From Brasilonema angustatum HA4187-MV1 (GTDB lineage Bacteria > Cyanobacteriota > Cyanobacteriia > Cyanobacteriales > Nostocaceae), in contig JAHHGV010000043.1 of assembly GCA_019359695.1 (NCBI GenBank), positions 1-64,000 on the forward strand: a stretch of 64,000 nucleotides of DNA. Reading direction: 5' to 3'. Below the pieces are notes generated by a model. The model saw nothing but the letters and a program-made list of their open reading frames with translations. It searched no databases and was not told where the DNA came from. The position numbers were made by a program, and so were the translations under genes. The first letter of the stretch is position 1; every line of letters starts with the position of its first letter. Shown here piece after piece: positions 1-64,000 of the stretch.

Positions 1-110
1 AAATTTTTCTAGCCCGTTCCTGACACCGCCCATTAGAGCGAAGCGTCATCCGGTTCGCCACTTGGGACGAGTAGTCGAGGTTTTGGGATTGAGATATTTA
101 TCCTCTTTTT

Positions 111-2687
111 TTGGCGAAGGTATTGTTCAACAATTGGCTTTCTTTGGCTGTTCCACCAACACAGTTGACTCAGGCGAAAGCAGAATTGACAACACAAATT
201 CAGCAGGGGCGAGTCTGGTTGTTGTTGGATGGAGTGGATGAGGTGGCTGTATCGGGTGTGCAGACGTTGCAGGCGATCGCGCAACAACTCACAGGATGGA
301 TCGCCCAGTCGCGAGTGGTGCTTACTTGTCGGCTGAATGTCTGGCAAGCGGATTACAATGCGCTAGAAACCTTTGAAACTTATCGCCTACTGGATTTTGA
401 TTATCCTAAGCAGGTGCATGAGTTTATCGATAATTGGTTTCGGAACCTTACCCCTCAATCTCTCAGTGAGGAGAGGGGGAGTAAGGCGGAACGGTTGAAG
501 GCAGAGTTGGATAACCCGGAACGGGGACGCTTGCGAGACTTGGTACAAAATCCTCTGCGGTTGACGCTATTGTGTAGCACTTGGCTCAGTGAGGAGGGGA
601 ATTTACCACAGACAAAGGCGGGACTTTACCAGCAGTTTGTCCAGCAAATCTACACATGGAAACAAAACCGTTTTTCTATTAGCACTACAGAACAACAGAA
701 ATTAAACAATGCATTGGGACGTTTGGCGCTACGTGATGTTAAAGAAGGCGGTTCCCGGTTCCGGTTGCTGGAAAGTTTTATTAGAAAGGAGCTAGGTGCT
801 CCAGATGATGAGAATTCCCCATTTTACAAAGCACTGCGGCTTAATTGGTTGAATCATGTCGGAATTGCAGCTGAATCCCAATCAAAAGAAAAAGTTTATG
901 CGTTCTTTCATGCCACCTTTGAAGAATATTTCGCCGCGCTAGCAATTGATGATTGGGACTTTTTCTTGCCTCGCGAACACAAAAATAAACTTGTAAAAGA
1001 TAAAAAGACAGGTAAATCTAAGCCTTATCGAATTTTTGAGCCGCAGTGGAAAGAGGTGATTTTGCTGTGGTTGGGGCGAGAAGATGTGGAAAAAGTACAC
1101 AAGGAAGAGTTTATAGAGGCATTAGTAAAGTTTCAGGACGGATGCAGAGGATTTTACAAGTATCGAGCCTATTTTTTAGCCGCAGCAGGGATTGCCGAAT
1201 TTGGAGAATGTTCTAGAGCCGATGAAGTTGTGGCGCAAATTGTTCAGTGGGGTTTTGGTTATTTCAATACGAGAGAAAAGCAGTGGAAGACGTTTGTAGA
1301 TCCAATTAAAAAACGAGCAAAGACAGCACTGCAGCAGACGCATCGCGCAAAAGCCATTACAGCTTTGGCGAAGTTAATCCCCGACTTACAGTATGAATAT
1401 ACCCGTTGGCAAGCGGCAGAGAGCTTAGGGCAAATTGGTGCTGGTAACCAAACTGCGATTGATATTTTGGTAAACTTAATCACTACATCACAGTCTCCAG
1501 ACAGCCGGACGCGAGTGGCAGAAAGCTTAGGGAGAATAGATCCTGGTAACCAAACTGCGATTGATACTTTGGTAAACTTAATCGCCACCTCACAGCATGA
1601 ATCCACCAGTTGGCCAGCGGCAAAGAGCTTAGGGGAAATAGCTGTTGGCAACAAAAGTGCGATCGCTGCTTTGGTAAACTTAATCGCTACCTTACAGGAT
1701 CAATTCACCCGTTGGCCAGCGGCATATAGCTTAGGGGAAATAGCTGTTGGCAACGAGCGTGCGATCGCTGCTTTGGAAAACTTAATCGCTACCTCACAGG
1801 ATGAATCCACCCGTTGGCAAGCGGCATATAGCTTAGGAAAAATAGATCCTGGCAACGAGCGTGCGATCGCTGCTTTGGAAAACTTAATCGCTACCTCACA
1901 GGATGAATCCACCCGTTGCCAAGTGGCAGAGATTTTAGGGAACATAGCTGTTGGCAACAAGAGTGCAATAGACGCTTTGGAAAACTTAATCGCTACCTCA
2001 CAGGATGAAGACACCCATTGGCAAGCGGCAGAGAGCTTAGATGTAATAGATCCTGGCAACGAGCGTGCGATCGCTGCTTTGGAAAACTTAATCGCCACCT
2101 CACAGGATGAAGACACCCATTGGCAAGCGGCAGAGAGCTTAGGAAAAATAGCTGTTGGCAACAAAAGTGCGATCGCTGCTTTGGAAAACTTAATCGCTAC
2201 CTCACAGGATGAATATACCCGTAGGCAAGCGGCAGAGAGCTTAGGGAAAATAGCTGTTGGCAACAAAAGTGCGATCGCTGCTTTGGAAAACTTAATCGCT
2301 ACCTCACAGGATGAATATACCCGTAGGCAAGCGGCAGAGAGCTTAGGGAAAATAGCTGTTGGCAACAAAAGTGCGATCGCTGCTTTGGAAAACTTAATCG
2401 CTACCTCACAGTCTCAAGACACCCGTAGGCGAGCCGCAGAGAGCTTAGGGAAAATAGCTGTTGGCAACAAAAGTGCGATCGCTGCTTTGGTAAAGTTAAT
2501 CGCCACCTCACAGTCTCAAGACACCCGTAGGCGAGCGGCAGATAGCTTAGAAAAGATTTTGCCAACAGATCAGATGGCGAAAGTTGTCACCGTCTTGAGG
2601 TATGACTCCAAACCAAACAATGAGCGTTACAAAGTCATCTGGGATTGCGCCCAAAATATGTCTTACCCAGATTTTTATCAAGTTTGA
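111..2687 (+). CDS. NACHT-type NTPase with C-terminal HEAT repeats, 5' end missing
   Basis: The protein opens inside a NACHT/STAND domain. A Walker B motif LLLDGVDEV lies at residues 37-45, followed by a sensor-like stretch (VVLTCRLN) and a winged-helix-like part to about residue 330. From about residue 415 to 825 it is built of HEAT-like repeats of 34 residues. STAND NTPases of this type act as ATP-driven switches in signalling or anti-phage defence, with the repeats as sensor. No Walker A (P-loop) is present, although it should lie roughly 80-100 residues before Walker B. The TTG at 111 is only the first possible start, and an in-frame TGA lies at 90-92. Another frame is open from base 2 to a run of seven T at 106-112. 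The true gene therefore begins outside the window, or it is frameshifted or rearranged here. Family assignment is firm; function and intactness are not. Confidence 0.75.
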   Translation: MAKVLFNNWLSLAVPPTQLTQAKAELTTQIQQGRVWLLLDGVDEVAVSGVQTLQAIAQQLTGWIAQSRVVLTCRLNVWQADYNALETFETYRLLDFDYPKQVHEFIDNWFRNLTPQSLSEERGSKAERLKAELDNPERGRLRDLVQNPLRLTLLCSTWLSEEGNLPQTKAGLYQQFVQQIYTWKQNRFSISTTEQQKLNNALGRLALRDVKEGGSRFRLLESFIRKELGAPDDENSPFYKALRLNWLNHVGIAAESQSKEKVYAFFHATFEEYFAALAIDDWDFFLPREHKNKLVKDKKTGKSKPYRIFEPQWKEVILLWLGREDVEKVHKEEFIEALVKFQDGCRGFYKYRAYFLAAAGIAEFGECSRADEVVAQIVQWGFGYFNTREKQWKTFVDPIKKRAKTALQQTHRAKAITALAKLIPDLQYEYTRWQAAESLGQIGAGNQTAIDILVNLITTSQSPDSRTRVAESLGRIDPGNQTAIDTLVNLIATSQHESTSWPAAKSLGEIAVGNKSAIAALVNLIATLQDQFTRWPAAYSLGEIAVGNERAIAALENLIATSQDESTRWQAAYSLGKIDPGNERAIAALENLIATSQDESTRCQVAEILGNIAVGNKSAIDALENLIATSQDEDTHWQAAESLDVIDPGNERAIAALENLIATSQDEDTHWQAAESLGKIAVGNKSAIAALENLIATSQDEYTRRQAAESLGKIAVGNKSAIAALENLIATSQDEYTRRQAAESLGKIAVGNKSAIAALENLIATSQSQDTRRRAAESLGKIAVGNKSAIAALVKLIATSQSQDTRRRAADSLEKILPTDQMAKVVTVLRYDSKPNNERYKVIWDCAQNMSYPDFYQV
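1401..2624 (+). repeat. Twelve tandem 102-bp HEAT-coding repeats
   Basis: Units begin at 1401 and then every 102 bp (1503, 1605, 1707 and so on to 2523), each coding 34 residues of the pattern xAAESLGKIAVGNKSAIAAL. Units between about 2217 and 2420 are almost identical in DNA. Many units contain the HIP1 octamer GCGATCGC at the same place, so neighbouring copies could recombine easily. The open frames on the opposite strand through this region are mirror products of the repeat. Confidence 0.9.
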
Positions 2688-2986
2688 CATCATTCCTTTG
2701 ACATAAAATCAAAAATTCGATTTGCTCGATATCGTTATCGTTGGTGGCAAATTCCTTTGTACTTGTTCTTGGAGCTATCCATCTTTGCTATAGTTCGCTT
2801 CATTGTTTCACACAACGTGAATAATCCTGCTAATATCCAGCGACAGCAGCAAATTCGTTAACTTTGATAAACCAGCGCTCAACATTTACAATTCTATTTC
2901 ATCCATTCAACCTAATTTGCTAGAACATATTGTAGGGTGACTCAGAAAGAAAATTATGAAAGAATAAAGAGAGTCAGGAGTAAAAA

Positions 2987-3271
2987 ATGACTAGCCAGAC
3001 AACCTACACCGAAGCTTGCAACAACTTTGACAAAATTTATGACGAGGCAATCACAGGTCGTGAACCTGTAGTTGTGACTCGTGATGGTTCTGAAAGCGTA
3101 TCCGTCATTCCGACTGCGGAACTAAATAGCATCATAGAAACAGCATACTTGTTTCAGTCACCAGAGAATGCAGCACGTCTTTTAGATGCTTTGGAACGTG
3201 TTAAAGCAAGAACTAATCAACCTAGAACAATAGAAGAGCTGCGTCAGGAGTTTGGGCTTGACGAAGAATAA
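2987..3271 (+). CDS. yefM: YefM/Phd-type antitoxin
   Basis: This 94-residue protein has the Phd/YefM form: an N-terminal DNA-binding part (TYTEACNNFDKIYDEA, then REPVVVTRDGSESVSVIP) and a C-terminal segment that would wrap the toxin. It is expected to neutralise the adjacent YoeB-like RNase and repress the operon. A good ribosome site (CAGGAG) lies 8 bases before the ATG. The toxin start follows its stop by 7 bases, the usual antitoxin-first order. Both genes look intact. Confidence 0.88.
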   Translation: MTSQTTYTEACNNFDKIYDEAITGREPVVVTRDGSESVSVIPTAELNSIIETAYLFQSPENAARLLDALERVKARTNQPRTIEELRQEFGLDEE

Positions 3272-3278
3272 AAAGTCA

Positions 3279-3608
3279 ATGTCAGAGAATTTAGAACCAG
3301 AAGAACTTCCGCAGTCTGAAACTTCTCAAAAGGATATTTTAGAACGTGACCTTGTTTTTGACCGAAGGTTTCTGGAAGACCTCACCTATTGGGTAGAGAC
3401 AAATAAAAAGACTGCACTCCGGGTTTTATCTCTAGTTGAGGAGATAAGACGCAATCCATTTGAAGGAACAGGCAAACCGGAAAGATTGAGATACCAAGAT
3501 GCAAACGCATGGTCTCGTCGTCTGACTCAAGCAGATCGTATTGTTTATGTAGTTAGTGATGACCGAATTGAGTTTATTCAAGCTCGATATCATTATAGCG
3601 ATCGCTAA
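3279..3608 (+). CDS. yoeB: YoeB-type mRNA interferase toxin
   Basis: The product matches the YoeB family, ribosome-dependent RNases that cut mRNA in the A site. The conserved blocks are NPFEGTGKPERL (containing the general-base Glu), WSRRLTQADRIVYVV (containing the conserved Arg) and the terminal ARYHYSDR (containing the catalytic His). A TTG at 3252 would overlap the antitoxin and give 118 residues. I chose the ATG at 3279, which gives 109. The first 25 residues (SENLEPEELPQSET) are longer than usual for YoeB, which is about 84 residues; a still later start may be used. It is translationally coupled to the antitoxin upstream. Confidence 0.87.
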   Translation: MSENLEPEELPQSETSQKDILERDLVFDRRFLEDLTYWVETNKKTALRVLSLVEEIRRNPFEGTGKPERLRYQDANAWSRRLTQADRIVYVVSDDRIEFIQARYHYSDR

Positions 3609-3840
3609 ACAGGTACTCTCCGTAATTTGAGCAGATAAACTCGTTTTGCCAATCGCGCTCAATGAAGATATTGGTAAAAGAGAGTTGAAAGCGAGGCTGT
3701 TGCCGCCGCTTGTGCGATCGCCTAAAACCAAGATCCCCAACTTCTGACAGAAGTCGAGGATCTCGTTTGGTGCATGACTATTGAGGCGATAGCTTCGCGG
3801 CAGCATAGCAGCAGATCGCCATCTTCCACGACAATTTAAG

Positions 3841-4515
3841 TTAGTTTTTTTCCACAACTGTCAGCCGCCCTTCTTTATAGGCTTGTCGTAGCGCTACAGC
3901 TTCAGCCACAATATGCTGTGCACTCAACCCCTCGTCATCTATCATCTTTTGTAAAGTCGTCCCAGTCCGATCATCAGTTTCGTGAATTGGTGGAATTTGG
4001 CAGTACCTCCCGCCATTCTTTGTGCGCCGCCAAATACTTGGTTTTTCAGGTTTGTCTTCTTTAGGAGTGCGCGGTTCTCTCATCAAAGAGCGTACAGCAT
4101 CTTGGGTAATTGCAGTTAAGTCTAAAAGCCTATCTATAATTTGTTTGTACTTATTGCTATTCTGTGCTAGCTGATATACAGTACTTGGTTCAATTTGTGC
4201 TAACTCTTGAGGCGAGAACTTTTGAAATGCTGCTGCAATCTTGAGATATTTTTTTTCTTCACCCTTCCAACCAGAGTCAAAAAGTAATCTTTTATACTCT
4301 CTTACAGAGCGCTTCTGTTTTTGCTTGGCTAACCAAAAGGCATGACGCAAAATTGTTTCAGTCGCATCAGCAAGCATTTGGAAGGAAATACTATCATCCA
4401 CAATGCTTTTGAGCACAGTAGCTCTTTCTTCTAAATATTGTTGGTCGAAGTCTGATTTTGCAATTGCTTGTTTGTCATCTGGGATAGCAATTGCATTCTT
4501 CAGTGGTGTCATCAT
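3841..4515 (-). CDS. Protein of unknown function
   Basis: I do not recognise the family. The start was placed at the ATG pair at 4510-4515 rather than the TTG at 4522-4524. The 224-residue product is charged and predicted soluble, with a helical N-terminal two thirds rich in Lys, Gln and Glu. A Lys/Arg/Pro-rich linker follows (REPRTPKEDKPEKPSIWRR), then a short C-terminal part (TLQKMIDDEGLSAQHIVAEA). The layout suggests nucleic-acid association, but that is a guess. It sits alone on the minus strand between the YoeB gene and a peptidoglycan-binding protein. Confidence 0.6.
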   Translation of the reverse strand: MMTPLKNAIAIPDDKQAIAKSDFDQQYLEERATVLKSIVDDSISFQMLADATETILRHAFWLAKQKQKRSVREYKRLLFDSGWKGEEKKYLKIAAAFQKFSPQELAQIEPSTVYQLAQNSNKYKQIIDRLLDLTAITQDAVRSLMREPRTPKEDKPEKPSIWRRTKNGGRYCQIPPIHETDDRTGTTLQKMIDDEGLSAQHIVAEAVALRQAYKEGRLTVVEKN

Positions 4516-4992
4516 GGTACTCAATAATACTGGATTTTTAGAAGTTCATTGTGTCCTACGGACATAGAGACAAGAGCACAGTGCCTTCACAGGAGATTGT
4601 CCATATGAAAGCACGGCGCAACTGGCGATTTTCTCATAGGTGCCGTCCTTTTGGAAGCAGCGCCAAGACCAAAATTTCTTACTATAGAACAATTGTACTA
4701 CTAAAAAGCAAAGAGTAATCGCCAAAGATACTCATCTTTTGAAAGATATTATGAAAATTAGATACATCCAAAACTCTGTTGACAGACGGATCTGATGCAT
4801 ATCTAGCAATACTCCGCAATCTGCTAGTAGTTAAGTCAAATAACTGAAGTTGGTCGATCCTAGCAAAAAAATATTGCTCAACACTACTGGTATCAAAAAA
4901 CAAGATTCTTTCTTTTGACGTAGTTATGTTAGGGAACTTTAACGATTCTGTTATAAGTCCTTAATATATGCTTACATATTTAAAGTGACATT
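4516..4992. other. Intergenic region without a convincing gene
   Basis: Contains one short minus-strand open frame (4682-4903, 73 codons) with no recognisable motif or clear ribosome site. AT-rich sequence just before 4993 is the likely promoter region of the next gene. Confidence 0.4.
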
Positions 4993-5517
4993 ATGGTTCT
5001 GTCTATAACACTTCAACTCCCTACAAAGAAACCAACCTTACAATTTGGTGCTTGTGGTCAAATTGTTAGAGAAATGCAGAAAGCCTTAAATCGGCGACTT
5101 GCTCAACTAGATACTGTCTCAGTATCTCCTTTGTCAGTTTCTACCGTAGGTTACTTTGACCACCAAACCAGAGATGCTGTGAAATACTTGCAGTGTCTTG
5201 CTTTCTTAAGTATAGATGGGATTGTGGGACAACAGACCTGGGCATATTTGTGCAACGGATTTGCTGGCTTGCCAATACTAAGTTTTGGCAGTAGTGGAAG
5301 TGTAGTCAAGGCTGTTCAAGAACCCCTGCAAGTTGGTGGCTACTACTTTGGTGCCATTGATGGTATTTTTGGAGCCAAAACTGAGGCTGCAGTTTTGGCT
5401 TTTCAAGCAGAACACTGTTTAGAAAGCGAAGGTATCATTGAAGCTTTGACTTGGAATACGTTAAGCAAGTTAGATAGTCATGGCTCTCGTTGCAGGGTTA
5501 ATGCATTTCGTGGGTAG
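4993..5517 (+). CDS. Protein with two peptidoglycan-binding (PG_binding_1) domains
   Basis: Two copies of the PG_binding_1 fold are visible. The first, about residues 15-85, runs from LQFGACGQIVREMQKALN to YFDHQTRDAVKYLQ and IDGIVGQQTWAYL. The second, about 93-160, runs from LSFGSSGSVVKAVQEPL to GYYFGAIDGIFGAKTEAAV and EGIIEALTWNTL. Such domains bind murein in cell-wall enzymes. There is no catalytic domain and no obvious signal peptide, so the protein may be a binding module only. It stands alone. Confidence 0.85.
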   Translation: MVLSITLQLPTKKPTLQFGACGQIVREMQKALNRRLAQLDTVSVSPLSVSTVGYFDHQTRDAVKYLQCLAFLSIDGIVGQQTWAYLCNGFAGLPILSFGSSGSVVKAVQEPLQVGGYYFGAIDGIFGAKTEAAVLAFQAEHCLESEGIIEALTWNTLSKLDSHGSRCRVNAFRG

Positions 5518-5821
5518 TCAAGTTAACCACCTTGTGTTTTTGGAATTTTGAATTCCCCGAAAAATATTTTTTAATTTTTAATTGATATTTTTGGACGAGG
5601 GCGCAGCAAGAGTCATGTTATCTGGTGCGCTCTTGTTACTAAGGAACAGGGAACGCTTAACTCTTAACGCTTAACTCTTAATAACAAAGAATTCAGTCTT
5701 AAGTGTCTTCTAACTTCCAACTTCCGATTTCCAACTTCTTTATAGTAGAAATGTCAGCATTGTATCTGAAAAAGGATGTTGATTCATATATGAATTAACA
5801 AGTCCTTTTTTACAAAAGCTG
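5518..5821. repeat. Intergenic region with short tandem repeats
   Basis: From about 5645 to 5740 there are tandem short motifs: AACGCTTAACTCTTA is repeated, followed by repeats of ACTTCCAACTTCC type. This is the short-tandem-repeat style common between genes of Nostocales. No gene seen. Confidence 0.5.
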
Positions 5822-6340
5822 ATGCGAGTTAAAAATTTAGCTTACGGTATAGTACTATCATCTTGCTGGCTAACATCATGGGTTGTATCTTCTTTTGCTG
5901 TCAATGGCGTTGTATCTTCCAATGAAATCAATACTAAAACCATTACTATTGAAAAAGCCGAGTTTGGGGTTTTAAGAGACGATCGCAACGGTAAAATATC
6001 CTTTCTGCCTACAACGAAAGTGCCACATCAAGAAGGAAAACAGTACGGATGGCGTATTCAGCTTAAAGACAAGCAAAATGAAGTGACGTGGAAAGAAGTC
6101 CTTCGATTACCGAAACTTCCAGAAACTTGGAGTACAAGTAGTGGTGAAAATTTATTAATATCAGCCGATGGGATGGAAGCAGTGACAAAGCGCACACAGT
6201 CGGCAAAAAAAGGAGTCATTGAGAACTTTTGGACTGTTGCTTCTGGCGATCCTACTGGTAAACATACGATCGCAGTCTACATTGATAACCGTCGCATTGG
6301 TTTTTTCGAGTTTGAGGTTATTTCCCCGAAGCAGAAGTAA
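5822..6340 (+). CDS. Exported protein of unknown function
   Basis: The 172-residue product begins with a signal-peptide-like segment (MRVKNLAYGIVLSSCWLTSW, hydrophobic to about residue 28). The rest looks like a single beta-rich domain (EKAEFGVLRDDRNGKISFLP to HTIAVYIDNRRIGFFEFEV). The ending resembles small immunoglobulin-like DUF3859-type folds, but I am not sure of the family. It is probably periplasmic or cell-surface. No operon partners. Confidence 0.6.
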   Translation: MRVKNLAYGIVLSSCWLTSWVVSSFAVNGVVSSNEINTKTITIEKAEFGVLRDDRNGKISFLPTTKVPHQEGKQYGWRIQLKDKQNEVTWKEVLRLPKLPETWSTSSGENLLISADGMEAVTKRTQSAKKGVIENFWTVASGDPTGKHTIAVYIDNRRIGFFEFEVISPKQK

Positions 6341-6609
6341 CAGTTATCAGTTATCAGTTAGATTCAGACTCACCTAATTTATCAACCAGTGTATTAGGTA
6401 TGATATGCCTGAAACTTAATGAGTCTCAAAGAAAACTTCTGTTGAAATCAATCGGTCTCAAAAGAAACTTTTGTTGATTGCGAGCAAGCATCTATATTAT
6501 ATGTAGGAATTCAGAAATTTTGACTGTTGACCTAGGTACAAAGCAAGGCGTAAAGTAGTAGCGAGTTACGACCTTCTACTAGGTCGCATCTATAACTGAA
6601 GTACCTTGT

Positions 6610-7773
6610 ATGTCACCACATCTTACTCCTCCAACAACAAAGCCACGAGTTCCTAATTTCTCCTCTGGTCCTTGTGCTAAACGTCCTGGCTGGTCTGTTT
6701 CCAAGCTGGAAAATGCTTTTGTAGGTCGCTCTCACCGTTCTGAGGATGGCAAAGCTCGCATCAAAGAAGTCATTGAGCGCTCCAAAACAATTCTTGGTGT
6801 TCCTGCAGATTATCGCTTGGGCATTGTTCCAGCTTCCGACACAGGCGCAGTGGAAATGGCACTATGGTCCCTGTTAGGAAAGTACCCCCTTGATATCTTG
6901 GCGTGGGAAAGCTTTGGTTTGGAATGGGTCAAAGATGTTGTAGACGAACTGAAGTTGCCTAATCTCAACGTTCTCAAGGCAACTTATGGTGGTTTGCCAG
7001 ACCTCAACCAAGTTGACTTTAGTCATGATGTGGTGTTTTTGTGGAATGGCACGACATCAGGTGTTAGGGTTTCTAATGGCGATTGGATCAAAGATGACCG
7101 TCAAGGTTTGACCATCTGCGATGCAACTTCTGCCGTTTTCGCAATGGAAATACCCTGGCACAAGTTGGATGTTGTGACCTACTCTTGGCAAAAGGTGCTG
7201 GGAGGAGAAGCGCAGCATGGAGTCATTGTCCTTTCACCTCGTGCTGTTGAACGTCTGGAAAGCTACCAACCTGCTTGGCCGATACCGAAGCTGTTTCGCT
7301 TAGCACAAAAAGGTAAGCTTATTGAAGGAATTTTCAAAGGGGATACAATTAACACCCCATCAATGCTGTGTGTGGAAGATGCGCTTGATGGATTACTCTG
7401 GGCAGACAGCATTGGTGGACTTCCCGGCTTGATTCGTCGTAGTGAGGCAAATCTGGCGACAATTGCCCGTTGGGTTGAGCAAAGTGATTGGGCAGCTTTC
7501 TTAGCAGAGAAGCCAGAAACCCGTTCTTGTACTTCAATTTGCCTCAAGATTGTTGATGATTGGTTTACAAACTTAAGTCCAGAGAAGCAAGCAGAATCCG
7601 CTAAAAAAATCGCGAAACTTCTCCAAAAGCAAGAAGTTGCTTATGATATCGCATCCTACCGTTCTGCACCTCCAGGAATCAGGATTTGGGGTGGGGCGAC
7701 AGTAGAAACGACAGATATTGAGGCGTTGCTACCATGGTTGGATTGGGCATACGCGACTGTTAAACAGGAGTAG
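6610..7773 (+). CDS. serC: Phosphoserine aminotransferase
   Basis: This PLP-dependent class V aminotransferase converts 3-phosphohydroxypyruvate and glutamate to phosphoserine in serine synthesis. The 387-residue protein starts with the family hallmark [13 protein letters not shown]. It has the aspartate of the cofactor pocket in [16 protein letters not shown] and the PLP lysine (about K195) in [13 protein letters not shown]. The sequence type is that found in Methanosarcina and alpha-proteobacteria rather than the E. coli form. A single gene with no close partners, convergent with the next. Confidence 0.88.
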
Positions 7774-7792
7774 GAACAGTTTTTCTATGGTT

Positions 7793-8248
7793 TCATGAAT
7801 GCTGTTGAGCCCATTTTTCCCAAAAAGGACGCAGATCCGGTGGCTGTCCCTCATAATTGAGCATCTGATCTGAAATTATCACCCACGGCTGAGCGCTACT
7901 TGTCCAAATGTTACCCACAGGACGTAACCAACTTGTGTCATCTAGCGTTCCAGCTTTAACGTTGATGGTTTCTCGATTATAAGCCCGCTCATGGAACAAT
8001 CGCGTTCCGCAGTCACCGCAAAACAGGCAACTCACCTCACGTCCACTATCGGCTTTACGTGTCCAAGCTTTCGGTTGTCCTTGGGTAACGACAACAGCAT
8101 CCCGTGGTACAGTGAGGGACATTCCAAAAGCGCTGGAAGATTGTTTCTGACATTCCTTACAGTGGCACAAATAGAGAGTTAATGGTTCAGCACGGATTTC
8201 ATAGCGAATTTGTCCACATTGACAGCTGCCGGTATAAGTCGCATTCAC
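7793..8248 (-). CDS. GFA-family zinc-binding protein (CENP-V/glutathione-dependent formaldehyde-activating type)
   Basis: Zinc ligands typical of the GFA fold are visible: GSCQCGQIRYEI near the start, LCHCKECQKQSSSAFG at about 27-42, and CLFCGDCGTRLFHE at about 75-88. The closing part (KAGTLDD, WTSSAQPW) also fits the family. Members are annotated as formaldehyde-activating enzymes, but most have no proven activity. Length (151 residues) is normal. It is convergent with serC, with only 19 bases between them. Confidence 0.85.
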   Translation of the reverse strand: MNATYTGSCQCGQIRYEIRAEPLTLYLCHCKECQKQSSSAFGMSLTVPRDAVVVTQGQPKAWTRKADSGREVSCLFCGDCGTRLFHERAYNRETINVKAGTLDDTSWLRPVGNIWTSSAQPWVIISDQMLNYEGQPPDLRPFWEKWAQQHS

Positions 8249-8404
8249 AGCTTTTCTCCTCCTTGCTATTCACTGCTGCCTGATTGTACCCAAAGCTGCT
8301 CCAATCTTGAAGTTAAAAAATCTATGGTTACTTTTCCGGAATTGGTATTCATGTGGTGGTAGATATTATTAACCTAACCACTTATATCTGAACTTCTTAT
8401 ATTG

Positions 8405-8468
8405 AGCCAAAGTGGAGATAACTCCACTGTCTATTATTAAGGCCCAGTCGTTATGACTGGGCTTTTGG
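8405..8468 (+). ncRNA. Candidate small RNA ending in an intrinsic terminator
   Basis: Two perfect hairpins stand in a 477-base gap where no plus-strand gene ends. The first has AGTGGAG (8411-8417) pairing with CTCCACT (8422-8428). The second is an 8-bp stem, GCCCAGTC/GACTGGGC, followed by TTTT. Because nothing upstream on this strand needs terminating, a short independent transcript is the simplest reading. The 5' end is unknown; TATATC/TATATT-like boxes lie just upstream. Confidence 0.35.
8442..8467 (+). terminator. Intrinsic terminator
   Basis: GCCCAGTC (8442-8449), loop GTTAT, GACTGGGC (8455-8462), then CTTTT. The 8-bp stem is perfect and GC-rich. Confidence 0.7.
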
Positions 8469-8725
8469 CTATGGGCTGATGCAATTGGCTTTTCTTTTCT
8501 CACATTCGCTTAACATTCCGCCTTATCTTGGTTTGGCTGGCTGTATAAGGTGTGCCTGACAAGCACCGAGATGTTGAGGAGCGCAATGAAGGGAAACTGG
8601 CTTCACGTTCCGTTTTCAAGACCAGCTTTCTTTGGTGACAACGTTGGTGAGTTTAATCAAATTAATTTCCCTAGCGAGTAGGGAGACGAAAATTTCATCT
8701 CACAGGACGGACGCCGGTCTAGCTC

Positions 8726-9169
8726 CTAAAAGCGCGAGATCAGCGTGACGCCAACGATCAGCAGAAACGTACCCACGCCGCGCATCAAGTTGAAGGAGTG
8801 CGGCTCAACGTGCAACAGGCCGAAGTGGTCAATGGCGATGGACATAATGATCGCAGCGCTGACGTTGAGCGCGGTGTAAGTGCCCGTGCCGACCTCGCCG
8901 ACTAGCTTCAGCCCGGCATACACGGCCACCGCGCCGACTAACCCAGCCAACGGTGCCCACCAAGGCATTAGCTGGATGTCTCGCAAGGATGGTAGCGGCT
9001 TCGGAACAACGGCGACGGCGCAAACAAAAAAGGCGACGATGAGACTGAAAGAAACCAGTGAGGCGAGCCACGGATTTTTCAACGAGCGATAAAGCTGCGC
9101 GTTCATAGCTGCGCCGCAGGACTGGAGGAGACCCCCGACGATGATGAACAGGTAAATGCCGATTTTCAT
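8726..9169 (-). CDS. YdcZ/DUF606-type DMT-superfamily membrane protein
   Basis: The 147-residue, strongly hydrophobic protein has four or five membrane segments (about 4-24, 33-55, 68-90, 95-115, 124-146). It shows the DUF606 pattern GGLLQSCGAAMNAQLYRSLKNPWLASLVSFS and APLAGLVGAVAVYAGLKLVGEVGTGTY. These half-size DMT-family proteins are thought to be transporters or exporters of unknown substrate. The DNA is clearly more GC-rich than its neighbours, with many GCG, GCC and CGC codons, which suggests recent acquisition. The flanks are poor in genes. Confidence 0.8.
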   Translation of the reverse strand: MKIGIYLFIIVGGLLQSCGAAMNAQLYRSLKNPWLASLVSFSLIVAFFVCAVAVVPKPLPSLRDIQLMPWWAPLAGLVGAVAVYAGLKLVGEVGTGTYTALNVSAAIIMSIAIDHFGLLHVEPHSFNLMRGVGTFLLIVGVTLISRF

Positions 9170-9442
9170 GTGGATGTAATGGTAACACTATTGACTGCTA
9201 CGAAAATAGCCGCTTTCTTGAGCAAATTTCTATGGTTTAGTACGTTCATTGACTTCTGCATCAAAATTCACTTTCTCTATCTAGCGTGTGCAAAAATCAT
9301 GCCAATCATTCTGGACAAGCGCCAGGTAGCCAAAGGCAACAACGCTGTAGACACGTTCGACGAGATCGCACTCAGGAGTCGCTTCAGAAAAAGGCTGTTT
9401 ATTCTGGAATAAAAAACACATCACTATTTGCCCACGCTTATT

Positions 9443-9553
9443 ACTGCTGAAGCAGTGAAGGATTGCGAGGATGTCTTCAAGCATTTCTCGCTCTGGACTA
9501 AGGTTTGTTTCGTTGAGTACCACGAGTTCACACCTCTTTCTTTTTACGTAGTA
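9443..9553 (-). pseudogene. Relic of IS607-family serine recombinase (C-terminal part)
   Basis: Reading the minus strand from 9553, after a stop codon, the peptide ECELVVLNETNLSPERE continuing MLEDILAILHCFSS matches the conserved C-terminal segment of IS607 TnpA serine recombinases (VLN..SPE.E..EDLLAI...FS). Similarity ends after about 9443, and no N-terminal catalytic domain or TnpB is present. It is a dead fragment next to the GC-rich DUF606 gene and may mark an old insertion. Confidence 0.6.
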
Positions 9554-10048
9554 TTATGCTAAAAATAAGTTATATAAAATACTTCAATATACTGAGGAGT
9601 GTTCTGGTTTCTAATGTCACTTTCTTACATACATTTATTTATCTATCTATGAATGATTTATCTTGTTAGCTGCAAGATATGAGCCTCCCATAGCTGTTCA
9701 CGCCCTTGTTCTCACTTCTTGAGGCTTGGTGCAAGATGTGAACTTTGCAACCTGGAGGATGAGGCGACTGAATAAAACCAAAATTGATTCAGTGGCGATT
9801 GAGTGTATGCCTACAGGACACTTTGCGCTAAGCCCAAAGCGTGCCAAGCGCAACTCCTAACACTGAATAAAGAGGTAAAAATGTCCCAATAGCTTGTACA
9901 GCAGTCTTTTGGAAAAAGATACAATCAATTAACAAAGGAAAGCTTAAAGCTTTCAAGGAATTTGAAAAAGAGAAGCAACACCAGACACCAATCCGAAGGT
10001 TGCTTCTCAAGTTTCCGTAAAACCCATTAGAAATGGATTTCCACAACT
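9554..10048. other. Gene-poor intergenic region
   Basis: No coding region could be supported. The short minus-strand frame at 9828-10046 lacks motifs and overlaps the likely promoter of the next gene. Confidence 0.4.
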
Positions 10049-10348
10049 ATGGTAAACCAAATTGTAGACATTGTAGATACTCTGAGTTACCCAGAGTTAG
10101 CCGGACTTCTCACGGCTTGTGGGTATGCTATTCGAGAGCAAACGGAACTTTCTAGGGCTTTGCTTGAACTTAGTTTTGAAATTTCCAAACTGCATGATAA
10201 AAAAGGCTTTTTTAATCCCCAATATCAGGATGTGGTGAACGATATAGATCTGGCACTTTTAGCTGGTTTGTGTGCTGTTAAATTGACTCAGATGGCTACA
10301 GTAATTGAGGAAATCAATCGAAGATCTCAGGAAATTTTTGTAAATTAA
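10049..10348 (+). CDS. Small helical protein of unknown function
   Basis: The 99-residue product is not recognised. It is predicted all-helical (SYPELAGLLTACGYAIREQTELS, ALLAGLCAVKLTQMATVIEEIN) without signal peptide or membrane segment. The composition looks like a real gene, and an ATG follows an A-rich leader. A perfect 16-bp inverted repeat lies 125 bases after its stop. Confidence 0.55.
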   Translation: MVNQIVDIVDTLSYPELAGLLTACGYAIREQTELSRALLELSFEISKLHDKKGFFNPQYQDVVNDIDLALLAGLCAVKLTQMATVIEEINRRSQEIFVN

Positions 10349-10473
10349 TGAGGATGAGAATTCGTATCAAATTCAGTAAAAAAACCGAGGTACTGAAAAG
10401 CTAACGTTTTCTCACTAAAACAAATCTACTGATTGATGGCAAGTTTCTAGAAACTTATCAAACCAAAATAATT

Positions 10474-10510
10474 AAATCAGTGAATAGCTACCATAGCTAT
10501 TCACTGATTT
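10474..10510. terminator. Perfect 16-bp inverted repeat, possible terminator
   Basis: AAATCAGTGAATAGCT (10474-10489), loop ACCAT, then AGCTATTCACTGATTT (10495-10510). The perfect hairpin has A and T tracts at its base and could stop transcription in either direction. It may serve the gene ending at 10348. Confidence 0.5.
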
Positions 10511-10635
10511 CAAATACCGTCCAAGATTGTCTAACTTATTAATAGACTTCGTGGCAGAAGTCGGGGAAAAGGTTAAGAAAGAAGGGGTAAGGGAAAATAA
10601 AAACCCTTTAACCTTTAACATGCACCCCTTTACCC

Positions 10636-10668
10636 AACTCGTGGCAATTGTCACGATTGCCACGAGTT
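10636..10668. repeat. Perfect 13-bp inverted repeat
   Basis: AACTCGTGGCAAT (10636-10648), 7-base loop, ATTGCCACGAGTT (10656-10668). No T-run follows. A related word, AGACTTCGTGGCAG (10544-10557), occurs inverted at 11396-11409 beside the end of purH, so this region is assembled from repeat fragments. Confidence 0.55.
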
Positions 10669-10808
10669 CTAATGAACGGCATAGTAAAGCATATTTTAAA
10701 TTTTGAATTGCTTAGCACTGCCCTACGGAGCTTAAAGATGCAGAAGAAGCTCACCCGTAGCAACTTGTAAAAATGAGAGCTTGATCACACCTACACAATA
10801 AAAAAGAT

Positions 10809-10880
10809 AACAAAAAGCACTCAGGAGTGTTACCGTGTTTCCATCCTAAATGCTTTTTGTTTACACTTGCTCCTCACACA
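10809..10880 (-). ncRNA. Candidate small RNA, copy A of a tandem pair
   Basis: Read on the minus strand, this has the leader GTGTGAGGAGCAAGTG and then an 11-bp stem (AACAAAAAGCA, 10809-10819, with TGCTTTTTGTT, 10851-10861) enclosing the shared loop word AAACACGG, ending in a U-rich stretch. The same order recurs 162 bases away in copy B. Between copies only the leader, the stem, the loop word and an upstream AAGTGTCAC (about 50 bases before the leader) are kept, as expected for a functional unit. Minus strand was preferred because all conserved words then sit upstream of, or within, a terminated transcript. No promoter is certain. Confidence 0.4.
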
Positions 10881-10964
10881 CACTCCTAGAAAATAACATT
10901 GACTTTGTCAAAGAGCAAGTAACCTAGGTGACACTTTGAAAACTGAACCTTCTGTGTTGAATTT

Positions 10965-11042
10965 AGCAAAGCAAAAAGCGCCTGAACGTCTGGCCGTGTT
11001 TCGACTTCAAGCGCTTTTTGTTTTCAACTTACTCCTCACACC
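10965..11042 (-). ncRNA. Candidate small RNA, copy B of a tandem pair
   Basis: On the minus strand the leader is GTGTGAGGAGTAAG (from 11041 down). A strong stem follows, with arms at 10972-10981 and 11011-11020 (CAAAAAGCGC/GCGCTTTTTG). It extends inward by TGAA/TTCA and GTC/GAC pairs, with AAACACGG in the loop. Downstream is CTTTTTGCTTTG. The 11-base leader word is the exact complement of ACTCCTCACAC, the core motif of the cyanobacterial sRNA Yfr1. AAGTGTCAC occurs about 45 bases upstream, as in copy A. Whether it is an RNA or only a repeat is not proven. Confidence 0.4.
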
Positions 11043-11406
11043 ATATAAACAATATCACAGGTTAAATGAGATCACAATTCTAAAGGGTGACACTTGTGCA
11101 ACTGCTCTACTGTCTTAAGACATAGAGTCGGGATTTTTTTCTATGTCTTATGAGTTACTTACAATTTGACATCCCTCTTAGGACATAAATGTGTAAAAAG
11201 AAAGACATAGAGGCATCAAGGAAGAAGCTAAGGAGCGGGGAGAAGGGAGTAGGGAGATAAAGAAAAAGTAGGGAGTAATCCTCTCCCATGCACCCCGCCC
11301 CCTGTGCTCCTGGTGCTCCTTCGCTGTAGAGCTTCTTCAATAGACAAGATTGCAAAAGTGGATTTTACGAGGTTCTGTTAAGCGTTCCCAACAACTGCCA
11401 CGAAGT

Positions 11407-12951
11407 CTAATGTAGAAAGTGACGGATACCCGTGAACACCATGACTAAACCCAGTTCATTAGCCGCGAGTATGGAATCTTGATCCCGCATACTTCCCCCT
11501 GGTTGGACAATCGCCTTAATTCCGGCTGCGGCTGCTGTTTTGACTGAATCATCAAAAGGGAAGAATCCATCGCTGGCGAGAATTGCTCCTTTGGCTTTTT
11601 CCCCAGCTTGTTCTAAGGCAATTTTAACTGAGCCAACACGGTTCATTTGACCTGCACCCACACCCAAAGTCGTGCGATCGCCACTCACAAGAATCGCATT
11701 AGACTTAACGTGTTTGCAAATTTTCCAAGCAAACAGCAATTCTTCTAACTCATCATCAGTCGGTTTCTTTTCGGTGACGATTTGCCATGTACTAGTATTT
11801 GCAACCGCATCATCTGAGGCTTGCAGCAGAAAACCGCCTGCAATGACTTTTACGCTTTCTTTGGGTCCACTCTTCAAGTCTGGTAAAATTAAGACTCGCA
11901 CTTTTGATTTAGCAGCCAGAATCTCTTGTGCTTCGGCATCACAACTTGGTGCAACCACGCATTCTAAAAACGTTTTTGTTAACTCAGTAGCAGTTCCAGC
12001 ATCAATCGGACGGTTTAGTGCAACAATTCCACCAAAAGCAGAAACAGAGTCAGCGTTAAATGCTTTTTGGTAAGCTTCTTGAATGGTATGTCCCAAGGCG
12101 ACACCACAGGGATTCGTATGTTTGATAATTGTTGCTGCTGGCGTATCGGTGAATTCAGAAATAATCCGCCGTGCGGCTTCTAAATCAACCAAGTTATTGT
12201 AACTGAGTTCTTTGCCTTGAAGTTTAGTAGCAGCTGCCCATCCAGTTGAAGTTGTACCAGTTTCATACCAAGCTGCACTTTGATGAGGATTTTCGCCGTA
12301 ACGGAGAGATTGTAATTGTTTGCCCGCAAGGGTGTACTGTTGAGGTGATTCCGCCTCTTTGCTAAGATTCTGACTCAGGTATGTGGCGATCGCCTGATCA
12401 TAGCTAGACGTATGCAAAAATCCCTTTAAGGCACACTTTTGACGAAACTCTGGGGATGGTTCGCCATTTGAGGTGCGCATTTCCTGTAAATATTCTTCAT
12501 ACTGCGCCGGGTCGCATAAAATTGTCAGATGAGCAAAGTTTTTTGATGCTGCCCTGAGCATAGCAGGACCACCGATATCAATTTGCTCGATCGCCTCAGG
12601 TAAAGTTACACCTTGTTTGGCAATAGTTTCTTCAAAAGGATAAAGATTCACCACAACCAAATCAATCGGGCGAATTTGGTTATGTTCCAAATCTGCTATG
12701 TCTTCGGGTACATCTCGCCGTGCTAAAATCCCGCCATGTATCCGAGGATGTAGAGTTTTAACTCGACCACCTAGAATTTCTGGAGAACTTGTGTAATCAG
12801 CAACTTTTGTGACTGGTAGCCCTGCATCTTTCAGTGCTTTGGCTGTTCCTCCACTGCTGATGAATTCAAAGTCAAATTCTTCTACTAAGCTACGAGCAAG
12901 GTCAATTAATCCTGTTTTGTTAGATACACTCAGCAGTGCTAGACGCGCCAT
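11407..12951 (-). CDS. purH: Bifunctional AICAR transformylase / IMP cyclohydrolase
   Basis: This enzyme does the last two steps of IMP synthesis: it formylates AICAR with 10-formyl-THF, then closes the ring. The N-terminal cyclohydrolase half begins ARLALLSVSNKTGLIDLARS and contains LGGRVKTLHPRIHGGILARR. The transformylase half has LRYGENPHQSAAWY, IIKHTNPCGVA and SAFGGIVALN, and ends with VQPGGSMRDQDSI and VFTGIRHFLH. I chose the ATG at 12949-12951, preceded by CCCAGGAAAT, over an upstream start that would add 26 unrelated residues. The resulting 514 residues is the usual length. A single gene on this strand. Confidence 0.97.
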   Translation of the reverse strand: MARLALLSVSNKTGLIDLARSLVEEFDFEFISSGGTAKALKDAGLPVTKVADYTSSPEILGGRVKTLHPRIHGGILARRDVPEDIADLEHNQIRPIDLVVVNLYPFEETIAKQGVTLPEAIEQIDIGGPAMLRAASKNFAHLTILCDPAQYEEYLQEMRTSNGEPSPEFRQKCALKGFLHTSSYDQAIATYLSQNLSKEAESPQQYTLAGKQLQSLRYGENPHQSAAWYETGTTSTGWAAATKLQGKELSYNNLVDLEAARRIISEFTDTPAATIIKHTNPCGVALGHTIQEAYQKAFNADSVSAFGGIVALNRPIDAGTATELTKTFLECVVAPSCDAEAQEILAAKSKVRVLILPDLKSGPKESVKVIAGGFLLQASDDAVANTSTWQIVTEKKPTDDELEELLFAWKICKHVKSNAILVSGDRTTLGVGAGQMNRVGSVKIALEQAGEKAKGAILASDGFFPFDDSVKTAAAAGIKAIVQPGGSMRDQDSILAANELGLVMVFTGIRHFLH

Positions 12952-13222
12952 ATTTCCTGGGTTTCCTTTGGTGTTAATACAGTTAGTGCAGATACATATT
13001 GTATAAACAGCCAAGGCAGGTAGACACAAAGCGGCATGCCGTAGCTCCTGCGGAGTAGCTGCGAATTGCGCGTAAGGTTAGGACGCGAAGAAGAATTTAT
13101 TGTTGGATTTAGCTATATGTAGTGACGCAAACAAGTTTTAGCGGTGTACGATGTTCGTGATTGGGAAACAAAACTTCTCAATATGATGGATGTAAGCGAA
13201 TATTTTTACCAACTGTCACGTT

Positions 13223-13447
13223 ATGGATTACCAAGACATCATTACAATTGAGCCTGGAAAGCGTAGTGGCAAGCCGTGTATTCGGCGAATGCGAATCACC
13301 GTGTACGACATCTTGGAATATCTGGCAGGTGGGATGACCGAAGCAGAAATTTTGGAAGATTTTTCTGAACTCACCTTAGAAGATATCAAAGCTTGTCTTG
13401 CTTTTGCAGCTGATCGTGAGAGAAAGTTGTTTGTGGCATCCCTGTGA
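13223..13447 (+). CDS. DUF433 antitoxin
   Basis: The 74-residue protein has the DUF433 pattern: IITIEPGKRSGKPCIRRMRITVYDILEYLAGGMTEAEILEDF (read as several blocks) followed by LTLEDIKACLAFAADRE. These helix-turn-helix proteins are the antitoxin partners of DUF5615 PIN-like RNases. The stop codon overlaps the GTG start of the toxin (GTGA), so translation is coupled. Confidence 0.88.
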   Translation: MDYQDIITIEPGKRSGKPCIRRMRITVYDILEYLAGGMTEAEILEDFSELTLEDIKACLAFAADRERKLFVASL

Positions 13448-13776
13448 AACTGCTATTGGATGAAAACCTATCAGACCGAATCATTGACAGGATTGTCGAT
13501 TTGTATCCTAATTCTGAGCATGTCAAAACTTTAGGACTGACAAATACTGATGATACAGTTATCTGGGAACATGCAAAGGCGAATGATTTTGTGATTGTTT
13601 CCAAAGATTCCGACTTCCATCAGCGCAGTTTGCTTTATGGTCATCCACCCAAGTTTATTTATCTTCGTATTGGTAACAGTCCAACATCGAAGATTATTCA
13701 AATATTGAGAGATAATTTTGATACGATCACTCAATTCAAAAGTAGCGAAACGGAAAGTATTTTGGTGTTGATGTAG
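13444..13776 (+). CDS. DUF5615 PIN-like toxin
   Basis: The 110-residue protein starts at GTG, overlapping the antitoxin stop by 4 bases. It begins MKLLLDENLSDRI, with the conserved acidic DEN. It also has GLTNTDDTVIWEHAKANDFVIVSKDSDFHQRS, with the acidic cluster typical of PIN-like nucleases, and YLRIGNSPTS. It is a putative RNase toxin of the VapC-like type and appears intact. Confidence 0.87.
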   Translation: MKLLLDENLSDRIIDRIVDLYPNSEHVKTLGLTNTDDTVIWEHAKANDFVIVSKDSDFHQRSLLYGHPPKFIYLRIGNSPTSKIIQILRDNFDTITQFKSSETESILVLM

Positions 13777-13783
13777 TGTGGAA

Positions 13784-13877
13784 CCGCCGCATAACAACCC
13801 GCTTGCACCCGACCCTCGAAGGTTATTTGTGAGTGTCTGAGGTTACTTGCGGCGGGTGAAGCAGAACATTAGGTCGC
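13784..13877. repeat. Imperfect palindrome resembling an integron attC site
   Basis: The left arm CGCATAACAACCCGCTTGCA (from 13789) and the right part GGCGGGTGAAGCAGAACATT (from 13851), followed by AGGTCGC, are imperfectly inverted over about 25 bases. The TAACAACCCGCTTG and GCGGGTGAAGCA words with AAC and TTAG at the outer ends recall attC-type sites, but the core triplets are degenerate. It lies just after one DUF433/DUF5615 module and before the next. Confidence 0.4.
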
Positions 13878-13946
13878 TTAGTTTCTGGGTTGGGGCAGCA
13901 TTTCAAATTAGTCTGTCAGAGTTCAAGAGGAAGGTATTAATTCGAT

Positions 13947-14240
13947 ATGACATTAGCTATTTTAGTTGAACCTACGCCCCTAGAAGTTGATGGCAATGGT
14001 GTTGTAACAGCTTTTCTTGAAGGGGCTACAGCAGAAGAAATTAGTGAGCAATATACTTCGCTGCAACTCTCAGATATTTACTCAGTCCTTGGTTACTACC
14101 TCAGACATAAAGCTGAAGTTGATGCATATCTCTTAGAACGTCAACGTCAAGCAGCAATGATCCGACAAGAAGCTGAACAACGTTTTAACCCAGTTGGAAT
14201 ACGTGAGCGCTTACTAGCTAGACGAAATCAGCATAGGTAA
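13947..14240 (+). CDS. DUF433-type antitoxin, partner truncated
   Basis: The 97-residue protein has the DUF433 layout: GNGVVTAFLEGATAEEISEQYTSLQLSDIYSVLGYYLRHKAEVDAYL, given here as one region. A charged helix follows (ERQRQAAMIRQEAEQRFN) and would contact the toxin. It is intact, but the toxin gene that begins 6 bases later is broken. It is not closely similar to the antitoxin at 13223, so this is a second, independent module rather than a fresh duplication. Confidence 0.8.
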   Translation: MTLAILVEPTPLEVDGNGVVTAFLEGATAEEISEQYTSLQLSDIYSVLGYYLRHKAEVDAYLLERQRQAAMIRQEAEQRFNPVGIRERLLARRNQHR

Positions 14241-14246
14241 TTCAAA

Positions 14247-14381
14247 ATGGTACGATTCCTAGCTGATGAAAATTTCAATAATCAGATTGTTCGTGGTGTT
14301 CTTTGGCAGAGTCCTAGTAAAGTAGCAGCAAAACGCCACCTAATAACCGTGTTGCAGCGGACAGAAGAGATATATTGGTAG
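14247..14381 (+). pseudogene. Truncated DUF5615 PIN-like toxin
   Basis: The ATG at 14247 opens MVRFLADENFNNQIVRGVL, the standard start of DUF5615 toxins including the acidic DEN. After about residue 20 the sequence changes to unrelated residues and stops at 14381 (44 codons). The catalytic C-terminal two thirds (usually about 110 residues in all) are missing. The DNA that replaces it (GTAGCAGCAAAACGCCACC onward) looks like intergenic repeat sequence, so a deletion or insertion removed the toxin while its antitoxin stayed intact. Confidence 0.75.
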
Positions 14382-14561
14382 AGATGCAAAGGTTGTCTAC
14401 CGCCGCTCAATTGTGCCCTTATGCCACTGGAGTGCTTAGTATTGCTGCTGATGCAAAATTTTTCTCTTGTCATTACATACTTTTTATGCTTGACTGTCCT
14501 TTGTCCGTCGTCATCTGTAATGACTAAGGATCAATGACCAATGACCAATGACTCATAACTA

Positions 14562-15194
14562 ATGACTAACACTCTAGAGTTTATCAGTGTACCTCCAACA
14601 ACAGGGCAACCACCAAAGGGTTTAATTGTCACTTTACATGGTTGGGGTGCCAATGCTGAAGATGTGGCGTCTTTATCGCGGTTTTTTAATTTGCCAGATT
14701 ATCAGTTTCTGTTTCCGAATGCACCTTTTCCTCATCCTAATTCCTCTGTTGGGAGAGCGTGGTATGACCTTCAGATGGAAAATATGTATCAAGGGTTAGT
14801 AGAAAGTAGGCAGCTACTAACAGGTTGGTTGCAATCTTTAGAAAATAGCACTGGTGTACCTTTGTCGCGGACAATTTTGAGCGGGTTTTCTCAAGGCGGG
14901 GCTATGACTTTAGATGTAGGATTAAAGTTACCCCTGGCAGGTTTAGTTTCTTTAAGTGGTTATTTACATCAAGACATAGAAAGTGTGAAAACGCAAAATA
15001 TGGCGTCTCTACCACCTGTTCTTATTATGCATGGAAGACAAGATACAGTTGTGCCATTACAAGCTGCTGTTTCAGCACGAAAAACTCTTGAATCTCTGGG
15101 AGCCGCTGTAGAATACTATGAGTTTGACATGGGTCATGAAATCCGACCAGAAATGCTAGAGTTGTTACGAAATTTTGTTGTTGTCAATGCATAA
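14562..15194 (+). CDS. Phospholipase/carboxylesterase-family alpha/beta hydrolase
   Basis: The 210-residue protein has the family pattern: LIVTLHGWGANAEDVASL, the nucleophile elbow GFSQGGAMT (serine about 110), the acid in IMHGRQDTVVPL and the histidine in DMGHEIRPEM. Relatives hydrolyse short acyl esters or lysophospholipids; the substrate here is unknown. Tandem CAATGAC words precede the start and make the exact start slightly uncertain, but the ATG at 14562 fits the family length. Confidence 0.87.
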   Translation: MTNTLEFISVPPTTGQPPKGLIVTLHGWGANAEDVASLSRFFNLPDYQFLFPNAPFPHPNSSVGRAWYDLQMENMYQGLVESRQLLTGWLQSLENSTGVPLSRTILSGFSQGGAMTLDVGLKLPLAGLVSLSGYLHQDIESVKTQNMASLPPVLIMHGRQDTVVPLQAAVSARKTLESLGAAVEYYEFDMGHEIRPEMLELLRNFVVVNA

Positions 15195-15373
15195 ATACTG
15201 GAAATTTGTCTTTACTTAATTTGGGTTAGCAAATTTTTACGAATTCTGTGAGAAATCCTCAAAATTTTTACGAAATTATCGCTCGTAAGTGAGTAATATA
15301 TATTGGGTGGCTGCGTCAAGCGCAACTCAACCCATGCTGGATGCAAATGCTGCTAATGGGAGGGGCAAGCACT

Positions 15374-15586
15374 ATGAAAACTCTAAGCATTTCTAAAAGA
15401 GAAATTGCTACCATCACTCCACAAGAGGTGGAAGTGTTAGCGACACGTCTGGAGCAGGATAATTACAGTAATGCTTTTGAGGGTTTGAATGATTGGCATT
15501 TACTACGAGCGATCGCTTTTGCCCGTCCAGAGTTAGTTGAATCATATATTCACCTCTTAGATTTAGAACCCTACGATGAGGCGTAG
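15374..15586 (+). CDS. DUF2555-like small cyanobacterial protein
   Basis: The ATG at 15374 (MKTLSISKREIATITPQEV) is preceded by GGAGGGG at a normal distance and is preferred to the ATG at 15341. The 70-residue product includes DNYSNAFEGLNDWHLLRAIA and RPELVESYIHLLDLEPYDEA, matching my memory of the cyanobacterial DUF2555 family, whose function is unknown. Its stop touches the start of coaBC, so the two are probably one operon. Confidence 0.75.
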   Translation: MKTLSISKREIATITPQEVEVLATRLEQDNYSNAFEGLNDWHLLRAIAFARPELVESYIHLLDLEPYDEA

Positions 15587-16789
15587 ATGTTTCAGAAGAA
15601 ACGGGCTCTGATTGCAATAGGCGGCGGTATCGCCGCCTATAAAATCTGTGAGGTTGTTTCCACTTTGTTTAAAATTGGAGTGGAGATAAAAGTTATTCTC
15701 ACTAATTCTGCACAAAAATTTATTACGCCTCTGACTCTCGCAACACTTTCCCGTCATCCAGCTTATACAGATGAAAACTTTTGGCAATCAACTCACTTTC
15801 GTCCATTACATATTGATTTAGGTGAGTGGGCAGATTTAATTGTAATTGCACCTCTAACAGCAAACACATTAGCAAAGTTAGCATATGGTATGGCTGACAA
15901 TTTGCTCACAAATACTGTTTTGGCTTCCACTTGTCCCGTATTGCTAGCGCCAGCAATGAATACTGATATGTGGGAACAGCAGGCGGTGCAACGTAATTGG
16001 CAACAGGTATTAACAGATAATCGATTTCATGGAATGTGTACAGGATCGGGGTTATTGGCGTGCGATCGCGTTGGTGCTGGTAGAATGGCAGAACCCCCAG
16101 AGATTATTACTTATGTTCAATCCTTGTTACACACCGCTGGGAAGCGAGATTTGGTAGGTAAGCGTGTGTTGATTAGTGCAGGGGGAACACGAGAGTATCT
16201 TGATCCAGTACGGTTTATTGGCAATCCTTCCACAGGAAAAATGGGGTTAGCTTTAGCACAAGCAGCACTGCACCGAGGAGCAAGCGTAACATTAATACAT
16301 GCTCCGGCGAGTTGGGATGTACCATTAGGAGTGCAAGCAGTCTCTGTAGTGAGTGCTGACCAAATGCGAATAAGTATGCTGGAGTACTTACCGAATGCAG
16401 ATATGATTATCATGTCGGCAGCGGTGGCGGATGTCAAGCCACGGAAATACAGTCAACAGAAGTTGCCAAAAAAATCGCTTCCGCAAGCTTTACCTTTGGA
16501 ACCAGTACCGGATATTGTTGGAGAATTGGCACGTCTCAAACAACCACATCAACAATTAATTGGGTTTGCAGCCCAGACAGGGGATATTGTCACACCAGCA
16601 CTAGAGAAATTGCACAGTAAAAATCTGGATGCGATTATTGCTAACCCTATCGATGAAGTGGATAGCGGTTTTGGAAGTGATAATAATCGAGCCATATTTT
16701 TGGATAAACAAGGACAAAGAATAGAAATTTCTCCTTGTTCCAAATTAGAAATGGCTCATCATATTTTTGATGTGTTGAGAAAGAAATAA
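15587..16789 (+). CDS. coaBC: Phosphopantothenoylcysteine decarboxylase / phosphopantothenate-cysteine ligase
   Basis: This enzyme does two steps of coenzyme A synthesis. The N-terminal flavoprotein (CoaC) half shows [17 protein letters not shown], then [20 protein letters not shown], the substrate-clamp region [11 protein letters not shown] and [16 protein letters not shown]. The C-terminal CoaB half shows [30 protein letters not shown] and [15 protein letters not shown]. Its 400 residues is typical. It begins directly after the stop of the DUF2555-like gene. Confidence 0.96.
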
Positions 16790-17162
16790 AGTCGTAGAGG
16801 TGACTTCGTATTGATAAACTTCGCCAGCAATATCTACCTGGCAACGGTTATAAAAGCGCTACAAAACATCCGACATCGTTATGTTTACTAGTAATTATGT
16901 AACTAAGTTTACTCATTTCAAGAATAAATTCTATAGACTTTTTGAAAATAATTTTCTATTAGTTATTCACGTTAGTAATTAGTTTAACAAAACAGCACTG
17001 AAAGTTTATCTGAACTTCAAGAAGAAAAAATCTAACTTTCGTTATGAAAGAGCTAAAGTTTTGTTAAGATGCAAATGCTAGTGTTCTATGGGCGGAAAAT
17101 GCCAATCACGGTGTGGAGAAATAAATAGGTACTAGCACTCTATAAGTTCGGGAGACAAAACA
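16790..17162. other. AT-rich intergenic region
   Basis: No gene seen. The last 60 bases contain the likely promoter and ribosome site (GGGAG, 7 bases before ATG) of the small membrane protein at 17163. Confidence 0.4.
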
Positions 17163-17321
17163 ATGACTAGTTATATTTTTTTCGATGAAGCCCTTCAAAT
17201 GCTCGTAAACGCCTTCTTGGGTTCGGTAGTGCTACTTATGGTCTTTTCTGGCTTAGGTTTGGCAGTTATTGAAACTATGGAAAAAACAGGTATTCGCCTA
17301 GACACAAGACGACTTCACTAA
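17163..17321 (+). CDS. Single-span small membrane protein of unknown function
   Basis: A 52-residue open frame begins MTSYIFFDEALQMLVNAF. One strongly hydrophobic segment (about residues 15-38, LGSVVLLMVFSGLGLAVI) is followed by a positively charged tail ending LDTRRLH. A GGGAG ribosome site lies 7 bases before the ATG. The shape is that of the small subunits attached to thylakoid complexes, but it matches no Psb, Psa, Pet or Ndh subunit I can recall. No partners in the same operon. Confidence 0.6.
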   Translation: MTSYIFFDEALQMLVNAFLGSVVLLMVFSGLGLAVIETMEKTGIRLDTRRLH

Positions 17322-17550
17322 GAGTCGTTTTTCTGTAAAGGCTATCAGTACAGGGGCTTTGGTAAGGTAAGGTTGGGTTGATAAGAAGTCAAAAATTTAT
17401 TCTTTGTCGAAAACCATTAAGTTTAAGTGTTCGCTAGCAAGGAATCTTGGGAACACTGAAACATATAGAAGTCTCACAGCGTCGCACAATGACTTCCCAA
17501 GTACGAGTAAGTGTATCGCGATCGAGACGCTAGCAATGGAGTAAACTGTA

Positions 17551-17997
17551 ATGGGTCTATTCGACAAAATGTTTGGTGGAGAAAGCCAAGTTCAAGAAGC
17601 ACTGAGTCAACCAGAAGCAATTGCAGCAATTGCTTTGGCTGCAACAGCCTCAGATGGAAACCTCTCTGATGAGCAGGCACGTGGTATTTTGTCACTGCTG
17701 TCGGGTATGAAGCTTTTCAGATATTATTCCAACGATGAAATAAACAGGATGTTTGAGAAACTCCTGAATATCCTCAAGTGGGAAGGCATAAATGCTTTGT
17801 TTCATTCAGCCAAAGAATCTTTACCCTACGACTTGCGAGAAACAGCTTTTGCGATCGCCACCGATTTGGTTTTAGCCGATGGAGTTTCTCCTCAAGAAGA
17901 GCTTGAGTTTTTAAACGATTTGTCTCAAGATTTGGGAATCTCTGGTTATATCGCTATACAAATTGTGCAGGTGATGTTAGTTAAAAATCGGGGATAG
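17551..17997 (+). CDS. TerB-like tellurite-resistance-family protein
   Basis: The 148-residue helical protein starts MGLFDKMFGG. It contains the TerB-type repeated acidic pattern: AAIALAATASDGNLSDEQA at about 29-47, and AFAIATDLVLADGVSPQEELEFL at about 103-125. The domain binds metal through such Asp/Glu clusters and is found in stress and envelope proteins. It is soluble, without signal peptide, and monocistronic. Confidence 0.75.
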   Translation: MGLFDKMFGGESQVQEALSQPEAIAAIALAATASDGNLSDEQARGILSLLSGMKLFRYYSNDEINRMFEKLLNILKWEGINALFHSAKESLPYDLRETAFAIATDLVLADGVSPQEELEFLNDLSQDLGISGYIAIQIVQVMLVKNRG

Positions 17998-18032
17998 CCC
18001 ACCCTACGTGAAAGCCCAACGCAAAAGCCCTT

Positions 18033-18120
18033 ACGGGTTCGGCACTTCCTACCCTACGGTTCGCCTTCTGGTGGGCGTCTACAAGTCGGTTAACCCGTAA
18101 GGGCGGAGTGCCGAACCCGT
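18033..18120. repeat. Interspersed repeat with inverted arms
   Basis: ACGGGTTCGGCACT (18033-18046) is the exact inverse of AGTGCCGAACCCGT (18107-18120). CCCTTACGGGTT and AACCCGTAAGGG form a second nested pair. This is typical cyanobacterial dispersed repeat sequence. The remaining 18121-18640 gap holds the MITE-like copy and a terminator listed separately. Confidence 0.65.
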
Positions 18121-18159
18121 TGCCTGTTTTGGGAAATCCTCAAAGCAGCACGCTTACCA

Positions 18160-18283
18160 TATAAGAATCCGGTTTGGTTTATGAACGAACTCGTTGAGGT
18201 AGGAAAAAGGGAAAGCTTAACACCCGAACCCCTAACATAAACTGTACCTAGCTGAGCAAAAATCTGCGGAGGAATCCTATATA
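18160..18283. mobile_element. MITE-like dispersed repeat, copy 1
   Basis: About 124 bp bounded by TATAAGAATCC at the left and GGAATCCTATATA at the right, which are imperfect inverted ends. Internal words AACGAACTCGT and TGTACCTAGCT are shared with the copies at 28082 and 46693. It has no coding capacity, so any movement would depend on a transposase elsewhere. Confidence 0.6.
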
Positions 18284-18578
18284 CCTTTTCACTGTATTTA
18301 AAGTTGTTTTGAATCTAAATTTAATAAAAATATATAAAAATATTAAATCTCTTAACTTTATATTGTCAGCAAATAATAATATTGCAGTCCTACTTGAGTT
18401 GTGAAATCAAGGCATTGGATTGAGGAGGGAAGGATATTTACCGACACTCCCACACCCTCACACTCCCACACTCGACTGACTGGGCTGTCTTATTGAATTT
18501 AAACGAGAAATTTTGGAATCCAAAAGCTCTAAGTGTTATGCTGTAAGGCATTTCATTTGCATACAATAAGGGGCTAGA

Positions 18579-18600
18579 CAACCTGCAAGCAGGTTGTTTT
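18579..18600 (+). terminator. Intrinsic terminator
   Basis: CAACCTGC (18579-18586), AA, GCAGGTTG (18589-18596), then TTTTCTT. No plus-strand gene ends closer than 17997, so it may close a short unannotated transcript in this gap. Confidence 0.6.
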
Positions 18601-18640
18601 CTTCGCGACTTCACTCTGAATTTTGGATTTTGAATTGCTT

Positions 18641-19996
18641 ATGCCTTTCTCAGCCACTTTAAGCCAACTGATTGAAGTTCTTTGTGCCAAAGCAGCAAAC
18701 TTATCTGAAGCTGCTTTGGCAAATTTCAGCAGTGGAATCGAAACAGATTCCCGTATACTCAGCAGGGGTGAAGTATTCGTGGCTTTACGCGGTGAAAAGT
18801 TTGATGGACACGATTTTGTGCCAATGGCAATAGAAAAAGGTGCAATGGCTGCGATCGTTGATTTTGAATACGAGAATTCTAAATTTCCCGTCTTACAAGT
18901 CAAAGACACGCTCGAAGCATATCAAAAAATTGGTAGGTGGTGGCGTGAGCAGTTTTCTATTCCAGTGATTGGGGTTACGGGTTCTGTGGGTAAAACCACA
19001 ACCAAGGAACTCATTGCCGCAACTTTAGCCACAAAAGGAACAGTCCTCAAGACTTATGGAAATTACAATAACGAAATTGGCGTGCCAAAAACACTGTTGC
19101 AATTGAGTACAGAACATGATTTCGCCGTTATTGAAATGGCGATGCGGGGAAAGGGGCAAATTGCTGAACTGACACAAATCGCGCGTCCGACTATTGGTGT
19201 AATTACTAATGTGGGAACCGCGCACATTGAGTTACTCGGTTCAGAGGAGGCTATTGCTGAGGCAAAATGTGAGTTACTGGCTCAAATGCCCAAAGATGGT
19301 GTGGCAATTCTTAATTATGATAATCCGCTATTGATGGAAACAGCAGCGAGAGTCTGGCAAGGAGAAGTTTTGACTTATGGCTTTTCTGGTGGCGATATTC
19401 ATGGGAATTTGATTGATAGTGAGACGTTGGAAGTGACAGGAATGCAATTGCCTTTACCATTACCTGGACGACACAATGCAACTAACTTTTTGGCAGCTTT
19501 AGCGGTGGCAAAGGTGCTGGGTATTGATTGGTCGTGTTTGAAATCGGGTGTGAGGGTTGATATGCCGGGGGGGCGATCGCAACGTTTTACTTTGCTCAAT
19601 GATGTAGTAATCTTAGATGAGACTTATAATGCTGCACCAGAAGCTATGCAAGCGGCGTTACACTTATTGGCAGAGACACCAGGAAAACGACGAATTGCTG
19701 TGTTAGGTGCAATGAAGGAATTGGGAGAGCGATCGCACCAGTTACATCAGCAAGTAGGAGAAGCGGTGCGAAAATTAAATTTAGATGCTTTATTAGTATT
19801 GGTGGATGGAGAAGATGCTTTAGCCATGGCCAAAAGTGCCGAAGGAATTTCTCAGATGTGTTTTACAACTCATGCAGATTTAGTTGCCTCTTTAAAGACT
19901 TTTGTACAAGAAGGTGATAGGATTCTTTTTAAGGCAGCGCATTCAGTGGGACTAGATAAAGTGGTAAATCAGTTCCGTACAGAATTTGCCAAATGA
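18641..19996 (+). CDS. murF: UDP-MurNAc-tripeptide:D-Ala-D-Ala ligase
   Basis: This Mur ligase adds D-Ala-D-Ala to the peptidoglycan precursor in the cytoplasm. Visible features are the N-terminal substrate domain (GIETDSRILSRGEVFVALRG), the P-loop GSVGKTTTKE at about residues 114-123, TYGNYNNEIGVPKTLL, the ATPase stretch VIEMAMRGKGQIAELTQIA, and LDETYNAAPEAM in the C-terminal domain. I chose the ATG at 18641 over a TTG six codons earlier. The resulting 451 residues is normal. It is not in a dcw cluster here. Confidence 0.95.
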   Translation: MPFSATLSQLIEVLCAKAANLSEAALANFSSGIETDSRILSRGEVFVALRGEKFDGHDFVPMAIEKGAMAAIVDFEYENSKFPVLQVKDTLEAYQKIGRWWREQFSIPVIGVTGSVGKTTTKELIAATLATKGTVLKTYGNYNNEIGVPKTLLQLSTEHDFAVIEMAMRGKGQIAELTQIARPTIGVITNVGTAHIELLGSEEAIAEAKCELLAQMPKDGVAILNYDNPLLMETAARVWQGEVLTYGFSGGDIHGNLIDSETLEVTGMQLPLPLPGRHNATNFLAALAVAKVLGIDWSCLKSGVRVDMPGGRSQRFTLLNDVVILDETYNAAPEAMQAALHLLAETPGKRRIAVLGAMKELGERSHQLHQQVGEAVRKLNLDALLVLVDGEDALAMAKSAEGISQMCFTTHADLVASLKTFVQEGDRILFKAAHSVGLDKVVNQFRTEFAK

Positions 19997-20084
19997 ATTT
20001 TGCAGTTCTTAGCTCATGACTAATCGCGAATCGTGAATCCTGCGATTAGCAAATAGCGATTAACAAATAATAATTACTTAAGTG

Positions 20085-20654
20085 ATGAACATTAATCTAC
20101 CGCTAGAAACACAACGTCTTATTCTCAGGGATTTGACAAAATCAGATTGGCAAGGAATTCATAACTACGCCTGTGATCCAGAAGTTGTTCACTATCTGCC
20201 GTTTGGTCCTAACAGTGAAGAAGATACCAAGTTATTTTTGCAAACACAAATTAAATTACAACGCCAACAACCCCGTCGGCATTTTACTTTAGCAATCACT
20301 TTAAAAGATGACAAACAATTCATTGGTACCTGTCGCCTTTCCATAACAAATCCAGACAAGCTAGAAGGTTCAATTGGATATAGCTTAGATAAGCAATATT
20401 GGGGGCAAGGATATGCAACCGAAGCTGCAGGAAAAGTCTTACACTTTGGTTTCCAGCAACTCAATATGCATCGGATTTTTGCAACGTCTAACCCGAGAAA
20501 TACTCTCTCAATGCGAATTTTGGTAAAAATCGGGATGCGACAGGAGGGGTATTTGCGAGAGTATGAATGGGTTAAGGGTGAGTGGCAAGATTCGTTGCTG
20601 TATGCCATCGTTGATCGTGAATGGATACAGATGCAGATTCGCAATTTCAACTGA
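20085..20654 (+). CDS. GNAT-family N-acetyltransferase (RimJ/RimL type)
   Basis: The pattern is ETQRLILRDLTKSDW at the start, IGYSLDKQYWGQGYATEAAG (the acetyl-CoA loop), HRIFATSNPRNTLSMRILVKIGM and ending KGEWQDSLLYAIVDREW. This places it with RimJ/RimL-type enzymes that acetylate protein N-termini or small amines. ATG at 20085 and GTG at 20082 are equally possible starts. The tail runs into a G-rich low-complexity repeat just after the stop. Confidence 0.88.
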   Translation: MNINLPLETQRLILRDLTKSDWQGIHNYACDPEVVHYLPFGPNSEEDTKLFLQTQIKLQRQQPRRHFTLAITLKDDKQFIGTCRLSITNPDKLEGSIGYSLDKQYWGQGYATEAAGKVLHFGFQQLNMHRIFATSNPRNTLSMRILVKIGMRQEGYLREYEWVKGEWQDSLLYAIVDREWIQMQIRNFN

Positions 20655-20657
20655 AGT

Positions 20658-20715
20658 TTTAAGAGGGAAAAGGGAGCAGGGAGTAGGGAGCAGGGAGCAG
20701 GGAGTAGGGAGCACC
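20658..20715. repeat. G-rich short tandem repeat
   Basis: Repeats of the GGGAGCA and GGGAGTA type run in tandem from about 20668 to 20712. This is common low-complexity intergenic sequence in this group. Confidence 0.7.
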
Positions 20716-20867
20716 CCTGCTGCCTTAATGATAAGTCTTTATCCGGACACAATATTAGACAAGGACGCTGCTGTGCCTGGTGCTTTGCATCTCAACACAA
20801 ATCTTTCTTTGTTTTTCATAAAAGAGCAGCACAAAACATGATGTCTTCTACCAAGATTTCGTTATTG

Positions 20868-23600
20868 CTATGGACTTTTTTGCTGAGTTAAAGCAATAAG
20901 GTCTTCAAACTGGAAGTTATCGATTAAGTGAGTCAGGGCATTGGCAATAGGAGCATGCGATCCAGGAATTTGATCAATCAACTGATGAAGCAACTTTGCA
21001 TTAACACAAGTTGCGGCTTGATGCATTTGTTTGATCCACACAGAAGGCATCACTTCTAAGGATGAAGGACTAAGGATAAGAGAAGAAGGTGAATTTTCAT
21101 TCTCCTGTGGTGTGCGTTCCTGTTCTGCGTAAACATAGCTAACACCGAGGTATTGTGTCATTTTTTCAAAGATGACTTCTGCTCGATAGGGCTTGCGGAC
21201 AAAGTCATCACATCCAGCCTCAAGAGCTACTTGCTGCTCCTGTTCAAAGGCATTGCCAGTTAATGCAATGATAATCGGGGCTGACTCGGATGACTTAATT
21301 TGCTTGGTGGCTTCGTAGCCATCCATTACGGGCATCTGCAAATCCATCCAGATCAGGTGTGGGAACCAGCGCTGAGTGAGTGCGATCGCCTCAATTCCAT
21401 TTTCTGCCTCTCGCACTTCAAATCCAACAGGTTTAAGTAATTCGACTAAAAGCTGCCGGTTGCTTGGTTTATCTTCAACAACCATAATCCGGTAGGTGGG
21501 TTGTCCAGCAGCGACTCTAATAACTTGTTGAGAAGTTGCACTCAGGGGTATCACATCAGCTTCGATACTTTGGGCTTGGATATTGAATCGAAAGCAACTA
21601 CCTTTGCCCAACTCACTTTCAACAGTAATGTTTCCACCCATCAACTGCACAAATTTGCGACTAATTGACAAACCTAATCCCGTTCCCTGTTGAGATTTGC
21701 GACCAGTTTCTGTTTGCACAAACGGCTCAAAGAGCTGATCAAGTTCTTCAGAAGCAATCCCAGATCCGGTGTCTTCGACTTCAAAAATTAGAGATTGCGT
21801 ATTGGGTATTGGAGATTGAGAAATTTCTTTCCTAATCCCTAGTCCGCAGTCTCTAGTTTCTAGTTTTACTCGTAGCGTTACGCTTCCAGCTTGTGTAAAT
21901 TTGACTGCATTTCCAACTAGATTAAACAAAACCTGACGCAATTTGCTTTCATCGGCACGGATATATTGAGGAAGATCGGGCGAACGCTCAACAATAAATT
22001 GCAGCCCTTTGGATGTAGCTTTAAATTGGAACATTTGTTGCAGCCCATCCAATAGATCATACAAGTTAAAATCCTGGTCGTTGAGGGTAATTTTGTTCGC
22101 TTCAATCTTTGACATTTCCAGAACATCATTGATCAAGTTGAGCAAGTGTTCCCCGCTACGGCTAATTGTATCGAGATATTCCTGCTGTTTGGGATCGAGG
22201 GAAGAACTGCGGCTTAGTAGTTGAGTAAATCCCAGAATCACACTAAGTGGAGTGCGTAACTCGTGGCTCATGTGAGAAAGAAACTGGCTTTTGGCACGGT
22301 TTGCCACAACTGCTGCTTCTTTTGCTTGCTCAAGGGCGGCTTCTGTTCGTTTGCGATCGCTAATATCAGTGATCACTCCTTCCACACAATGTTCTGTAAC
22401 ATTCAATCGAGCAGAAAATAGTCCCCAGAAAAATGTTCCATCGCGTCTTTCAAGCTGGAGTTCAAAATTATGAACTTCGCCGTGAGTTTGCAGAATTTTG
22501 ACGATTTCCTGCTGTTGATTGGGATGTGCATACAAGTCAGAGATGCATTTGTATCCAATTATCTCTCTAGCAGAGTCGTATCCCAACATGCTTACCAGCC
22601 GCTGATTCGTATCTATAACTAAACTATCCTTTTGGCGAACTCGAAAAATGCCTACCTGCGAGTTCTCGAAAATCGTCCGCAATTTAGATTCACTTTGCTG
22701 TAATGCGATCGCACTCTGGCGGAGCTTGTAAATAATCGAGACAGCAATCCAGATTATTATTACCGTGGATAGTAAATACAGTCCCAGTCGATACAGGCTC
22801 GCTGTATCAAGTGCTTGTTGATATGCGCTGTAGTAAGCTTGGGCAATGTCTTCGGCACGATCAGGCGTTGGCAAATGCGATATGTTATCGACTAAACGAT
22901 TAATCTGTGGGTGACGCTCCAGGAGAATCTGGGCGTGAGCGATCACCCTTTGGGTGGCTCCCTGCTGGAGCATCGCCTGTTCTACATTTTTGCGCTGATT
23001 TGTTGAGCCCACATCAGTGCGAATTTGTTGGATTTCTTGCTGAATTTTTCGTTGTAACTCTTGGTTATTGGAGAGGTTAAATAGCAGAATATCTCTTAAC
23101 AATGTGTTGAGATGATCTGCCAAGACAGGATTCATTGTCTGATTTTTTTTCAATTCAGCAATGGCGATTGGAAAATATGTCAGCGAATTATCAACAACTG
23201 CCTTCTGAGACTTAAACAGATCAATTTCTTTTTCTTTGTCCCGATAAACTTGGAGATAAGTTTTAATTGCCTGATTAATTTTTTGCTGTCCATCTGAGTT
23301 AATAAATGAGGGAATTTGCTGTAAGTCTGCCTGAATTCGTCTTAGTTCTGTTAATTTGTTTACAATTGAGTCATAGTTGAGCAGCAGTTTTAACCTCGTC
23401 TCTAAGACGTTTTGATTTATGCGGGCATCGAGTTCTTGAATTTTACCCAAATCGTTAATATAACGCAGATGTTGTTCCAACTTAACAGATCGCGACTCGA
23501 TCCAGAAAAATAAAAACAGCAGTACTACCCCTGTTGGTAGTAGATAAGCACTTACAGCCCCAATGAATTTACCAAGACGCAGACGTAGCGATTCCATCAT
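20868..23600 (-). CDS. Membrane hybrid histidine kinase (sensor, PAS, HisKA, HATPase, REC)
   Basis: This is a sensor kinase with its own receiver. Order: membrane segment at about 13-33; helical periplasmic sensor at about 35-270, of DAHL-like type; membrane segment 272-292; PAS at about 305-415; HisKA with the phospho-acceptor His446 (SHMSHELRTPLS); HATPase with NLVGNAVKFT, EDTGSGI and GTGLGLSISRKF; REC at about 703-820 with Asp753 (IWMDLQMPVMDG); and a 65-residue helical tail. Residues about 583-605, in the HATPase, are an unusual insertion coded by repeat-like DNA. The signal sensed is unknown. It lies next to the peroxide-defence genes and may serve them. Confidence 0.93.
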   Translation of the reverse strand: MMESLRLRLGKFIGAVSAYLLPTGVVLLFLFFWIESRSVKLEQHLRYINDLGKIQELDARINQNVLETRLKLLLNYDSIVNKLTELRRIQADLQQIPSFINSDGQQKINQAIKTYLQVYRDKEKEIDLFKSQKAVVDNSLTYFPIAIAELKKNQTMNPVLADHLNTLLRDILLFNLSNNQELQRKIQQEIQQIRTDVGSTNQRKNVEQAMLQQGATQRVIAHAQILLERHPQINRLVDNISHLPTPDRAEDIAQAYYSAYQQALDTASLYRLGLYLLSTVIIIWIAVSIIYKLRQSAIALQQSESKLRTIFENSQVGIFRVRQKDSLVIDTNQRLVSMLGYDSAREIIGYKCISDLYAHPNQQQEIVKILQTHGEVHNFELQLERRDGTFFWGLFSARLNVTEHCVEGVITDISDRKRTEAALEQAKEAAVVANRAKSQFLSHMSHELRTPLSVILGFTQLLSRSSSLDPKQQEYLDTISRSGEHLLNLINDVLEMSKIEANKITLNDQDFNLYDLLDGLQQMFQFKATSKGLQFIVERSPDLPQYIRADESKLRQVLFNLVGNAVKFTQAGSVTLRVKLETRDCGLGIRKEISQSPIPNTQSLIFEVEDTGSGIASEELDQLFEPFVQTETGRKSQQGTGLGLSISRKFVQLMGGNITVESELGKGSCFRFNIQAQSIEADVIPLSATSQQVIRVAAGQPTYRIMVVEDKPSNRQLLVELLKPVGFEVREAENGIEAIALTQRWFPHLIWMDLQMPVMDGYEATKQIKSSESAPIIIALTGNAFEQEQQVALEAGCDDFVRKPYRAEVIFEKMTQYLGVSYVYAEQERTPQENENSPSSLILSPSSLEVMPSVWIKQMHQAATCVNAKLLHQLIDQIPGSHAPIANALTHLIDNFQFEDLIALTQQKSP

Positions 23601-24268
23601 TCACTCATTGATTGTCGATTCTGGAGTGTTTGCAATAATTGTAGCGAGCTACAACTATAAAATGCTTTCAACGGCGTATGAAGTGGATTTTCAGTCAAGA
23701 TTGTTTGCAACAGTCTGCAAACAACAATTTTAACCAGGATTAGCTGATGAGGTTTCCCTCTGTTCGATAATCTTAATTTATCGGCAAGGAATGGTTGCCC
23801 GCATCTAATAAATGTCATGTCCAAACCATGACATTTGTCATGACTTAAGCAGTCGCGCAGAAATAAGTTACCTGTACTTTTTTGTGTCCAGTTTCATTTC
23901 ACCATACACAATACCCCCATCCGGTTCGTTCTCATTGGAGGTATTACTCAACTGAAAATTCCACCTAGTCTGAGCCTTAATACAGTTTAAATTACACCCA
24001 CTCTGACTGAAAGTGAAGTATCTCATTTGTATTGTCAATACCATGCACAAAAGCCAGCAACTTTGCCTATAGTCGGTCTTTAGTAGTGTGCCATCTGCTT
24101 TGGTCAGATAGCTTTTATACTCTCAATCACACCAAGAAATTTCACTCGTTTTTGTCCCGGCAACTAAGTGTGAGTTTTTACCGTTTACATTTTTTGAGTT
24201 AATTTTACTGTACAACGGCGTTGGTTAGCGAGCAGTCTTTGATAATGTTTATGTTTTAGTTTCCAAGT
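23601..24268. other. Intergenic region, no convincing gene
   Basis: Two short minus-strand frames exist (23597-23824 and 23868-24050). The first ends overlapping the kinase ATG by 4 bases, but its product (MDMTFIRCGQPFLADKLRLS and onward) has no recognisable character. Confidence 0.4.
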
Positions 24269-24703
24269 TTATTTTTCTTGTACAGCACAGGACTGACACA
24301 ATCCACGCAAAGTTACTTCGTAACTTTCTACCTTAAACCTATCATTTAACTGCTGCAACTGCGGAGCGTTGAACATTTCCCAGGCCAAATCATTTATTAG
24401 TCCACAAGCACGACAGCGAAAATGATGGTGCAGATCTACATTAGCATCATACCGAGTCACCCCTTCTTCAAGCAGCACCTCGCGCACTAACCCTACTTCT
24501 CTAAGCGCAGTTAAAGCAGTGTAAACCGTTGCTTTAGAGGAAACAGGGAGATCGGAGTTTAAATCACTCAAAATTTCTTCGACGGTTGGGTGATCGGTTC
24601 GACCCAGCAAATTGGCGTAAACAGCAGCACGTTGAGGCGTTACCTTCAGTCCTTTAGAGTGGAGGCGTTGAATCACATTAGTTGCAGTCAGTATTTTGAC
24701 CAT
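24269..24703 (-). CDS. Fur-family regulator, PerR-like
   Basis: The 144-residue protein has the Fur winged helix (GLKVTPQRAAVYANLLGRTD, SSKATVYTALTALREVGLV), the metal-site residues DLHHHFRCRACGLI and a second CxxC near the end (GLCQSC), the structural zinc site. Fur paralogs with this spacing include Zur and the peroxide sensor PerR. Divergent placement next to a catalase gene favours PerR. A perfect 7-1-7-type palindrome 85 bases upstream of its start suggests self-regulation. The exact paralog is an inference. Confidence 0.88.
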   Translation of the reverse strand: MVKILTATNVIQRLHSKGLKVTPQRAAVYANLLGRTDHPTVEEILSDLNSDLPVSSKATVYTALTALREVGLVREVLLEEGVTRYDANVDLHHHFRCRACGLINDLAWEMFNAPQLQQLNDRFKVESYEVTLRGLCQSCAVQEK

Positions 24704-24787
24704 AGGTTCAGCTTACCATTTTCAAGCGGTTAATTGAAAGCTATAACATACAAAAATTTTAACAATTTTGATGCTTGACTTATTCCT

Positions 24788-24808
24788 AACTCAGAATTAT
24801 TCTGAGTT
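24788..24808. promoter_or_regulatory. Candidate Fur/PerR operator
   Basis: AACTCAGAAT, T, ATTCTGAGTT: a perfect 10-1-10 palindrome containing the 7-1-7 layout of Fur/PerR boxes. It lies 85 bases before the Fur-like gene start and about 415 before the catalase ATG, in their shared divergent region. Binding is not proven. Confidence 0.55.
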
Positions 24809-25151
24809 CATATCAAAAAAACACAACTGAATTCGCAAACATGCTCCTTATGTAACACCGATACTCAAACTCAGCCGAAATACATAGTCATTTTGATTAG
24901 CGATGCTCCCTCTGGGAGCCGAATCCTTGCGGGCGATTGCGCAAAGCAAGAGACACCTGAAGGTGTATCGCATCAAAAACTGATTTCAGTCTATTAACTG
25001 CCTTGCATTGCGTAGTTAATAGTTTTGGGTTGAATTTGTGATCGAAAAATTAGCGCTTGCAGCTAATGTGTGTAATTACTTTAAGGATATTTGCAGCATT
25101 TTCGTTCATCCATATTGCAGTGGTCACAACTATAGACTGCTCAATTAACTT

Positions 25152-25174
25152 AAACTCGAAAATCCTTCGAGTTT
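25152..25174. promoter_or_regulatory. Inverted repeat upstream of catalase
   Basis: AAACTCGAA (25152-25160), AATCC, TTCGAGTTT (25166-25174), ending 48 bases before the catalase ATG. It could be an operator or a 5'-leader hairpin. The half-site AACTC is shared with the upstream palindrome. Confidence 0.4.
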
Positions 25175-25222
25175 GAGTCAAATTCAGCTGGTCTATAACT
25201 CAAAAAAGTTAGGTTTCAAAGA

Positions 25223-26797
25223 ATGAAAATTCCGCGCTTTAATCTTCTCAAAAAAAATCTTTACCTTCCAGTAGTAATGGCTTTAGCATTAGTATTGGTA
25301 CTTGTAATTACTAATAATCATGCTAGTGCCAAAACTCCTTTAACTTTGGATAACGGCGCTGCAGTCGGAGATAATCAAAATTCCCTGACTGCTGGACCAA
25401 ATGGTCCAGTATTACTCCAAGATGTTCATTTAATTGAAAAGCTAGCTCGTTTTGATCGCGAACGTATTCCTGAAAGAGTTGTTCACGCTCGTGGTACTGG
25501 AGCCCATGGTGAATTTATCAGCGATGCCGATCTCTCAAACATAACAATGGCTGCCCCTTTCCAAAAAGCTGGTAAAAAAACACCTGTATTTGTACGCTTT
25601 TCTTCAGTAATTCACCCTCAAGGTTCACCAGAAACCCTTCGCGATCCACGTGGATTTTCGACTAAGTTTTACACAGACAAAGGAAACTGGGATTTAGTCG
25701 GCAACAACTTACCGGTGTTCTTCATCAGAGATGCCATGAAGTTTCCTGATATGGTGCACTCCCTAAAGCCTTCCCCTATTACGAATAAGCAAGATCCCAA
25801 TCGTTTTTTTGATTTCTTCTCTCACGTACCAGAAAGTACCAATATGCTGACTTACCTGTTCTCAGATATGGGTACACCTGCCAGCTACCGAGAAATGGAT
25901 GGTTCCAGCGTCCATGCTTACAAGTTTATTAATAGCAAAGGTGAGTACAAGTACGTCAAGTTTACTTGGAAAACTAAGCAAGGAATGCATAACTATACAG
26001 CTATGCAAGCGCAGGAAATGCAAGGGAAAGATTTTAACGTCCACACTAGTGATCTTTATGAAAACATTCAGCGTGGTAACTATCCTGCTTGGGATTTGTA
26101 CATACAGACTCTCAATCCTCAAGATTTGGACAAGTTTGAATTCAACCCTTTAGATGCAACTAAAATTTGGCCTACTAATCTAGTTTCCCTGCGTAAAGTA
26201 GGTACAATGACGTTGAACCGGATGCCAGAGAACTTCTTCCAAGAAACTGAGCAATCGGCTTTCGCACCCAGTAACCTTGTTCCTGGTATTGAAGCTTCTG
26301 AAGATCGGCTTTTACAAGGAAGAATCTTTTCCTACGCTGATACCCAAAGGCATCGTCTTGGTGTCAACAACATGGAACTACCTATCAATAAACCCCGCGT
26401 TCAGATCAATAATGAAAACCAAGATGGTTCTGCCAACTACGGTAATACCAAATCTGACGTGAACTACGAGCCAAGCCAGCAACCGACAGCTTTACAACAA
26501 GACAGTAACTATCGTTATTCTCAGCTACCGATTGCTGGTAAAACTCAACAGCAAAAAATTCAGAAAACTCTCAATTTTCAGCAAGCAGGAGAACTCTATC
26601 GCTCCTTCGATAAGCAAATGCAGGATAATTTGATTGCTAATCTGAAGAACGATTTGGGAGCGGTGAAAGATGCAAACATCCGTACTCAAATTACTGCTTT
26701 CTTCTACAATGCCAATCCAGAATACGGAACCCGTGTGGCTCAAGCAGTTAATGTTAGTTTAGATACAGTTAAAAAACGTGCTGCTGAACTGAAGTAA
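25223..26797 (+). CDS. Monofunctional haem catalase with an export signal
   Basis: It splits hydrogen peroxide to water and oxygen. The catalytic His is about residue 88 (RVVHARGTGAHGEF), the substrate channel includes FVRFSSVIHPQGSPE and DPRGFSTKFYT, and the proximal haem tyrosine is about 371 (GRIFSYADTQRHRLG). Unlike cytoplasmic catalases it starts with a positively charged, strongly hydrophobic leader ending in an AxA-type cleavage site (VLVITNNHASAKTP, about residue 36), so it is probably periplasmic or luminal. Its 524 residues fit a small-subunit catalase. It is divergent from the Fur/PerR-like gene, and the neighbour beyond is a di-haem cytochrome peroxidase. Confidence 0.93.
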   Translation: MKIPRFNLLKKNLYLPVVMALALVLVLVITNNHASAKTPLTLDNGAAVGDNQNSLTAGPNGPVLLQDVHLIEKLARFDRERIPERVVHARGTGAHGEFISDADLSNITMAAPFQKAGKKTPVFVRFSSVIHPQGSPETLRDPRGFSTKFYTDKGNWDLVGNNLPVFFIRDAMKFPDMVHSLKPSPITNKQDPNRFFDFFSHVPESTNMLTYLFSDMGTPASYREMDGSSVHAYKFINSKGEYKYVKFTWKTKQGMHNYTAMQAQEMQGKDFNVHTSDLYENIQRGNYPAWDLYIQTLNPQDLDKFEFNPLDATKIWPTNLVSLRKVGTMTLNRMPENFFQETEQSAFAPSNLVPGIEASEDRLLQGRIFSYADTQRHRLGVNNMELPINKPRVQINNENQDGSANYGNTKSDVNYEPSQQPTALQQDSNYRYSQLPIAGKTQQQKIQKTLNFQQAGELYRSFDKQMQDNLIANLKNDLGAVKDANIRTQITAFFYNANPEYGTRVAQAVNVSLDTVKKRAAELK

Positions 26798-26870
26798 TAA
26801 AGAAGTACACGAGGGCGGCAATAAAGCACCCATTCAAACCTCACAATAATTTAAGGCAGAAGCCCACCAT

Positions 26871-26905
26871 TGACACTCCCACATCTTCTAGGTGTGGGAG
26901 TGTCA
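26871..26905. terminator. Inverted repeat between convergent genes
   Basis: TGACACTCCCACA (26871-26883), 9-base loop, TGTGGGAGTGTCA (26893-26905). The perfect 13-bp stem lies between the catalase stop and the end of the peroxidase gene. It is likely a shared terminator, although the T-run is weak. Confidence 0.55.
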
Positions 26906-26998
26906 ACAAAATCTATGTCCAGAAGACACGCGGCGCGAAGGATTTTGGTGAGGATAATGCGTAAGTCCTATTAAGATGAGACAAGTTGAAAAATTTTT

Positions 26999-28060
26999 CT
27001 ATTTTTGATTTAATGCTGGGTGTTCTCCCGTCAGCGTACCAAGGAACAGAGCAATTGACTCAATGTCTTTTTGAGAGAGCGATCGCCCCAATTGATATTT
27101 CGTCATCACCTTAATCGCCTCCTCTAATGTTTTAACAGAACCATCGTGAAAGTAGGGATAAGTGAGTGCAACATTACGGAGGCTGGGCACTCGAAAGACA
27201 AACTTATCTGCCTCATTCTGGGTGACATTGTAGCGTCCTAAATCAGCGTATTTGACATTGCCGCGCTCGCGAAAGTAATCGCCCATCAGACCAAATTTTT
27301 CGTACAAATTACCTCCCAGATTCATCCCTTGATGACAGCTGACGCAGCCGTAAGCTTTGAATAATCGATAACCTTCTTTTTCTTCCTCAGTAATTGCTTT
27401 TTGATTACCGCGTAAGTACTGGTCAAAGCGCGAATTTGGAGTATAAAGTGAGCGCAAGTAGGTGGCGATCGCATCGTTAACGTTTGCCTTTGTCACTCCG
27501 TCGGCGTAGTTTTGAGTAAATGCCTGCATATACTCTGGAGTCTGTTGCAGTTTTGGTATCAAAACTTGCCAGTCGATTCCCATATCCGTTGGATTTTGTA
27601 TCGCTACTTCTGTAAGGGCTTCTAGCGTTTTAAATTTACCATTCCAGTTCAAGCTGGGATTAAATGCTGCATTGTAAACAGTCGGTGTATTAACGTTACC
27701 GACTGTACGATTCACCCCAATGGAGAAAGCCACCTCATCTGCTCCCCCTGTGTTGAGATGATGGCAACTGAGACAGGAAACGCGATTATCCGCAGAGAGG
27801 CGCGGCTCGCGAAACAGTTTTTCACCCAATCCAACTTTGCTTTGATTCAGAGCAATTTTCAGTGGAATGGGTTGAATTGGCTCATCCACTAGAACTTTTT
27901 CTGGCTGAGTTAGGCTCGTTACGGTGACCGATTTGGGAGTTTGGACTTGCTCGCACCAAATTGCAATTAATGTTGCCAGAATAACTAATGCAACCAGATA
28001 TAACCTTCGCAAGATTTGTCGGTTAATAAATGAGAATTTCATGCTAGGTTTCTGATACAT
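26999..28060 (-). CDS. Di-haem cytochrome c peroxidase (CcpA/MauG family)
   Basis: Two c-type haem sites are present, CLSCH at 96-100 and CVSCH at 239-243. Between and after them are family blocks: GLGEKLFREPRLSADNRVSC, NTPTVYNAAFNPSLNWNGKF, and FRVPSLRNVALTYPYFHDGSVKTLEEA given as one region. The N-terminus has one hydrophobic segment (about 19-35), so the enzyme would sit in the periplasm, anchored or secreted. It reduces peroxide with electrons from small redox proteins. Convergent with the exported catalase, it extends the peroxide-defence theme. Confidence 0.92.
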   Translation of the reverse strand: MYQKPSMKFSFINRQILRRLYLVALVILATLIAIWCEQVQTPKSVTVTSLTQPEKVLVDEPIQPIPLKIALNQSKVGLGEKLFREPRLSADNRVSCLSCHHLNTGGADEVAFSIGVNRTVGNVNTPTVYNAAFNPSLNWNGKFKTLEALTEVAIQNPTDMGIDWQVLIPKLQQTPEYMQAFTQNYADGVTKANVNDAIATYLRSLYTPNSRFDQYLRGNQKAITEEEKEGYRLFKAYGCVSCHQGMNLGGNLYEKFGLMGDYFRERGNVKYADLGRYNVTQNEADKFVFRVPSLRNVALTYPYFHDGSVKTLEEAIKVMTKYQLGRSLSQKDIESIALFLGTLTGEHPALNQK

Positions 28061-28081
28061 TTGCTTTCTCTCATTAAGTAC

Positions 28082-28202
28082 TATAGGAATCCGGTTTGAT
28101 TTGGTGAATTACTCGTAAAGACAGGGAACAGGGAACAGGGAACGCTTAAGAAGCAATAAAAGTGTACCTAGCTTCGTCAAAAATCAAATACGAGTCCTAT
28201 AT
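28082..28202. mobile_element. MITE-like dispersed repeat, copy 2
   Basis: About 121 bp from TATAGGAATCCGGTTTG to ACGAGTCCTATAT, with inverted ends. The centre carries GGGAACAGGGAACGCTTAA, and GTGTACCTAGCTTCGTCAAA is nearly identical to the copy at 46693. Confidence 0.65.
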
Positions 28203-28438
28203 GGGTTGATTTTTGATAAGAATCAAAACATATGATACGCATTTATCGATGGATGAAACAGAAGTTTAGTTTAAAACCTTTCTCCATTTTTAATAGAAGC
28301 AAACAAAATTGAATTATGCACTTGTGGGACAAAAAAGTTTAGCTTATACCAATCCCCGGCTGAACCTGTACTCTGGTCAGTGGTGGGAGGATGTTAAAAT
28401 GATGTAGGATTGCAATAAGCAACACTTTATACTCCAGC

Positions 28439-29542
28439 ATGAATTCCGGTCAATCTAAAGGAGACATCCTCATTGTTGATGACAAGCCGGACAACCTGCG
28501 GTTGTTGTCCGTGATGTTGACCGAGCGCGGCTATGACGTGCGGGCAGTGATGAGTGGTTCAGTTGCCCTGATGGGAGCGCAAGCACAGCCACCAGATCTG
28601 ATTTTATTGGATATTAGTATGCCTGGTATGAATGGCTACGTCGTGTGTCAACATCTAAAAGCCAATCCACTGACCCAGGACATTCCCGTGATCTTCATCA
28701 GTGCGCTGAATGAGGTTTTGGATAAAGTCAAAGCCTTTTCAGTTGGAGGTATCGATTACATCACCAAACCGTTTCAAGAAGAGGAAGTCTTCGCTCGCAT
28801 AGAGACACAACTCTCGTTACGGCAGATGCAAAGAATGTTACAAACGCAAAATGAACGCTTGCAGCAGGCAGAAGCAGATCTGCGTCAGGCACTGGATCAG
28901 GAGCGACAACTCAATCAACGTATTGAAGAAATGACCGCATTAGAAGAACGCAGTCGCATCGCTCGTGACATTCATGATTCCTTGGGACACTCCCTAGTGG
29001 CGCTGAACATTCAAATGGAAACGGCGCTTAACCTTTGGAAAGATGCTCCCCAGAAGGCTTATGAGTTTTTAGTTGAAGCCAAACAATTAGGATCACAGGC
29101 ATTGAATAATGTTCGCGAATCAGTTGCGGATATGCGAGCCGATCCCTTACAAGGTCAGTTGTTGGAGAAGGCGATCGCCTCCCTCGCCCAAGAATTTCAC
29201 AACACTACAGGAATTGCACCCAAATGTCATACTGATTTCTCGCTGCCCTTCTCTAACTCTGTGAATACAGTTGTGTATCGTATCGTACAGGAAGGTTTGA
29301 CCAATATCTCTAAACATGCGAAAGCAACGGCGGTGCAGTTGCAGATTCAAACTACACCTACTGAATTGTCCCTCACACTGCAAGATAACGGCAAGGGCTT
29401 CTCTATGAATGGACACCAGACAGGTTTTGGACTACAGGGAATGCGCGAACGAGTGCTGGCAGTGGGCGGACAACTGGAAGTTACCAGCGAGCTTGGAAAT
29501 GGTTGTAGAATTACAGCTAAATTCCCCAGGGTGACAGCATGA
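28439..29542 (+). CDS. Receiver-fused NarL-type histidine kinase (REC-HisKA_3-HATPase)
   Basis: The REC domain comes first (about 8-125; Asp58 in LILLDISMPGMNG), then a coiled-coil linker (about 125-165). The HisKA_3 hairpin follows with His179 (RSRIARDIHDSLGHSL), then a HATPase with IVQEGLTNISKHAKA, LQDNGKGF and GFGLQGMRERV. No membrane segments or sensor are present, so it is probably activated by another kinase through its own receiver. Its stop overlaps the ATG of the NarL-type regulator by 4 bases (ATGA), so this is a coupled pair. Confidence 0.94.
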   Translation: MNSGQSKGDILIVDDKPDNLRLLSVMLTERGYDVRAVMSGSVALMGAQAQPPDLILLDISMPGMNGYVVCQHLKANPLTQDIPVIFISALNEVLDKVKAFSVGGIDYITKPFQEEEVFARIETQLSLRQMQRMLQTQNERLQQAEADLRQALDQERQLNQRIEEMTALEERSRIARDIHDSLGHSLVALNIQMETALNLWKDAPQKAYEFLVEAKQLGSQALNNVRESVADMRADPLQGQLLEKAIASLAQEFHNTTGIAPKCHTDFSLPFSNSVNTVVYRIVQEGLTNISKHAKATAVQLQIQTTPTELSLTLQDNGKGFSMNGHQTGFGLQGMRERVLAVGGQLEVTSELGNGCRITAKFPRVTA

Positions 29543-30216
29543 TTCAGGTTCTGCTAGTCGAAGATCAAGAAGTTGTACGACGGGGTTTGAAAACTTTACT
29601 AGAAATAAAACCCGACTTGCAAGTGGTTGGAGAGGCAAGTAACGGTCAACAAGCTATTGACCTGGTTAAATCACTGCATTTGAGATCTCAGCCGCCGGAT
29701 ATTATTCTGATGGATATTCGCATGCCAGTGATGGATGGTGTCACCGCTACTCAACAACTGTGCCAACAGTTTCCGGGCATCAAAATTTTAGTACTCACCA
29801 CCTTTGATGATACCAAGTATGTGTCGCAAGCTCTACACTTTGGAGCAAAGGGCTATTTGTTGAAAGATACGCCTTTGGAGGAACTGGCAGAAGCTGTCCG
29901 CAGCATCCATAAAGGTCACACTCAGTTTGGTCCCGGCATTATAGAAAAAATCATTGCTAATACCCCCTTAACAGACCCACCAGCAGACTCTCAAGAACTC
30001 CCACCAGGATTAGCAGAACTCACACCTAGGGAAAAGCAAGTCTTACAAATGATTGCAGCAGGTTCTAGTAATCGAGAAATTGCTCAGGAACTCTTCCTCT
30101 CAGAAGGGACAGTCAGAAACCATATCTCGCATATTTTGACTCGCTTGAATTTGCGCGATCGCACTCAAGCTGCGATTCTAGCCAATACCTTTCCCTCTTA
30201 TTTAGAGAATCCATAG
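29539..30216 (+). CDS. NarL/LuxR-family response regulator
   Basis: The N-terminal receiver carries Asp59 (IILMDIRMPVMDG), conserved Thr (VLTTFDD) and Lys (YLLKDTP). A C-terminal LuxR helix-turn-helix spans about residues 155-215 (ELTPREKQVLQMIAAGSSN, REIAQELFLSEGTVRNHISH). It is the DNA-binding output partner of the kinase it overlaps. Target genes cannot be told from the sequence. Confidence 0.94.
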   Translation: MIQVLLVEDQEVVRRGLKTLLEIKPDLQVVGEASNGQQAIDLVKSLHLRSQPPDIILMDIRMPVMDGVTATQQLCQQFPGIKILVLTTFDDTKYVSQALHFGAKGYLLKDTPLEELAEAVRSIHKGHTQFGPGIIEKIIANTPLTDPPADSQELPPGLAELTPREKQVLQMIAAGSSNREIAQELFLSEGTVRNHISHILTRLNLRDRTQAAILANTFPSYLENP

Positions 30217-30283
30217 CCAACTCCTGACTTATGACTCTCCAACCAAGAGCGATCACAAACAATTGAGAACCGTAAGAAAACAT

Positions 30284-30303
30284 AAAAACCCGCCGAAGCG
30301 GGC
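30284..30303 (-). terminator. Intrinsic terminator of the small gene at 30346
   Basis: On the minus strand: GCCCGC, TTCG, GCGGG, then TTTTT. A stable UUCG tetraloop hairpin with a clean T-run, 43 bases after the stop of the 51-residue gene. Confidence 0.8.
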
Positions 30304-30345
30304 TGCACACAACAAAACTATGAACTAGAACAATAAAATCTTGAC

Positions 30346-30501
30346 TTAGCTAAAGTACCTCATTTCAGCTTCCAATTGGCGAACCAAACTGTCGTCGCCT
30401 TTGGCTCTAGCGACTTCTAAGCGATGTTGTAAGCTTCTGATGATATTCAGTTGATGTGCTTTCCGTGCCTTTTTTACGACTTCCACTCTGTTCTTAATCA
30501 T
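30346..30501 (-). CDS. Small Arg/Lys-rich cyanobacterial protein, possibly PirA-like
   Basis: The 51-codon gene starts MIKNRVEVVKKARKAHQ and ends RQLEAEMRYFS, with a central block SLQHRLEVARAKGDDSL. It is basic and helical. Conserved small cyanobacterial proteins of about 50 residues with this charge pattern include the PII-interacting regulator PirA (51 residues in Synechocystis). The similarity is from memory and not proven. A strong UUCG terminator follows on the same strand, supporting a real transcript. It is divergent from the SAM hydrolase gene. Confidence 0.65.
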   Translation of the reverse strand: MIKNRVEVVKKARKAHQLNIIRSLQHRLEVARAKGDDSLVRQLEAEMRYFS

Positions 30502-30628
30502 TTAATCATTTACCTACTGTGTTTCTATAAATATCACTTTTTCCTAACATAACACGATTTTCGTAGCTTATGTTACAGACAAAAGAAATTTAATATATAT
30601 TAATCAACCAGAAATATATTGCATCCAG

Positions 30629-31450
30629 ATGCATCCTCATCTCATGATCACTATGCTCAGCGATTTTGGCGATCGCGATATTTATGTTGGCGTCATGAAG
30701 GGAGTTATTTCCCAAATCAACCCAGAACTGAGAGTGATAGACTTGACGCACCAAATACCGCCGCAAAATATTGCAGCGGCTAGGTTTTGCCTGATGAATG
30801 CTTACCCTTACTTTCCGGATGGCACAGTGCATTTAGCAGTCGTCGATCCGGGTGTAGGAGGAAGGCGACGAGCGATCGCAGTAGAATTTGCCAATGGGTA
30901 TCTAGTCGGACCAGATAATGGTATCTTTAGCGGATTATTGAGTCAAAGTCCGGCGATGCTCCAGCAGGGAGACTCACTCAGGGCAATCGCAGTTGTAGAA
31001 TTAACAAACCCTGATTACTGGAGAACTGCTCAACCCTCCAGGACTTTTCACGGGAGGGATATCTTTGCACCAGTTGCTGCACACCTTGCCTGCGGAGTCC
31101 CCTTGACAGAACTGGGGAATCTCATTGATTCCGCAGCTTTGGTACAACTGGACATAGCAGAATGTATTTTAACAGAAACTGGTATTGTAGGTTCGATTCA
31201 ATATATTGACCACTTCGGTAACTTAGTCACCAACATTCCAGAGAGTTACATCCAAGCCAAAACCTGGTATGTCAAAGCAGCTGGGTTAACGATCAGAGGA
31301 TGTGAAACTTATAGTGATGTCAAAGTTGGGGATGCGATTGCACTGGTTGAAAGTCACGGCTGGGTAGAAATTGCCATCAATAGCGATAACGCACAATCAC
31401 AGTTGCACCTCAAGTTTGGAGATACAGTAGAAGTAGCTTTTGAAAGCTAG
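30629..31450 (+). CDS. S-adenosylmethionine hydrolase (DUF62/SAM hydroxide adenosyltransferase)
   Basis: Relatives split SAM to adenosine and methionine; a few members are halogenases. The 273-residue protein shows the family blocks ITMLSDFGDRDIYVGVMKGV, LTHQIPPQNIAAARFCL, VVDPGVGGRRRAIAVE, GPDNGIFSGLL, FHGRDIFAPVAAHLA and IDHFGNLVTNI. Length is normal. The hydrolase is much more common than the halogenase and is assumed here. It is a single gene. Confidence 0.9.
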   Translation: MHPHLMITMLSDFGDRDIYVGVMKGVISQINPELRVIDLTHQIPPQNIAAARFCLMNAYPYFPDGTVHLAVVDPGVGGRRRAIAVEFANGYLVGPDNGIFSGLLSQSPAMLQQGDSLRAIAVVELTNPDYWRTAQPSRTFHGRDIFAPVAAHLACGVPLTELGNLIDSAALVQLDIAECILTETGIVGSIQYIDHFGNLVTNIPESYIQAKTWYVKAAGLTIRGCETYSDVKVGDAIALVESHGWVEIAINSDNAQSQLHLKFGDTVEVAFES

Positions 31451-31605
31451 CGGTTTTTTGTCAGCCCAGGAGCGAGCGTCAGATGAAAATTTCTCAAACC
31501 TCAGCCAAGATAACACACCAGAAAAGATTCTTATCATAGAAATTGTAGGTAAAAAATTTTTGGTTATCACGACCAACTCATTCAAATCCTAAATCTAAAA
31601 CTGCT

Positions 31606-32259
31606 ATGATTCAACAAACAGTATCTGCACCAGAAATTTATCAAGGTCAGTTTGGCGAATTTACGATAACTGAGGGCGATCGCACAGGCGTAATCATCTA
31701 CCGCGCTGGGTTAATGGTAGCTGCGGTGAGTTTTGCCATAGGCAGCGCTTTGGTTTTGCTAAACAATAACCCAGATTTTAAACTACTAACCCTTTTGTAT
31801 GCCTGTTTCAGTGTTGGTCTTGGTATTAGTTTACTAACGATTCACATATACATGGCATTTCTGCACCGAGTTTTACAAGTTTTTTGGGTTATTGGCAGTG
31901 TCACTGCAGTCATACTGGCATTATCTAGCAGTGAACCTTTAGCTATAACCATTTACACTCAACCACTCACCTTGCTAGGAGTAGGCTTTATCTTTGCAGC
32001 CTTAACAGGGATTTACTTCAAAGAAGCATTTTGCTTTAATCGTTTTGAAACCAAGATACTGACACCCATGATTCCATTGCTGTTGCTGGGACATATGTTT
32101 GGTATTTTGCCAATACAGGCAGAAAAGGTCATACTCGGACTGTGGGCAATTTTGTTTTTGGTGTTTGCCATACGCAAGGCAATACAAGCAATTCCTCCGG
32201 ATATTGGAGATAAATCTGTGTTTGAATATCTGAAAGCAAATCGTTCAGATAAGGTGTAA
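31606..32259 (+). CDS. DUF2301-type integral membrane protein
   Basis: The 217-residue protein has an N-terminal soluble part (GQFGEFTITEGDRTGVIIYR) and about six membrane segments between 35 and 195. GIYFKEAFCFNRFETKILTP lies in a loop. This agrees with the cyanobacterial and chloroplast DUF2301 family of unknown function. Its stop codon overlaps the next start (TAATG), so the two form an operon. Confidence 0.8.
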   Translation: MIQQTVSAPEIYQGQFGEFTITEGDRTGVIIYRAGLMVAAVSFAIGSALVLLNNNPDFKLLTLLYACFSVGLGISLLTIHIYMAFLHRVLQVFWVIGSVTAVILALSSSEPLAITIYTQPLTLLGVGFIFAALTGIYFKEAFCFNRFETKILTPMIPLLLLGHMFGILPIQAEKVILGLWAILFLVFAIRKAIQAIPPDIGDKSVFEYLKANRSDKV

Positions 32260-32945
32260 TGCCTGCAAAAGTTCCTTACAAAAAACAAAAATTCCCTCAA
32301 ATTCGTTTACTAAAACGGCGACAAACGTGGACGCTTACCCTTCAAGGATGGGTGAGTGTGTTTGCAACTGCCGTTCTTTTTTTTATTTTCACGATCACTC
32401 ACATACATTCATTTCTGGCAGTCACTTCTCCCATCAAAGCAGATGCACTAGTAGTGGAAGGATGGGTAACAGATGAAGCACTTCAACAAGCGTTTCGCGA
32501 ATTTTCCAACAATTCCTATCGGCAAATTTTTACAACAGGAATTCAGGTGGAAAGAGGGTTTTATCTAGCTGAATACAACAATTATGCAGAAATTGCCGCA
32601 GCCACTCTCAAAAAACTGGGCGTCCCAAAAGAAAAACTAGTCGTTGTTCCTACACCTCACGTTATTAAGGATCGTACTCATGCATCTGCTGTGGCATTTC
32701 GTCAATGGCTGTTAAATTCAAATGACCAGTTAGAATCAGTTAATCTGTTTACGAATGACGCCCATGCTCGTAGAAGCTGGTTGATATACAAACAAGTCCT
32801 TGCTCCCATCAAAGTAGGTGTGATTGCTGCGAATCCATCAGATTACGATCCAAAGAAATGGTGGGTTTCTAGCGAAGGTGTGCGAACAGTCATTTCTGAA
32901 GTTATCGCTTTTATTTATGCGCTATTTGTAAATTGGAAAGTTTGA
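32259..32945 (+). CDS. YdcF/ElyC-like (DUF218) envelope protein
   Basis: It overlaps the preceding stop by one base. One N-terminal membrane segment (about 28-48) is followed by a DUF218-type domain: ADALVVEGWVTDEALQQAF, then IFTTGIQVERGF, VVPTPHVIKDRTHASAVAF and NLFTNDAHARRSWLIY. The SanA/ElyC/YdcF family acts in the envelope, for example in peptidoglycan or lipid-carrier metabolism, but its chemistry is unknown. Coupling to the DUF2301 gene suggests a shared envelope role. Confidence 0.75.
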   Translation: MPAKVPYKKQKFPQIRLLKRRQTWTLTLQGWVSVFATAVLFFIFTITHIHSFLAVTSPIKADALVVEGWVTDEALQQAFREFSNNSYRQIFTTGIQVERGFYLAEYNNYAEIAAATLKKLGVPKEKLVVVPTPHVIKDRTHASAVAFRQWLLNSNDQLESVNLFTNDAHARRSWLIYKQVLAPIKVGVIAANPSDYDPKKWWVSSEGVRTVISEVIAFIYALFVNWKV

Positions 32946-32977
32946 AGAAAACGTAGTTTTACAATCACTTTCTTTTA

Positions 32978-33112
32978 ATACCAATTCTCCATGATAGCTT
33001 GCGTGGCGTAGCCATAGATGCACTTAATATTTATTAAACGAACCGCCAAGACGCCAAGGACGCCAAGAATGAAAGAGTAAGTATTAAGTGCAAGTTTACA
33101 GAGAAATGGTAT
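32978..33112. mobile_element. MITE-like element
   Basis: The ends ATACCAATTCTC (32978-32989) and GAGAAATGGTAT (33101-33112) are inverted with one mismatch. A nested perfect pair is TGCACTTAATA (33019-33029) and TATTAAGTGCA (33082-33092). The 135-bp element contains CGCCAAGACGCCAAGGACGC and no gene. It lies just before the rifampicin-phosphotransferase-like gene. Confidence 0.6.
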
Positions 33113-33134
33113 CAGACATCCTCTTAGGAACTAG

Positions 33135-35825
<2,691 letters not shown>

Positions 35826-36071
35826 GCAACTGGCACAGGCGTTAAGCGTTTGCGTAAGCGCAAGCGCACGCCAAGGGCTAACGCGTAGCGTGTCCCCTTG
35901 GGACTCAGCGCGCCCTATGCCTAACGGCACGCTTCCGCTATCGGCGCTAGCTCTCCGTTTGCGTAGCGCCCCTCTTAGGGGCTAGGAATCGCTCCATGTT
36001 AGTACATGTGTATTGGCAAGACTGACGCAACTGGTACAGGGCGTTAAGCGTTTGCGCCAGTTGCGTCAGTC
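35826..36071. repeat. Repeat-rich intergenic segment
   Basis: The word GCAACTGGCACAGGCGTTAA at 35826 recurs with a small change at 36028. GACTGACGCAACTGG (36020-36034) and CCAGTTGCGTCAGTC (36057-36071) form a perfect 15-bp inverted repeat that may also stop transcription of the gene before it. CGTAGCG/CGCTACG-type words fill the rest. No gene. Confidence 0.65.
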
Positions 36072-36114
36072 CTGATCAATAACAGAGACTACCCAGCTTT
36101 CCTTAGATTGGCAG

Positions 36115-36236
36115 ACTAGTAGCGCGTCCACACCAAAATGTTGGGTTGAGGCTGCAGGGGCGCAAGGGAGAAGGAAAACAGACAAAGTGCGCCGATTAAC
36201 TTCTACCCAACAAAATAGACTAGACGCGCTACTAGT
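36115..36236. mobile_element. MITE-like element with about 35-bp terminal inverted repeats
   Basis: ACTAGTAGCGCGTC (36115-36128) is exactly inverted at 36223-36236. The similarity continues inward to TGTTGGGT and ACCCAACA with a few mismatches. The total is 122 bp with no coding capacity. It sits between the Rph-like gene and a convergent lipoprotein gene. Confidence 0.65.
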
Positions 36237-36300
36237 AGGAGACGAGAACAGTTTAGAGGTTATAAGTTTTTCCTATTCCCTGTCTCCAATTTTCTATCCT

Positions 36301-37986
36301 TTACTGATAGCGACTGCTTATTCGGTTCCAAGCGTTGACTATGAGCCGTAAATCTTTGGATAGGCTATTTTGAGAAATGTCGTTGTATTTAACCGTACCA
36401 TCGCGGCTAGTCAGAGTGTATGTGATGTAATCAGCAGCGCCGTTGGGTGCTGGATAATTTAGGTTTTGGAATTCATCGCTTTGCCGTTCAAGCAATTGCT
36501 GAAACCTTTTTACTTGTTCTAGAGGAATGCGGCGAATGCTACGCTCAGAATCATTTGTATCACCCATCCGAACACGAATCAGACGTCCGTCGTCGAGCAA
36601 AACAGTTTCGTATGTTCTGCCAGCAAAGCCACCACTGGAGATTTGTCGAAAAATGACACTGCTATCTAAAGGTTGTGGTAACTCACTTCTGGGGATAGAA
36701 ATTGGCTTGAGCGATCTATTATCATCAGCAACTGAGCTAGCCTTTTCATCCAGAAAAACACCACCTGATTCGCCAACACGATAAACCAAGCGTTGTTGTC
36801 CATCACTGACAGTGACCTGCCAACCTGGTACTATAACTGCAGCGCATGGAGTTGACGGATCTGCTAGACCCAAACAACTATCGGGCCATTGTCTTTGTTT
36901 CACTTCAACTATCCGTACTTGCGAAATGGGTGCTCCTAAACGCTTAGAGGCTCGTACCAAAACTCTCTCAGCAATGTCTTTGGGTAAGTTAACATTAGGT
37001 GTTTCACCATACTGCTGTGAAAGTTGAATTCGAGAACCGCGCTCATCAGTGAAAAACACCCAACGATTTAGCCCAGCAGCGACTGTAACTTGCCAACCAG
37101 AAATGGCGTTGTCACAAGGATAAGCATTATTCTGAAGCTCGCACCCATTCCATCGAGTTGGTTGAGATGCAACAATCGAGAGCGAACTTGCAGGTAAACC
37201 CGACTCTTCAGTTGCCCGACGCAACACAGCATCTCTGACTATTGCGGGTAACTTGCCTTCACTGAAGTTGCTTTCCTTTTTATTAAACCTGATTTTGGAA
37301 CCTGTTGCATTGGTATGATAAACCAAGGTTTGATTAGTTGCTTTGACAACGACCCGCCAACCCTTTTCTAAAGCCTGAGTACAAGCTTCATCTGACCTTG
37401 GTAAGTTCAAACAGCCATTGTTCCAAGTCCGCTGTTGAGCTTGAATGATAGTAAACTCAGACGTTGGTAAATTCAAGCGTTGAGATGCGGCTTGCAAAAC
37501 AGCATCCTCTATATAATTTGGAAAGTTTTGTGGCAGACTTGTCAGAATATACGGATTTGCTAAGCGAATAGAACGCCCATTGCTATCGGTATGATAAATC
37601 CATGTTTGATTACCATTCGAGAGGACAACTCGCCAACCAGGAACTAATGCTTGAGTGCAAAGTTCGTCTGGATTCGGTAAATCCATGCATCCGTTACGCC
37701 AAGTCCGTTGAGTGTAGTCAATAATTTCTAGTTTTTTAGTCGCAGTTGGTTCTCGGTTAGATAAATCTTGTAATATCGCAGAAGCAACTGTACGCGGTAA
37801 GTTATTTGTTTTAATATTTTCTTTTACGACTTGGTTTGCTGTATCTGCAAAATAGTTTGCCGGGGCAGCAGTCGCACTTTTTATAGGTGAGAAACTGCAA
37901 CCAACAGACAAAATCCCAGATAAAACTAACGCTGTGAAAAATTGTGCTTGTTTCGTAGTACTATAATTTTTGAGAGTGTTTTTCAT
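36301..37986 (-). CDS. Lipoprotein with four cysteine-containing repeats
   Basis: The leader has a lipobox (GILSVGCS, cysteine about residue 30), so it is likely a lipoprotein outside the cytoplasmic membrane. Residues about 60-410 are four copies of a roughly 90-residue unit. Each has a two-helix start (ILQDLS.., VLQAASQRL, VLRRATEES, VLVRASKRL), then QRTWRNGCMDLPNPDELCTQ, PGWRV, a YHTD-type strand and a GxxIRL strand. Paired cysteines in each unit may form disulphides. The C-terminal 150 residues are a different domain (GGFAGRTYETVLLDDGRLIR). Function unknown. Confidence 0.75.
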   Translation of the reverse strand: MKNTLKNYSTTKQAQFFTALVLSGILSVGCSFSPIKSATAAPANYFADTANQVVKENIKTNNLPRTVASAILQDLSNREPTATKKLEIIDYTQRTWRNGCMDLPNPDELCTQALVPGWRVVLSNGNQTWIYHTDSNGRSIRLANPYILTSLPQNFPNYIEDAVLQAASQRLNLPTSEFTIIQAQQRTWNNGCLNLPRSDEACTQALEKGWRVVVKATNQTLVYHTNATGSKIRFNKKESNFSEGKLPAIVRDAVLRRATEESGLPASSLSIVASQPTRWNGCELQNNAYPCDNAISGWQVTVAAGLNRWVFFTDERGSRIQLSQQYGETPNVNLPKDIAERVLVRASKRLGAPISQVRIVEVKQRQWPDSCLGLADPSTPCAAVIVPGWQVTVSDGQQRLVYRVGESGGVFLDEKASSVADDNRSLKPISIPRSELPQPLDSSVIFRQISSGGFAGRTYETVLLDDGRLIRVRMGDTNDSERSIRRIPLEQVKRFQQLLERQSDEFQNLNYPAPNGAADYITYTLTSRDGTVKYNDISQNSLSKDLRLIVNAWNRISSRYQ

Positions 37987-38599
37987 AGAAGTGAGATAAA
38001 GTTCGGTATAGTGAAGATAATAAATTTAACGTTTGTATATTAGTCAATAGATATTAGTATGTGTCAACATACAGAAACTAATAACTAGAAACTCTATCCA
38101 GAACAAATGAGTTTATTATCCCTCATAATAAGAAGGATTTGGGATAATTAAAGCGCCTCTGTTTCGAGGCAGATGTGAAGACAGACGCTACTATTATTGT
38201 CTATTGTTCCTTTGTTTTTATACTAGATTTAGGTCAGGTGAAAATACCTCACCCTACTGAGTGACCTGATTGGGTGATTTAGAGAGAGATAAACTCAGAA
38301 GGATTACTGATTGACATCCTCCCCAAGAAAGCAACTCGGCTCTTGATGGGAATTCGGGCAGGCTCACGCGCAAGAGTTCAGTGCTTATTCGGTTGTGAGC
38401 TTCGATGTCGAGTATATGTTAGCACATATAATCGACCAGACGGCAGAAACTATAAATCTTGAAAAAAGAAAAACAATATATGTTACTAGTATCCCTAAGC
38501 GGGCATGCTATGTACAAGCAACTATAGCAACTTCTGCCCATTGCTCTAAGTCACTGTTGATAGTTTTCTCATACAAAATCTAATTTTTTTTACAAGTAG
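37987..38599. other. Intergenic region with a possible insertion-sequence end
   Basis: ATTGACATCCTCCCC at 38310-38324 is the end sequence often seen on cyanobacterial IS200/IS605 elements, but no transposase remains. The 62-codon frame at 38395-38583 has no recognisable character. Confidence 0.35.
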
Positions 38600-39853
38600 A
38601 TGATGAAAAAATTGGTGAAGTGGTGCAACAAGCTTCTATCGCAGGAATCTCTGGCAATTAAGAAACAGTCATTTTTCGCACTTTTGGTAGGTTTAAGTAT
38701 GGTAGGTGCAATTCTGCTTTCGTTTCCTTTATATGCTCAAAATACTCCTTTGCGTCCGCAGACATCTGAGTTACGGGGGGTGTGGTTAACGAATATAGAT
38801 AGTAATGTGCTCTTTGCGCGCGATCGCCTGCAAAACTCTTTACAAAGTCTGAAAAACCTAAACTTTAACACTGTATATCCTACTGTTTGGAACTGGGGTT
38901 GGACACTGTACCCGAGCAAAGTGGCACAAAAAGTTACTGGGCGATCGCTTGATCCAGCCCCAGGACTGCAAGGTCGAGATATACTCAAGGAAATTGTCAC
39001 AGTCGGGCATCAAAAAAACCTAACAGTCATTCCCTGGTTCGAGTTTGGCTTTATGGCACCTGCTGACTCACAACTCGCCAAAAATCGTCCGCAATGGCTG
39101 ACCAGCCGCCGTGACGGTAGTAAAATTTGGAAAGAAGGTGCTGAGAACCGGGTTTGGCTTAATCCCTTTCACCCTGAAGTTCAACAATTTATACAAGATT
39201 TAGTTGTCGAAATCGTTAAAAACTACGACATTGATGGTATTCAATTTGATGACCATTTCGGCTTGCCTTCTGAATTGGGATACGACGCCTACACAGTCGC
39301 ATTGTACAAAAAAGAACATCGTGGTCAAGCTCCTTCAACAAATTTTCAAGACGCTGAATGGGTACGGTGGAGAGCTAATAAAATAACTGACTACATGAAA
39401 CGGGTCTTCCAGGCAATAAAAGCGACTAAGAAAAATTGTCTTGTTTCGGTAGCGCCTAATCCTCAGGACTTTTCCTACAAATCCTTTTTAGCAGATTGGC
39501 AAACGTGGGAACGGAACGGACTTATTGAAGAACTGGTTATACAAATATACCGCGATGACTTAAATGCCTTTGTCAAAGAACTTGAGTGCCCAGAAGTGAA
39601 AGCGGCACAAAGTCATATACCAGTAAGCATAGGTATTATGACTGGGTTAAAAGCTAAACCCATATCCATCCAACAAATACAAACACAAATACAAAAAGTA
39701 CGAGAACGCAACTTTGCTGGAGTCTCATTCTTTTTCTACGAAAGCCTATGGAATATGACTGGTGAAACACCACAACAACGTCAAGCTGGTTTCCAGAAAA
39801 TTTTCCCAACATCAGTTGCTTATCCAAATCTGCTGGCTGGTTGGAAACCTTAA
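38600..39853 (+). CDS. Secreted glycoside hydrolase-like protein (GHL10/DUF187 family)
   Basis: A signal peptide or anchor lies at about 25-47, with cleavage possible after PLYAQ. The barrel begins SELRGVWLTNIDSNVLFAR and includes NFNTVYPTVWNWGWTLYPS, VIPWFEFGFM, NRVWLNPFHPEVQQFIQDLV, the acid-rich strand YDIDGIQFDDHFGLP, and CLVSVAPNPQDFSYKSFLAD. This order fits the GHL10/DUF187 family of periplasmic or surface glycan hydrolases. IQFDDH carries the likely catalytic Asp pair. The substrate may be a cell-wall or extracellular polysaccharide. Confidence 0.87.
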   Translation: MMKKLVKWCNKLLSQESLAIKKQSFFALLVGLSMVGAILLSFPLYAQNTPLRPQTSELRGVWLTNIDSNVLFARDRLQNSLQSLKNLNFNTVYPTVWNWGWTLYPSKVAQKVTGRSLDPAPGLQGRDILKEIVTVGHQKNLTVIPWFEFGFMAPADSQLAKNRPQWLTSRRDGSKIWKEGAENRVWLNPFHPEVQQFIQDLVVEIVKNYDIDGIQFDDHFGLPSELGYDAYTVALYKKEHRGQAPSTNFQDAEWVRWRANKITDYMKRVFQAIKATKKNCLVSVAPNPQDFSYKSFLADWQTWERNGLIEELVIQIYRDDLNAFVKELECPEVKAAQSHIPVSIGIMTGLKAKPISIQQIQTQIQKVRERNFAGVSFFFYESLWNMTGETPQQRQAGFQKIFPTSVAYPNLLAGWKP

Positions 39854-39875
39854 CAAGTAGAAAACTGGGCAGAAA

Positions 39876-39909
39876 AAGTAGGGGCGGGTTTGAAAACCCA
39901 CCCCTACTT
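39876..39909. terminator. Bidirectional terminator-like hairpin
   Basis: AAGTAGGGGCGGGTTT (39876-39891) pairs with AAACCCACCCCTACTT (39894-39909) with one mismatch. An A-run precedes it. It lies between two convergent genes. Confidence 0.65.
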
Positions 39910-39962
39910 CAAAATTCAAAAAAGAGCTAATTGTTCGTCAGAGCAGAGATTTTTGCCTTAAT

Positions 39963-40358
39963 TTACTGGCTTTGGCGCTTTTGTTGACGCATTTGCTTCC
40001 ATTGTTGCTGCTGTTCTGGAGTCAGCACGGCTTGCATCTGAGTTTTGGCAGTCTGCCTAATTTCTTTCATTTTCGCTTTTTGGTCAGCAGTCAGATTCAA
40101 GTTCGCCCTTTTATGTTGTTGCCTAGCCTGCTCCTTTTGAGTCCGTTGCTCTGGAGTGAGCAGCGCATCAATTTGTTGTTCACTAGATTTGTGAATTTCT
40201 TCCATTTTTGCCTTTTGCTCAGGAGTCAGGTTCAACTTCGCTTGCCATGCCTCTGCACGGCTGCCTGGAGCTGCAACAGCAGCATGGCTAAAAATTACCG
40301 GGGAGGTAGCGAACATGACCATGATAGCTGCGGGCAAAAGCAAAGCTTTCATCTTCAT
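39963..40358 (-). CDS. Spy/CpxP-like periplasmic protein with LTxxQ motifs
   Basis: A signal peptide (ALLLPAAIMVMFATSPVIFS, cleavage near AVAAPG) precedes a helical, Gln/Lys-rich protein of about 100 residues. It has four LTxxQ-type motifs (LNLTPEQKAKMEEI, LLTPEQRTQK, LNLTADQKAKMKEI, VLTPEQQQQW). Spy and CpxP are periplasmic chaperones or stress sensors that use such motifs. The internal duplication is about 45 residues long. Single gene. Confidence 0.85.
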   Translation of the reverse strand: MKMKALLLPAAIMVMFATSPVIFSHAAVAAPGSRAEAWQAKLNLTPEQKAKMEEIHKSSEQQIDALLTPEQRTQKEQARQQHKRANLNLTADQKAKMKEIRQTAKTQMQAVLTPEQQQQWKQMRQQKRQSQ

Positions 40359-40708
40359 AACAAAAGTCGAAATTTATTGTAGGTTTAGGTGGGCAACAAG
40401 GGATCCGCTTGTTGTATTATCTTAGACTGGGCAAAAATGAAAATAGTTCAATGAAACTGAAGAAAAACTTTTGGGAGTGTATTTTATCGTCGCTTCGCTC
40501 CTGGGTGTGGGGTGTGGGGTGTGGGGAAAACTTTCATGCTTCGTAAGTTCCACACCCAGGAGCCGAGGTTAAGACCCCACCGTCTTTTACGGTGTACACA
40601 ATTGGTTAGGCGCTAGATCGATCCAATTGACCCTACACCCTACACCCTACCCCCTACACCCTATTAAAAGTTTTGTATTAACCACTACAGTTTTCCCAGA
40701 ATGAAAGT
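40359..40708. repeat. Intergenic region with inverted and tandem repeats
   Basis: GCTCCTGGGTGTGG (40497-40510) is inverted at 40550-40563 (CCACACCCAGGAGC). Tandem GGTGTGG lies between, and ACCCTACACCCTAC-type repeats follow at 40628-40668. No gene seen. Confidence 0.6.
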
Positions 40709-42208
40709 TTAACCGCCAATTCCCAGACGCCCAGCTAAACCCGGAGTGAGTGGAAGCAGAGTAGCAACCATCAAAAACAAAGCCAAAAGACCCAAAGCAG
40801 CGCGTGCATCATCGGGTTCGCTAATTTCATTCAAGCTGGGACGTTCTAAATCTCGTTGTAAAAACACAATCACAATTGCCCAGTACAAAGCTAAAGGAGT
40901 ACCCAGAGACACTAACACCAGCACAATTAGAGTTGCTACTGTTGCTCGTCCTGCAATTTTTCGTCCATAAATCGCTTGGACAATACGACCACCATCTAGT
41001 TGACCTGCTGGCATTAAATTTAAAGCAGTAACGACCAACCCTAACCAACCAATGACGACAAGTGGATGTATATCGACCATTGGTGATTGTAATGCCGAAC
41101 CAAGAATAACTCGCGCCAAAGTTCCCACCAGAATTGAACCAGAGAAAAACTCATTTTGCAATTGAAATAGACTACCTTTGTGAGAAAGTAGCAATCCAGC
41201 CACCAACATTAATAAGGATACAATTCCTCCAGCCGCCGGTCCTGCTAAGGAAATATCGAATAGTACCTTGCGGTTAGGTAGTAAAGATTCAAAACGGGTA
41301 ATAGCACCGAAAGAACCAATTTGTATAGCGGGAAGAAAGTAAGGCAAACTGAGGCGAACCTGATGACGACGGGCGAGTAACCAATGACCGATTTCGTGAG
41401 CTATCAAAACTGTTAAAATTCCAGCACCGATGGGTATAACCTCTCGGAAGCGTTCTGGGTTGGAAAAGAAATCAAAATTCAGGAGTAGCCCTGCAGTTTC
41501 CAAACTTGTAGCAATTGTTGCTACCAGCAAGACAACAGCAAAAACTTTCTGCGGTAATGTCATCGGACGTGGGTCATTGCGACTGGGAAGCACAATGAAT
41601 ACAGGTTTGCCATCTGTATTTTCCACTAAAAATAGACGATATTTATCACCTAAACGTTCTTGCAAACTCGCAGTTAGAGTGTTATGAACCGCTTCTGGCT
41701 CTCCTCGCAGGTTTCCTTTAAAGATAGCCCCTTCCTGGTAAGCAATGGTTTCTGTGGTAAAAAAGGTATCAAGGCCGAAAATACCTTTAATCATGTTCAA
41801 GTCTTCTTCAGGAATTGATAAGACTTCGGGTTTTAACTGTGCAGTTCCTTCCGGAAGATTGGAATTATTTGTAGGACTACCTTGCTGCTGGGCATCAGCT
41901 TCAAGCCTTTGCGTTGCCCGTTGCTTGAGTATTGCATCTTGTCCGGCTGCTCGCAACTGTCTTCCTAAAAAGACGTACACTCCGGCGGATACGATTAACA
42001 AGAACAATATGCCTACTATATTGACGTAAATTCCAGCTGCAAACAAACCAAAAAACAGCAACCAAGGAATCATCAATACCACCGACTGTAACCAGGCTAA
42101 GATTCCCAGCTTGCCATAAGGTCTGGCGCGATAAAAGCCCCAACCTAAAATTCCGAAAGCGACCAGCACAACAGTGGCGACAATAGGTGTTTCTGAAGAA
42201 GTCAACAT
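40709..42208 (-). CDS. Site-2 protease-family (M50) membrane metalloprotease
   Basis: This is an intramembrane zinc protease of the EGY1/S2P-like type. Two N-terminal membrane segments (about 8-28 and 37-82) are followed by a soluble domain (about 85-205: IPEEDLNMIKGIFGLDTFFT, AVHNTLTASLQERLGDKYRL). The protease core has the zinc motif IAHEIGHWLLARR at about 266-278 and the second motif NLMPAGQLDGGRI. Some seven segments span the core. The 499-residue length matches cyanobacterial members. Likely substrates are membrane-bound regulators; none is visible nearby. Confidence 0.92.
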   Translation of the reverse strand: MLTSSETPIVATVVLVAFGILGWGFYRARPYGKLGILAWLQSVVLMIPWLLFFGLFAAGIYVNIVGILFLLIVSAGVYVFLGRQLRAAGQDAILKQRATQRLEADAQQQGSPTNNSNLPEGTAQLKPEVLSIPEEDLNMIKGIFGLDTFFTTETIAYQEGAIFKGNLRGEPEAVHNTLTASLQERLGDKYRLFLVENTDGKPVFIVLPSRNDPRPMTLPQKVFAVVLLVATIATSLETAGLLLNFDFFSNPERFREVIPIGAGILTVLIAHEIGHWLLARRHQVRLSLPYFLPAIQIGSFGAITRFESLLPNRKVLFDISLAGPAAGGIVSLLMLVAGLLLSHKGSLFQLQNEFFSGSILVGTLARVILGSALQSPMVDIHPLVVIGWLGLVVTALNLMPAGQLDGGRIVQAIYGRKIAGRATVATLIVLVLVSLGTPLALYWAIVIVFLQRDLERPSLNEISEPDDARAALGLLALFLMVATLLPLTPGLAGRLGIGG

Positions 42209-42490
42209 CTTTTAACCTTTTTAAACTTTTGCTTTTGAAACCAAGCCTGAGTAAGTCAGTTGTTCGCCGATATTAAACGGATATTAATAATTTATAACGA
42301 GGCTGTCGCTGATTAAAGATTGATGTGGCGAATTAGCGTGATATTGAGTCAGGCTTAATTATAGCGGTTCTGATTTGAATCACATACATCACCACAAATA
42401 ATGTGAAAGTGCATGCACTTTCACAACAGAAATTTTCTCCCTTACACTCTACACTCCTACACCCAAGCGTCTTGGTCATATAAGTGAATT

Positions 42491-42517
42491 GCGTGCCTCC
42501 CAACAGAGGAGGCACGC
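42491..42517. terminator. Hairpin downstream of the secreted-protein gene
   Basis: GCGTGCCTCC (42491-42500), 7-base loop, GGAGGCACGC (42508-42517), 110 bases past the stop of the minus-strand gene at 42627. The stem is strong and the T-run weak. Confidence 0.5.
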
Positions 42518-42626
42518 ATTACCACTCTGTTCAAGTGGACTTGACATTCAAAAAGTATTATGCAGTCTGGGACAAACTTGCTTGATTCGTGAAACTGAGT
42601 TTTTCGGTGTTAAATTTATTTCCGTA

Positions 42627-43721
42627 TTAGTTCCCAATAGGTGGAGCAAGAGCTACACGCGGAGTTCCACCACCACCGACGCTATTTGAGCTATTGTTAT
42701 CAACAATGTAAAGTGCCTGAAATAGCTTCATAAAGTCTTCATAAAATGAACCATTAGATCCCTCGAAATCGTAACCAAAGGTGTTGCGAAACTCTTGTGT
42801 GACTCCATTTTCTACTGCAAAGTAGTGAGCATCCCAGCCTGCGTCGTCAACAACGTAAGCACCATAATCTTGCAAGGCATGAAATAACTTTTTAGCAGCA
42901 GGTGTTTCCAAGTTGAGATTTTGTTCGGTTACGTATGCAGGAATTGCCAATAGTGTCCCCTGTACCAGGGAAGGGTTTTTACCGTAGTATTGGTTGGCTG
43001 CATTGGCATCAGCTCTATCTGCAGGCCAGCGATACCCAGGATTAGACTTAGAGTAGTAGAGATATTTGTTACCCCAAATGACAACTTTTAAGGCATGACG
43101 AATTGATTGATCGCTGGTTAGTTCACCTTTGCGAATAGAACCACCAATCGACGAAAGACCAGAACCAAAATGTGCTCCGCCAATTCCATCACCGTAAATA
43201 TCAAGATTTGGATAACGCCAACCGTAGATGTCGCCTCCTGTTTTACAGCGAGCAAGAGGTTCAAGCTGTATTAGAGTTTTTCCATCAGGCATCAAAAAGG
43301 CTGATGGATTGTTGGGGGTGCTATATGGGTTGCTCGTGGCGTCTGGAACGATAAGGTCGTCTGGAATCGCCAGCCAGGTGTTCATAGATGTGGTGCCTTT
43401 ACAGCGTCCTTCACCCCAAGCACCAGGAGCATAAACTTGACGCCACGGATCACTATCCTTGAGTTTGAACAAATATTCTTTGTCTGCTGCAGCATAGCCC
43501 GCTTTTCCAATATTTGCGGGAATGTAATTTGCACTCGAACCAATTGGCATATTCCAAGGTGATGTGGATGCAAATGGCCAAAGAAATTTGTCACGTGTAG
43601 AGGTTTGGCCAGGACTCGGGGTTGCAAAACAGCCAATAACTAGAGCGGCAATCACACTAGCGATAAATGCAACTGCGTAAGACATCCGCTTACGCCTTGT
43701 CAAAGGTTGAGTAATGCTCAT
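42627..43721 (-). CDS. Secreted or lipid-anchored protein of unknown function
   Basis: I start at the ATG at 43719-43721 (MSITQPLTRRKRMSYAVAF), which has GAGGGG upstream, rather than the TTG six codons earlier. The leader is hydrophobic and ends VIAALVIGCFATP; VIGC could be a lipobox. The 330-residue mature part has no motif I can name. It contains FLWPFASTSPWNMPIGSSAN, WRYPNLDIYGDGIGGAHFGS, IRHALKVVIWGNKYLYY and DYGAYVVDDAGWDAHYFAVE. Conserved Asp, His and Trp in these blocks suggest an enzyme, perhaps acting on carbohydrate. Proteins with this opening are found in several cyanobacteria. Confidence 0.65.
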   Translation of the reverse strand: MSITQPLTRRKRMSYAVAFIASVIAALVIGCFATPSPGQTSTRDKFLWPFASTSPWNMPIGSSANYIPANIGKAGYAAADKEYLFKLKDSDPWRQVYAPGAWGEGRCKGTTSMNTWLAIPDDLIVPDATSNPYSTPNNPSAFLMPDGKTLIQLEPLARCKTGGDIYGWRYPNLDIYGDGIGGAHFGSGLSSIGGSIRKGELTSDQSIRHALKVVIWGNKYLYYSKSNPGYRWPADRADANAANQYYGKNPSLVQGTLLAIPAYVTEQNLNLETPAAKKLFHALQDYGAYVVDDAGWDAHYFAVENGVTQEFRNTFGYDFEGSNGSFYEDFMKLFQALYIVDNNSSNSVGGGGTPRVALAPPIGN

Positions 43722-44479
43722 GAAAAAGCCACCCCTCAATTATTTTTCGTAATCATGCTAATTTTTGGCATAGCTCACTAGATAATGTGCTAGCCAATTA
43801 CGTTTTTCAAATCATACACAAAATCTTTAATTATATTGCATACTTCATCTAATTACCAAAAATAATTCATAAATATATAAAGTTTTGATTTTGAAGTCGT
43901 TTACAACTCACACTAATTACACAAAGAAATCCCACCTGTACAAGCTTATATAGATGTGTACCTCTTCTTTCTGTTTGGCACAGACGATACTAAGCAATTC
44001 ACGCATTCACGTATTCAATCCGGAAGAAAACCAGGGAAGCGCAACTCGTCTAGCCTCTAGGTGTGTGCATTCTGATATGCGTGACAGCTTCACTTCAGTT
44101 AAGGATTTTATAGTCTCAAATGATACTTTTGGATAAAAAGAATATTTTTCAGAAGAAAGACAAGAATCTTTGTAAATCACCTTTAAGTTAGGTTTTTTTA
44201 TAAGCTTTGATATTCAAAAAAAGATAAAAAGAACACTTTTCTCTAAATAGACTACTGAAAATTACTATTTTTACGCTCAGATCATATAAGTATATATACT
44301 TTTATGTACTAATATAAAATAAAAGATAATAAAAAGTAACGTTAAGTAAAGATTAGCGATCAGGACAAGGGACAACAAAGAAAATGCCTACAAAGCATTT
44401 GTATGGCTAAAAGGGTGTCCTTGTTTGGCTTTAGAAAGTAAAACCTTTTTCAGTTTAAGAGTAAGAGGAAGATAAGGGA
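43722..44479. other. Long AT-rich divergent region
   Basis: No gene could be supported. The last 200 bases are very AT-rich and probably hold the promoter of the UbiB-like kinase. Confidence 0.4.
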
Positions 44480-46174
44480 GTGAACTGGCAAACCCTTACA
44501 CAACAAAATCATCGACGCTACGATCCAATGGCGATCGCCCGCTACTACCGCTACCGTCCTTGGCTAGCTTGGATGCGGGCGATAAAGATTGTTTGGTTTT
44601 TTGCAGTATTTATTCTTAGTCTCAAGTGGGATCAATGGCAAAATCAAGAGGAGCAAAACAAGTTCAAACGAGCGACTCAATTGCGGCTGTTACTAACCCG
44701 CCTTGGTCCGACGTTCATTAAAGTTGGTCAAGCCCTGTCAACACGACCAGACTTGATACGTAAAGATTATCTAGAAGAACTCATCAAGCTGCAAGACCAA
44801 TTGCCAGCTTTCGATAATGGACTCGCCTATAAAATTATTGAAACCGAACTAGAACGTCCAATAAGCGAAATTTTTAGTTCGCTATCCTCATCTCCCGTCG
44901 CTGCAGCTAGTTTGGGTCAAGTTTATCGTGGTCGTTTGATGAGCGGCGAAGAAGTGGCGGTGAAAGTACAGCGCCCCAACTTGCGCCCAATTCTCACACT
45001 TGACCTTTATCTGATGCGATGGGCGGCTAGTTGGTTAGCTCCTTGGTTACCCCTAAACCTCGGTCATGATTTGGCAATGATTGTGGACGAGTTTGGTACC
45101 AAGTTATTTGAGGAGATAGATTACATCAACGAAGCCCGCAACGCGGAGAAATTTGCTAATAACTTTCACAACGACCCCCAGGTTAAAATACCGGCGATAT
45201 ATTGGCGTTACACCAATGTCCATGTTTTAACCTTAGAGTGGATTAACGGTTTCAAACTCACCGAAACAAACAAAATCCGCGAAGCAGGTTTAGATCCAGA
45301 GTTAGTCATCCAAGTTGGCGTGACCTCTGGTTTGCAACAACTCCTAGAGCATGGCTTCTTCCATGCTGATCCACATCCAGGTAATTTATTTGCCATGGCT
45401 GATGGTCGTATGGCTTATATAGACTTCGGCATGATGGATCAGTTGAATGAAACCACAAAAGAAACTCTGGTAGATGCATTAGTACATCTAGTTAATAAAG
45501 AGTACAACGAATTAGCCGAAGACTTTGTCAAGCTAGGTTTTCTCAGTCCAGACACGGATATTCACCCGATAGTACCAGCACTAGAAGCAGTTCTGGGAGA
45601 TGCTATTGGTAAAAACGTTGGGGATTTTAACTTCAAAACCATCACTGATGAGTTTTCGGAACTGATGTATGAATATCCTTTCCGAGTCCCTGCAAAGTTT
45701 GCTTTGATTATTCGTTCTTTGGTAACACAGGAAGGAGTAGCCCTCAGCCTCAACCCAAATTTCAAAATTGTTGAAGTGGCATACCCCTACGTTGCAAGGC
45801 GCTTGTTGACAGGCGAATCTCCACAACTGCGGCGACGTTTGCTGAATGTGCTTTTTAAAGATGGTAAATTCCAGTGGTCTCGGTTAGAGAATTTGATTGC
45901 GATCGCCCGCAGTGATACTAACTTTGACGTATTACCTACGGCTCAATTGGGATTGCAATATTTACTTTCTGATGAAAGCAAGTTTCTGAGGCGACAGTTA
46001 GCGCTTGCTCTTACTGAAGATGATCGTCTTCATACAGAAGAAGTCCAACGCTTATGGAATTTGGTAAAAGATGACTTAAAACCAACTCGCTTATTCAACG
46101 TAGCGATTGGAGTTTTGACAGAATTTTCCCGAGAGGGAGTAGCTGCTATTCTACCGAAAGCCTTAAAAGAATGA
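44480..46174 (+). CDS. UbiB/ABC1-family atypical kinase
   Basis: The GTG at 44480, with GGAAGATAAGGGA upstream, gives MNWQTLTQQNHRRYDPMAIA, the usual beginning of cyanobacterial members. Visible family motifs are the KxGQ block (GPTFIKVGQALSTRPDLI), the alanine-rich loop (VAAASLGQVYRGRL), the lysine VAVKVQRP, the catalytic HADPHPGNLF and the metal-binding IDFGMM. A hydrophobic segment at about 35-50 may anchor it. These kinases support quinone or lipid metabolism at membranes. The 564-residue length is typical. Confidence 0.93.
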   Translation: MNWQTLTQQNHRRYDPMAIARYYRYRPWLAWMRAIKIVWFFAVFILSLKWDQWQNQEEQNKFKRATQLRLLLTRLGPTFIKVGQALSTRPDLIRKDYLEELIKLQDQLPAFDNGLAYKIIETELERPISEIFSSLSSSPVAAASLGQVYRGRLMSGEEVAVKVQRPNLRPILTLDLYLMRWAASWLAPWLPLNLGHDLAMIVDEFGTKLFEEIDYINEARNAEKFANNFHNDPQVKIPAIYWRYTNVHVLTLEWINGFKLTETNKIREAGLDPELVIQVGVTSGLQQLLEHGFFHADPHPGNLFAMADGRMAYIDFGMMDQLNETTKETLVDALVHLVNKEYNELAEDFVKLGFLSPDTDIHPIVPALEAVLGDAIGKNVGDFNFKTITDEFSELMYEYPFRVPAKFALIIRSLVTQEGVALSLNPNFKIVEVAYPYVARRLLTGESPQLRRRLLNVLFKDGKFQWSRLENLIAIARSDTNFDVLPTAQLGLQYLLSDESKFLRRQLALALTEDDRLHTEEVQRLWNLVKDDLKPTRLFNVAIGVLTEFSREGVAAILPKALKE

Positions 46175-46258
46175 TGAATTATGAGTTAACAATTATGAAA
46201 AAATATTATTCATAATTCAAAACTCATAATTCCGTACTCAATCTCCACAGGAGTTTTC

Positions 46259-46627
46259 ATGTACTATATTCCTCAAAATCCACCCTATTTTCTATTAGTT
46301 GTTGGATTATTTGCAGCATTAGTTTCAGACCTCGCCTTATGGGGAACGCTGAAAGTCATTGTCCATAAATGGCAAGACGATGGTGCAGAAACTTCTGGCT
46401 CTCGTCTACCGATTAGACATTTATCTATACCATTTATAGGAATTACTGTTGGTCTTTGTGTATTTCTCTGTTGTGGTTTTGAAATATTTGGCTTTCCGCC
46501 TTTAATTGCCTATGGAATTGGTATACCAGTTGCTCTTATAACTGCCTTGCTGATTTGGTTACAGTTGGGAAGTATGCTAACTTTTGTAGAACGCCAAGGG
46601 ATACAAGCTCTAGATTTAGATTCTTAG
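46259..46627 (+). CDS. Small multi-span membrane protein
   Basis: The 122-residue hydrophobic product has three or four spans (about 12-34, 60-82, 86-106) separated by a polar loop (VHKWQDDGAETSGSRLPIRH). I do not recognise it. It follows the UbiB-like kinase by 84 bases on the same strand and is closed by a terminator at 46652, so the two may be co-transcribed. Confidence 0.6.
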   Translation: MYYIPQNPPYFLLVVGLFAALVSDLALWGTLKVIVHKWQDDGAETSGSRLPIRHLSIPFIGITVGLCVFLCCGFEIFGFPPLIAYGIGIPVALITALLIWLQLGSMLTFVERQGIQALDLDS

Positions 46628-46651
46628 CAGGAAAATCACTCGTGAACAAAG

Positions 46652-46676
46652 TAGGGTAGATATTACTTCTACCCTA
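46652..46676 (+). terminator. Intrinsic terminator
   Basis: TAGGGTAGA (46652-46660), TATTACT, TCTACCCTA (46668-46676), then TTTATGTTGTTTT. Confidence 0.65.
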
Positions 46677-46692
46677 TTTATGTTGTTTTAAA

Positions 46693-46818
46693 ATATAGGA
46701 ATCTGGTTTTGTTTATGAACGAACTCGTCAGCGCAGGGAACGCTTAACAGGGAACGCTTAACAGGGAAGAAGCAATGATGTACCTAGCTTCGTCAAAAAT
46801 AAAATATGAGTCCTATAT
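46693..46818. mobile_element. MITE-like dispersed repeat, copy 3
   Basis: About 126 bp from ATATAGGAATCTGG to TGAGTCCTATAT. AACGAACTCGT is shared with copy 1 and TGTACCTAGCTTCGTCAAAA with copy 2. GGGAACGCTTAACAGGGAAC in the middle is a tandem duplication. Confidence 0.7.
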
Positions 46819-46999
46819 TAAAAATTTGATATATTTATTATTTTAACATATCTACTTAACCAAAATTTATAATTTCTGTCTTGTATCCTTGATCACAAAA
46901 AAAAATAATGTAAGATTATGCCTTTGATAAGAAGTCAAGGAAAATCATAAAAAGGTTTTTTCTTAAGAAGAACATTGATATCGAAGGAATCAGAATTCC

Positions 47000-47422
47000 A
47001 TGAGCCAAAAAGACAGCAAAGTACTTCAGCAATCAGGGGTCATTCCATATCGAGTCAGAGACGGAAAAATAGAAGTTTTGCTAATTACAACCCGAAATCG
47101 TCAGGAATGGGTTGTGCCGAAAGGAGGCATTTGTAATGGAATGAGTCCACCAGAATCAGCAGCAAAAGAGGCGTGGGAAGAAGCTGGAGTTATCGGTCAA
47201 ATAGAAACTTATGAAATTGGCTGTTATAAGTATCGGAAACAGGGCAACATTTACCAAGTTAGAATGTTTTTGTTACCAGTCCAAAGAATTTTAGAAGAAT
47301 ATCCAGAAGTCAATCAAAGAAAGCGGCAATGGCTAGATGTTAGCAAAGCTATTAGGTGTGTCAAGATAAAGTCGTTGAAAAGAATGTTTAAGACTTTAAA
47401 AAATCAGGAGAAGAATTCATAA
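47000..47422 (+). CDS. Nudix hydrolase with altered Nudix box
   Basis: The 140-residue Nudix fold opens with QSGVIPYRVRDGKIEVLLIT and WVVPKGGICNGMSPPES, continuing AAKEAWEEAGV. Compared with the consensus Gx5Ex7REUxEExGU, the first glutamate is methionine and the arginine is lysine, while the metal-binding EAWEE core is kept. The general shape is that of the diphosphoinositol-polyphosphate or Ap4A hydrolase group. Substrate unknown. Confidence 0.85.
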   Translation: MSQKDSKVLQQSGVIPYRVRDGKIEVLLITTRNRQEWVVPKGGICNGMSPPESAAKEAWEEAGVIGQIETYEIGCYKYRKQGNIYQVRMFLLPVQRILEEYPEVNQRKRQWLDVSKAIRCVKIKSLKRMFKTLKNQEKNS

Positions 47423-47783
47423 TCCAGAACCCATAATCCATAATGAATCAAGCTAAGTAGAACGGCGCAAAAAAACCAAAGTATGTAACGGAAAGTAAAG
47501 TTGCCCAAAAAGCTCTTCTCTTCTGCCTTCTGCCCTCTGCCTCCTGCCTTGTCATAACGACAATTTTCAACACCGACCTACTTATGGTAGCTATTGTGGT
47601 AATAATTGACACAAAAGATTTGTTTTCAAATATTGAATTCACAAGCATTATGACGACTGACGAGTGACACTTATATTCTTACAAATCAAGTGATTTAGTA
47701 GTTAGTAAAGCTGCTTTATGAAGATTATTGACTTAAGATTTTAACTTACGTCAAAGCAATATATTAGGTAGATTCCTTAACTT
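47423..47783. other. Intergenic region
   Basis: No gene seen; a CT-rich short repeat (CTTCTGCCTTCTGCCCTCTG) occurs at about 47517-47548. It lies between a plus-strand gene and the minus-strand glycan block. Confidence 0.4.
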
Positions 47784-48716
47784 TTACAAATTAGATTTTA
47801 TTTTTCTCAGTTGATTCTTCAAATTCTCCAATGTTTGCTCCCACTGACTTTTCTTTGGTTTTTCTGGGAAAACTGCGGGTGGAAGTGCAGGATTAAGATT
47901 GCGATAATATTCCCAAATCTCCCAATAAGGGCAACCAGGTTCAATCCGAATACCAGCCCAGTGGAGATATTGTAGAGGTTGATTCACTAAAGGATCAATC
48001 AGTATATTTCCCTGAGTCTGAAAATGGTGACTTCCTCCCCAATTTCCTGGTGCTTTACCTTCTCTGCGGACAATGTTAAAGCGAGAAGGGATTCGCTTCA
48101 GGAGCATATAATTGATAATAGGTTGGTCGGAAGTTTTTTGGGAAAAATCGAAATATTCTGGATGTGCGGCGCACTCGGCGAAAGTTTCATATAAATCCTG
48201 TTCCGAGATAAGATTTTTCTTGGAACCCCAAAAACCACCATTGAAAATATCTTTGACTTCATCTTTGGTAAAGACTTTTTCTTCTAAAACTTTTGGTGTA
48301 AAGACATTCGTAATACCACCGGCGTGTTGATAATCACAACAAAGAAAATTGTATTGATTCAGATAATTCAGATTATCAATAATTTTTTCAAAGACAACTA
48401 TATCTGTATCTATGTACAAAAACTCATCAAAAGGTCCAAACCAACAAGCTTGCTTGCGAAATTGATTAGGACGAGCAAAAAACTTGTTTCCAAAAACTTC
48501 ATGTAATTTTATTGATAATCTATCAATAAAGTCTAAGTCTTCATAGATTTGTACTCCATAATATTTTCCGAGTGTATCTGCAATATTGTGATAATTCTCA
48601 TCATAAGGAATCATGACAATTGGTGTTTCTTTATCATGCAAACGGATGCTGTTGAGTAGTGCGATCGCATGATCAGTCACCTTATCATTAGCAATAATAT
48701 AAATTCCACGGTTCAT
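47784..48716 (-). CDS. Npun_R2821/R2823-type glycosyltransferase-like protein
   Basis: The 310-residue protein begins NRGIYIIANDKVTDHAIALL and has GPFDEFLYIDTDIVVFEKI, a DxD motif typical of GT-A enzymes that bind metal and nucleotide sugar. It also has FNGGFWGSKK and SDQPIINYMLL. It follows a close relative with a 10-base gap. I recall this family as cyanobacterial proteins named after Nostoc punctiforme. It is probably a sugar transferase in surface-glycan assembly; donor and acceptor are unknown. Confidence 0.8.
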   Translation of the reverse strand: MNRGIYIIANDKVTDHAIALLNSIRLHDKETPIVMIPYDENYHNIADTLGKYYGVQIYEDLDFIDRLSIKLHEVFGNKFFARPNQFRKQACWFGPFDEFLYIDTDIVVFEKIIDNLNYLNQYNFLCCDYQHAGGITNVFTPKVLEEKVFTKDEVKDIFNGGFWGSKKNLISEQDLYETFAECAAHPEYFDFSQKTSDQPIINYMLLKRIPSRFNIVRREGKAPGNWGGSHHFQTQGNILIDPLVNQPLQYLHWAGIRIEPGCPYWEIWEYYRNLNPALPPAVFPEKPKKSQWEQTLENLKNQLRKIKSNL

Positions 48717-48726
48717 TGAATAATCC

Positions 48727-49725
48727 TCAACCTGCTAATCCTAACTTTCGGAAAATACGTGTAGCTAAACTTGGCGGTGCATTGTAAGCTTTCGGCTTAC
48801 TGTTGAATTTTGGTCGCTTGTCTGGTTCATGTAGATAGCGATAATGCAAGAAAATTTCCCGGTAAGGAAAATCAATATTTTCTCCAGAACAAACGCGGCT
48901 AAACAACTGAGACGATAAACCGATATAGTGAATATAAGTTAACGGATGACCTTTGTCATACAAGATATTATCTCTGGCTTCAAAATGGGGAGAAGTTACG
49001 CAACAGCCGGTTTTTTCATTTTCAGGGAGATGATGGGCAAAATTATAGCTAGATATGCCTGACTTCATGACCATGTAGTTGAGAATAGTTTGGTCGGGAG
49101 CATTCATATATAAAATTTCGGCTTCATCTTGTTTCAGTTGTGATATAATTTCATTACGTTGTTCTTGATTAAAAAAATCCTTTTTACTTCCATACATACC
49201 CGCGCAAAAAATTTCATAATTTATGCGATCAAGCGGGAAAACATTTAACAAGTTATTCGACTTAACATTGTAGACATGAGTAGGATCTTTATATTGGAAA
49301 TCATAAACAACGAAGTCATTCTGATTTAACTGCTGAAAAATATAATCTAAAGAATTTAGGACTAGAATATCAGCATCGAAATAAATAAATTTATCAAACG
49401 GACCATCGAAGCCACAAAAACGACGATGCATTCCTAGGCGATAAACTCCCGAAATACCGTTTTGTTCCCAAGTTTGGAAAGCACTAGGATGAGTTTGCCA
49501 AATTTGGGTGGCGAAATCTTCCCAACGTGCAATAGCTGCTGTATCTGCAAAGATTTCTACATTGTTTCTGTTTTTGATTTCGTGTTTTACTTTTTCTAAG
49601 TTATTATCATAAGGAATGATACAAACTGGATAAGGTTTGCCGGCATTTGCTTCAATACTATTTAAGAAAGCTACTAACTGGTCAAAGACGATATCGTTAG
49701 CGAGTACGTAAATACCTTCAGTCAT
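48727..49725 (-). CDS. Npun_R2821/R2823-type glycosyltransferase-like protein, second copy
   Basis: The start was taken as the ATG at 49725 (TEGIYVLANDIVFDQLVAFL), because GGAG lies 7 bases upstream, rather than the ATG four codons earlier. The layout matches its neighbour: FDGPFDKFIYFDADILVLNS (DxD), FCAGMYGSKKDFFN, APDQTILNYMVMKSG and YIHYIGLSS. The two are diverged duplicates in tandem, and together with the GT10-like gene upstream they form one transcription unit. Confidence 0.8.
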   Translation of the reverse strand: MTEGIYVLANDIVFDQLVAFLNSIEANAGKPYPVCIIPYDNNLEKVKHEIKNRNNVEIFADTAAIARWEDFATQIWQTHPSAFQTWEQNGISGVYRLGMHRRFCGFDGPFDKFIYFDADILVLNSLDYIFQQLNQNDFVVYDFQYKDPTHVYNVKSNNLLNVFPLDRINYEIFCAGMYGSKKDFFNQEQRNEIISQLKQDEAEILYMNAPDQTILNYMVMKSGISSYNFAHHLPENEKTGCCVTSPHFEARDNILYDKGHPLTYIHYIGLSSQLFSRVCSGENIDFPYREIFLHYRYLHEPDKRPKFNSKPKAYNAPPSLATRIFRKLGLAG

Positions 49726-49758
49726 CCAAGTCTCCACATATTTCCATATTTGCCGTCA

Positions 49759-50730
49759 TCATGAACAATTTTTAACGTAATCCGAGAGCCAATTTAACAA
49801 GTTTAACTTATGTAAAATAATTTGTCTGGCTTCGGCGATCGCACTCTTGGCTGCATACCAAGCATCAGTTGTTGCTGTAACTTCTTGAATGTAAAGAAGT
49901 CCTTTTTCATCCAAACTTGGTAATTTCAAAAAACTACCAGGAGGTAATAATTTCTCTGCGGCAGTTCCCCCATAATAAATTGGCAAACACCAAGCTAGCA
50001 AAGCATCCCATAACTTCTCACTTACATACCAGTTATTTTCAGCATAGTTTTCAATTGACAAGTTATAATAGTATGGAGCCATACCATACCATTTGTTGCT
50101 CAATTCTCCGCCTCCTTGTGCCCATTCTGGCAAGCCACGACCATATAAATCAAACTTCAATTCGCTGTTTCGTAGCAGTTTTAAAAATTCCAAGCGCTGG
50201 CGATGGTTAACTGTACGACTAATACCAGATGTCACCCAACTACATGGTCTAACTTTTTCTGGTGGTGGCATATCATTCAACTCACGAAATGAGTTAGAAT
50301 AATACCAAATAGCAGGCATATAATTCGGCGTGGGGGCAAAATCATCTGGTCCAGAAATATAACCGCAGTGCGCTTGAGCCTGTTGATAAAATTTTTGATT
50401 CAATTCAACCACTTCATCTAAAGGTGGTTCTCGCAACAGATAAATGACTCGCTCTTTAGGAATTTTTATAAGTTTATTTTGTAGCGTTTGCTGTGCCTTT
50501 TCGTATTCAAGTTGTGCCTTTTTATTTTTCCAAAACCACAACTGCTTTTGCGGTGGTTCCGGAAAAGACGTGTAGTTATACATTAATAAAAAATCTGGTT
50601 TGGGGGCTGTAGAATGGATTTGAATATCACCCCAGACACCAAAGGGATGAGGAGTTTGTTGCCATAGCCAATCTGGTTTTTGATCTAAACCAGGATAGCT
50701 GCTGATCATGCCGACTGTTTTGATGCTCAT
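49759..50730 (-). CDS. GT10-like (fucosyltransferase-type) glycosyltransferase
   Basis: The C-terminal half carries the GT10 signature ENYAENNWYVSEKLWDALLA followed by WCLPIYYGG, and upstream KFDLYGRGLPEWAQ. The N-terminal half (KPDFLLMYNYTSFPEPPQKQ) is less conserved. GT10 enzymes transfer fucose or a similar deoxysugar. The 323 residues is normal. It is the first of three minus-strand glycosyltransferase genes (spacings 33 and 10 bases). Confidence 0.8.
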   Translation of the reverse strand: MSIKTVGMISSYPGLDQKPDWLWQQTPHPFGVWGDIQIHSTAPKPDFLLMYNYTSFPEPPQKQLWFWKNKKAQLEYEKAQQTLQNKLIKIPKERVIYLLREPPLDEVVELNQKFYQQAQAHCGYISGPDDFAPTPNYMPAIWYYSNSFRELNDMPPPEKVRPCSWVTSGISRTVNHRQRLEFLKLLRNSELKFDLYGRGLPEWAQGGGELSNKWYGMAPYYYNLSIENYAENNWYVSEKLWDALLAWCLPIYYGGTAAEKLLPPGSFLKLPSLDEKGLLYIQEVTATTDAWYAAKSAIAEARQIILHKLNLLNWLSDYVKNCS

Positions 50731-50923
50731 TTTTCATTAATTTGTGGATGATGAAGAGAGAGAATAGGGAGATGCACAGGGCAAACGTATCAATTTTATT
50801 TAGCCACTCGTAGCAGAATGGAAAAAAGATGCCAATACTTACTAAGTGTACTCCACAGTCTTTGATTCAGCATTCAAACAGTCGCACACGTACGGCTATA
50901 CAGAGGAAACCCACCTGCGTGGG

Positions 50924-51333
50924 TTAAACGCGATCGCCAAACTCACTTTCCAGCAACTGTTGTATTTGTTCTTGCAAAGGCTGAACTTTATTCTGCACAA
51001 TATCCCAAATAATTTCGTTTTCAACCTGGAAATAAGTGTGAGCTAGAATATCTCTTAAACCCGCAATTTTTCGCCACTCAACTTCAGGCGCAGACTCCCG
51101 CATTTCCACAGGAATATTTTTCACTGCTTCTCCAATGATTTGAAGGTTACGCGCAACCGCATCAAATGTCTTCTCATCCACGATAAATTGCTCGAAAGTT
51201 ATGCCTTGGGTGTAACGTAATACCCTCCGGGTTCGCCAGTCGCCTGCGGAGGGAAACCCTCCCGCAGCGCTGGTCTCACCTTTGCACAGCAACCAACAAT
51301 GTCCTCTAAATAAAAACGAATATTACGCGACAC
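50924..51333 (-). pseudogene. hepT: HepT toxin (DUF86 HEPN family) broken by a 56-bp insertion
   Basis: HepT is the HEPN RNase-type toxin paired with MntA. The N-terminus is coded from a GTG at 51333 ([18 protein letters not shown]). The rest continues in another frame as [28 protein letters not shown] and [17 protein letters not shown], which includes the HEPN RxxxxH-type site (R..LAHTYF region). Between them, at 51221-51276, lies a repeat whose 56 bases shift the frame. Removing those bases joins AKV to LRYTQG, as in intact family members. It overlaps mntA by 11 bases. Confidence 0.85.
51221..51276. mobile_element. 56-bp repeat inserted into hepT
   Basis: TACCCTCCGGGTTCGCCAGT through the imperfect palindrome TGCGGAGGGAAACCCTCCCG to GCAGCGCTGGTCT. 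The sequence belongs to the short palindromic repeats common in Nostocales genomes. Boundaries were inferred by restoring the HepT reading frame. Confidence 0.65.
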
Positions 51334-51637
51334 GAATTGCCTCTTTTTCAACAACATCACGGATTGAAGGCTTCAGCGTTAAGCGTAGCTCTGCCGTAGG
51401 CAATCGCCAACTGACTAAATCAACCTGAGTTCCAAGTTGATCTTCGAGATAAAATTTGATTTCCATATAGCGATCAAAGGTGAGTGGCGGTTCAAGTTCA
51501 ACCAGGATATCAACGTCACTGTCAGATCGAGCTTCATCTCGTGCGACAGAACCAAAAATCGATAGCGATCGAACACCAAAGTTCTTCAAAACAGTCCAAT
51601 GCTGTTGCAAAATTGTTAATACTTCGTCACGTCGCAT
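51323..51637 (-). CDS. mntA: MntA-type nucleotidyltransferase antitoxin
   Basis: The 104-residue minimal nucleotidyltransferase has the signature SIFGSVARDEARSDSDVDIL, with the catalytic acids of GSx10DxD, and a later acidic strand (TQVDLVSW). MntA enzymes block HepT by AMPylation. The gene is intact although its toxin is not. It precedes hepT and overlaps it, the standard order. Confidence 0.88.
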   Translation of the reverse strand: MRRDEVLTILQQHWTVLKNFGVRSLSIFGSVARDEARSDSDVDILVELEPPLTFDRYMEIKFYLEDQLGTQVDLVSWRLPTAELRLTLKPSIRDVVEKEAIRVA

Positions 51638-51680
51638 ATCCTTGCCTTTGAGGAAATTTAACTGTTTGTGATTCTATTTT

Positions 51681-51747
51681 AGGGAACTCTTAACGCTTAA
51701 CATAAACTATACCTAGCCGTTAAAAAATATGCGGAGGAATTCTATAG
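51681..51747. repeat. Partial copy of the MITE-like repeat, copy 4
   Basis: Only the right half is kept. CATAAACTATACCTAGCCGT and TGCGGAGGAATTCTATAG match the end of copy 1 (18240-18283). Confidence 0.55.
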
Positions 51748-52959
51748 CTAAGCAATAAGTGGAGGACGAAGAGATTCATCAACATAACTCAAAATTTTTG
51801 CGGCTCGATTTTCCCAAGAAAACTGCTTCACAAAGTTGATAATATCTTGATAGCCTTCGGCTTTCCTTGGATGAGTTTTTAAAACCTGCGCGATCGCTTC
51901 AGCAAATTTGTTAGGACTATCTGGTTCGCACCAAGCAGCGACAGCGTTAGTATTCTTAAACTCTACTAAAGAGGGAATTTCTGTTGCGACTATGGGATTT
52001 CCAGAAGTTAAGTAATCAAACAGCTTTAGGGGAGATGTGAATGTTGCAGCTTGTCCGGAACAATGGGGATGAGCTAAGATATCAGCGGCTTGTAGCAAAG
52101 ATGGTAAATCCTGGTGCAAGAGATACCCTAAGAATGTAATATTGTTAACTTGCTTTTCTTTAGCTAATTGCTGATAAAGTGCAACTTCTTTTTCATCACC
52201 ACCTGCACAGACAATTTGAATATTTGGCATGAGTGCAGCAACATCAACGAGGATATCGATACCTTTAAATTTTCTTAATGCTCCTGCATAAACGACTAAA
52301 TATGAACGTTCATCTTTGAGAAATTTTTTGCGCCATTCTGCTACTTTTTCTGGCTGTCTAATCAGAAACGAGGAATTGTAACCATTGTGCTGCGTTATTA
52401 CTTTTTCTGCTGGCATTCCATGTTGTATCATGTTTTCTCGGACTGTATCAGTAACTGTGACAGCTACTTGAAACAGTGGATGATTAACAATTTCTGGTTC
52501 AAATTCCTTATCTTCGTAATGGTGATGTTCGTAAATTGCTGGTACACCATTTTTAACTGCTGCTTTGATGAAATTCCAGTTCCAAGCGTGGACAAGTTTG
52601 GTAGTCGAAAGGATATGGAACGGAAAATAATATTTTGTGGCAATGGTGTTAGAGTCGGTGAATTTGCTTTTGATATAATCAATAGGCCAAGGCATGGGTA
52701 GAGGAGCAACTTTGAGCTTTTGCTGGATGTTGTAGTATTTGATGAGTGCTTCTGGTGTTTTCCTTGGTTGAAATGGACGAGCTAAATGAATTGGGTTGAA
52801 AGCTGCTAATCCTTTGCGAGGATATGCCAAAACTGATGAGTACCCTAAGTTTGCTGCTGCGTTTGCCGCGTTAGCAGATACTATAATATGAGCTTCTGGT
52901 TTGGGTATCTCTTCTGTTACAAAGAAGACGTAGTTTTTCAGAAGAGTCGTATTTTTCAT
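51748..52959 (-). CDS. GT4-family glycosyltransferase
   Basis: A GT-B enzyme of 403 residues. The C-terminal Rossmann half has VVYAGALRKFKGIDILVDVA, NITFLGYLLHQDLPSLLQAA, the acceptor/donor loop FTSPLKLFDYLTSGNPIVAT (the EX7E-like region) and WCEPDSPNKFAEAI. The N-terminal half contains AVTVTDTVRENMIQHG. It retains sugars from a nucleotide donor on a growing surface glycan. The ABC exporter gene ends 4 bases upstream, so they are probably co-transcribed. Confidence 0.9.
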   Translation of the reverse strand: MKNTTLLKNYVFFVTEEIPKPEAHIIVSANAANAAANLGYSSVLAYPRKGLAAFNPIHLARPFQPRKTPEALIKYYNIQQKLKVAPLPMPWPIDYIKSKFTDSNTIATKYYFPFHILSTTKLVHAWNWNFIKAAVKNGVPAIYEHHHYEDKEFEPEIVNHPLFQVAVTVTDTVRENMIQHGMPAEKVITQHNGYNSSFLIRQPEKVAEWRKKFLKDERSYLVVYAGALRKFKGIDILVDVAALMPNIQIVCAGGDEKEVALYQQLAKEKQVNNITFLGYLLHQDLPSLLQAADILAHPHCSGQAATFTSPLKLFDYLTSGNPIVATEIPSLVEFKNTNAVAAWCEPDSPNKFAEAIAQVLKTHPRKAEGYQDIINFVKQFSWENRAAKILSYVDESLRPPLIA

Positions 52960-52963
52960 GATT

Positions 52964-55207
52964 TTAAACTTTAAGGTTATCGTCGAAATGATCTAATTTT
53001 TCTAGCAGATGCGTGAGCGCTTGATAAGCTTCCTGGATAAATTTCTGTTGGCTTAGAGGCGTATTTCTCGAATCATTGGCTAGGGAGTTTAGAGAGCTAA
53101 GTATAGGATCAAGAGTCATCCGAAACTGATTGCAGATAACTATCAAATTTTGATTGAGGGTGGCGAAGCTGTGATTTGGCTGTGTGCCTGATAAAGCCCA
53201 GTTCGTTTGTAGGTGAACAATATCTTCAAAAACATCAATGCTGTTGAGAACTTTTAAGCCTGATTTGTAGGATTCTTCTATAAATTTATTTGGCTGTTGA
53301 GGATTGTTTTGTCTATTATCAAGTAGTACGCGCAAAGAACCAATCATAGACTGAAGCCGCGTGCGAATTTCATCAGAGATACGGATTAAGTTTTGCTGGC
53401 GTTTGGTAGCTGTTTCCACTTTATCGGCAAATTGCATTGCGTACAAACGCGAGTAGTAACCACCCTTTTGTAAGAGTTCTTCATGGGTTCCCACCTCCAC
53501 CACACTTCCTTGATCCAAAACAGCAATTTGATCCGCTTTTTGCACTGTGGAAAGGCGGTGAGCAATGACTAATGTTGTGCGATCGCGACTGAGGTTATCT
53601 ATAGCTTCTTGCACCAAACGTTCGGAAACAGTATCTAAAGCGCTCGTGGCTTCATCTAAAATCAAAATTTCTGGATTTTGTAGTAAAGCACGTGCGATCG
53701 CAAGGCGTTGTCTTTGTCCTCCAGACAACATCACACCGCGATCACCAATGATAGTTTTAAATCCCTGAGGCAATTTGCTGATAAACTCATAAGCATTTGC
53801 CTGCTTTGCTGCGGTGATAATTTCCTCTTTGGTTGCTGATTGACGTCCGTATGCAATGTTATTCCACACTGAGTCATTAAAAAGGAAAGTATCTTGACTG
53901 ACAATTCCCATCACCTGTCGTAGTGAGAGCAAGTCGAAATCACGCAAATCGATGTCATCGATGGTAATACAACCAGATGTCGGATCATAAAATCTGGGTA
54001 ACAGATCTGCCAATGTTGATTTTCCTGCACCAGAACCGCCTACCAATGCCAGTGTCGTACCTTGCGCTAAGTATAAATCTACATCTTTGAGTACCTGTTT
54101 TTCATGATCAGGATAGGAAAAGCAAACCGATTGAAAACCCACTCCCTTATTTAATTTTGTGTAAACAATTGAACCGTTACTCATTAACGGCTTATTCTCC
54201 CAGCTTAAAAAATCATTAACTATGTCTACACTGGTAGCAGTACTTGCAAAACTACTGCGAAGAGTATTTAACTGAGAAATAAACGGTAGCAGTCGTAGTA
54301 ATACCAATAAATATGTTAGTAGTACTGTTGAAAGCGAGACAATTTGGTTTACAAAGAAGGTGCGACTCAAAAAGACAATCAGTATGATAGCTGTCACGCC
54401 CATGACTTCACTCAGTGGTGCGATCGCCTCCGAATAAACCTGAGACTGAAAATCAGCTTTTTCGCGAGCGTGAATGAGTTTCCGAATACGTTGATATTCT
54501 CTTTGTTCACTACCTGTTGCTTTAACTAGACGAATTCCATTGAGAGTTTCTAGTATCGCGATCGAATAGGCTCTCGACATATCACTGAGCTGCTTGCCAA
54601 ACTGTTTGGCACGGCTTATAGCATACTGATTTATTAACGTGACTAAAGACAGCAAAACCGTAGCAGCGATCGTTAATTGCCAGGAAATTGACAGTAGTAT
54701 CCCAACAAAAACTAGAATTGTAATCCCTAAGATCATTAACTTAATCGTATTACCTACAGCACTGGCTGCACGGCTAATTTCTCCGCCAAGACTGTTGATT
54801 ATGTCACCAACTTTCATCTTGGTGTAATAAGATAAATCAATTTGTAGCAATAAAATTAAGCCAGTCTCGCGCATATCCGAAGTGACTTTGCGCGTTAAGG
54901 TACTAGATGCTAAAGTACTAGCGTACGTCGCTAGATTTTTTAACAGAATCGTAAAGATAATTGTCCCCGCCATCACTCCTAATAGGTAATTTTCGGGAAT
55001 ATTATCAAACGGAGACATCAGTTTTTTGAGAATAGGAGGAGCACCACTGAAATCTACTGATTGTCCCACTATTCTTAAAATTACTGGAACAATCAGAGCA
55101 GTACTAACACCATTAAATAAAGCTCCAGAAAATCCTAACAATATTGTCAGGAAAGTCAATATTGGATATGGTTTAGCAAATCTTACTAGTAGTTTGCTGG
55201 TAGACAT
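52964..55207 (-). CDS. ABC exporter (MsbA-like) with a C-terminal pseudo-kinase-dimerisation tail
   Basis: It is a half-transporter with six membrane segments (about 18-320) fused to an ATPase. Walker A (GGSGAGKSTLADL), the signature LSGGQRQRLAIARALL, Walker B (EILILDEATSALD) and the H-loop (IAHRLS) are all present. The family exports lipids or lipid-linked glycans, which fits the surrounding transferases. Unusually, about 155 residues follow the ATPase. They contain two helical hairpins (about 611-662 and 695-742) resembling the HisKA dimerisation region of cyanobacterial kinases, but without the histidine. Confidence 0.9.
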   Translation of the reverse strand: MSTSKLLVRFAKPYPILTFLTILLGFSGALFNGVSTALIVPVILRIVGQSVDFSGAPPILKKLMSPFDNIPENYLLGVMAGTIIFTILLKNLATYASTLASSTLTRKVTSDMRETGLILLLQIDLSYYTKMKVGDIINSLGGEISRAASAVGNTIKLMILGITILVFVGILLSISWQLTIAATVLLSLVTLINQYAISRAKQFGKQLSDMSRAYSIAILETLNGIRLVKATGSEQREYQRIRKLIHAREKADFQSQVYSEAIAPLSEVMGVTAIILIVFLSRTFFVNQIVSLSTVLLTYLLVLLRLLPFISQLNTLRSSFASTATSVDIVNDFLSWENKPLMSNGSIVYTKLNKGVGFQSVCFSYPDHEKQVLKDVDLYLAQGTTLALVGGSGAGKSTLADLLPRFYDPTSGCITIDDIDLRDFDLLSLRQVMGIVSQDTFLFNDSVWNNIAYGRQSATKEEIITAAKQANAYEFISKLPQGFKTIIGDRGVMLSGGQRQRLAIARALLQNPEILILDEATSALDTVSERLVQEAIDNLSRDRTTLVIAHRLSTVQKADQIAVLDQGSVVEVGTHEELLQKGGYYSRLYAMQFADKVETATKRQQNLIRISDEIRTRLQSMIGSLRVLLDNRQNNPQQPNKFIEESYKSGLKVLNSIDVFEDIVHLQTNWALSGTQPNHSFATLNQNLIVICNQFRMTLDPILSSLNSLANDSRNTPLSQQKFIQEAYQALTHLLEKLDHFDDNLKV

Positions 55208-55555
55208 TGGGGATTTGTCTCACAATTTACTTTTGATTAACAGAATTCATAAAGAAATCACAATAAATAATTTTTGTCTTTCTGTTTTAGACAAATACAG
55301 ATACTCCTTTCAAGAAACACAGGGGTGTAGGGGAGCCACTGCCGTGCGCGGGTTAAGCGCGTTGAGGCATGTGGCGTGAGCCAGTACTTGATGAGGGTTT
55401 CCCGACAGAGGTATCTGGCGTGTGTAAGGGAAAAAGGTGTTTCTTTCTTTCATATTTTGCTGGCTGCGAAGCCGCTAGTTGGAGGCTCATATCTTATTTT
55501 GAGCGTCAGTGAAATTTGATAAATTCACCCTGGCAAAATCACACATTATAAATAC
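55208..55555. other. Intergenic region with repeat fragments
   Basis: No gene. GCGCGGGTTAAGCGCGTTGA and GGTTTCCCGACAGAGGTATC at 55346-55425 are of the style of dispersed cyanobacterial repeats. It separates two halves of the minus-strand glycan block. Confidence 0.4.
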
Positions 55556-56707
55556 TCATAACTGAGCAATTACGGACTCTAAGGTAGACGCCATAGTCTC
55601 AAGGCTATATTTGTTTATACACCTTTCTCTTGCCTTGAAACCTCGCTCATTTGCTGACTCTAAATTCTCAAATATAAAATCAATTTGCTCTGCAATTTGT
55701 TCTGGAGAACTAGGAGCAACCAAATAACCAGTTTCGCTTAAAATTTCTGGAATATCTCCAACTCTAGTTGATAATACGGGTTTAGCCATTGCCATTCCAT
55801 CTGTTAATTTTAGGGGGAATTGGGCACGAGCGATGATTGTATCTCGCTGAGGAACAACCACAATATGAGCCGCTGCTACAACCTCAGGCATAACCTCCAC
55901 AGGGCATTTGGGCAACTTGATAATCCAACGCCCCCATCTTTGAATGAGTTTATCATCATAATCATCATAAGGACTGCCACCGACAATCACTAGTCTTAAA
56001 TCCGACTGGTTTAACCGATCCAACGCCATCAAGACATCTTCAACACCTTTATGTGGTCGTGGTGCACCTGGAAACATTAAAATACGATAGTCATCAAGAT
56101 CATAACGAATTCGGCTAGCCTTTGAATCATAGATACTAGGGTCGAACATAGCAGTATCTTTACCATTAGGCAGATAAATACCGCCAAAACGTTCTTGGAG
56201 AAACTGAGTATCTATTGTTACGGCATCAGCCTTTCGTACTAAACTTTCCATCCATTGTATATAAAGTGGATGATCGGGAAATCTTAATGCACCATCTTTC
56301 TTTAAAATATCCCTGGCAAATTGCTTCAGACTGGGACGATACTTCCACTCCATACCTCCATACCAGCTTAATTCCCAGTCATCCATATCCAAAAGCAAAG
56401 GACGACGGCTGCTGATTTTTTTCAGTAAAGACAAACCAAAACTCGTAACCTTTGGTTTGACTGCATAAATAATATCTCCATCTATTTTTTCTAAAACTTG
56501 CCGACTGTAGCTCAAAAACTCAGGATAGTTTTTTCCAGGAACAGAAACAATCTTGATCCCATTGGGAGGAATTGCATAAAGTTCTTTTCCAAAAAGAAAA
56601 CCGATAATTTCTACCTCATGATTAAGCTTTTTGAGTACTTGTGCTAGCAAAAAGGCACGAACACTCCCACCACCGCTTAAATCACTAACAATTAATGAAA
56701 ATTTCAT
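55556..56707 (-). CDS. GT4-family glycosyltransferase
   Basis: A GT-B fold of 383 residues with an N-terminal glycine-rich loop (SDLSGGGSVRAFLLAQVLKK), a GT4 core (LMFPGAPRPHKGVEDVLMAL, LRLVIVGGSPYDDYD), the EX7E-like segment (ARAQFPLKLTDGMAMAKPVL) and GDIPEILSETGYLVAPSSPE. It probably acts on a lipid-linked or polymer glycan. It is followed downstream by the ABC exporter and another GT4, and preceded 15 bases upstream by a GT2, so all are one block. Confidence 0.9.
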   Translation of the reverse strand: MKFSLIVSDLSGGGSVRAFLLAQVLKKLNHEVEIIGFLFGKELYAIPPNGIKIVSVPGKNYPEFLSYSRQVLEKIDGDIIYAVKPKVTSFGLSLLKKISSRRPLLLDMDDWELSWYGGMEWKYRPSLKQFARDILKKDGALRFPDHPLYIQWMESLVRKADAVTIDTQFLQERFGGIYLPNGKDTAMFDPSIYDSKASRIRYDLDDYRILMFPGAPRPHKGVEDVLMALDRLNQSDLRLVIVGGSPYDDYDDKLIQRWGRWIIKLPKCPVEVMPEVVAAAHIVVVPQRDTIIARAQFPLKLTDGMAMAKPVLSTRVGDIPEILSETGYLVAPSSPEQIAEQIDFIFENLESANERGFKARERCINKYSLETMASTLESVIAQL

Positions 56708-56722
56708 AATTATTATTTTTTA

Positions 56723-57727
56723 TCACTTCCCTTTTGGAAACAGCATGGATATCACTTTATTTGTACGGTAACCGCGATACTTTTCGTAGAGGAGAAAACT
56801 TGGGAGGATTTTTCTGATAGTATTGAAAGTCTGTAGTTGCTTTTGATTTTTGAGCGTAATTTTTTGGTTGAGTACGCGAACCGGCATAGGAACTATTTTT
56901 AGTAATCTTTCAAAATCGTCTTCCTTTTTCTCCATAATTGCTTCCTCTAAGAAGAATTCCAGACCAGTTTGACAAATTTTGTTCAGTTCTGGATAATTCT
57001 TGAGAATATTTTCGTAAAACAGAATATAGTAGTTTTTCATATAATTCCAACTATTAGTTCGATTTGACTGATGCTTCGTGTAGTAAGTACCAATCATCGG
57101 GGTGTAAACGAAATTCGCACCTGCCATTAAAATAGCGACAGCAAAATATCTATCCCCCAGTGCTTTGAGGTATTCCGGAAATTTTGTCTTAGTCAAGACA
57201 CTTTTTTTCATCAGCATAGCTTGCTGAAGCGCGGGATGAGGTGTATTTGCAAGGAAGTCAGGAATGAGTAAACGTTGAATGAATTCATCTTTAGTCAATG
57301 AACCAATCACATTTTCCTGAGTGTTGATAAGATTTTGGTTTGCATCGAAAAACACCCGTTCATAATCGCAGTAAAAGACTGTGTCGTCATTGACATTAAC
57401 TTGTTCTAAATAGCTGAGTTGAAATCTCGTTTTGTCTTCATGAATCCAATCATCTGCATCTAGACATTGAATCCATTCACCCTGTGCTTTCTCAACGCCA
57501 AAATTGCGAGATGAAGGCAGACCACCGTTTTCTTTATAGTAGTACTTTACTCGCTCATCTAAATTCATCAACTGCTCAGCGACCTGACGAGTATTATCAG
57601 TAGAACCATCATCGACAATCAAACATTCAATATCAGAAAAAGTTTGTGATAAGACACTTTTGACTGATCGTTCAAGGTAACAACCTTGGTTAAAGCAGTT
57701 GACAATGATTGAGACTTTAGGTGGCAT
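56723..57727 (-). CDS. GT2-family glycosyltransferase
   Basis: GT-A fold with the classical opening VSIIVNCFNQGCYLERSVKS, IECLIVDDGSTDNT (donor site) and WIQCLDADDWIHEDKT (DxD metal site), then GGLPSSRNFGVEKA. It transfers one sugar from a nucleotide donor. The 334 residues end in a basic tail (KYRGYRTNKVISMLFPKGK) with no membrane span. It is the first gene of the minus-strand glycan block. Confidence 0.93.
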   Translation of the reverse strand: MPPKVSIIVNCFNQGCYLERSVKSVLSQTFSDIECLIVDDGSTDNTRQVAEQLMNLDERVKYYYKENGGLPSSRNFGVEKAQGEWIQCLDADDWIHEDKTRFQLSYLEQVNVNDDTVFYCDYERVFFDANQNLINTQENVIGSLTKDEFIQRLLIPDFLANTPHPALQQAMLMKKSVLTKTKFPEYLKALGDRYFAVAILMAGANFVYTPMIGTYYTKHQSNRTNSWNYMKNYYILFYENILKNYPELNKICQTGLEFFLEEAIMEKKEDDFERLLKIVPMPVRVLNQKITLKNQKQLQTFNTIRKILPSFLLYEKYRGYRTNKVISMLFPKGK

Positions 57728-58090
57728 TTATAAATAATTCCTTATTGGTGAAAATATATTGATAAATTTACAATCAAGATTTTCATTCATGAATGTCTTT
57801 TCAAAATAAATCCTAGCATTAGATTTTTCGCTGCATGACAACATGTTTTTAGTCAAATGACGCCTGTACATCATATTTATTGTTAATATCGCATGAGTTA
57901 CCCTGAATGTCTCGTTCGCCAAGTATTTACATCAACCAAGCGCGATACTACATGCGATCAGCCTCCGGTATCTGGTCGAAAATTTCCCTTGTCCATTACA
58001 ACATATAGCTCGTGCAGGTAGTCCACTCGCTCTGTTTTAGATAGCATTGTTGAGAAATGCCAAACACCAATTGTCAGGGAGATACACTAA
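57728..58090. other. Divergent intergenic region
   Basis: It separates the glycan block from gloB. No gene is supported; a short minus-strand frame at 57728-57922 has no character. Confidence 0.4.
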
Positions 58091-58864
58091 ATGCAAGTCA
58101 TTCGTCTTGAGGCACTTTCAGATAACTACATTTTTCTGCTGCACGATCCAAAGCAAAATATTGCTGCTGTTGTCGATCCAGCCGAGGCGGAACCAGTTTT
58201 GCAGAAACTCAACGAGTTAAAAGCTGAGTTGGTGGCGATTTTTAACACGCACCATCATCAGGATCACATCGGAGGAAACCGCCAACTTATGCAACAATTC
58301 CCTAATGTGATAGTTTATGGTGGGGCTGAGGATAGAGGGAGAATACTGGGACAGCAGGTGTTTTTACAGCAAGGCGATCGCGTTGAATTTGCACACAGAA
58401 GCGCTGAGGTTATCTTCGTTCCCGGACATACCCGCGCTCATATCGCCTATTATTTTCCACCAGACAACCCAAGTCAAACGGGTGAGTTATTCTGCGGCGA
58501 TACCCTGTTTGCTGGTGGTTGTGGTCGTTTATTTGAAGGAACACCAACGCAAATGATTCATTCCCTAAGCAAATTCCGCTCGTTACCTGATTCTACTCGC
58601 GTCTGGTGTGCCCACGAATATACTTTGAAAAATCTGCAATTTGCCCTCACCGTAGATGCAGATAACACTGACTTACAAACACGTTATGATCAAGCGAAAA
58701 CGTCCCGCAGTCATGGAGAAGCAACTGTTCCCTCGCTTTTAGGAACCGAAAAGCTCACAAATCCCTTTTTACGTTGGGATCAGCCAGCATTACAATCAGC
58801 TGCTAATAGTCACGACTCGGTACAAACCTTTACGCGATTGCGAGGAATGAAAGATAAATTTTAA
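58091..58864 (+). CDS. gloB: Hydroxyacylglutathione hydrolase (glyoxalase II)
   Basis: It hydrolyses S-lactoylglutathione in methylglyoxal detoxification. The metallo-beta-lactamase zinc motif is [11 protein letters not shown], with further ligands in [21 protein letters not shown] and [13 protein letters not shown]. The C-terminal part ([12 protein letters not shown]) contacts glutathione. Its 257 residues is the normal length. ATG at 58091 is clear. Confidence 0.95.
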
Positions 58865-59088
58865 GATAGTCATTAGAAAGCACTACTCGACTAGGAATAA
58901 ATGACTCGGTGCAAAGAAGATTCATTTTTCTTGGCAAGAGAGTTGCGATCGCACCTTGCATTTCGCTATTATTTGTAGGTTTAGGGCTATATCCAAAGCA
59001 GCTTGGGATACAGCAACACCCATGTGAACTAACATGGCTATTGCTCAAGCAATTAAAATTTTAGAGAAAGCAAAGAAAAAGAACAACG

Positions 59089-59547
59089 ATGGCCAAACGC
59101 ATACAATTAGTTTTAACTCAAGATATCATCAAGCTAGGAAAATCTGGCGACTTAGTGGAAGTTGCCCCTGGCTATGCTCGTAACTACTTAATTCCCAAAA
59201 GTTTGGCAACTCGTGCCACTCCTGCTATTCTCAAGCAAGTCGAACGTCGCCGCGAAGTAGAACGCCAGCGGCAATTAGAATTGAAGCAACAAGCCCAAGA
59301 GCAAAAAGCAGCTTTGGAAAAAGTTGATAACTTAAGAATTGCCAAGCAAGTTGGTGAAGCCGAAGCTATTTTCGGTACTGTCACCACCCAAGAAGTGGCA
59401 GAGGTTATTCAACAAACCACAGGACTTGAAGTGGATCGGCGTGGTATCAGCATACCCGATATTAGCAAGTTAGGAACTTATGAGGCTGAAATTAAGCTGT
59501 ATACTGACGTGACAGCAAAAGTCAGCATTCAAGTTGTAGCTAGCTAA
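59089..59547 (+). CDS. rplI: Ribosomal protein L9
   Basis: A protein of the large subunit that binds 23S rRNA. The N-terminal RNA-binding domain [20 protein letters not shown] with [15 protein letters not shown] is followed by the long connecting helix ([20 protein letters not shown]) and the C-terminal domain ([20 protein letters not shown]). The 152 residues is typical. It is monocistronic, followed by a hairpin. Confidence 0.97.
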
Positions 59548-59560
59548 AACTTCTAAACCA

Positions 59561-59592
59561 CCCACACTGCTATGTGAGATCAGTGTGGGCTT
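59561..59592 (+). terminator. Hairpin after rplI
   Basis: CCCACACTG (59561-59569), 11-base loop, CAGTGTGGG (59581-59589), then CTTCTATGG. A plausible terminator with a short T-rich tail. Confidence 0.55.
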
Positions 59593-59634
59593 CTATGGTT
59601 AGCAAAAATATGGTTAGCAAAAACGTTGAATCTA

Positions 59635-60417
59635 TTAATTCTTTCGCAAACTATAGTTCAAAATTTTTCCAGTCGTAAATACTTGACATCCACCGACTAA
59701 CAAAGCAGAGGATACGAGAATAGCCAAAACAGATACTGGTACAAAGGCATTGGCATTAAAAAACATAACTGTAATTCCTAATGCCATCAAGAACCATGCT
59801 ATGTGACGGAATGTATGACGACAGACAAGGACTACAACCCCTACAGTACATGACAGTACACCTGGGATGCGTACAGAAACAGGAATCTGAATATTCACAG
59901 CTAAAATTAAAATTCCTACTATCATCAATACCAAGCCAATGAGCTTAGTAAAAAGCTCCATTCGAGATTGCTTTGTGTTTGCAACCAATTCAATCTGAAT
60001 CACTGTTGGTGAATGATTCAGCATAGTATTATCAGACTGAGTTGCTATTTCTTGCTCTCGTTTCTGTAGAAAGATAAATGTGAGCTTACCCCCATGACCT
60101 AGGTCTATCTTATCTCCAAACTTAAGTGGATGGCGCTTTGTTGGCTCTAGCTTGATATTATTGAGATATGTACCATTGACACTGCCGAGATCAACGAGAT
60201 AGTAAGTATTTTTTTCTACATGAATTTCCGCATGAAGTCGAGAAGCAAAATTGGCATTTGGTAAGCCTGCAACATTGATATCAGGCATGGTCTGATCTTT
60301 GGGCTTGCCAATGCGAATAACAGAAAAATTTTGGGGCAACTCAAGAGGAGTGTCGGTTTGAACATGAAAAAGTTCTAAACTCAGCCCTGTTGTCTGTGAT
60401 CTGCCTGGGTTTTGCAT
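59635..60417 (-). CDS. FHA-domain membrane protein
   Basis: An FHA domain at about 25-115 has FSVIRIGKPKDQTMPDIN, the core SRLHAEIHVEKNTYYLVDLG, SVNGTYLNN and FGDKIDLGHGGKLTFIF. A membrane part at about 155-250 has four segments. FHA domains bind phosphothreonine peptides, so the protein could tie a Ser/Thr-kinase signal to the membrane. No kinase gene is adjacent. Cytosolic location of the FHA end is assumed from the order. Confidence 0.88.
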   Translation of the reverse strand: MQNPGRSQTTGLSLELFHVQTDTPLELPQNFSVIRIGKPKDQTMPDINVAGLPNANFASRLHAEIHVEKNTYYLVDLGSVNGTYLNNIKLEPTKRHPLKFGDKIDLGHGGKLTFIFLQKREQEIATQSDNTMLNHSPTVIQIELVANTKQSRMELFTKLIGLVLMIVGILILAVNIQIPVSVRIPGVLSCTVGVVVLVCRHTFRHIAWFLMALGITVMFFNANAFVPVSVLAILVSSALLVGGCQVFTTGKILNYSLRKN

Positions 60418-60761
60418 GCCTTGTCTTTAGAAAGCAATTTTTCAATGAATTACAGTTACCTTGTTTGGTCGCGAAGATGCGTCAGGTGATAACTCTCGAT
60501 TTCTTGTCTTAATTTTAATACTTATATGATTACTTATATGAACTGTACAATATTATATTCGCTCTGGAACACTCTGCCGTCTTGTAGACGGTAGATTCAT
60601 AACAATTTATAAAGTAACCACTACAGAAAACGGGAATAATTTATACTTAGAGCTACCACATTAAATAAATTTAATATGGCAAAAGTCCCAGCCTTAGGCT
60701 GCTCCAGTGTCAATTCTACACTAGCAATCTAAAATACGTGAGAACCAACTCTTTCGCCAAG
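60418..60761. other. Intergenic region
   Basis: No gene seen. CTGCCGTC/GACGGTAG at 60574-60594 forms a hairpin that could stop transcription from the large fusion gene at 60762. Confidence 0.4.
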
Positions 60762-63740
60762 TCATTCAGGGGATCTCAAGTCGTCGGATATTTCCACAAT
60801 ACCTTTATACCCATCAATCCGCACTTTCTGACCATCTTTCAATAATGACATAGCATCTGTCACATCCATAATGGCAGGAATACCATACTCGCGAGCGATG
60901 ATTGCCCCGTGAGAAAGTCGTCCACCCGCTTCAGCAATCAATCCTCCAGCCCTAACGAGTAGAGGTGCCCAACCGGAATCTGTATAAGGTACGACTAGGA
61001 TGACGTCTCGGTCAATATCCCCAACACTCTGTAAATTCCGCAACACCTTTACCCGTCCTTCAGCTTGTCCAGGGCTGGCAGGAATACCTTGTAAAACATG
61101 ATTTTGGGAAGGAATTGCTGTTTGCAAAGGGAATGCGGGAGGATTATTGCCGTAAACTAAAACAGGTACTGCATTTCGCTGATTATCTTGTGCTAGTTGT
61201 GTGCGCCTCAATTGTACTAAATCCTGCAACTGTTGGACAAAAGCAGGTTCAAAACTTTCAACAAGACGCCGTACTTCCTCAAGTTCTAAGAAAAAGATAT
61301 CTCCTGGTTGTTTGAGTAAGCCCGACTTTAACCAAACTTGTTCCAACGCTACAAAACACCAGCGCAACTGGGCTAAAAGTCGAGAATAAACCTCTGTGAC
61401 TCGCCCTTTCAGATGTACACGCTTTTGGACAAACCCTCTGTTCTTCTTCCTTTGACGCTTTTGCTGTTTTAGCGGTTCATTTGTCTGGATGAATTGTACA
61501 AACAACTGCTTAACCGCCTCTGATTCTTCTTTCCAGGTGGGAACCGCAATATCAGTTCCCACTTCGCTCAAATAACCGTAACGCTCAAGCAATTTGTCGA
61601 ACCTGTTTACAATTTCTTGCCCTTCGGGAGTTCGTCTTAACTGCTCAAACACTTTATCTGGGTGAAACTCAGGTAATATCTGCCTAGCTTCCGTGGCTAA
61701 ATCTTGAATTGCTCGCAACGCCGCTACTTCTGGCGTCCGACTGTTATCAATATCCCCATCCTTTACCCGAAATATCGCTTGTCGCAACGCCGCACTCAAC
61801 GGAGCTAATATACTGTAGTATGTTGCACGACGAAGTAACTCCAGAATCAAGTTAATTCTTGTCCACAGCCTTGCTGGATCTAGGTTTTCTACAGGTTCTT
61901 TGGCTAACTCAGACAAAGCCGGAACAAACCGCTTGCGATTATCCCTGTTGAAATCCAGTGTCAGAGAAAACTCCCGCAACAGCAAACGCACTAAACCAGG
62001 AAAATTCCGCAATGTGGTTTCTATAGGAGGCTGACTCATTTTTGCTCCCCTAGTTAAAAACTCCAAGCTTTCAGGGGGTAAACCCATGCGGCGGAAAATT
62101 TCTCCTAGTAGGGTGGCATTAAAGTAGGATCTTGAATAATGTAATGTCGCTGTTTGGTTAAAATCCAAGCCCACAGAGCCTTTACCCAACACCAAAGCAA
62201 AAATTTCTCCCCAAACACCACAAGTTAAAGGACGATTGATTGACCAAGTTAATGGGCGAATCAGTCCAGGAATCACCTCTGCAGCAATTTTGCGTGTCCA
62301 TATCGGCAGTAGGGTGGTTATGGGTCGAGTTTGCAATGTCCAAAGAGTTTGACCATCGTATGTCCACTCAATATCTTGAGGAATACCGTGGTAATGTTCT
62401 TCCAGATGTCGAGATAGATATGCGACTTGCTTGATTAATGTTGGTGGTATATTCCCCTCACCTTCTAATTGAATAGAAGTGAAATTATCTGTCTCAACCA
62501 CATAAGCGCGATACTGTTCAGGCGTTACTCGTCCGGAAACTACACCAGTAGCGTTTCCTGGCAAAGCTTCAATGATGATCGCATCTCCTTGTTTGGTAAT
62601 GGGATCACGAGTAAAAGCGACACCAGAATAGACACCTTGGACTTGTTGTTGAATCAGCACCGCCATTGCTGCATCAGTAATGGTGCTTTCGCCCGTATGT
62701 TGCCCAAAGTCTTTCTGAGATTTTGCTGCGTTTGTCTGGAATGGAGAATCCTGTTTTGAAACAACAGGCTTGGTAACAGTGCGATCGCGTCGATACTGTA
62801 TTGCCCGTTCACTATTGTATGACGCTCGACACTGGGCGATCGCATCTCGCAATTCCTGTTTACTCGTCACATTCAAAACCGTTTCATACTGTCCTGCGCC
62901 GGAAGCAAGTTCTGTATCTTCTCCAATGGCTGAGGAACGTACCACAAACGGTAAAACTGGTGAAGGTTGAAGCGTTTCTATCAACTGTTCAGGATTCTGG
63001 TACGGACCAATGATCCATCCTTTTGGGACTGGATAACCCCATCGTTTGACTTCGGCTAATCGAGCTGCCTTTTGTCCCACATAAACAGCATCCAACTCGT
63101 CATCTAAAGTGAGAATGCTTTGATTCCCGCGAAAAAATTTAAACGCTGCTTGTGAGTCGCTTTGTGCTTCTTCAACAGGAAGATTCAAGTCGTCAGGAAT
63201 TTGTTTGTAAATCCAGCCAAGTAAGGTAGCAAGACCAGCAGCAGCCAAGATTCTTGATGGAGCTTCCGGATGCAGCAGGGCTACAATTGCAGGCAACAGA
63301 ACTAAAACCCCAAATTTTGCCAATTTCCTAGAGCGCACAATGGTAAAGCTGACGCTAGCAAGCAATAACACAAAGACTGCTGCAAGTGGATCATGTACGC
63401 TAAATCCCCACACAGCGTTAGTCGTACCAGCTCCTTTACCCCCCAAGAATCTACCCAATACTAAGCCCATCAGAGCAATCAATTCCCAAGCTGATCCCTC
63501 TCCAAAGAAAATACGAGCCAGCAAGACTGCGGCAATACCCTTGATCGCTTCTGAAAAAACAGCCAGAATTCCAACTAGTGTACCGCCGTGGTAAAAAGCA
63601 GATGAAACACTAATATTGCCTGTACCCATTTGTGCTAACTGCCGCCCTGTTGTAGCTTGAGTGAGCCAAGCTATGAGTGGTAGCGCACCTAACAAAGGGC
63701 AGATAATGAAAACGGTTACAAAACCCCAAAGTTCTAACAT
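60762..63740 (-). CDS. PlsY-like acyltransferase fused to a PEP-synthase-like enzyme
   Basis: The N-terminal 200 residues are a membrane domain of the PlsY (glycerol-3-phosphate acyltransferase) family. It has MGTGNISVSSAFYHGG (39-54), SEAIKGIAAVLLAR and the GRFLGGKGAGTTN loop (97-109). An ATP-grasp domain follows at about 215-480 (FVVRSSAIGEDTELASGAGQ, GVYSGVAFTRDPITKQGDAI, DIEWTYDGQTLWTLQTRPIT), then a helical middle. The C-terminal phosphohistidine domain has GGRLSHGAIIAREYGIPAIM, His about 944. The 992-residue length and continuous frame support a true fusion. The PEP-synthase-type half may make PEP or phosphorylate another substrate. Its role beside acyl transfer is unknown. Confidence 0.85.
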   Translation of the reverse strand: MLELWGFVTVFIICPLLGALPLIAWLTQATTGRQLAQMGTGNISVSSAFYHGGTLVGILAVFSEAIKGIAAVLLARIFFGEGSAWELIALMGLVLGRFLGGKGAGTTNAVWGFSVHDPLAAVFVLLLASVSFTIVRSRKLAKFGVLVLLPAIVALLHPEAPSRILAAAGLATLLGWIYKQIPDDLNLPVEEAQSDSQAAFKFFRGNQSILTLDDELDAVYVGQKAARLAEVKRWGYPVPKGWIIGPYQNPEQLIETLQPSPVLPFVVRSSAIGEDTELASGAGQYETVLNVTSKQELRDAIAQCRASYNSERAIQYRRDRTVTKPVVSKQDSPFQTNAAKSQKDFGQHTGESTITDAAMAVLIQQQVQGVYSGVAFTRDPITKQGDAIIIEALPGNATGVVSGRVTPEQYRAYVVETDNFTSIQLEGEGNIPPTLIKQVAYLSRHLEEHYHGIPQDIEWTYDGQTLWTLQTRPITTLLPIWTRKIAAEVIPGLIRPLTWSINRPLTCGVWGEIFALVLGKGSVGLDFNQTATLHYSRSYFNATLLGEIFRRMGLPPESLEFLTRGAKMSQPPIETTLRNFPGLVRLLLREFSLTLDFNRDNRKRFVPALSELAKEPVENLDPARLWTRINLILELLRRATYYSILAPLSAALRQAIFRVKDGDIDNSRTPEVAALRAIQDLATEARQILPEFHPDKVFEQLRRTPEGQEIVNRFDKLLERYGYLSEVGTDIAVPTWKEESEAVKQLFVQFIQTNEPLKQQKRQRKKNRGFVQKRVHLKGRVTEVYSRLLAQLRWCFVALEQVWLKSGLLKQPGDIFFLELEEVRRLVESFEPAFVQQLQDLVQLRRTQLAQDNQRNAVPVLVYGNNPPAFPLQTAIPSQNHVLQGIPASPGQAEGRVKVLRNLQSVGDIDRDVILVVPYTDSGWAPLLVRAGGLIAEAGGRLSHGAIIAREYGIPAIMDVTDAMSLLKDGQKVRIDGYKGIVEISDDLRSPE

Positions 63741-64000
63741 TTTTGCTTTTGGATTTTAGATGTGTTTTTAATCTAAAATCTCAAACCTTAAATTGAATAA
63801 TTATTTTTCATCGTCATTACACCATAATTGTAGACACGGGAGTTGTGACGCAAATCGTCTTTGCCAATGTCTGATCTGGTTTGCTCAATTAAGCTTTCTC
63901 TACTTTTGACTATTTAATATGATTTATAGTTTCAGTCATACCTGAGCAGAGCACTCACGCCCATAAAGAAGCGCAAAATGATACTCAGAATGACTTCTAT
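63741..64000. other. Upstream region of the fusion gene
   Basis: The right window edge holds the likely promoter region of the minus-strand fusion gene. No coding region is supported. Confidence 0.35.

Follow-up and report, generated by a model that had tools for sequence, protein, structure and literature searches.

Tandem small RNA genes are known from heterocystous cyanobacteria, the NsiR1 array of Nostoc being one case, and the locus described here is likened to that array by arrangement alone, the RNA being a different one. Much closer is Yfr2, a family tied to the Cyano-1 motif in a 2021 paper (PMC8400943) and characterized by an unpaired 5' end, a loop and a long bulged stem (PMC2662882). 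In pull-downs, Yfr2 of Prochlorococcus MED4 captures Yfr1, and a target repressed by Yfr1 is expressed again in an E. coli reporter when Yfr2 is supplied alongside (PMC6778093); the core of Yfr1 is conserved (PMC4734099). For Nostoc PCC 7120, mention is made of a Yfr1-Yfr2 gel shift and of four Yfr2 repeats, along with Yfr2 levels that go up when nitrogen is withdrawn (PMC6974561). A GntR protein common to all cyanobacteria, PMM1637, binds yfr2 promoters with the CGRE1 motif (PMC6778093).

The locus studied here lies in a 64,000-nt stretch of the Brasilonema angustatum HA4187-MV1 genome (the window). It shares with Yfr2 and Cyano-1 the leader, loop, helix, T-run end, complementarity to Yfr1 and presence in multiple copies per genome. 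It differs in that the copies stand in tandem at a conserved site after purH, whereas yfr2 loci are called unconserved in the available text of PMC6778093, so that the local synteny adds something small.

Tandem units and the Yfr2 family

On the minus strand, between 10809 and 11107, one layout occurs twice: a AAGTGTCAC box, a promoter-sized spacer, a GTGTGAGGAG leader, a hairpin whose loop holds AAACACGG in both units, and a T-run (Table 1). The first-pass annotation, made from the sequence alone, had described this order together with a 162-base offset and a distance of 45-50 bases from box to leader, and the mapped coordinates agree, with leaders 162 bases apart and spacers of 45 and 48 bases. 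The units do lie within the extent it gave (10809-11094), although the upper box reaches one base further, to 11095. The 11-base complement to the Yfr1 core that it noticed is exact at 11031-11041 (ACTCCTCACAC) and holds at 10 of 11 positions in the lower copy. The Yfr1 motif it saw on the plus strand is present in letters, but is simply the opposite strand of the leader.

Table 1. Features of the array and its upstream neighbour (positions in the window)
Feature	Position	Strand	Remarks
purH (AICARFT/IMPCHase), conserved upstream neighbour	11407..12951	-	Pfam PF01808 and PF02142
Upper unit, parts	box 11095-11087; leader 11041-11032; loop 11001-10994; stem arms 11024-11006 and 10986-10968	-	
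Inverted-repeat box GAGCAGTTGCACAAGTGTCAC, upstream copy	11087..11107	-	1 mismatch to GTNCASTTNNNNAASTGTCAC, exact CASTTNNNNAASTGTCAC; place conserved in relatives; candidate dimeric-regulator operator
Putative -10 TGATAT, upstream copy	11052..11057	-	by eye; stretch recurs in relatives' promoters
Yfr2 (Cyano-1), upstream copy	10970..11045	-	leader GTGTGAGGAGT 11041-11031, 3' hairpin and T-run; RF01701 44 bits, E = 2.7e-4; fold -24.7 kcal/mol
Lower unit, parts	box 10936-10928; leader 10879-10870; loop 10840-10833; stem arms 10861-10844 and 10826-10809	-	
Inverted-repeat box GTTCAGTTTTCAAAGTGTCAC, downstream copy	10928..10948	-	exact pattern match, conserved in relatives
Putative -10 TGTTAT, downstream copy	10893..10898	-	by eye
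Yfr2 (Cyano-1), downstream copy	10809..10883	-	leader GTGTGAGGAGC 10879-10869, 3' hairpin and T-run; RF01701 49.1 bits, E = 1.8e-5; fold -23.6 kcal/mol

Several inverted repeats surround the array: 10474-10510, with arms of 17 bases (100%); 10636-10668, with arms of 16 bases (94%); and a distant pair, 10543-10565 with 11387-11409 (23 bases, 87%). Further away, at 13223-13776 on the plus strand, two small overlapping ORFs read by eye as an antitoxin and a PIN-like toxin.

In a scan of the window with Rfam models, both copies exceeded the curated cut-off of RF01701 (41 bits), and relatives share the layout, so the pattern is not a matter of chance. An alignment of 36 Yfr2 sequences was examined, comprising both window copies, a third copy from the same genome (on contig C62) and 33 from 22 named loci, with near-identical sequences (>93% alike) dropped. 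Neither the leader GTGTGAGGA nor the loop GAAACACGG varies among them. A 17-pair helix is paired in 98.0% of cells and shows two-sided changes in 11 pairs, compared to 4.7 in shuffles (0 of 500 shuffles as high); pairing falls to 41-65% when the partners are slid as a control. The unpaired conserved 5' end, the 12-nt loop and the long bulged stem are all present in the window copies and the alignment. A covariance search in relatives, which the first-pass annotation had proposed as a check, found Yfr2 widespread, with the layout kept and the helix covarying. By model match and structure, both units belong to Yfr2 (RF01701), a known small RNA of cyanobacteria, and form a tandem gene pair.

Both -10 elements were picked out by eye; a mechanical scan of 10750-11200 called neither a sigma-70 consensus promoter nor a consensus terminator, the terminator search allowing loops of 3-8 bases, compared to 12 in Yfr2. 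A Yfr2 transcript is listed for Nodularia spumigena CCY9414 at 460195-460090 on the minus strand (PMC3610870), and it coincides with a Yfr2 match at 460121-460196 of that genome (G103). Its 5' end lies 3 bases before GTGTGAGG, and each transcript of the array probably starts at about the same place. For Brasilonema itself we infer transcription, this start site and the binding of Yfr1.

Inverted-repeat box and its candidate regulator

The first-pass annotation had treated the AAGTGTCAC box as part of a repeated unit. The layout does recur, but the box falls outside the RNA family match; it forms one side of an inverted repeat, GTRCASTT-N4-AASTGTCAC, which lies upstream of the promoter. Among 100 Yfr2 upstream regions, TGTCAC is found in 56 (0.67 in shuffles), starting 49-54 bases before GTGTGAGG, and a loose inverted pair in 54 (0.02 in shuffles; raw counts, kinship ignored), leaving 46 copies without it. 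Of the first copies in a locus, 29 of 48 have the pair, and of the later ones 23 of 49; counted by locus, it is present at least once in 31 of 48 and missing from every copy in 17. The exact long pattern occurs at 31 places in 22 of 59 relatives' genomes, and its reversed control once. Thirty of these places were read. A Yfr2-type leader follows 43-48 bases behind 25 of them; of the other 5, one precedes the second RNA described below. The 31st adjoins a Yfr2 match by its coordinates. Genome counts of the box are taken from exact matches, since the long pattern with up to 3 mismatches was uninformative (212 places, 275 for the reversed pattern). One exact box followed by Yfr2-promoter-like sequence, at C77:49143-49163 (+) (L127), has no Yfr2 leader behind it and is perhaps a decayed copy or a promoter reused by another RNA.

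The third Yfr2 copy of the genome (C62:211269-211336, plus strand; L003) scores 36.7 bits, below the cut-off of 41, and stands alone. It was grouped with 12 separate, mostly low-scoring copies from relatives, which resemble it at all 12 places read. The box half-site is absent from all 13 of these solitary promoters, and TTGAC is present in all 13; the array and the solitary gene therefore appear to be controlled differently. This split of yfr2 genes into a boxed array and a boxless solitary copy was not met in the available text of the literature examined.

In the Nodularia genome the box spans -64 to -43 relative to the listed start, where a regulator acting from upstream could plausibly sit. 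Binding sites of GntR proteins are frequently palindromic, with a GT and an AC that in the related YtrA group lie well away from the middle (PMC4494728), a form that the box fits. A related element is found near the same yfr2-promoter position in picocyanobacteria: the core G.CASTT is present in 17 of 29 promoters there (0.58 in shuffles, maximum 4; one of 30 loci, L238, was left out, its leader being unrecognizable), and 16 of the 17 start at -65 to -61, within about 3 bases of the place of the Nostocales left half. A full half-site (TGACAST or ASTGTCA) is found in 12 of 30 of these promoters (0.75 in shuffles), often in an arrangement other than that of Nostocales.

Three GntR-domain proteins are encoded in the genome. 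One of them, of 328 residues (contig C74), carries PF00392 at residues 16-77, with no other Pfam family and no NCBIfam model over its cut-off. Counterparts with 46-49% identity over its length are present in all four picocyanobacterial genomes examined, and a single genome from its own order has one at 52%; beyond the class two genomes were tried, with no match in the first and weaker matches in the second. From its length, GntR domain and conservation, and by way of the papers and not of a family model, the protein may be named PlmA-type. The PlmA subfamily is confined to cyanobacteria and interacts with PII-PipX (PMC5083789); in Synechococcus elongatus its gene is reported to be essential. 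We hypothesize that the box, about 43-65 bases upstream of the start, would be the site of a dimeric regulator, most likely this protein.

CGRE1 and PMM1637 offer the nearest precedent, with an element upstream of yfr2, a CASTT core near -62 and a GntR homologue present; the two elements are likened by place and regulator. The Nostocales box is, however, a wider inverted repeat with outward-facing half-sites, and it also stands before a second RNA, whereas CGRE1 is described as absent elsewhere in MED4 (available text of PMC6778093). That the box serves some regulator other than PlmA is a possibility which we take seriously, if with some doubt: PlmA is a putative binder of it and the genome encodes two further GntR proteins, while a PlmA-type homologue is present and a related core lies within about 3 bases of the same place in the lineage in which such a protein is reported on yfr2 promoters.

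A second structured RNA behind the box

The shorter box pattern CASTTNNNNAASTGTCAC occurs in 136 of 140 genomes of the family, compared to 27 of 140 for the reversed control. Thirty of its loci were listed: 11 lie before a Yfr2-type leader, 13 before a conserved TGCAAGGAGTGATACC and 6 before neither. The 13 point to a second RNA of about 160 nt. In Brasilonema its box is at C63:142145-142165 and the RNA runs from C63:142210 (match 142210-142331) on the plus strand, near genes for a sigma factor and a glutaredoxin-like protein (L268, L284). A covariance model built from 14 sequences matched this RNA in 54 of the 59 genomes searched within the family; beyond it, 2 of 40 gave weak matches. The box precedes the RNA at 49 of 57 places, all of them among the 54 in the family and none among the 3 outside, or at 42 of 50 when the genomes that defined the RNA are set aside.

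At the 5' end, TGCAAGGAGT is invariant in 54 aligned sequences. The counts that follow on 53 rows leave out four of the 57 places, namely the three outside the family and L309. Where the 3' end is expected, 50 of 53 have GC and then a T-run. In an alignment fitted to the structure, 91.7% of cells pair and 12 pairs show two-sided changes (5.4 in shuffles); free prediction keeps part of the fold, 15 pairs with one double change, and the exact structure is thus uncertain. Six loci scanned gave no Rfam match above the cut-offs, and two weak matches (24.2 bits with a cut-off of 56, and 17.2 with 40) were set down to chance. A small-protein reading was rejected as a general rule, since among 14 sequences several run into a stop within 15 codons of ATGTTTG and in two the start reads CTG.

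The predicted fold leaves most of the 5' end unpaired. This end reads AGGAGTG in 52 of 53 sequences, complementary to CACTCCT of Yfr1, and its duplex with the Yfr1 core is predicted at -13.6 kcal/mol (shuffle mean -8.2; 13 of 500 shuffles as low). It might pair with Yfr1, which is suggestive only, since AAGGAG also resembles a ribosome site. The RNA and its box were not met in the available text of the literature searched by name, and the RNA may well be among the listed start sites of PCC 7120. We tentatively propose that the box marks a dedicated two-RNA PlmA regulon in Nostocales, in which the Yfr2 array would be joined by this apparently undescribed RNA, with TGCAAGGAGT possibly pairing to the Yfr1 core; any role of the second RNA is presumed.

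Predicted Yfr1 pairing, gene neighbourhood and the probable role of the array

The first-pass annotation had suggested locating Yfr1 elsewhere in the genome. It is found once above the cut-off, at C75:144602-144665 (RF01116, 63.1 bits), between ORFs that read by eye as guaB and trxA, the synteny given in PMC6778093. The bare Yfr1 11-mer occurs at 8 places in the genome, compared to 4 for the reversed pattern, which is weak alone and was not used as evidence. A weak Yfr1 match (14.9 bits) at C90:85119-85178 on the plus strand (L007/L014) has an exact ACTCCTCACAC core at C90:85132 and is possibly a Yfr10-like RNA.

Joint folds of Yfr1 with each of the three Yfr2 copies are predicted at -76.8, -74.7 and -72.7 kcal/mol, compared to -52.0, -50.9 and -52.1 kcal/mol for the RNAs folded separately, a gain of 20.6 to 24.8 kcal/mol. 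In all three the leader pairs with the core and both hairpins stay intact; 13 and 14 leader-core pairs are predicted for the two window copies. The single-stranded Yfr2 leader would thereby pair with the single-stranded Yfr1 core and keep Yfr1 off its mRNA targets. One of the ideas in the first-pass annotation was a pair of small RNAs that bind Yfr1. Since the units are Yfr2 genes, for which a sponge role is published (PMC6778093, PMC6974561), this idea is supported, although the RNAs are known and the reading is already in print; what the annotation had overlooked was the family, and it had merged the promoter box with the RNA.

Yfr2 could instead act mainly on mRNAs through the loop GAAACACGG, its binding to Yfr1 being a side activity that inactivates Yfr2 itself. 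The loop is as invariant as the leader, and the available text of PMC6778093 reports pull-down targets of Yfr2 and a block of its RNase E cleavage by Yfr1 pairing. We nevertheless consider this rather unlikely, given that the leader is complementary to the conserved Yfr1 core and that in E. coli the target of Yfr1 recovers when Yfr2 is co-expressed.

Within the window's family 144 of 145 genomes gave a Yfr2 match (the exception is G082), as did 55 of 61 in a family taken to be picocyanobacteria. Among 117 genomes drawn from the phylum, 44 had a match at E up to 1e-4; the 20 listed misses at this threshold are 15 of the same phylum, three of the same order and two of the same class, and there were 53 further misses. 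Loci of purH were obtained by protein similarity, and the best 80 of 565 were used. With four of these set aside for having less than 600 bases downstream (one Nostocales-type, three others), the Yfr2 signature follows purH in 46 of 49 Nostocales-type loci and in 1 of 27 others, as grouped by name; two or more copies are present in 32 of the 49. Successive copies are spaced 134-171 bases apart in 42 of 49 cases.

The array shares the strand of purH and lies near its end, so it might be read as the 3' untranslated region of purH, or as the leader of a downstream gene, under control of Yfr1 in cis. This is very improbable: each copy has its own conserved promoter-like region and a hairpin with T-run, a relative has a listed transcript that begins at the leader (PMC3610870), and the nearest minus-strand frame of at least 60 residues below the array, a 63-residue one at 10472-10663, bears no sign of a gene. 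The Yfr1-regulated leader and the plain repeat, both named in the first-pass annotation, fit poorly for these reasons, as well as for the small copy number and the compensatory changes in the helix. A neutral or mobile palindromic intergenic repeat resembling an RNA by accident, to which the tandem pair and the nearby inverted repeats might point, is scarcely credible, because the genome holds not many scattered copies but only three matches at E up to 10, the leader is invariant, the helix covaries, and the place after purH is kept.

Overall, the locus is very probably an array of tandem Yfr2 genes, each with its own promoter region and terminator-like hairpin, which would sponge Yfr1 and carry a putative box for a dimeric regulator. 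Output of the array may follow nitrogen or light status, with the solitary, boxless Yfr2 as a basal supply; this basal role, like the direction of a PlmA effect, is presumed. With the RNAs already known, the question first raised is answered; what still attracts interest is the conserved promoter box, together with its likely link to PlmA and the second RNA that shares it. If the two-RNA regulon is real, nitrogen/carbon status would, via PII, PipX and PlmA, set the level of free Yfr1 through two co-controlled sponges.
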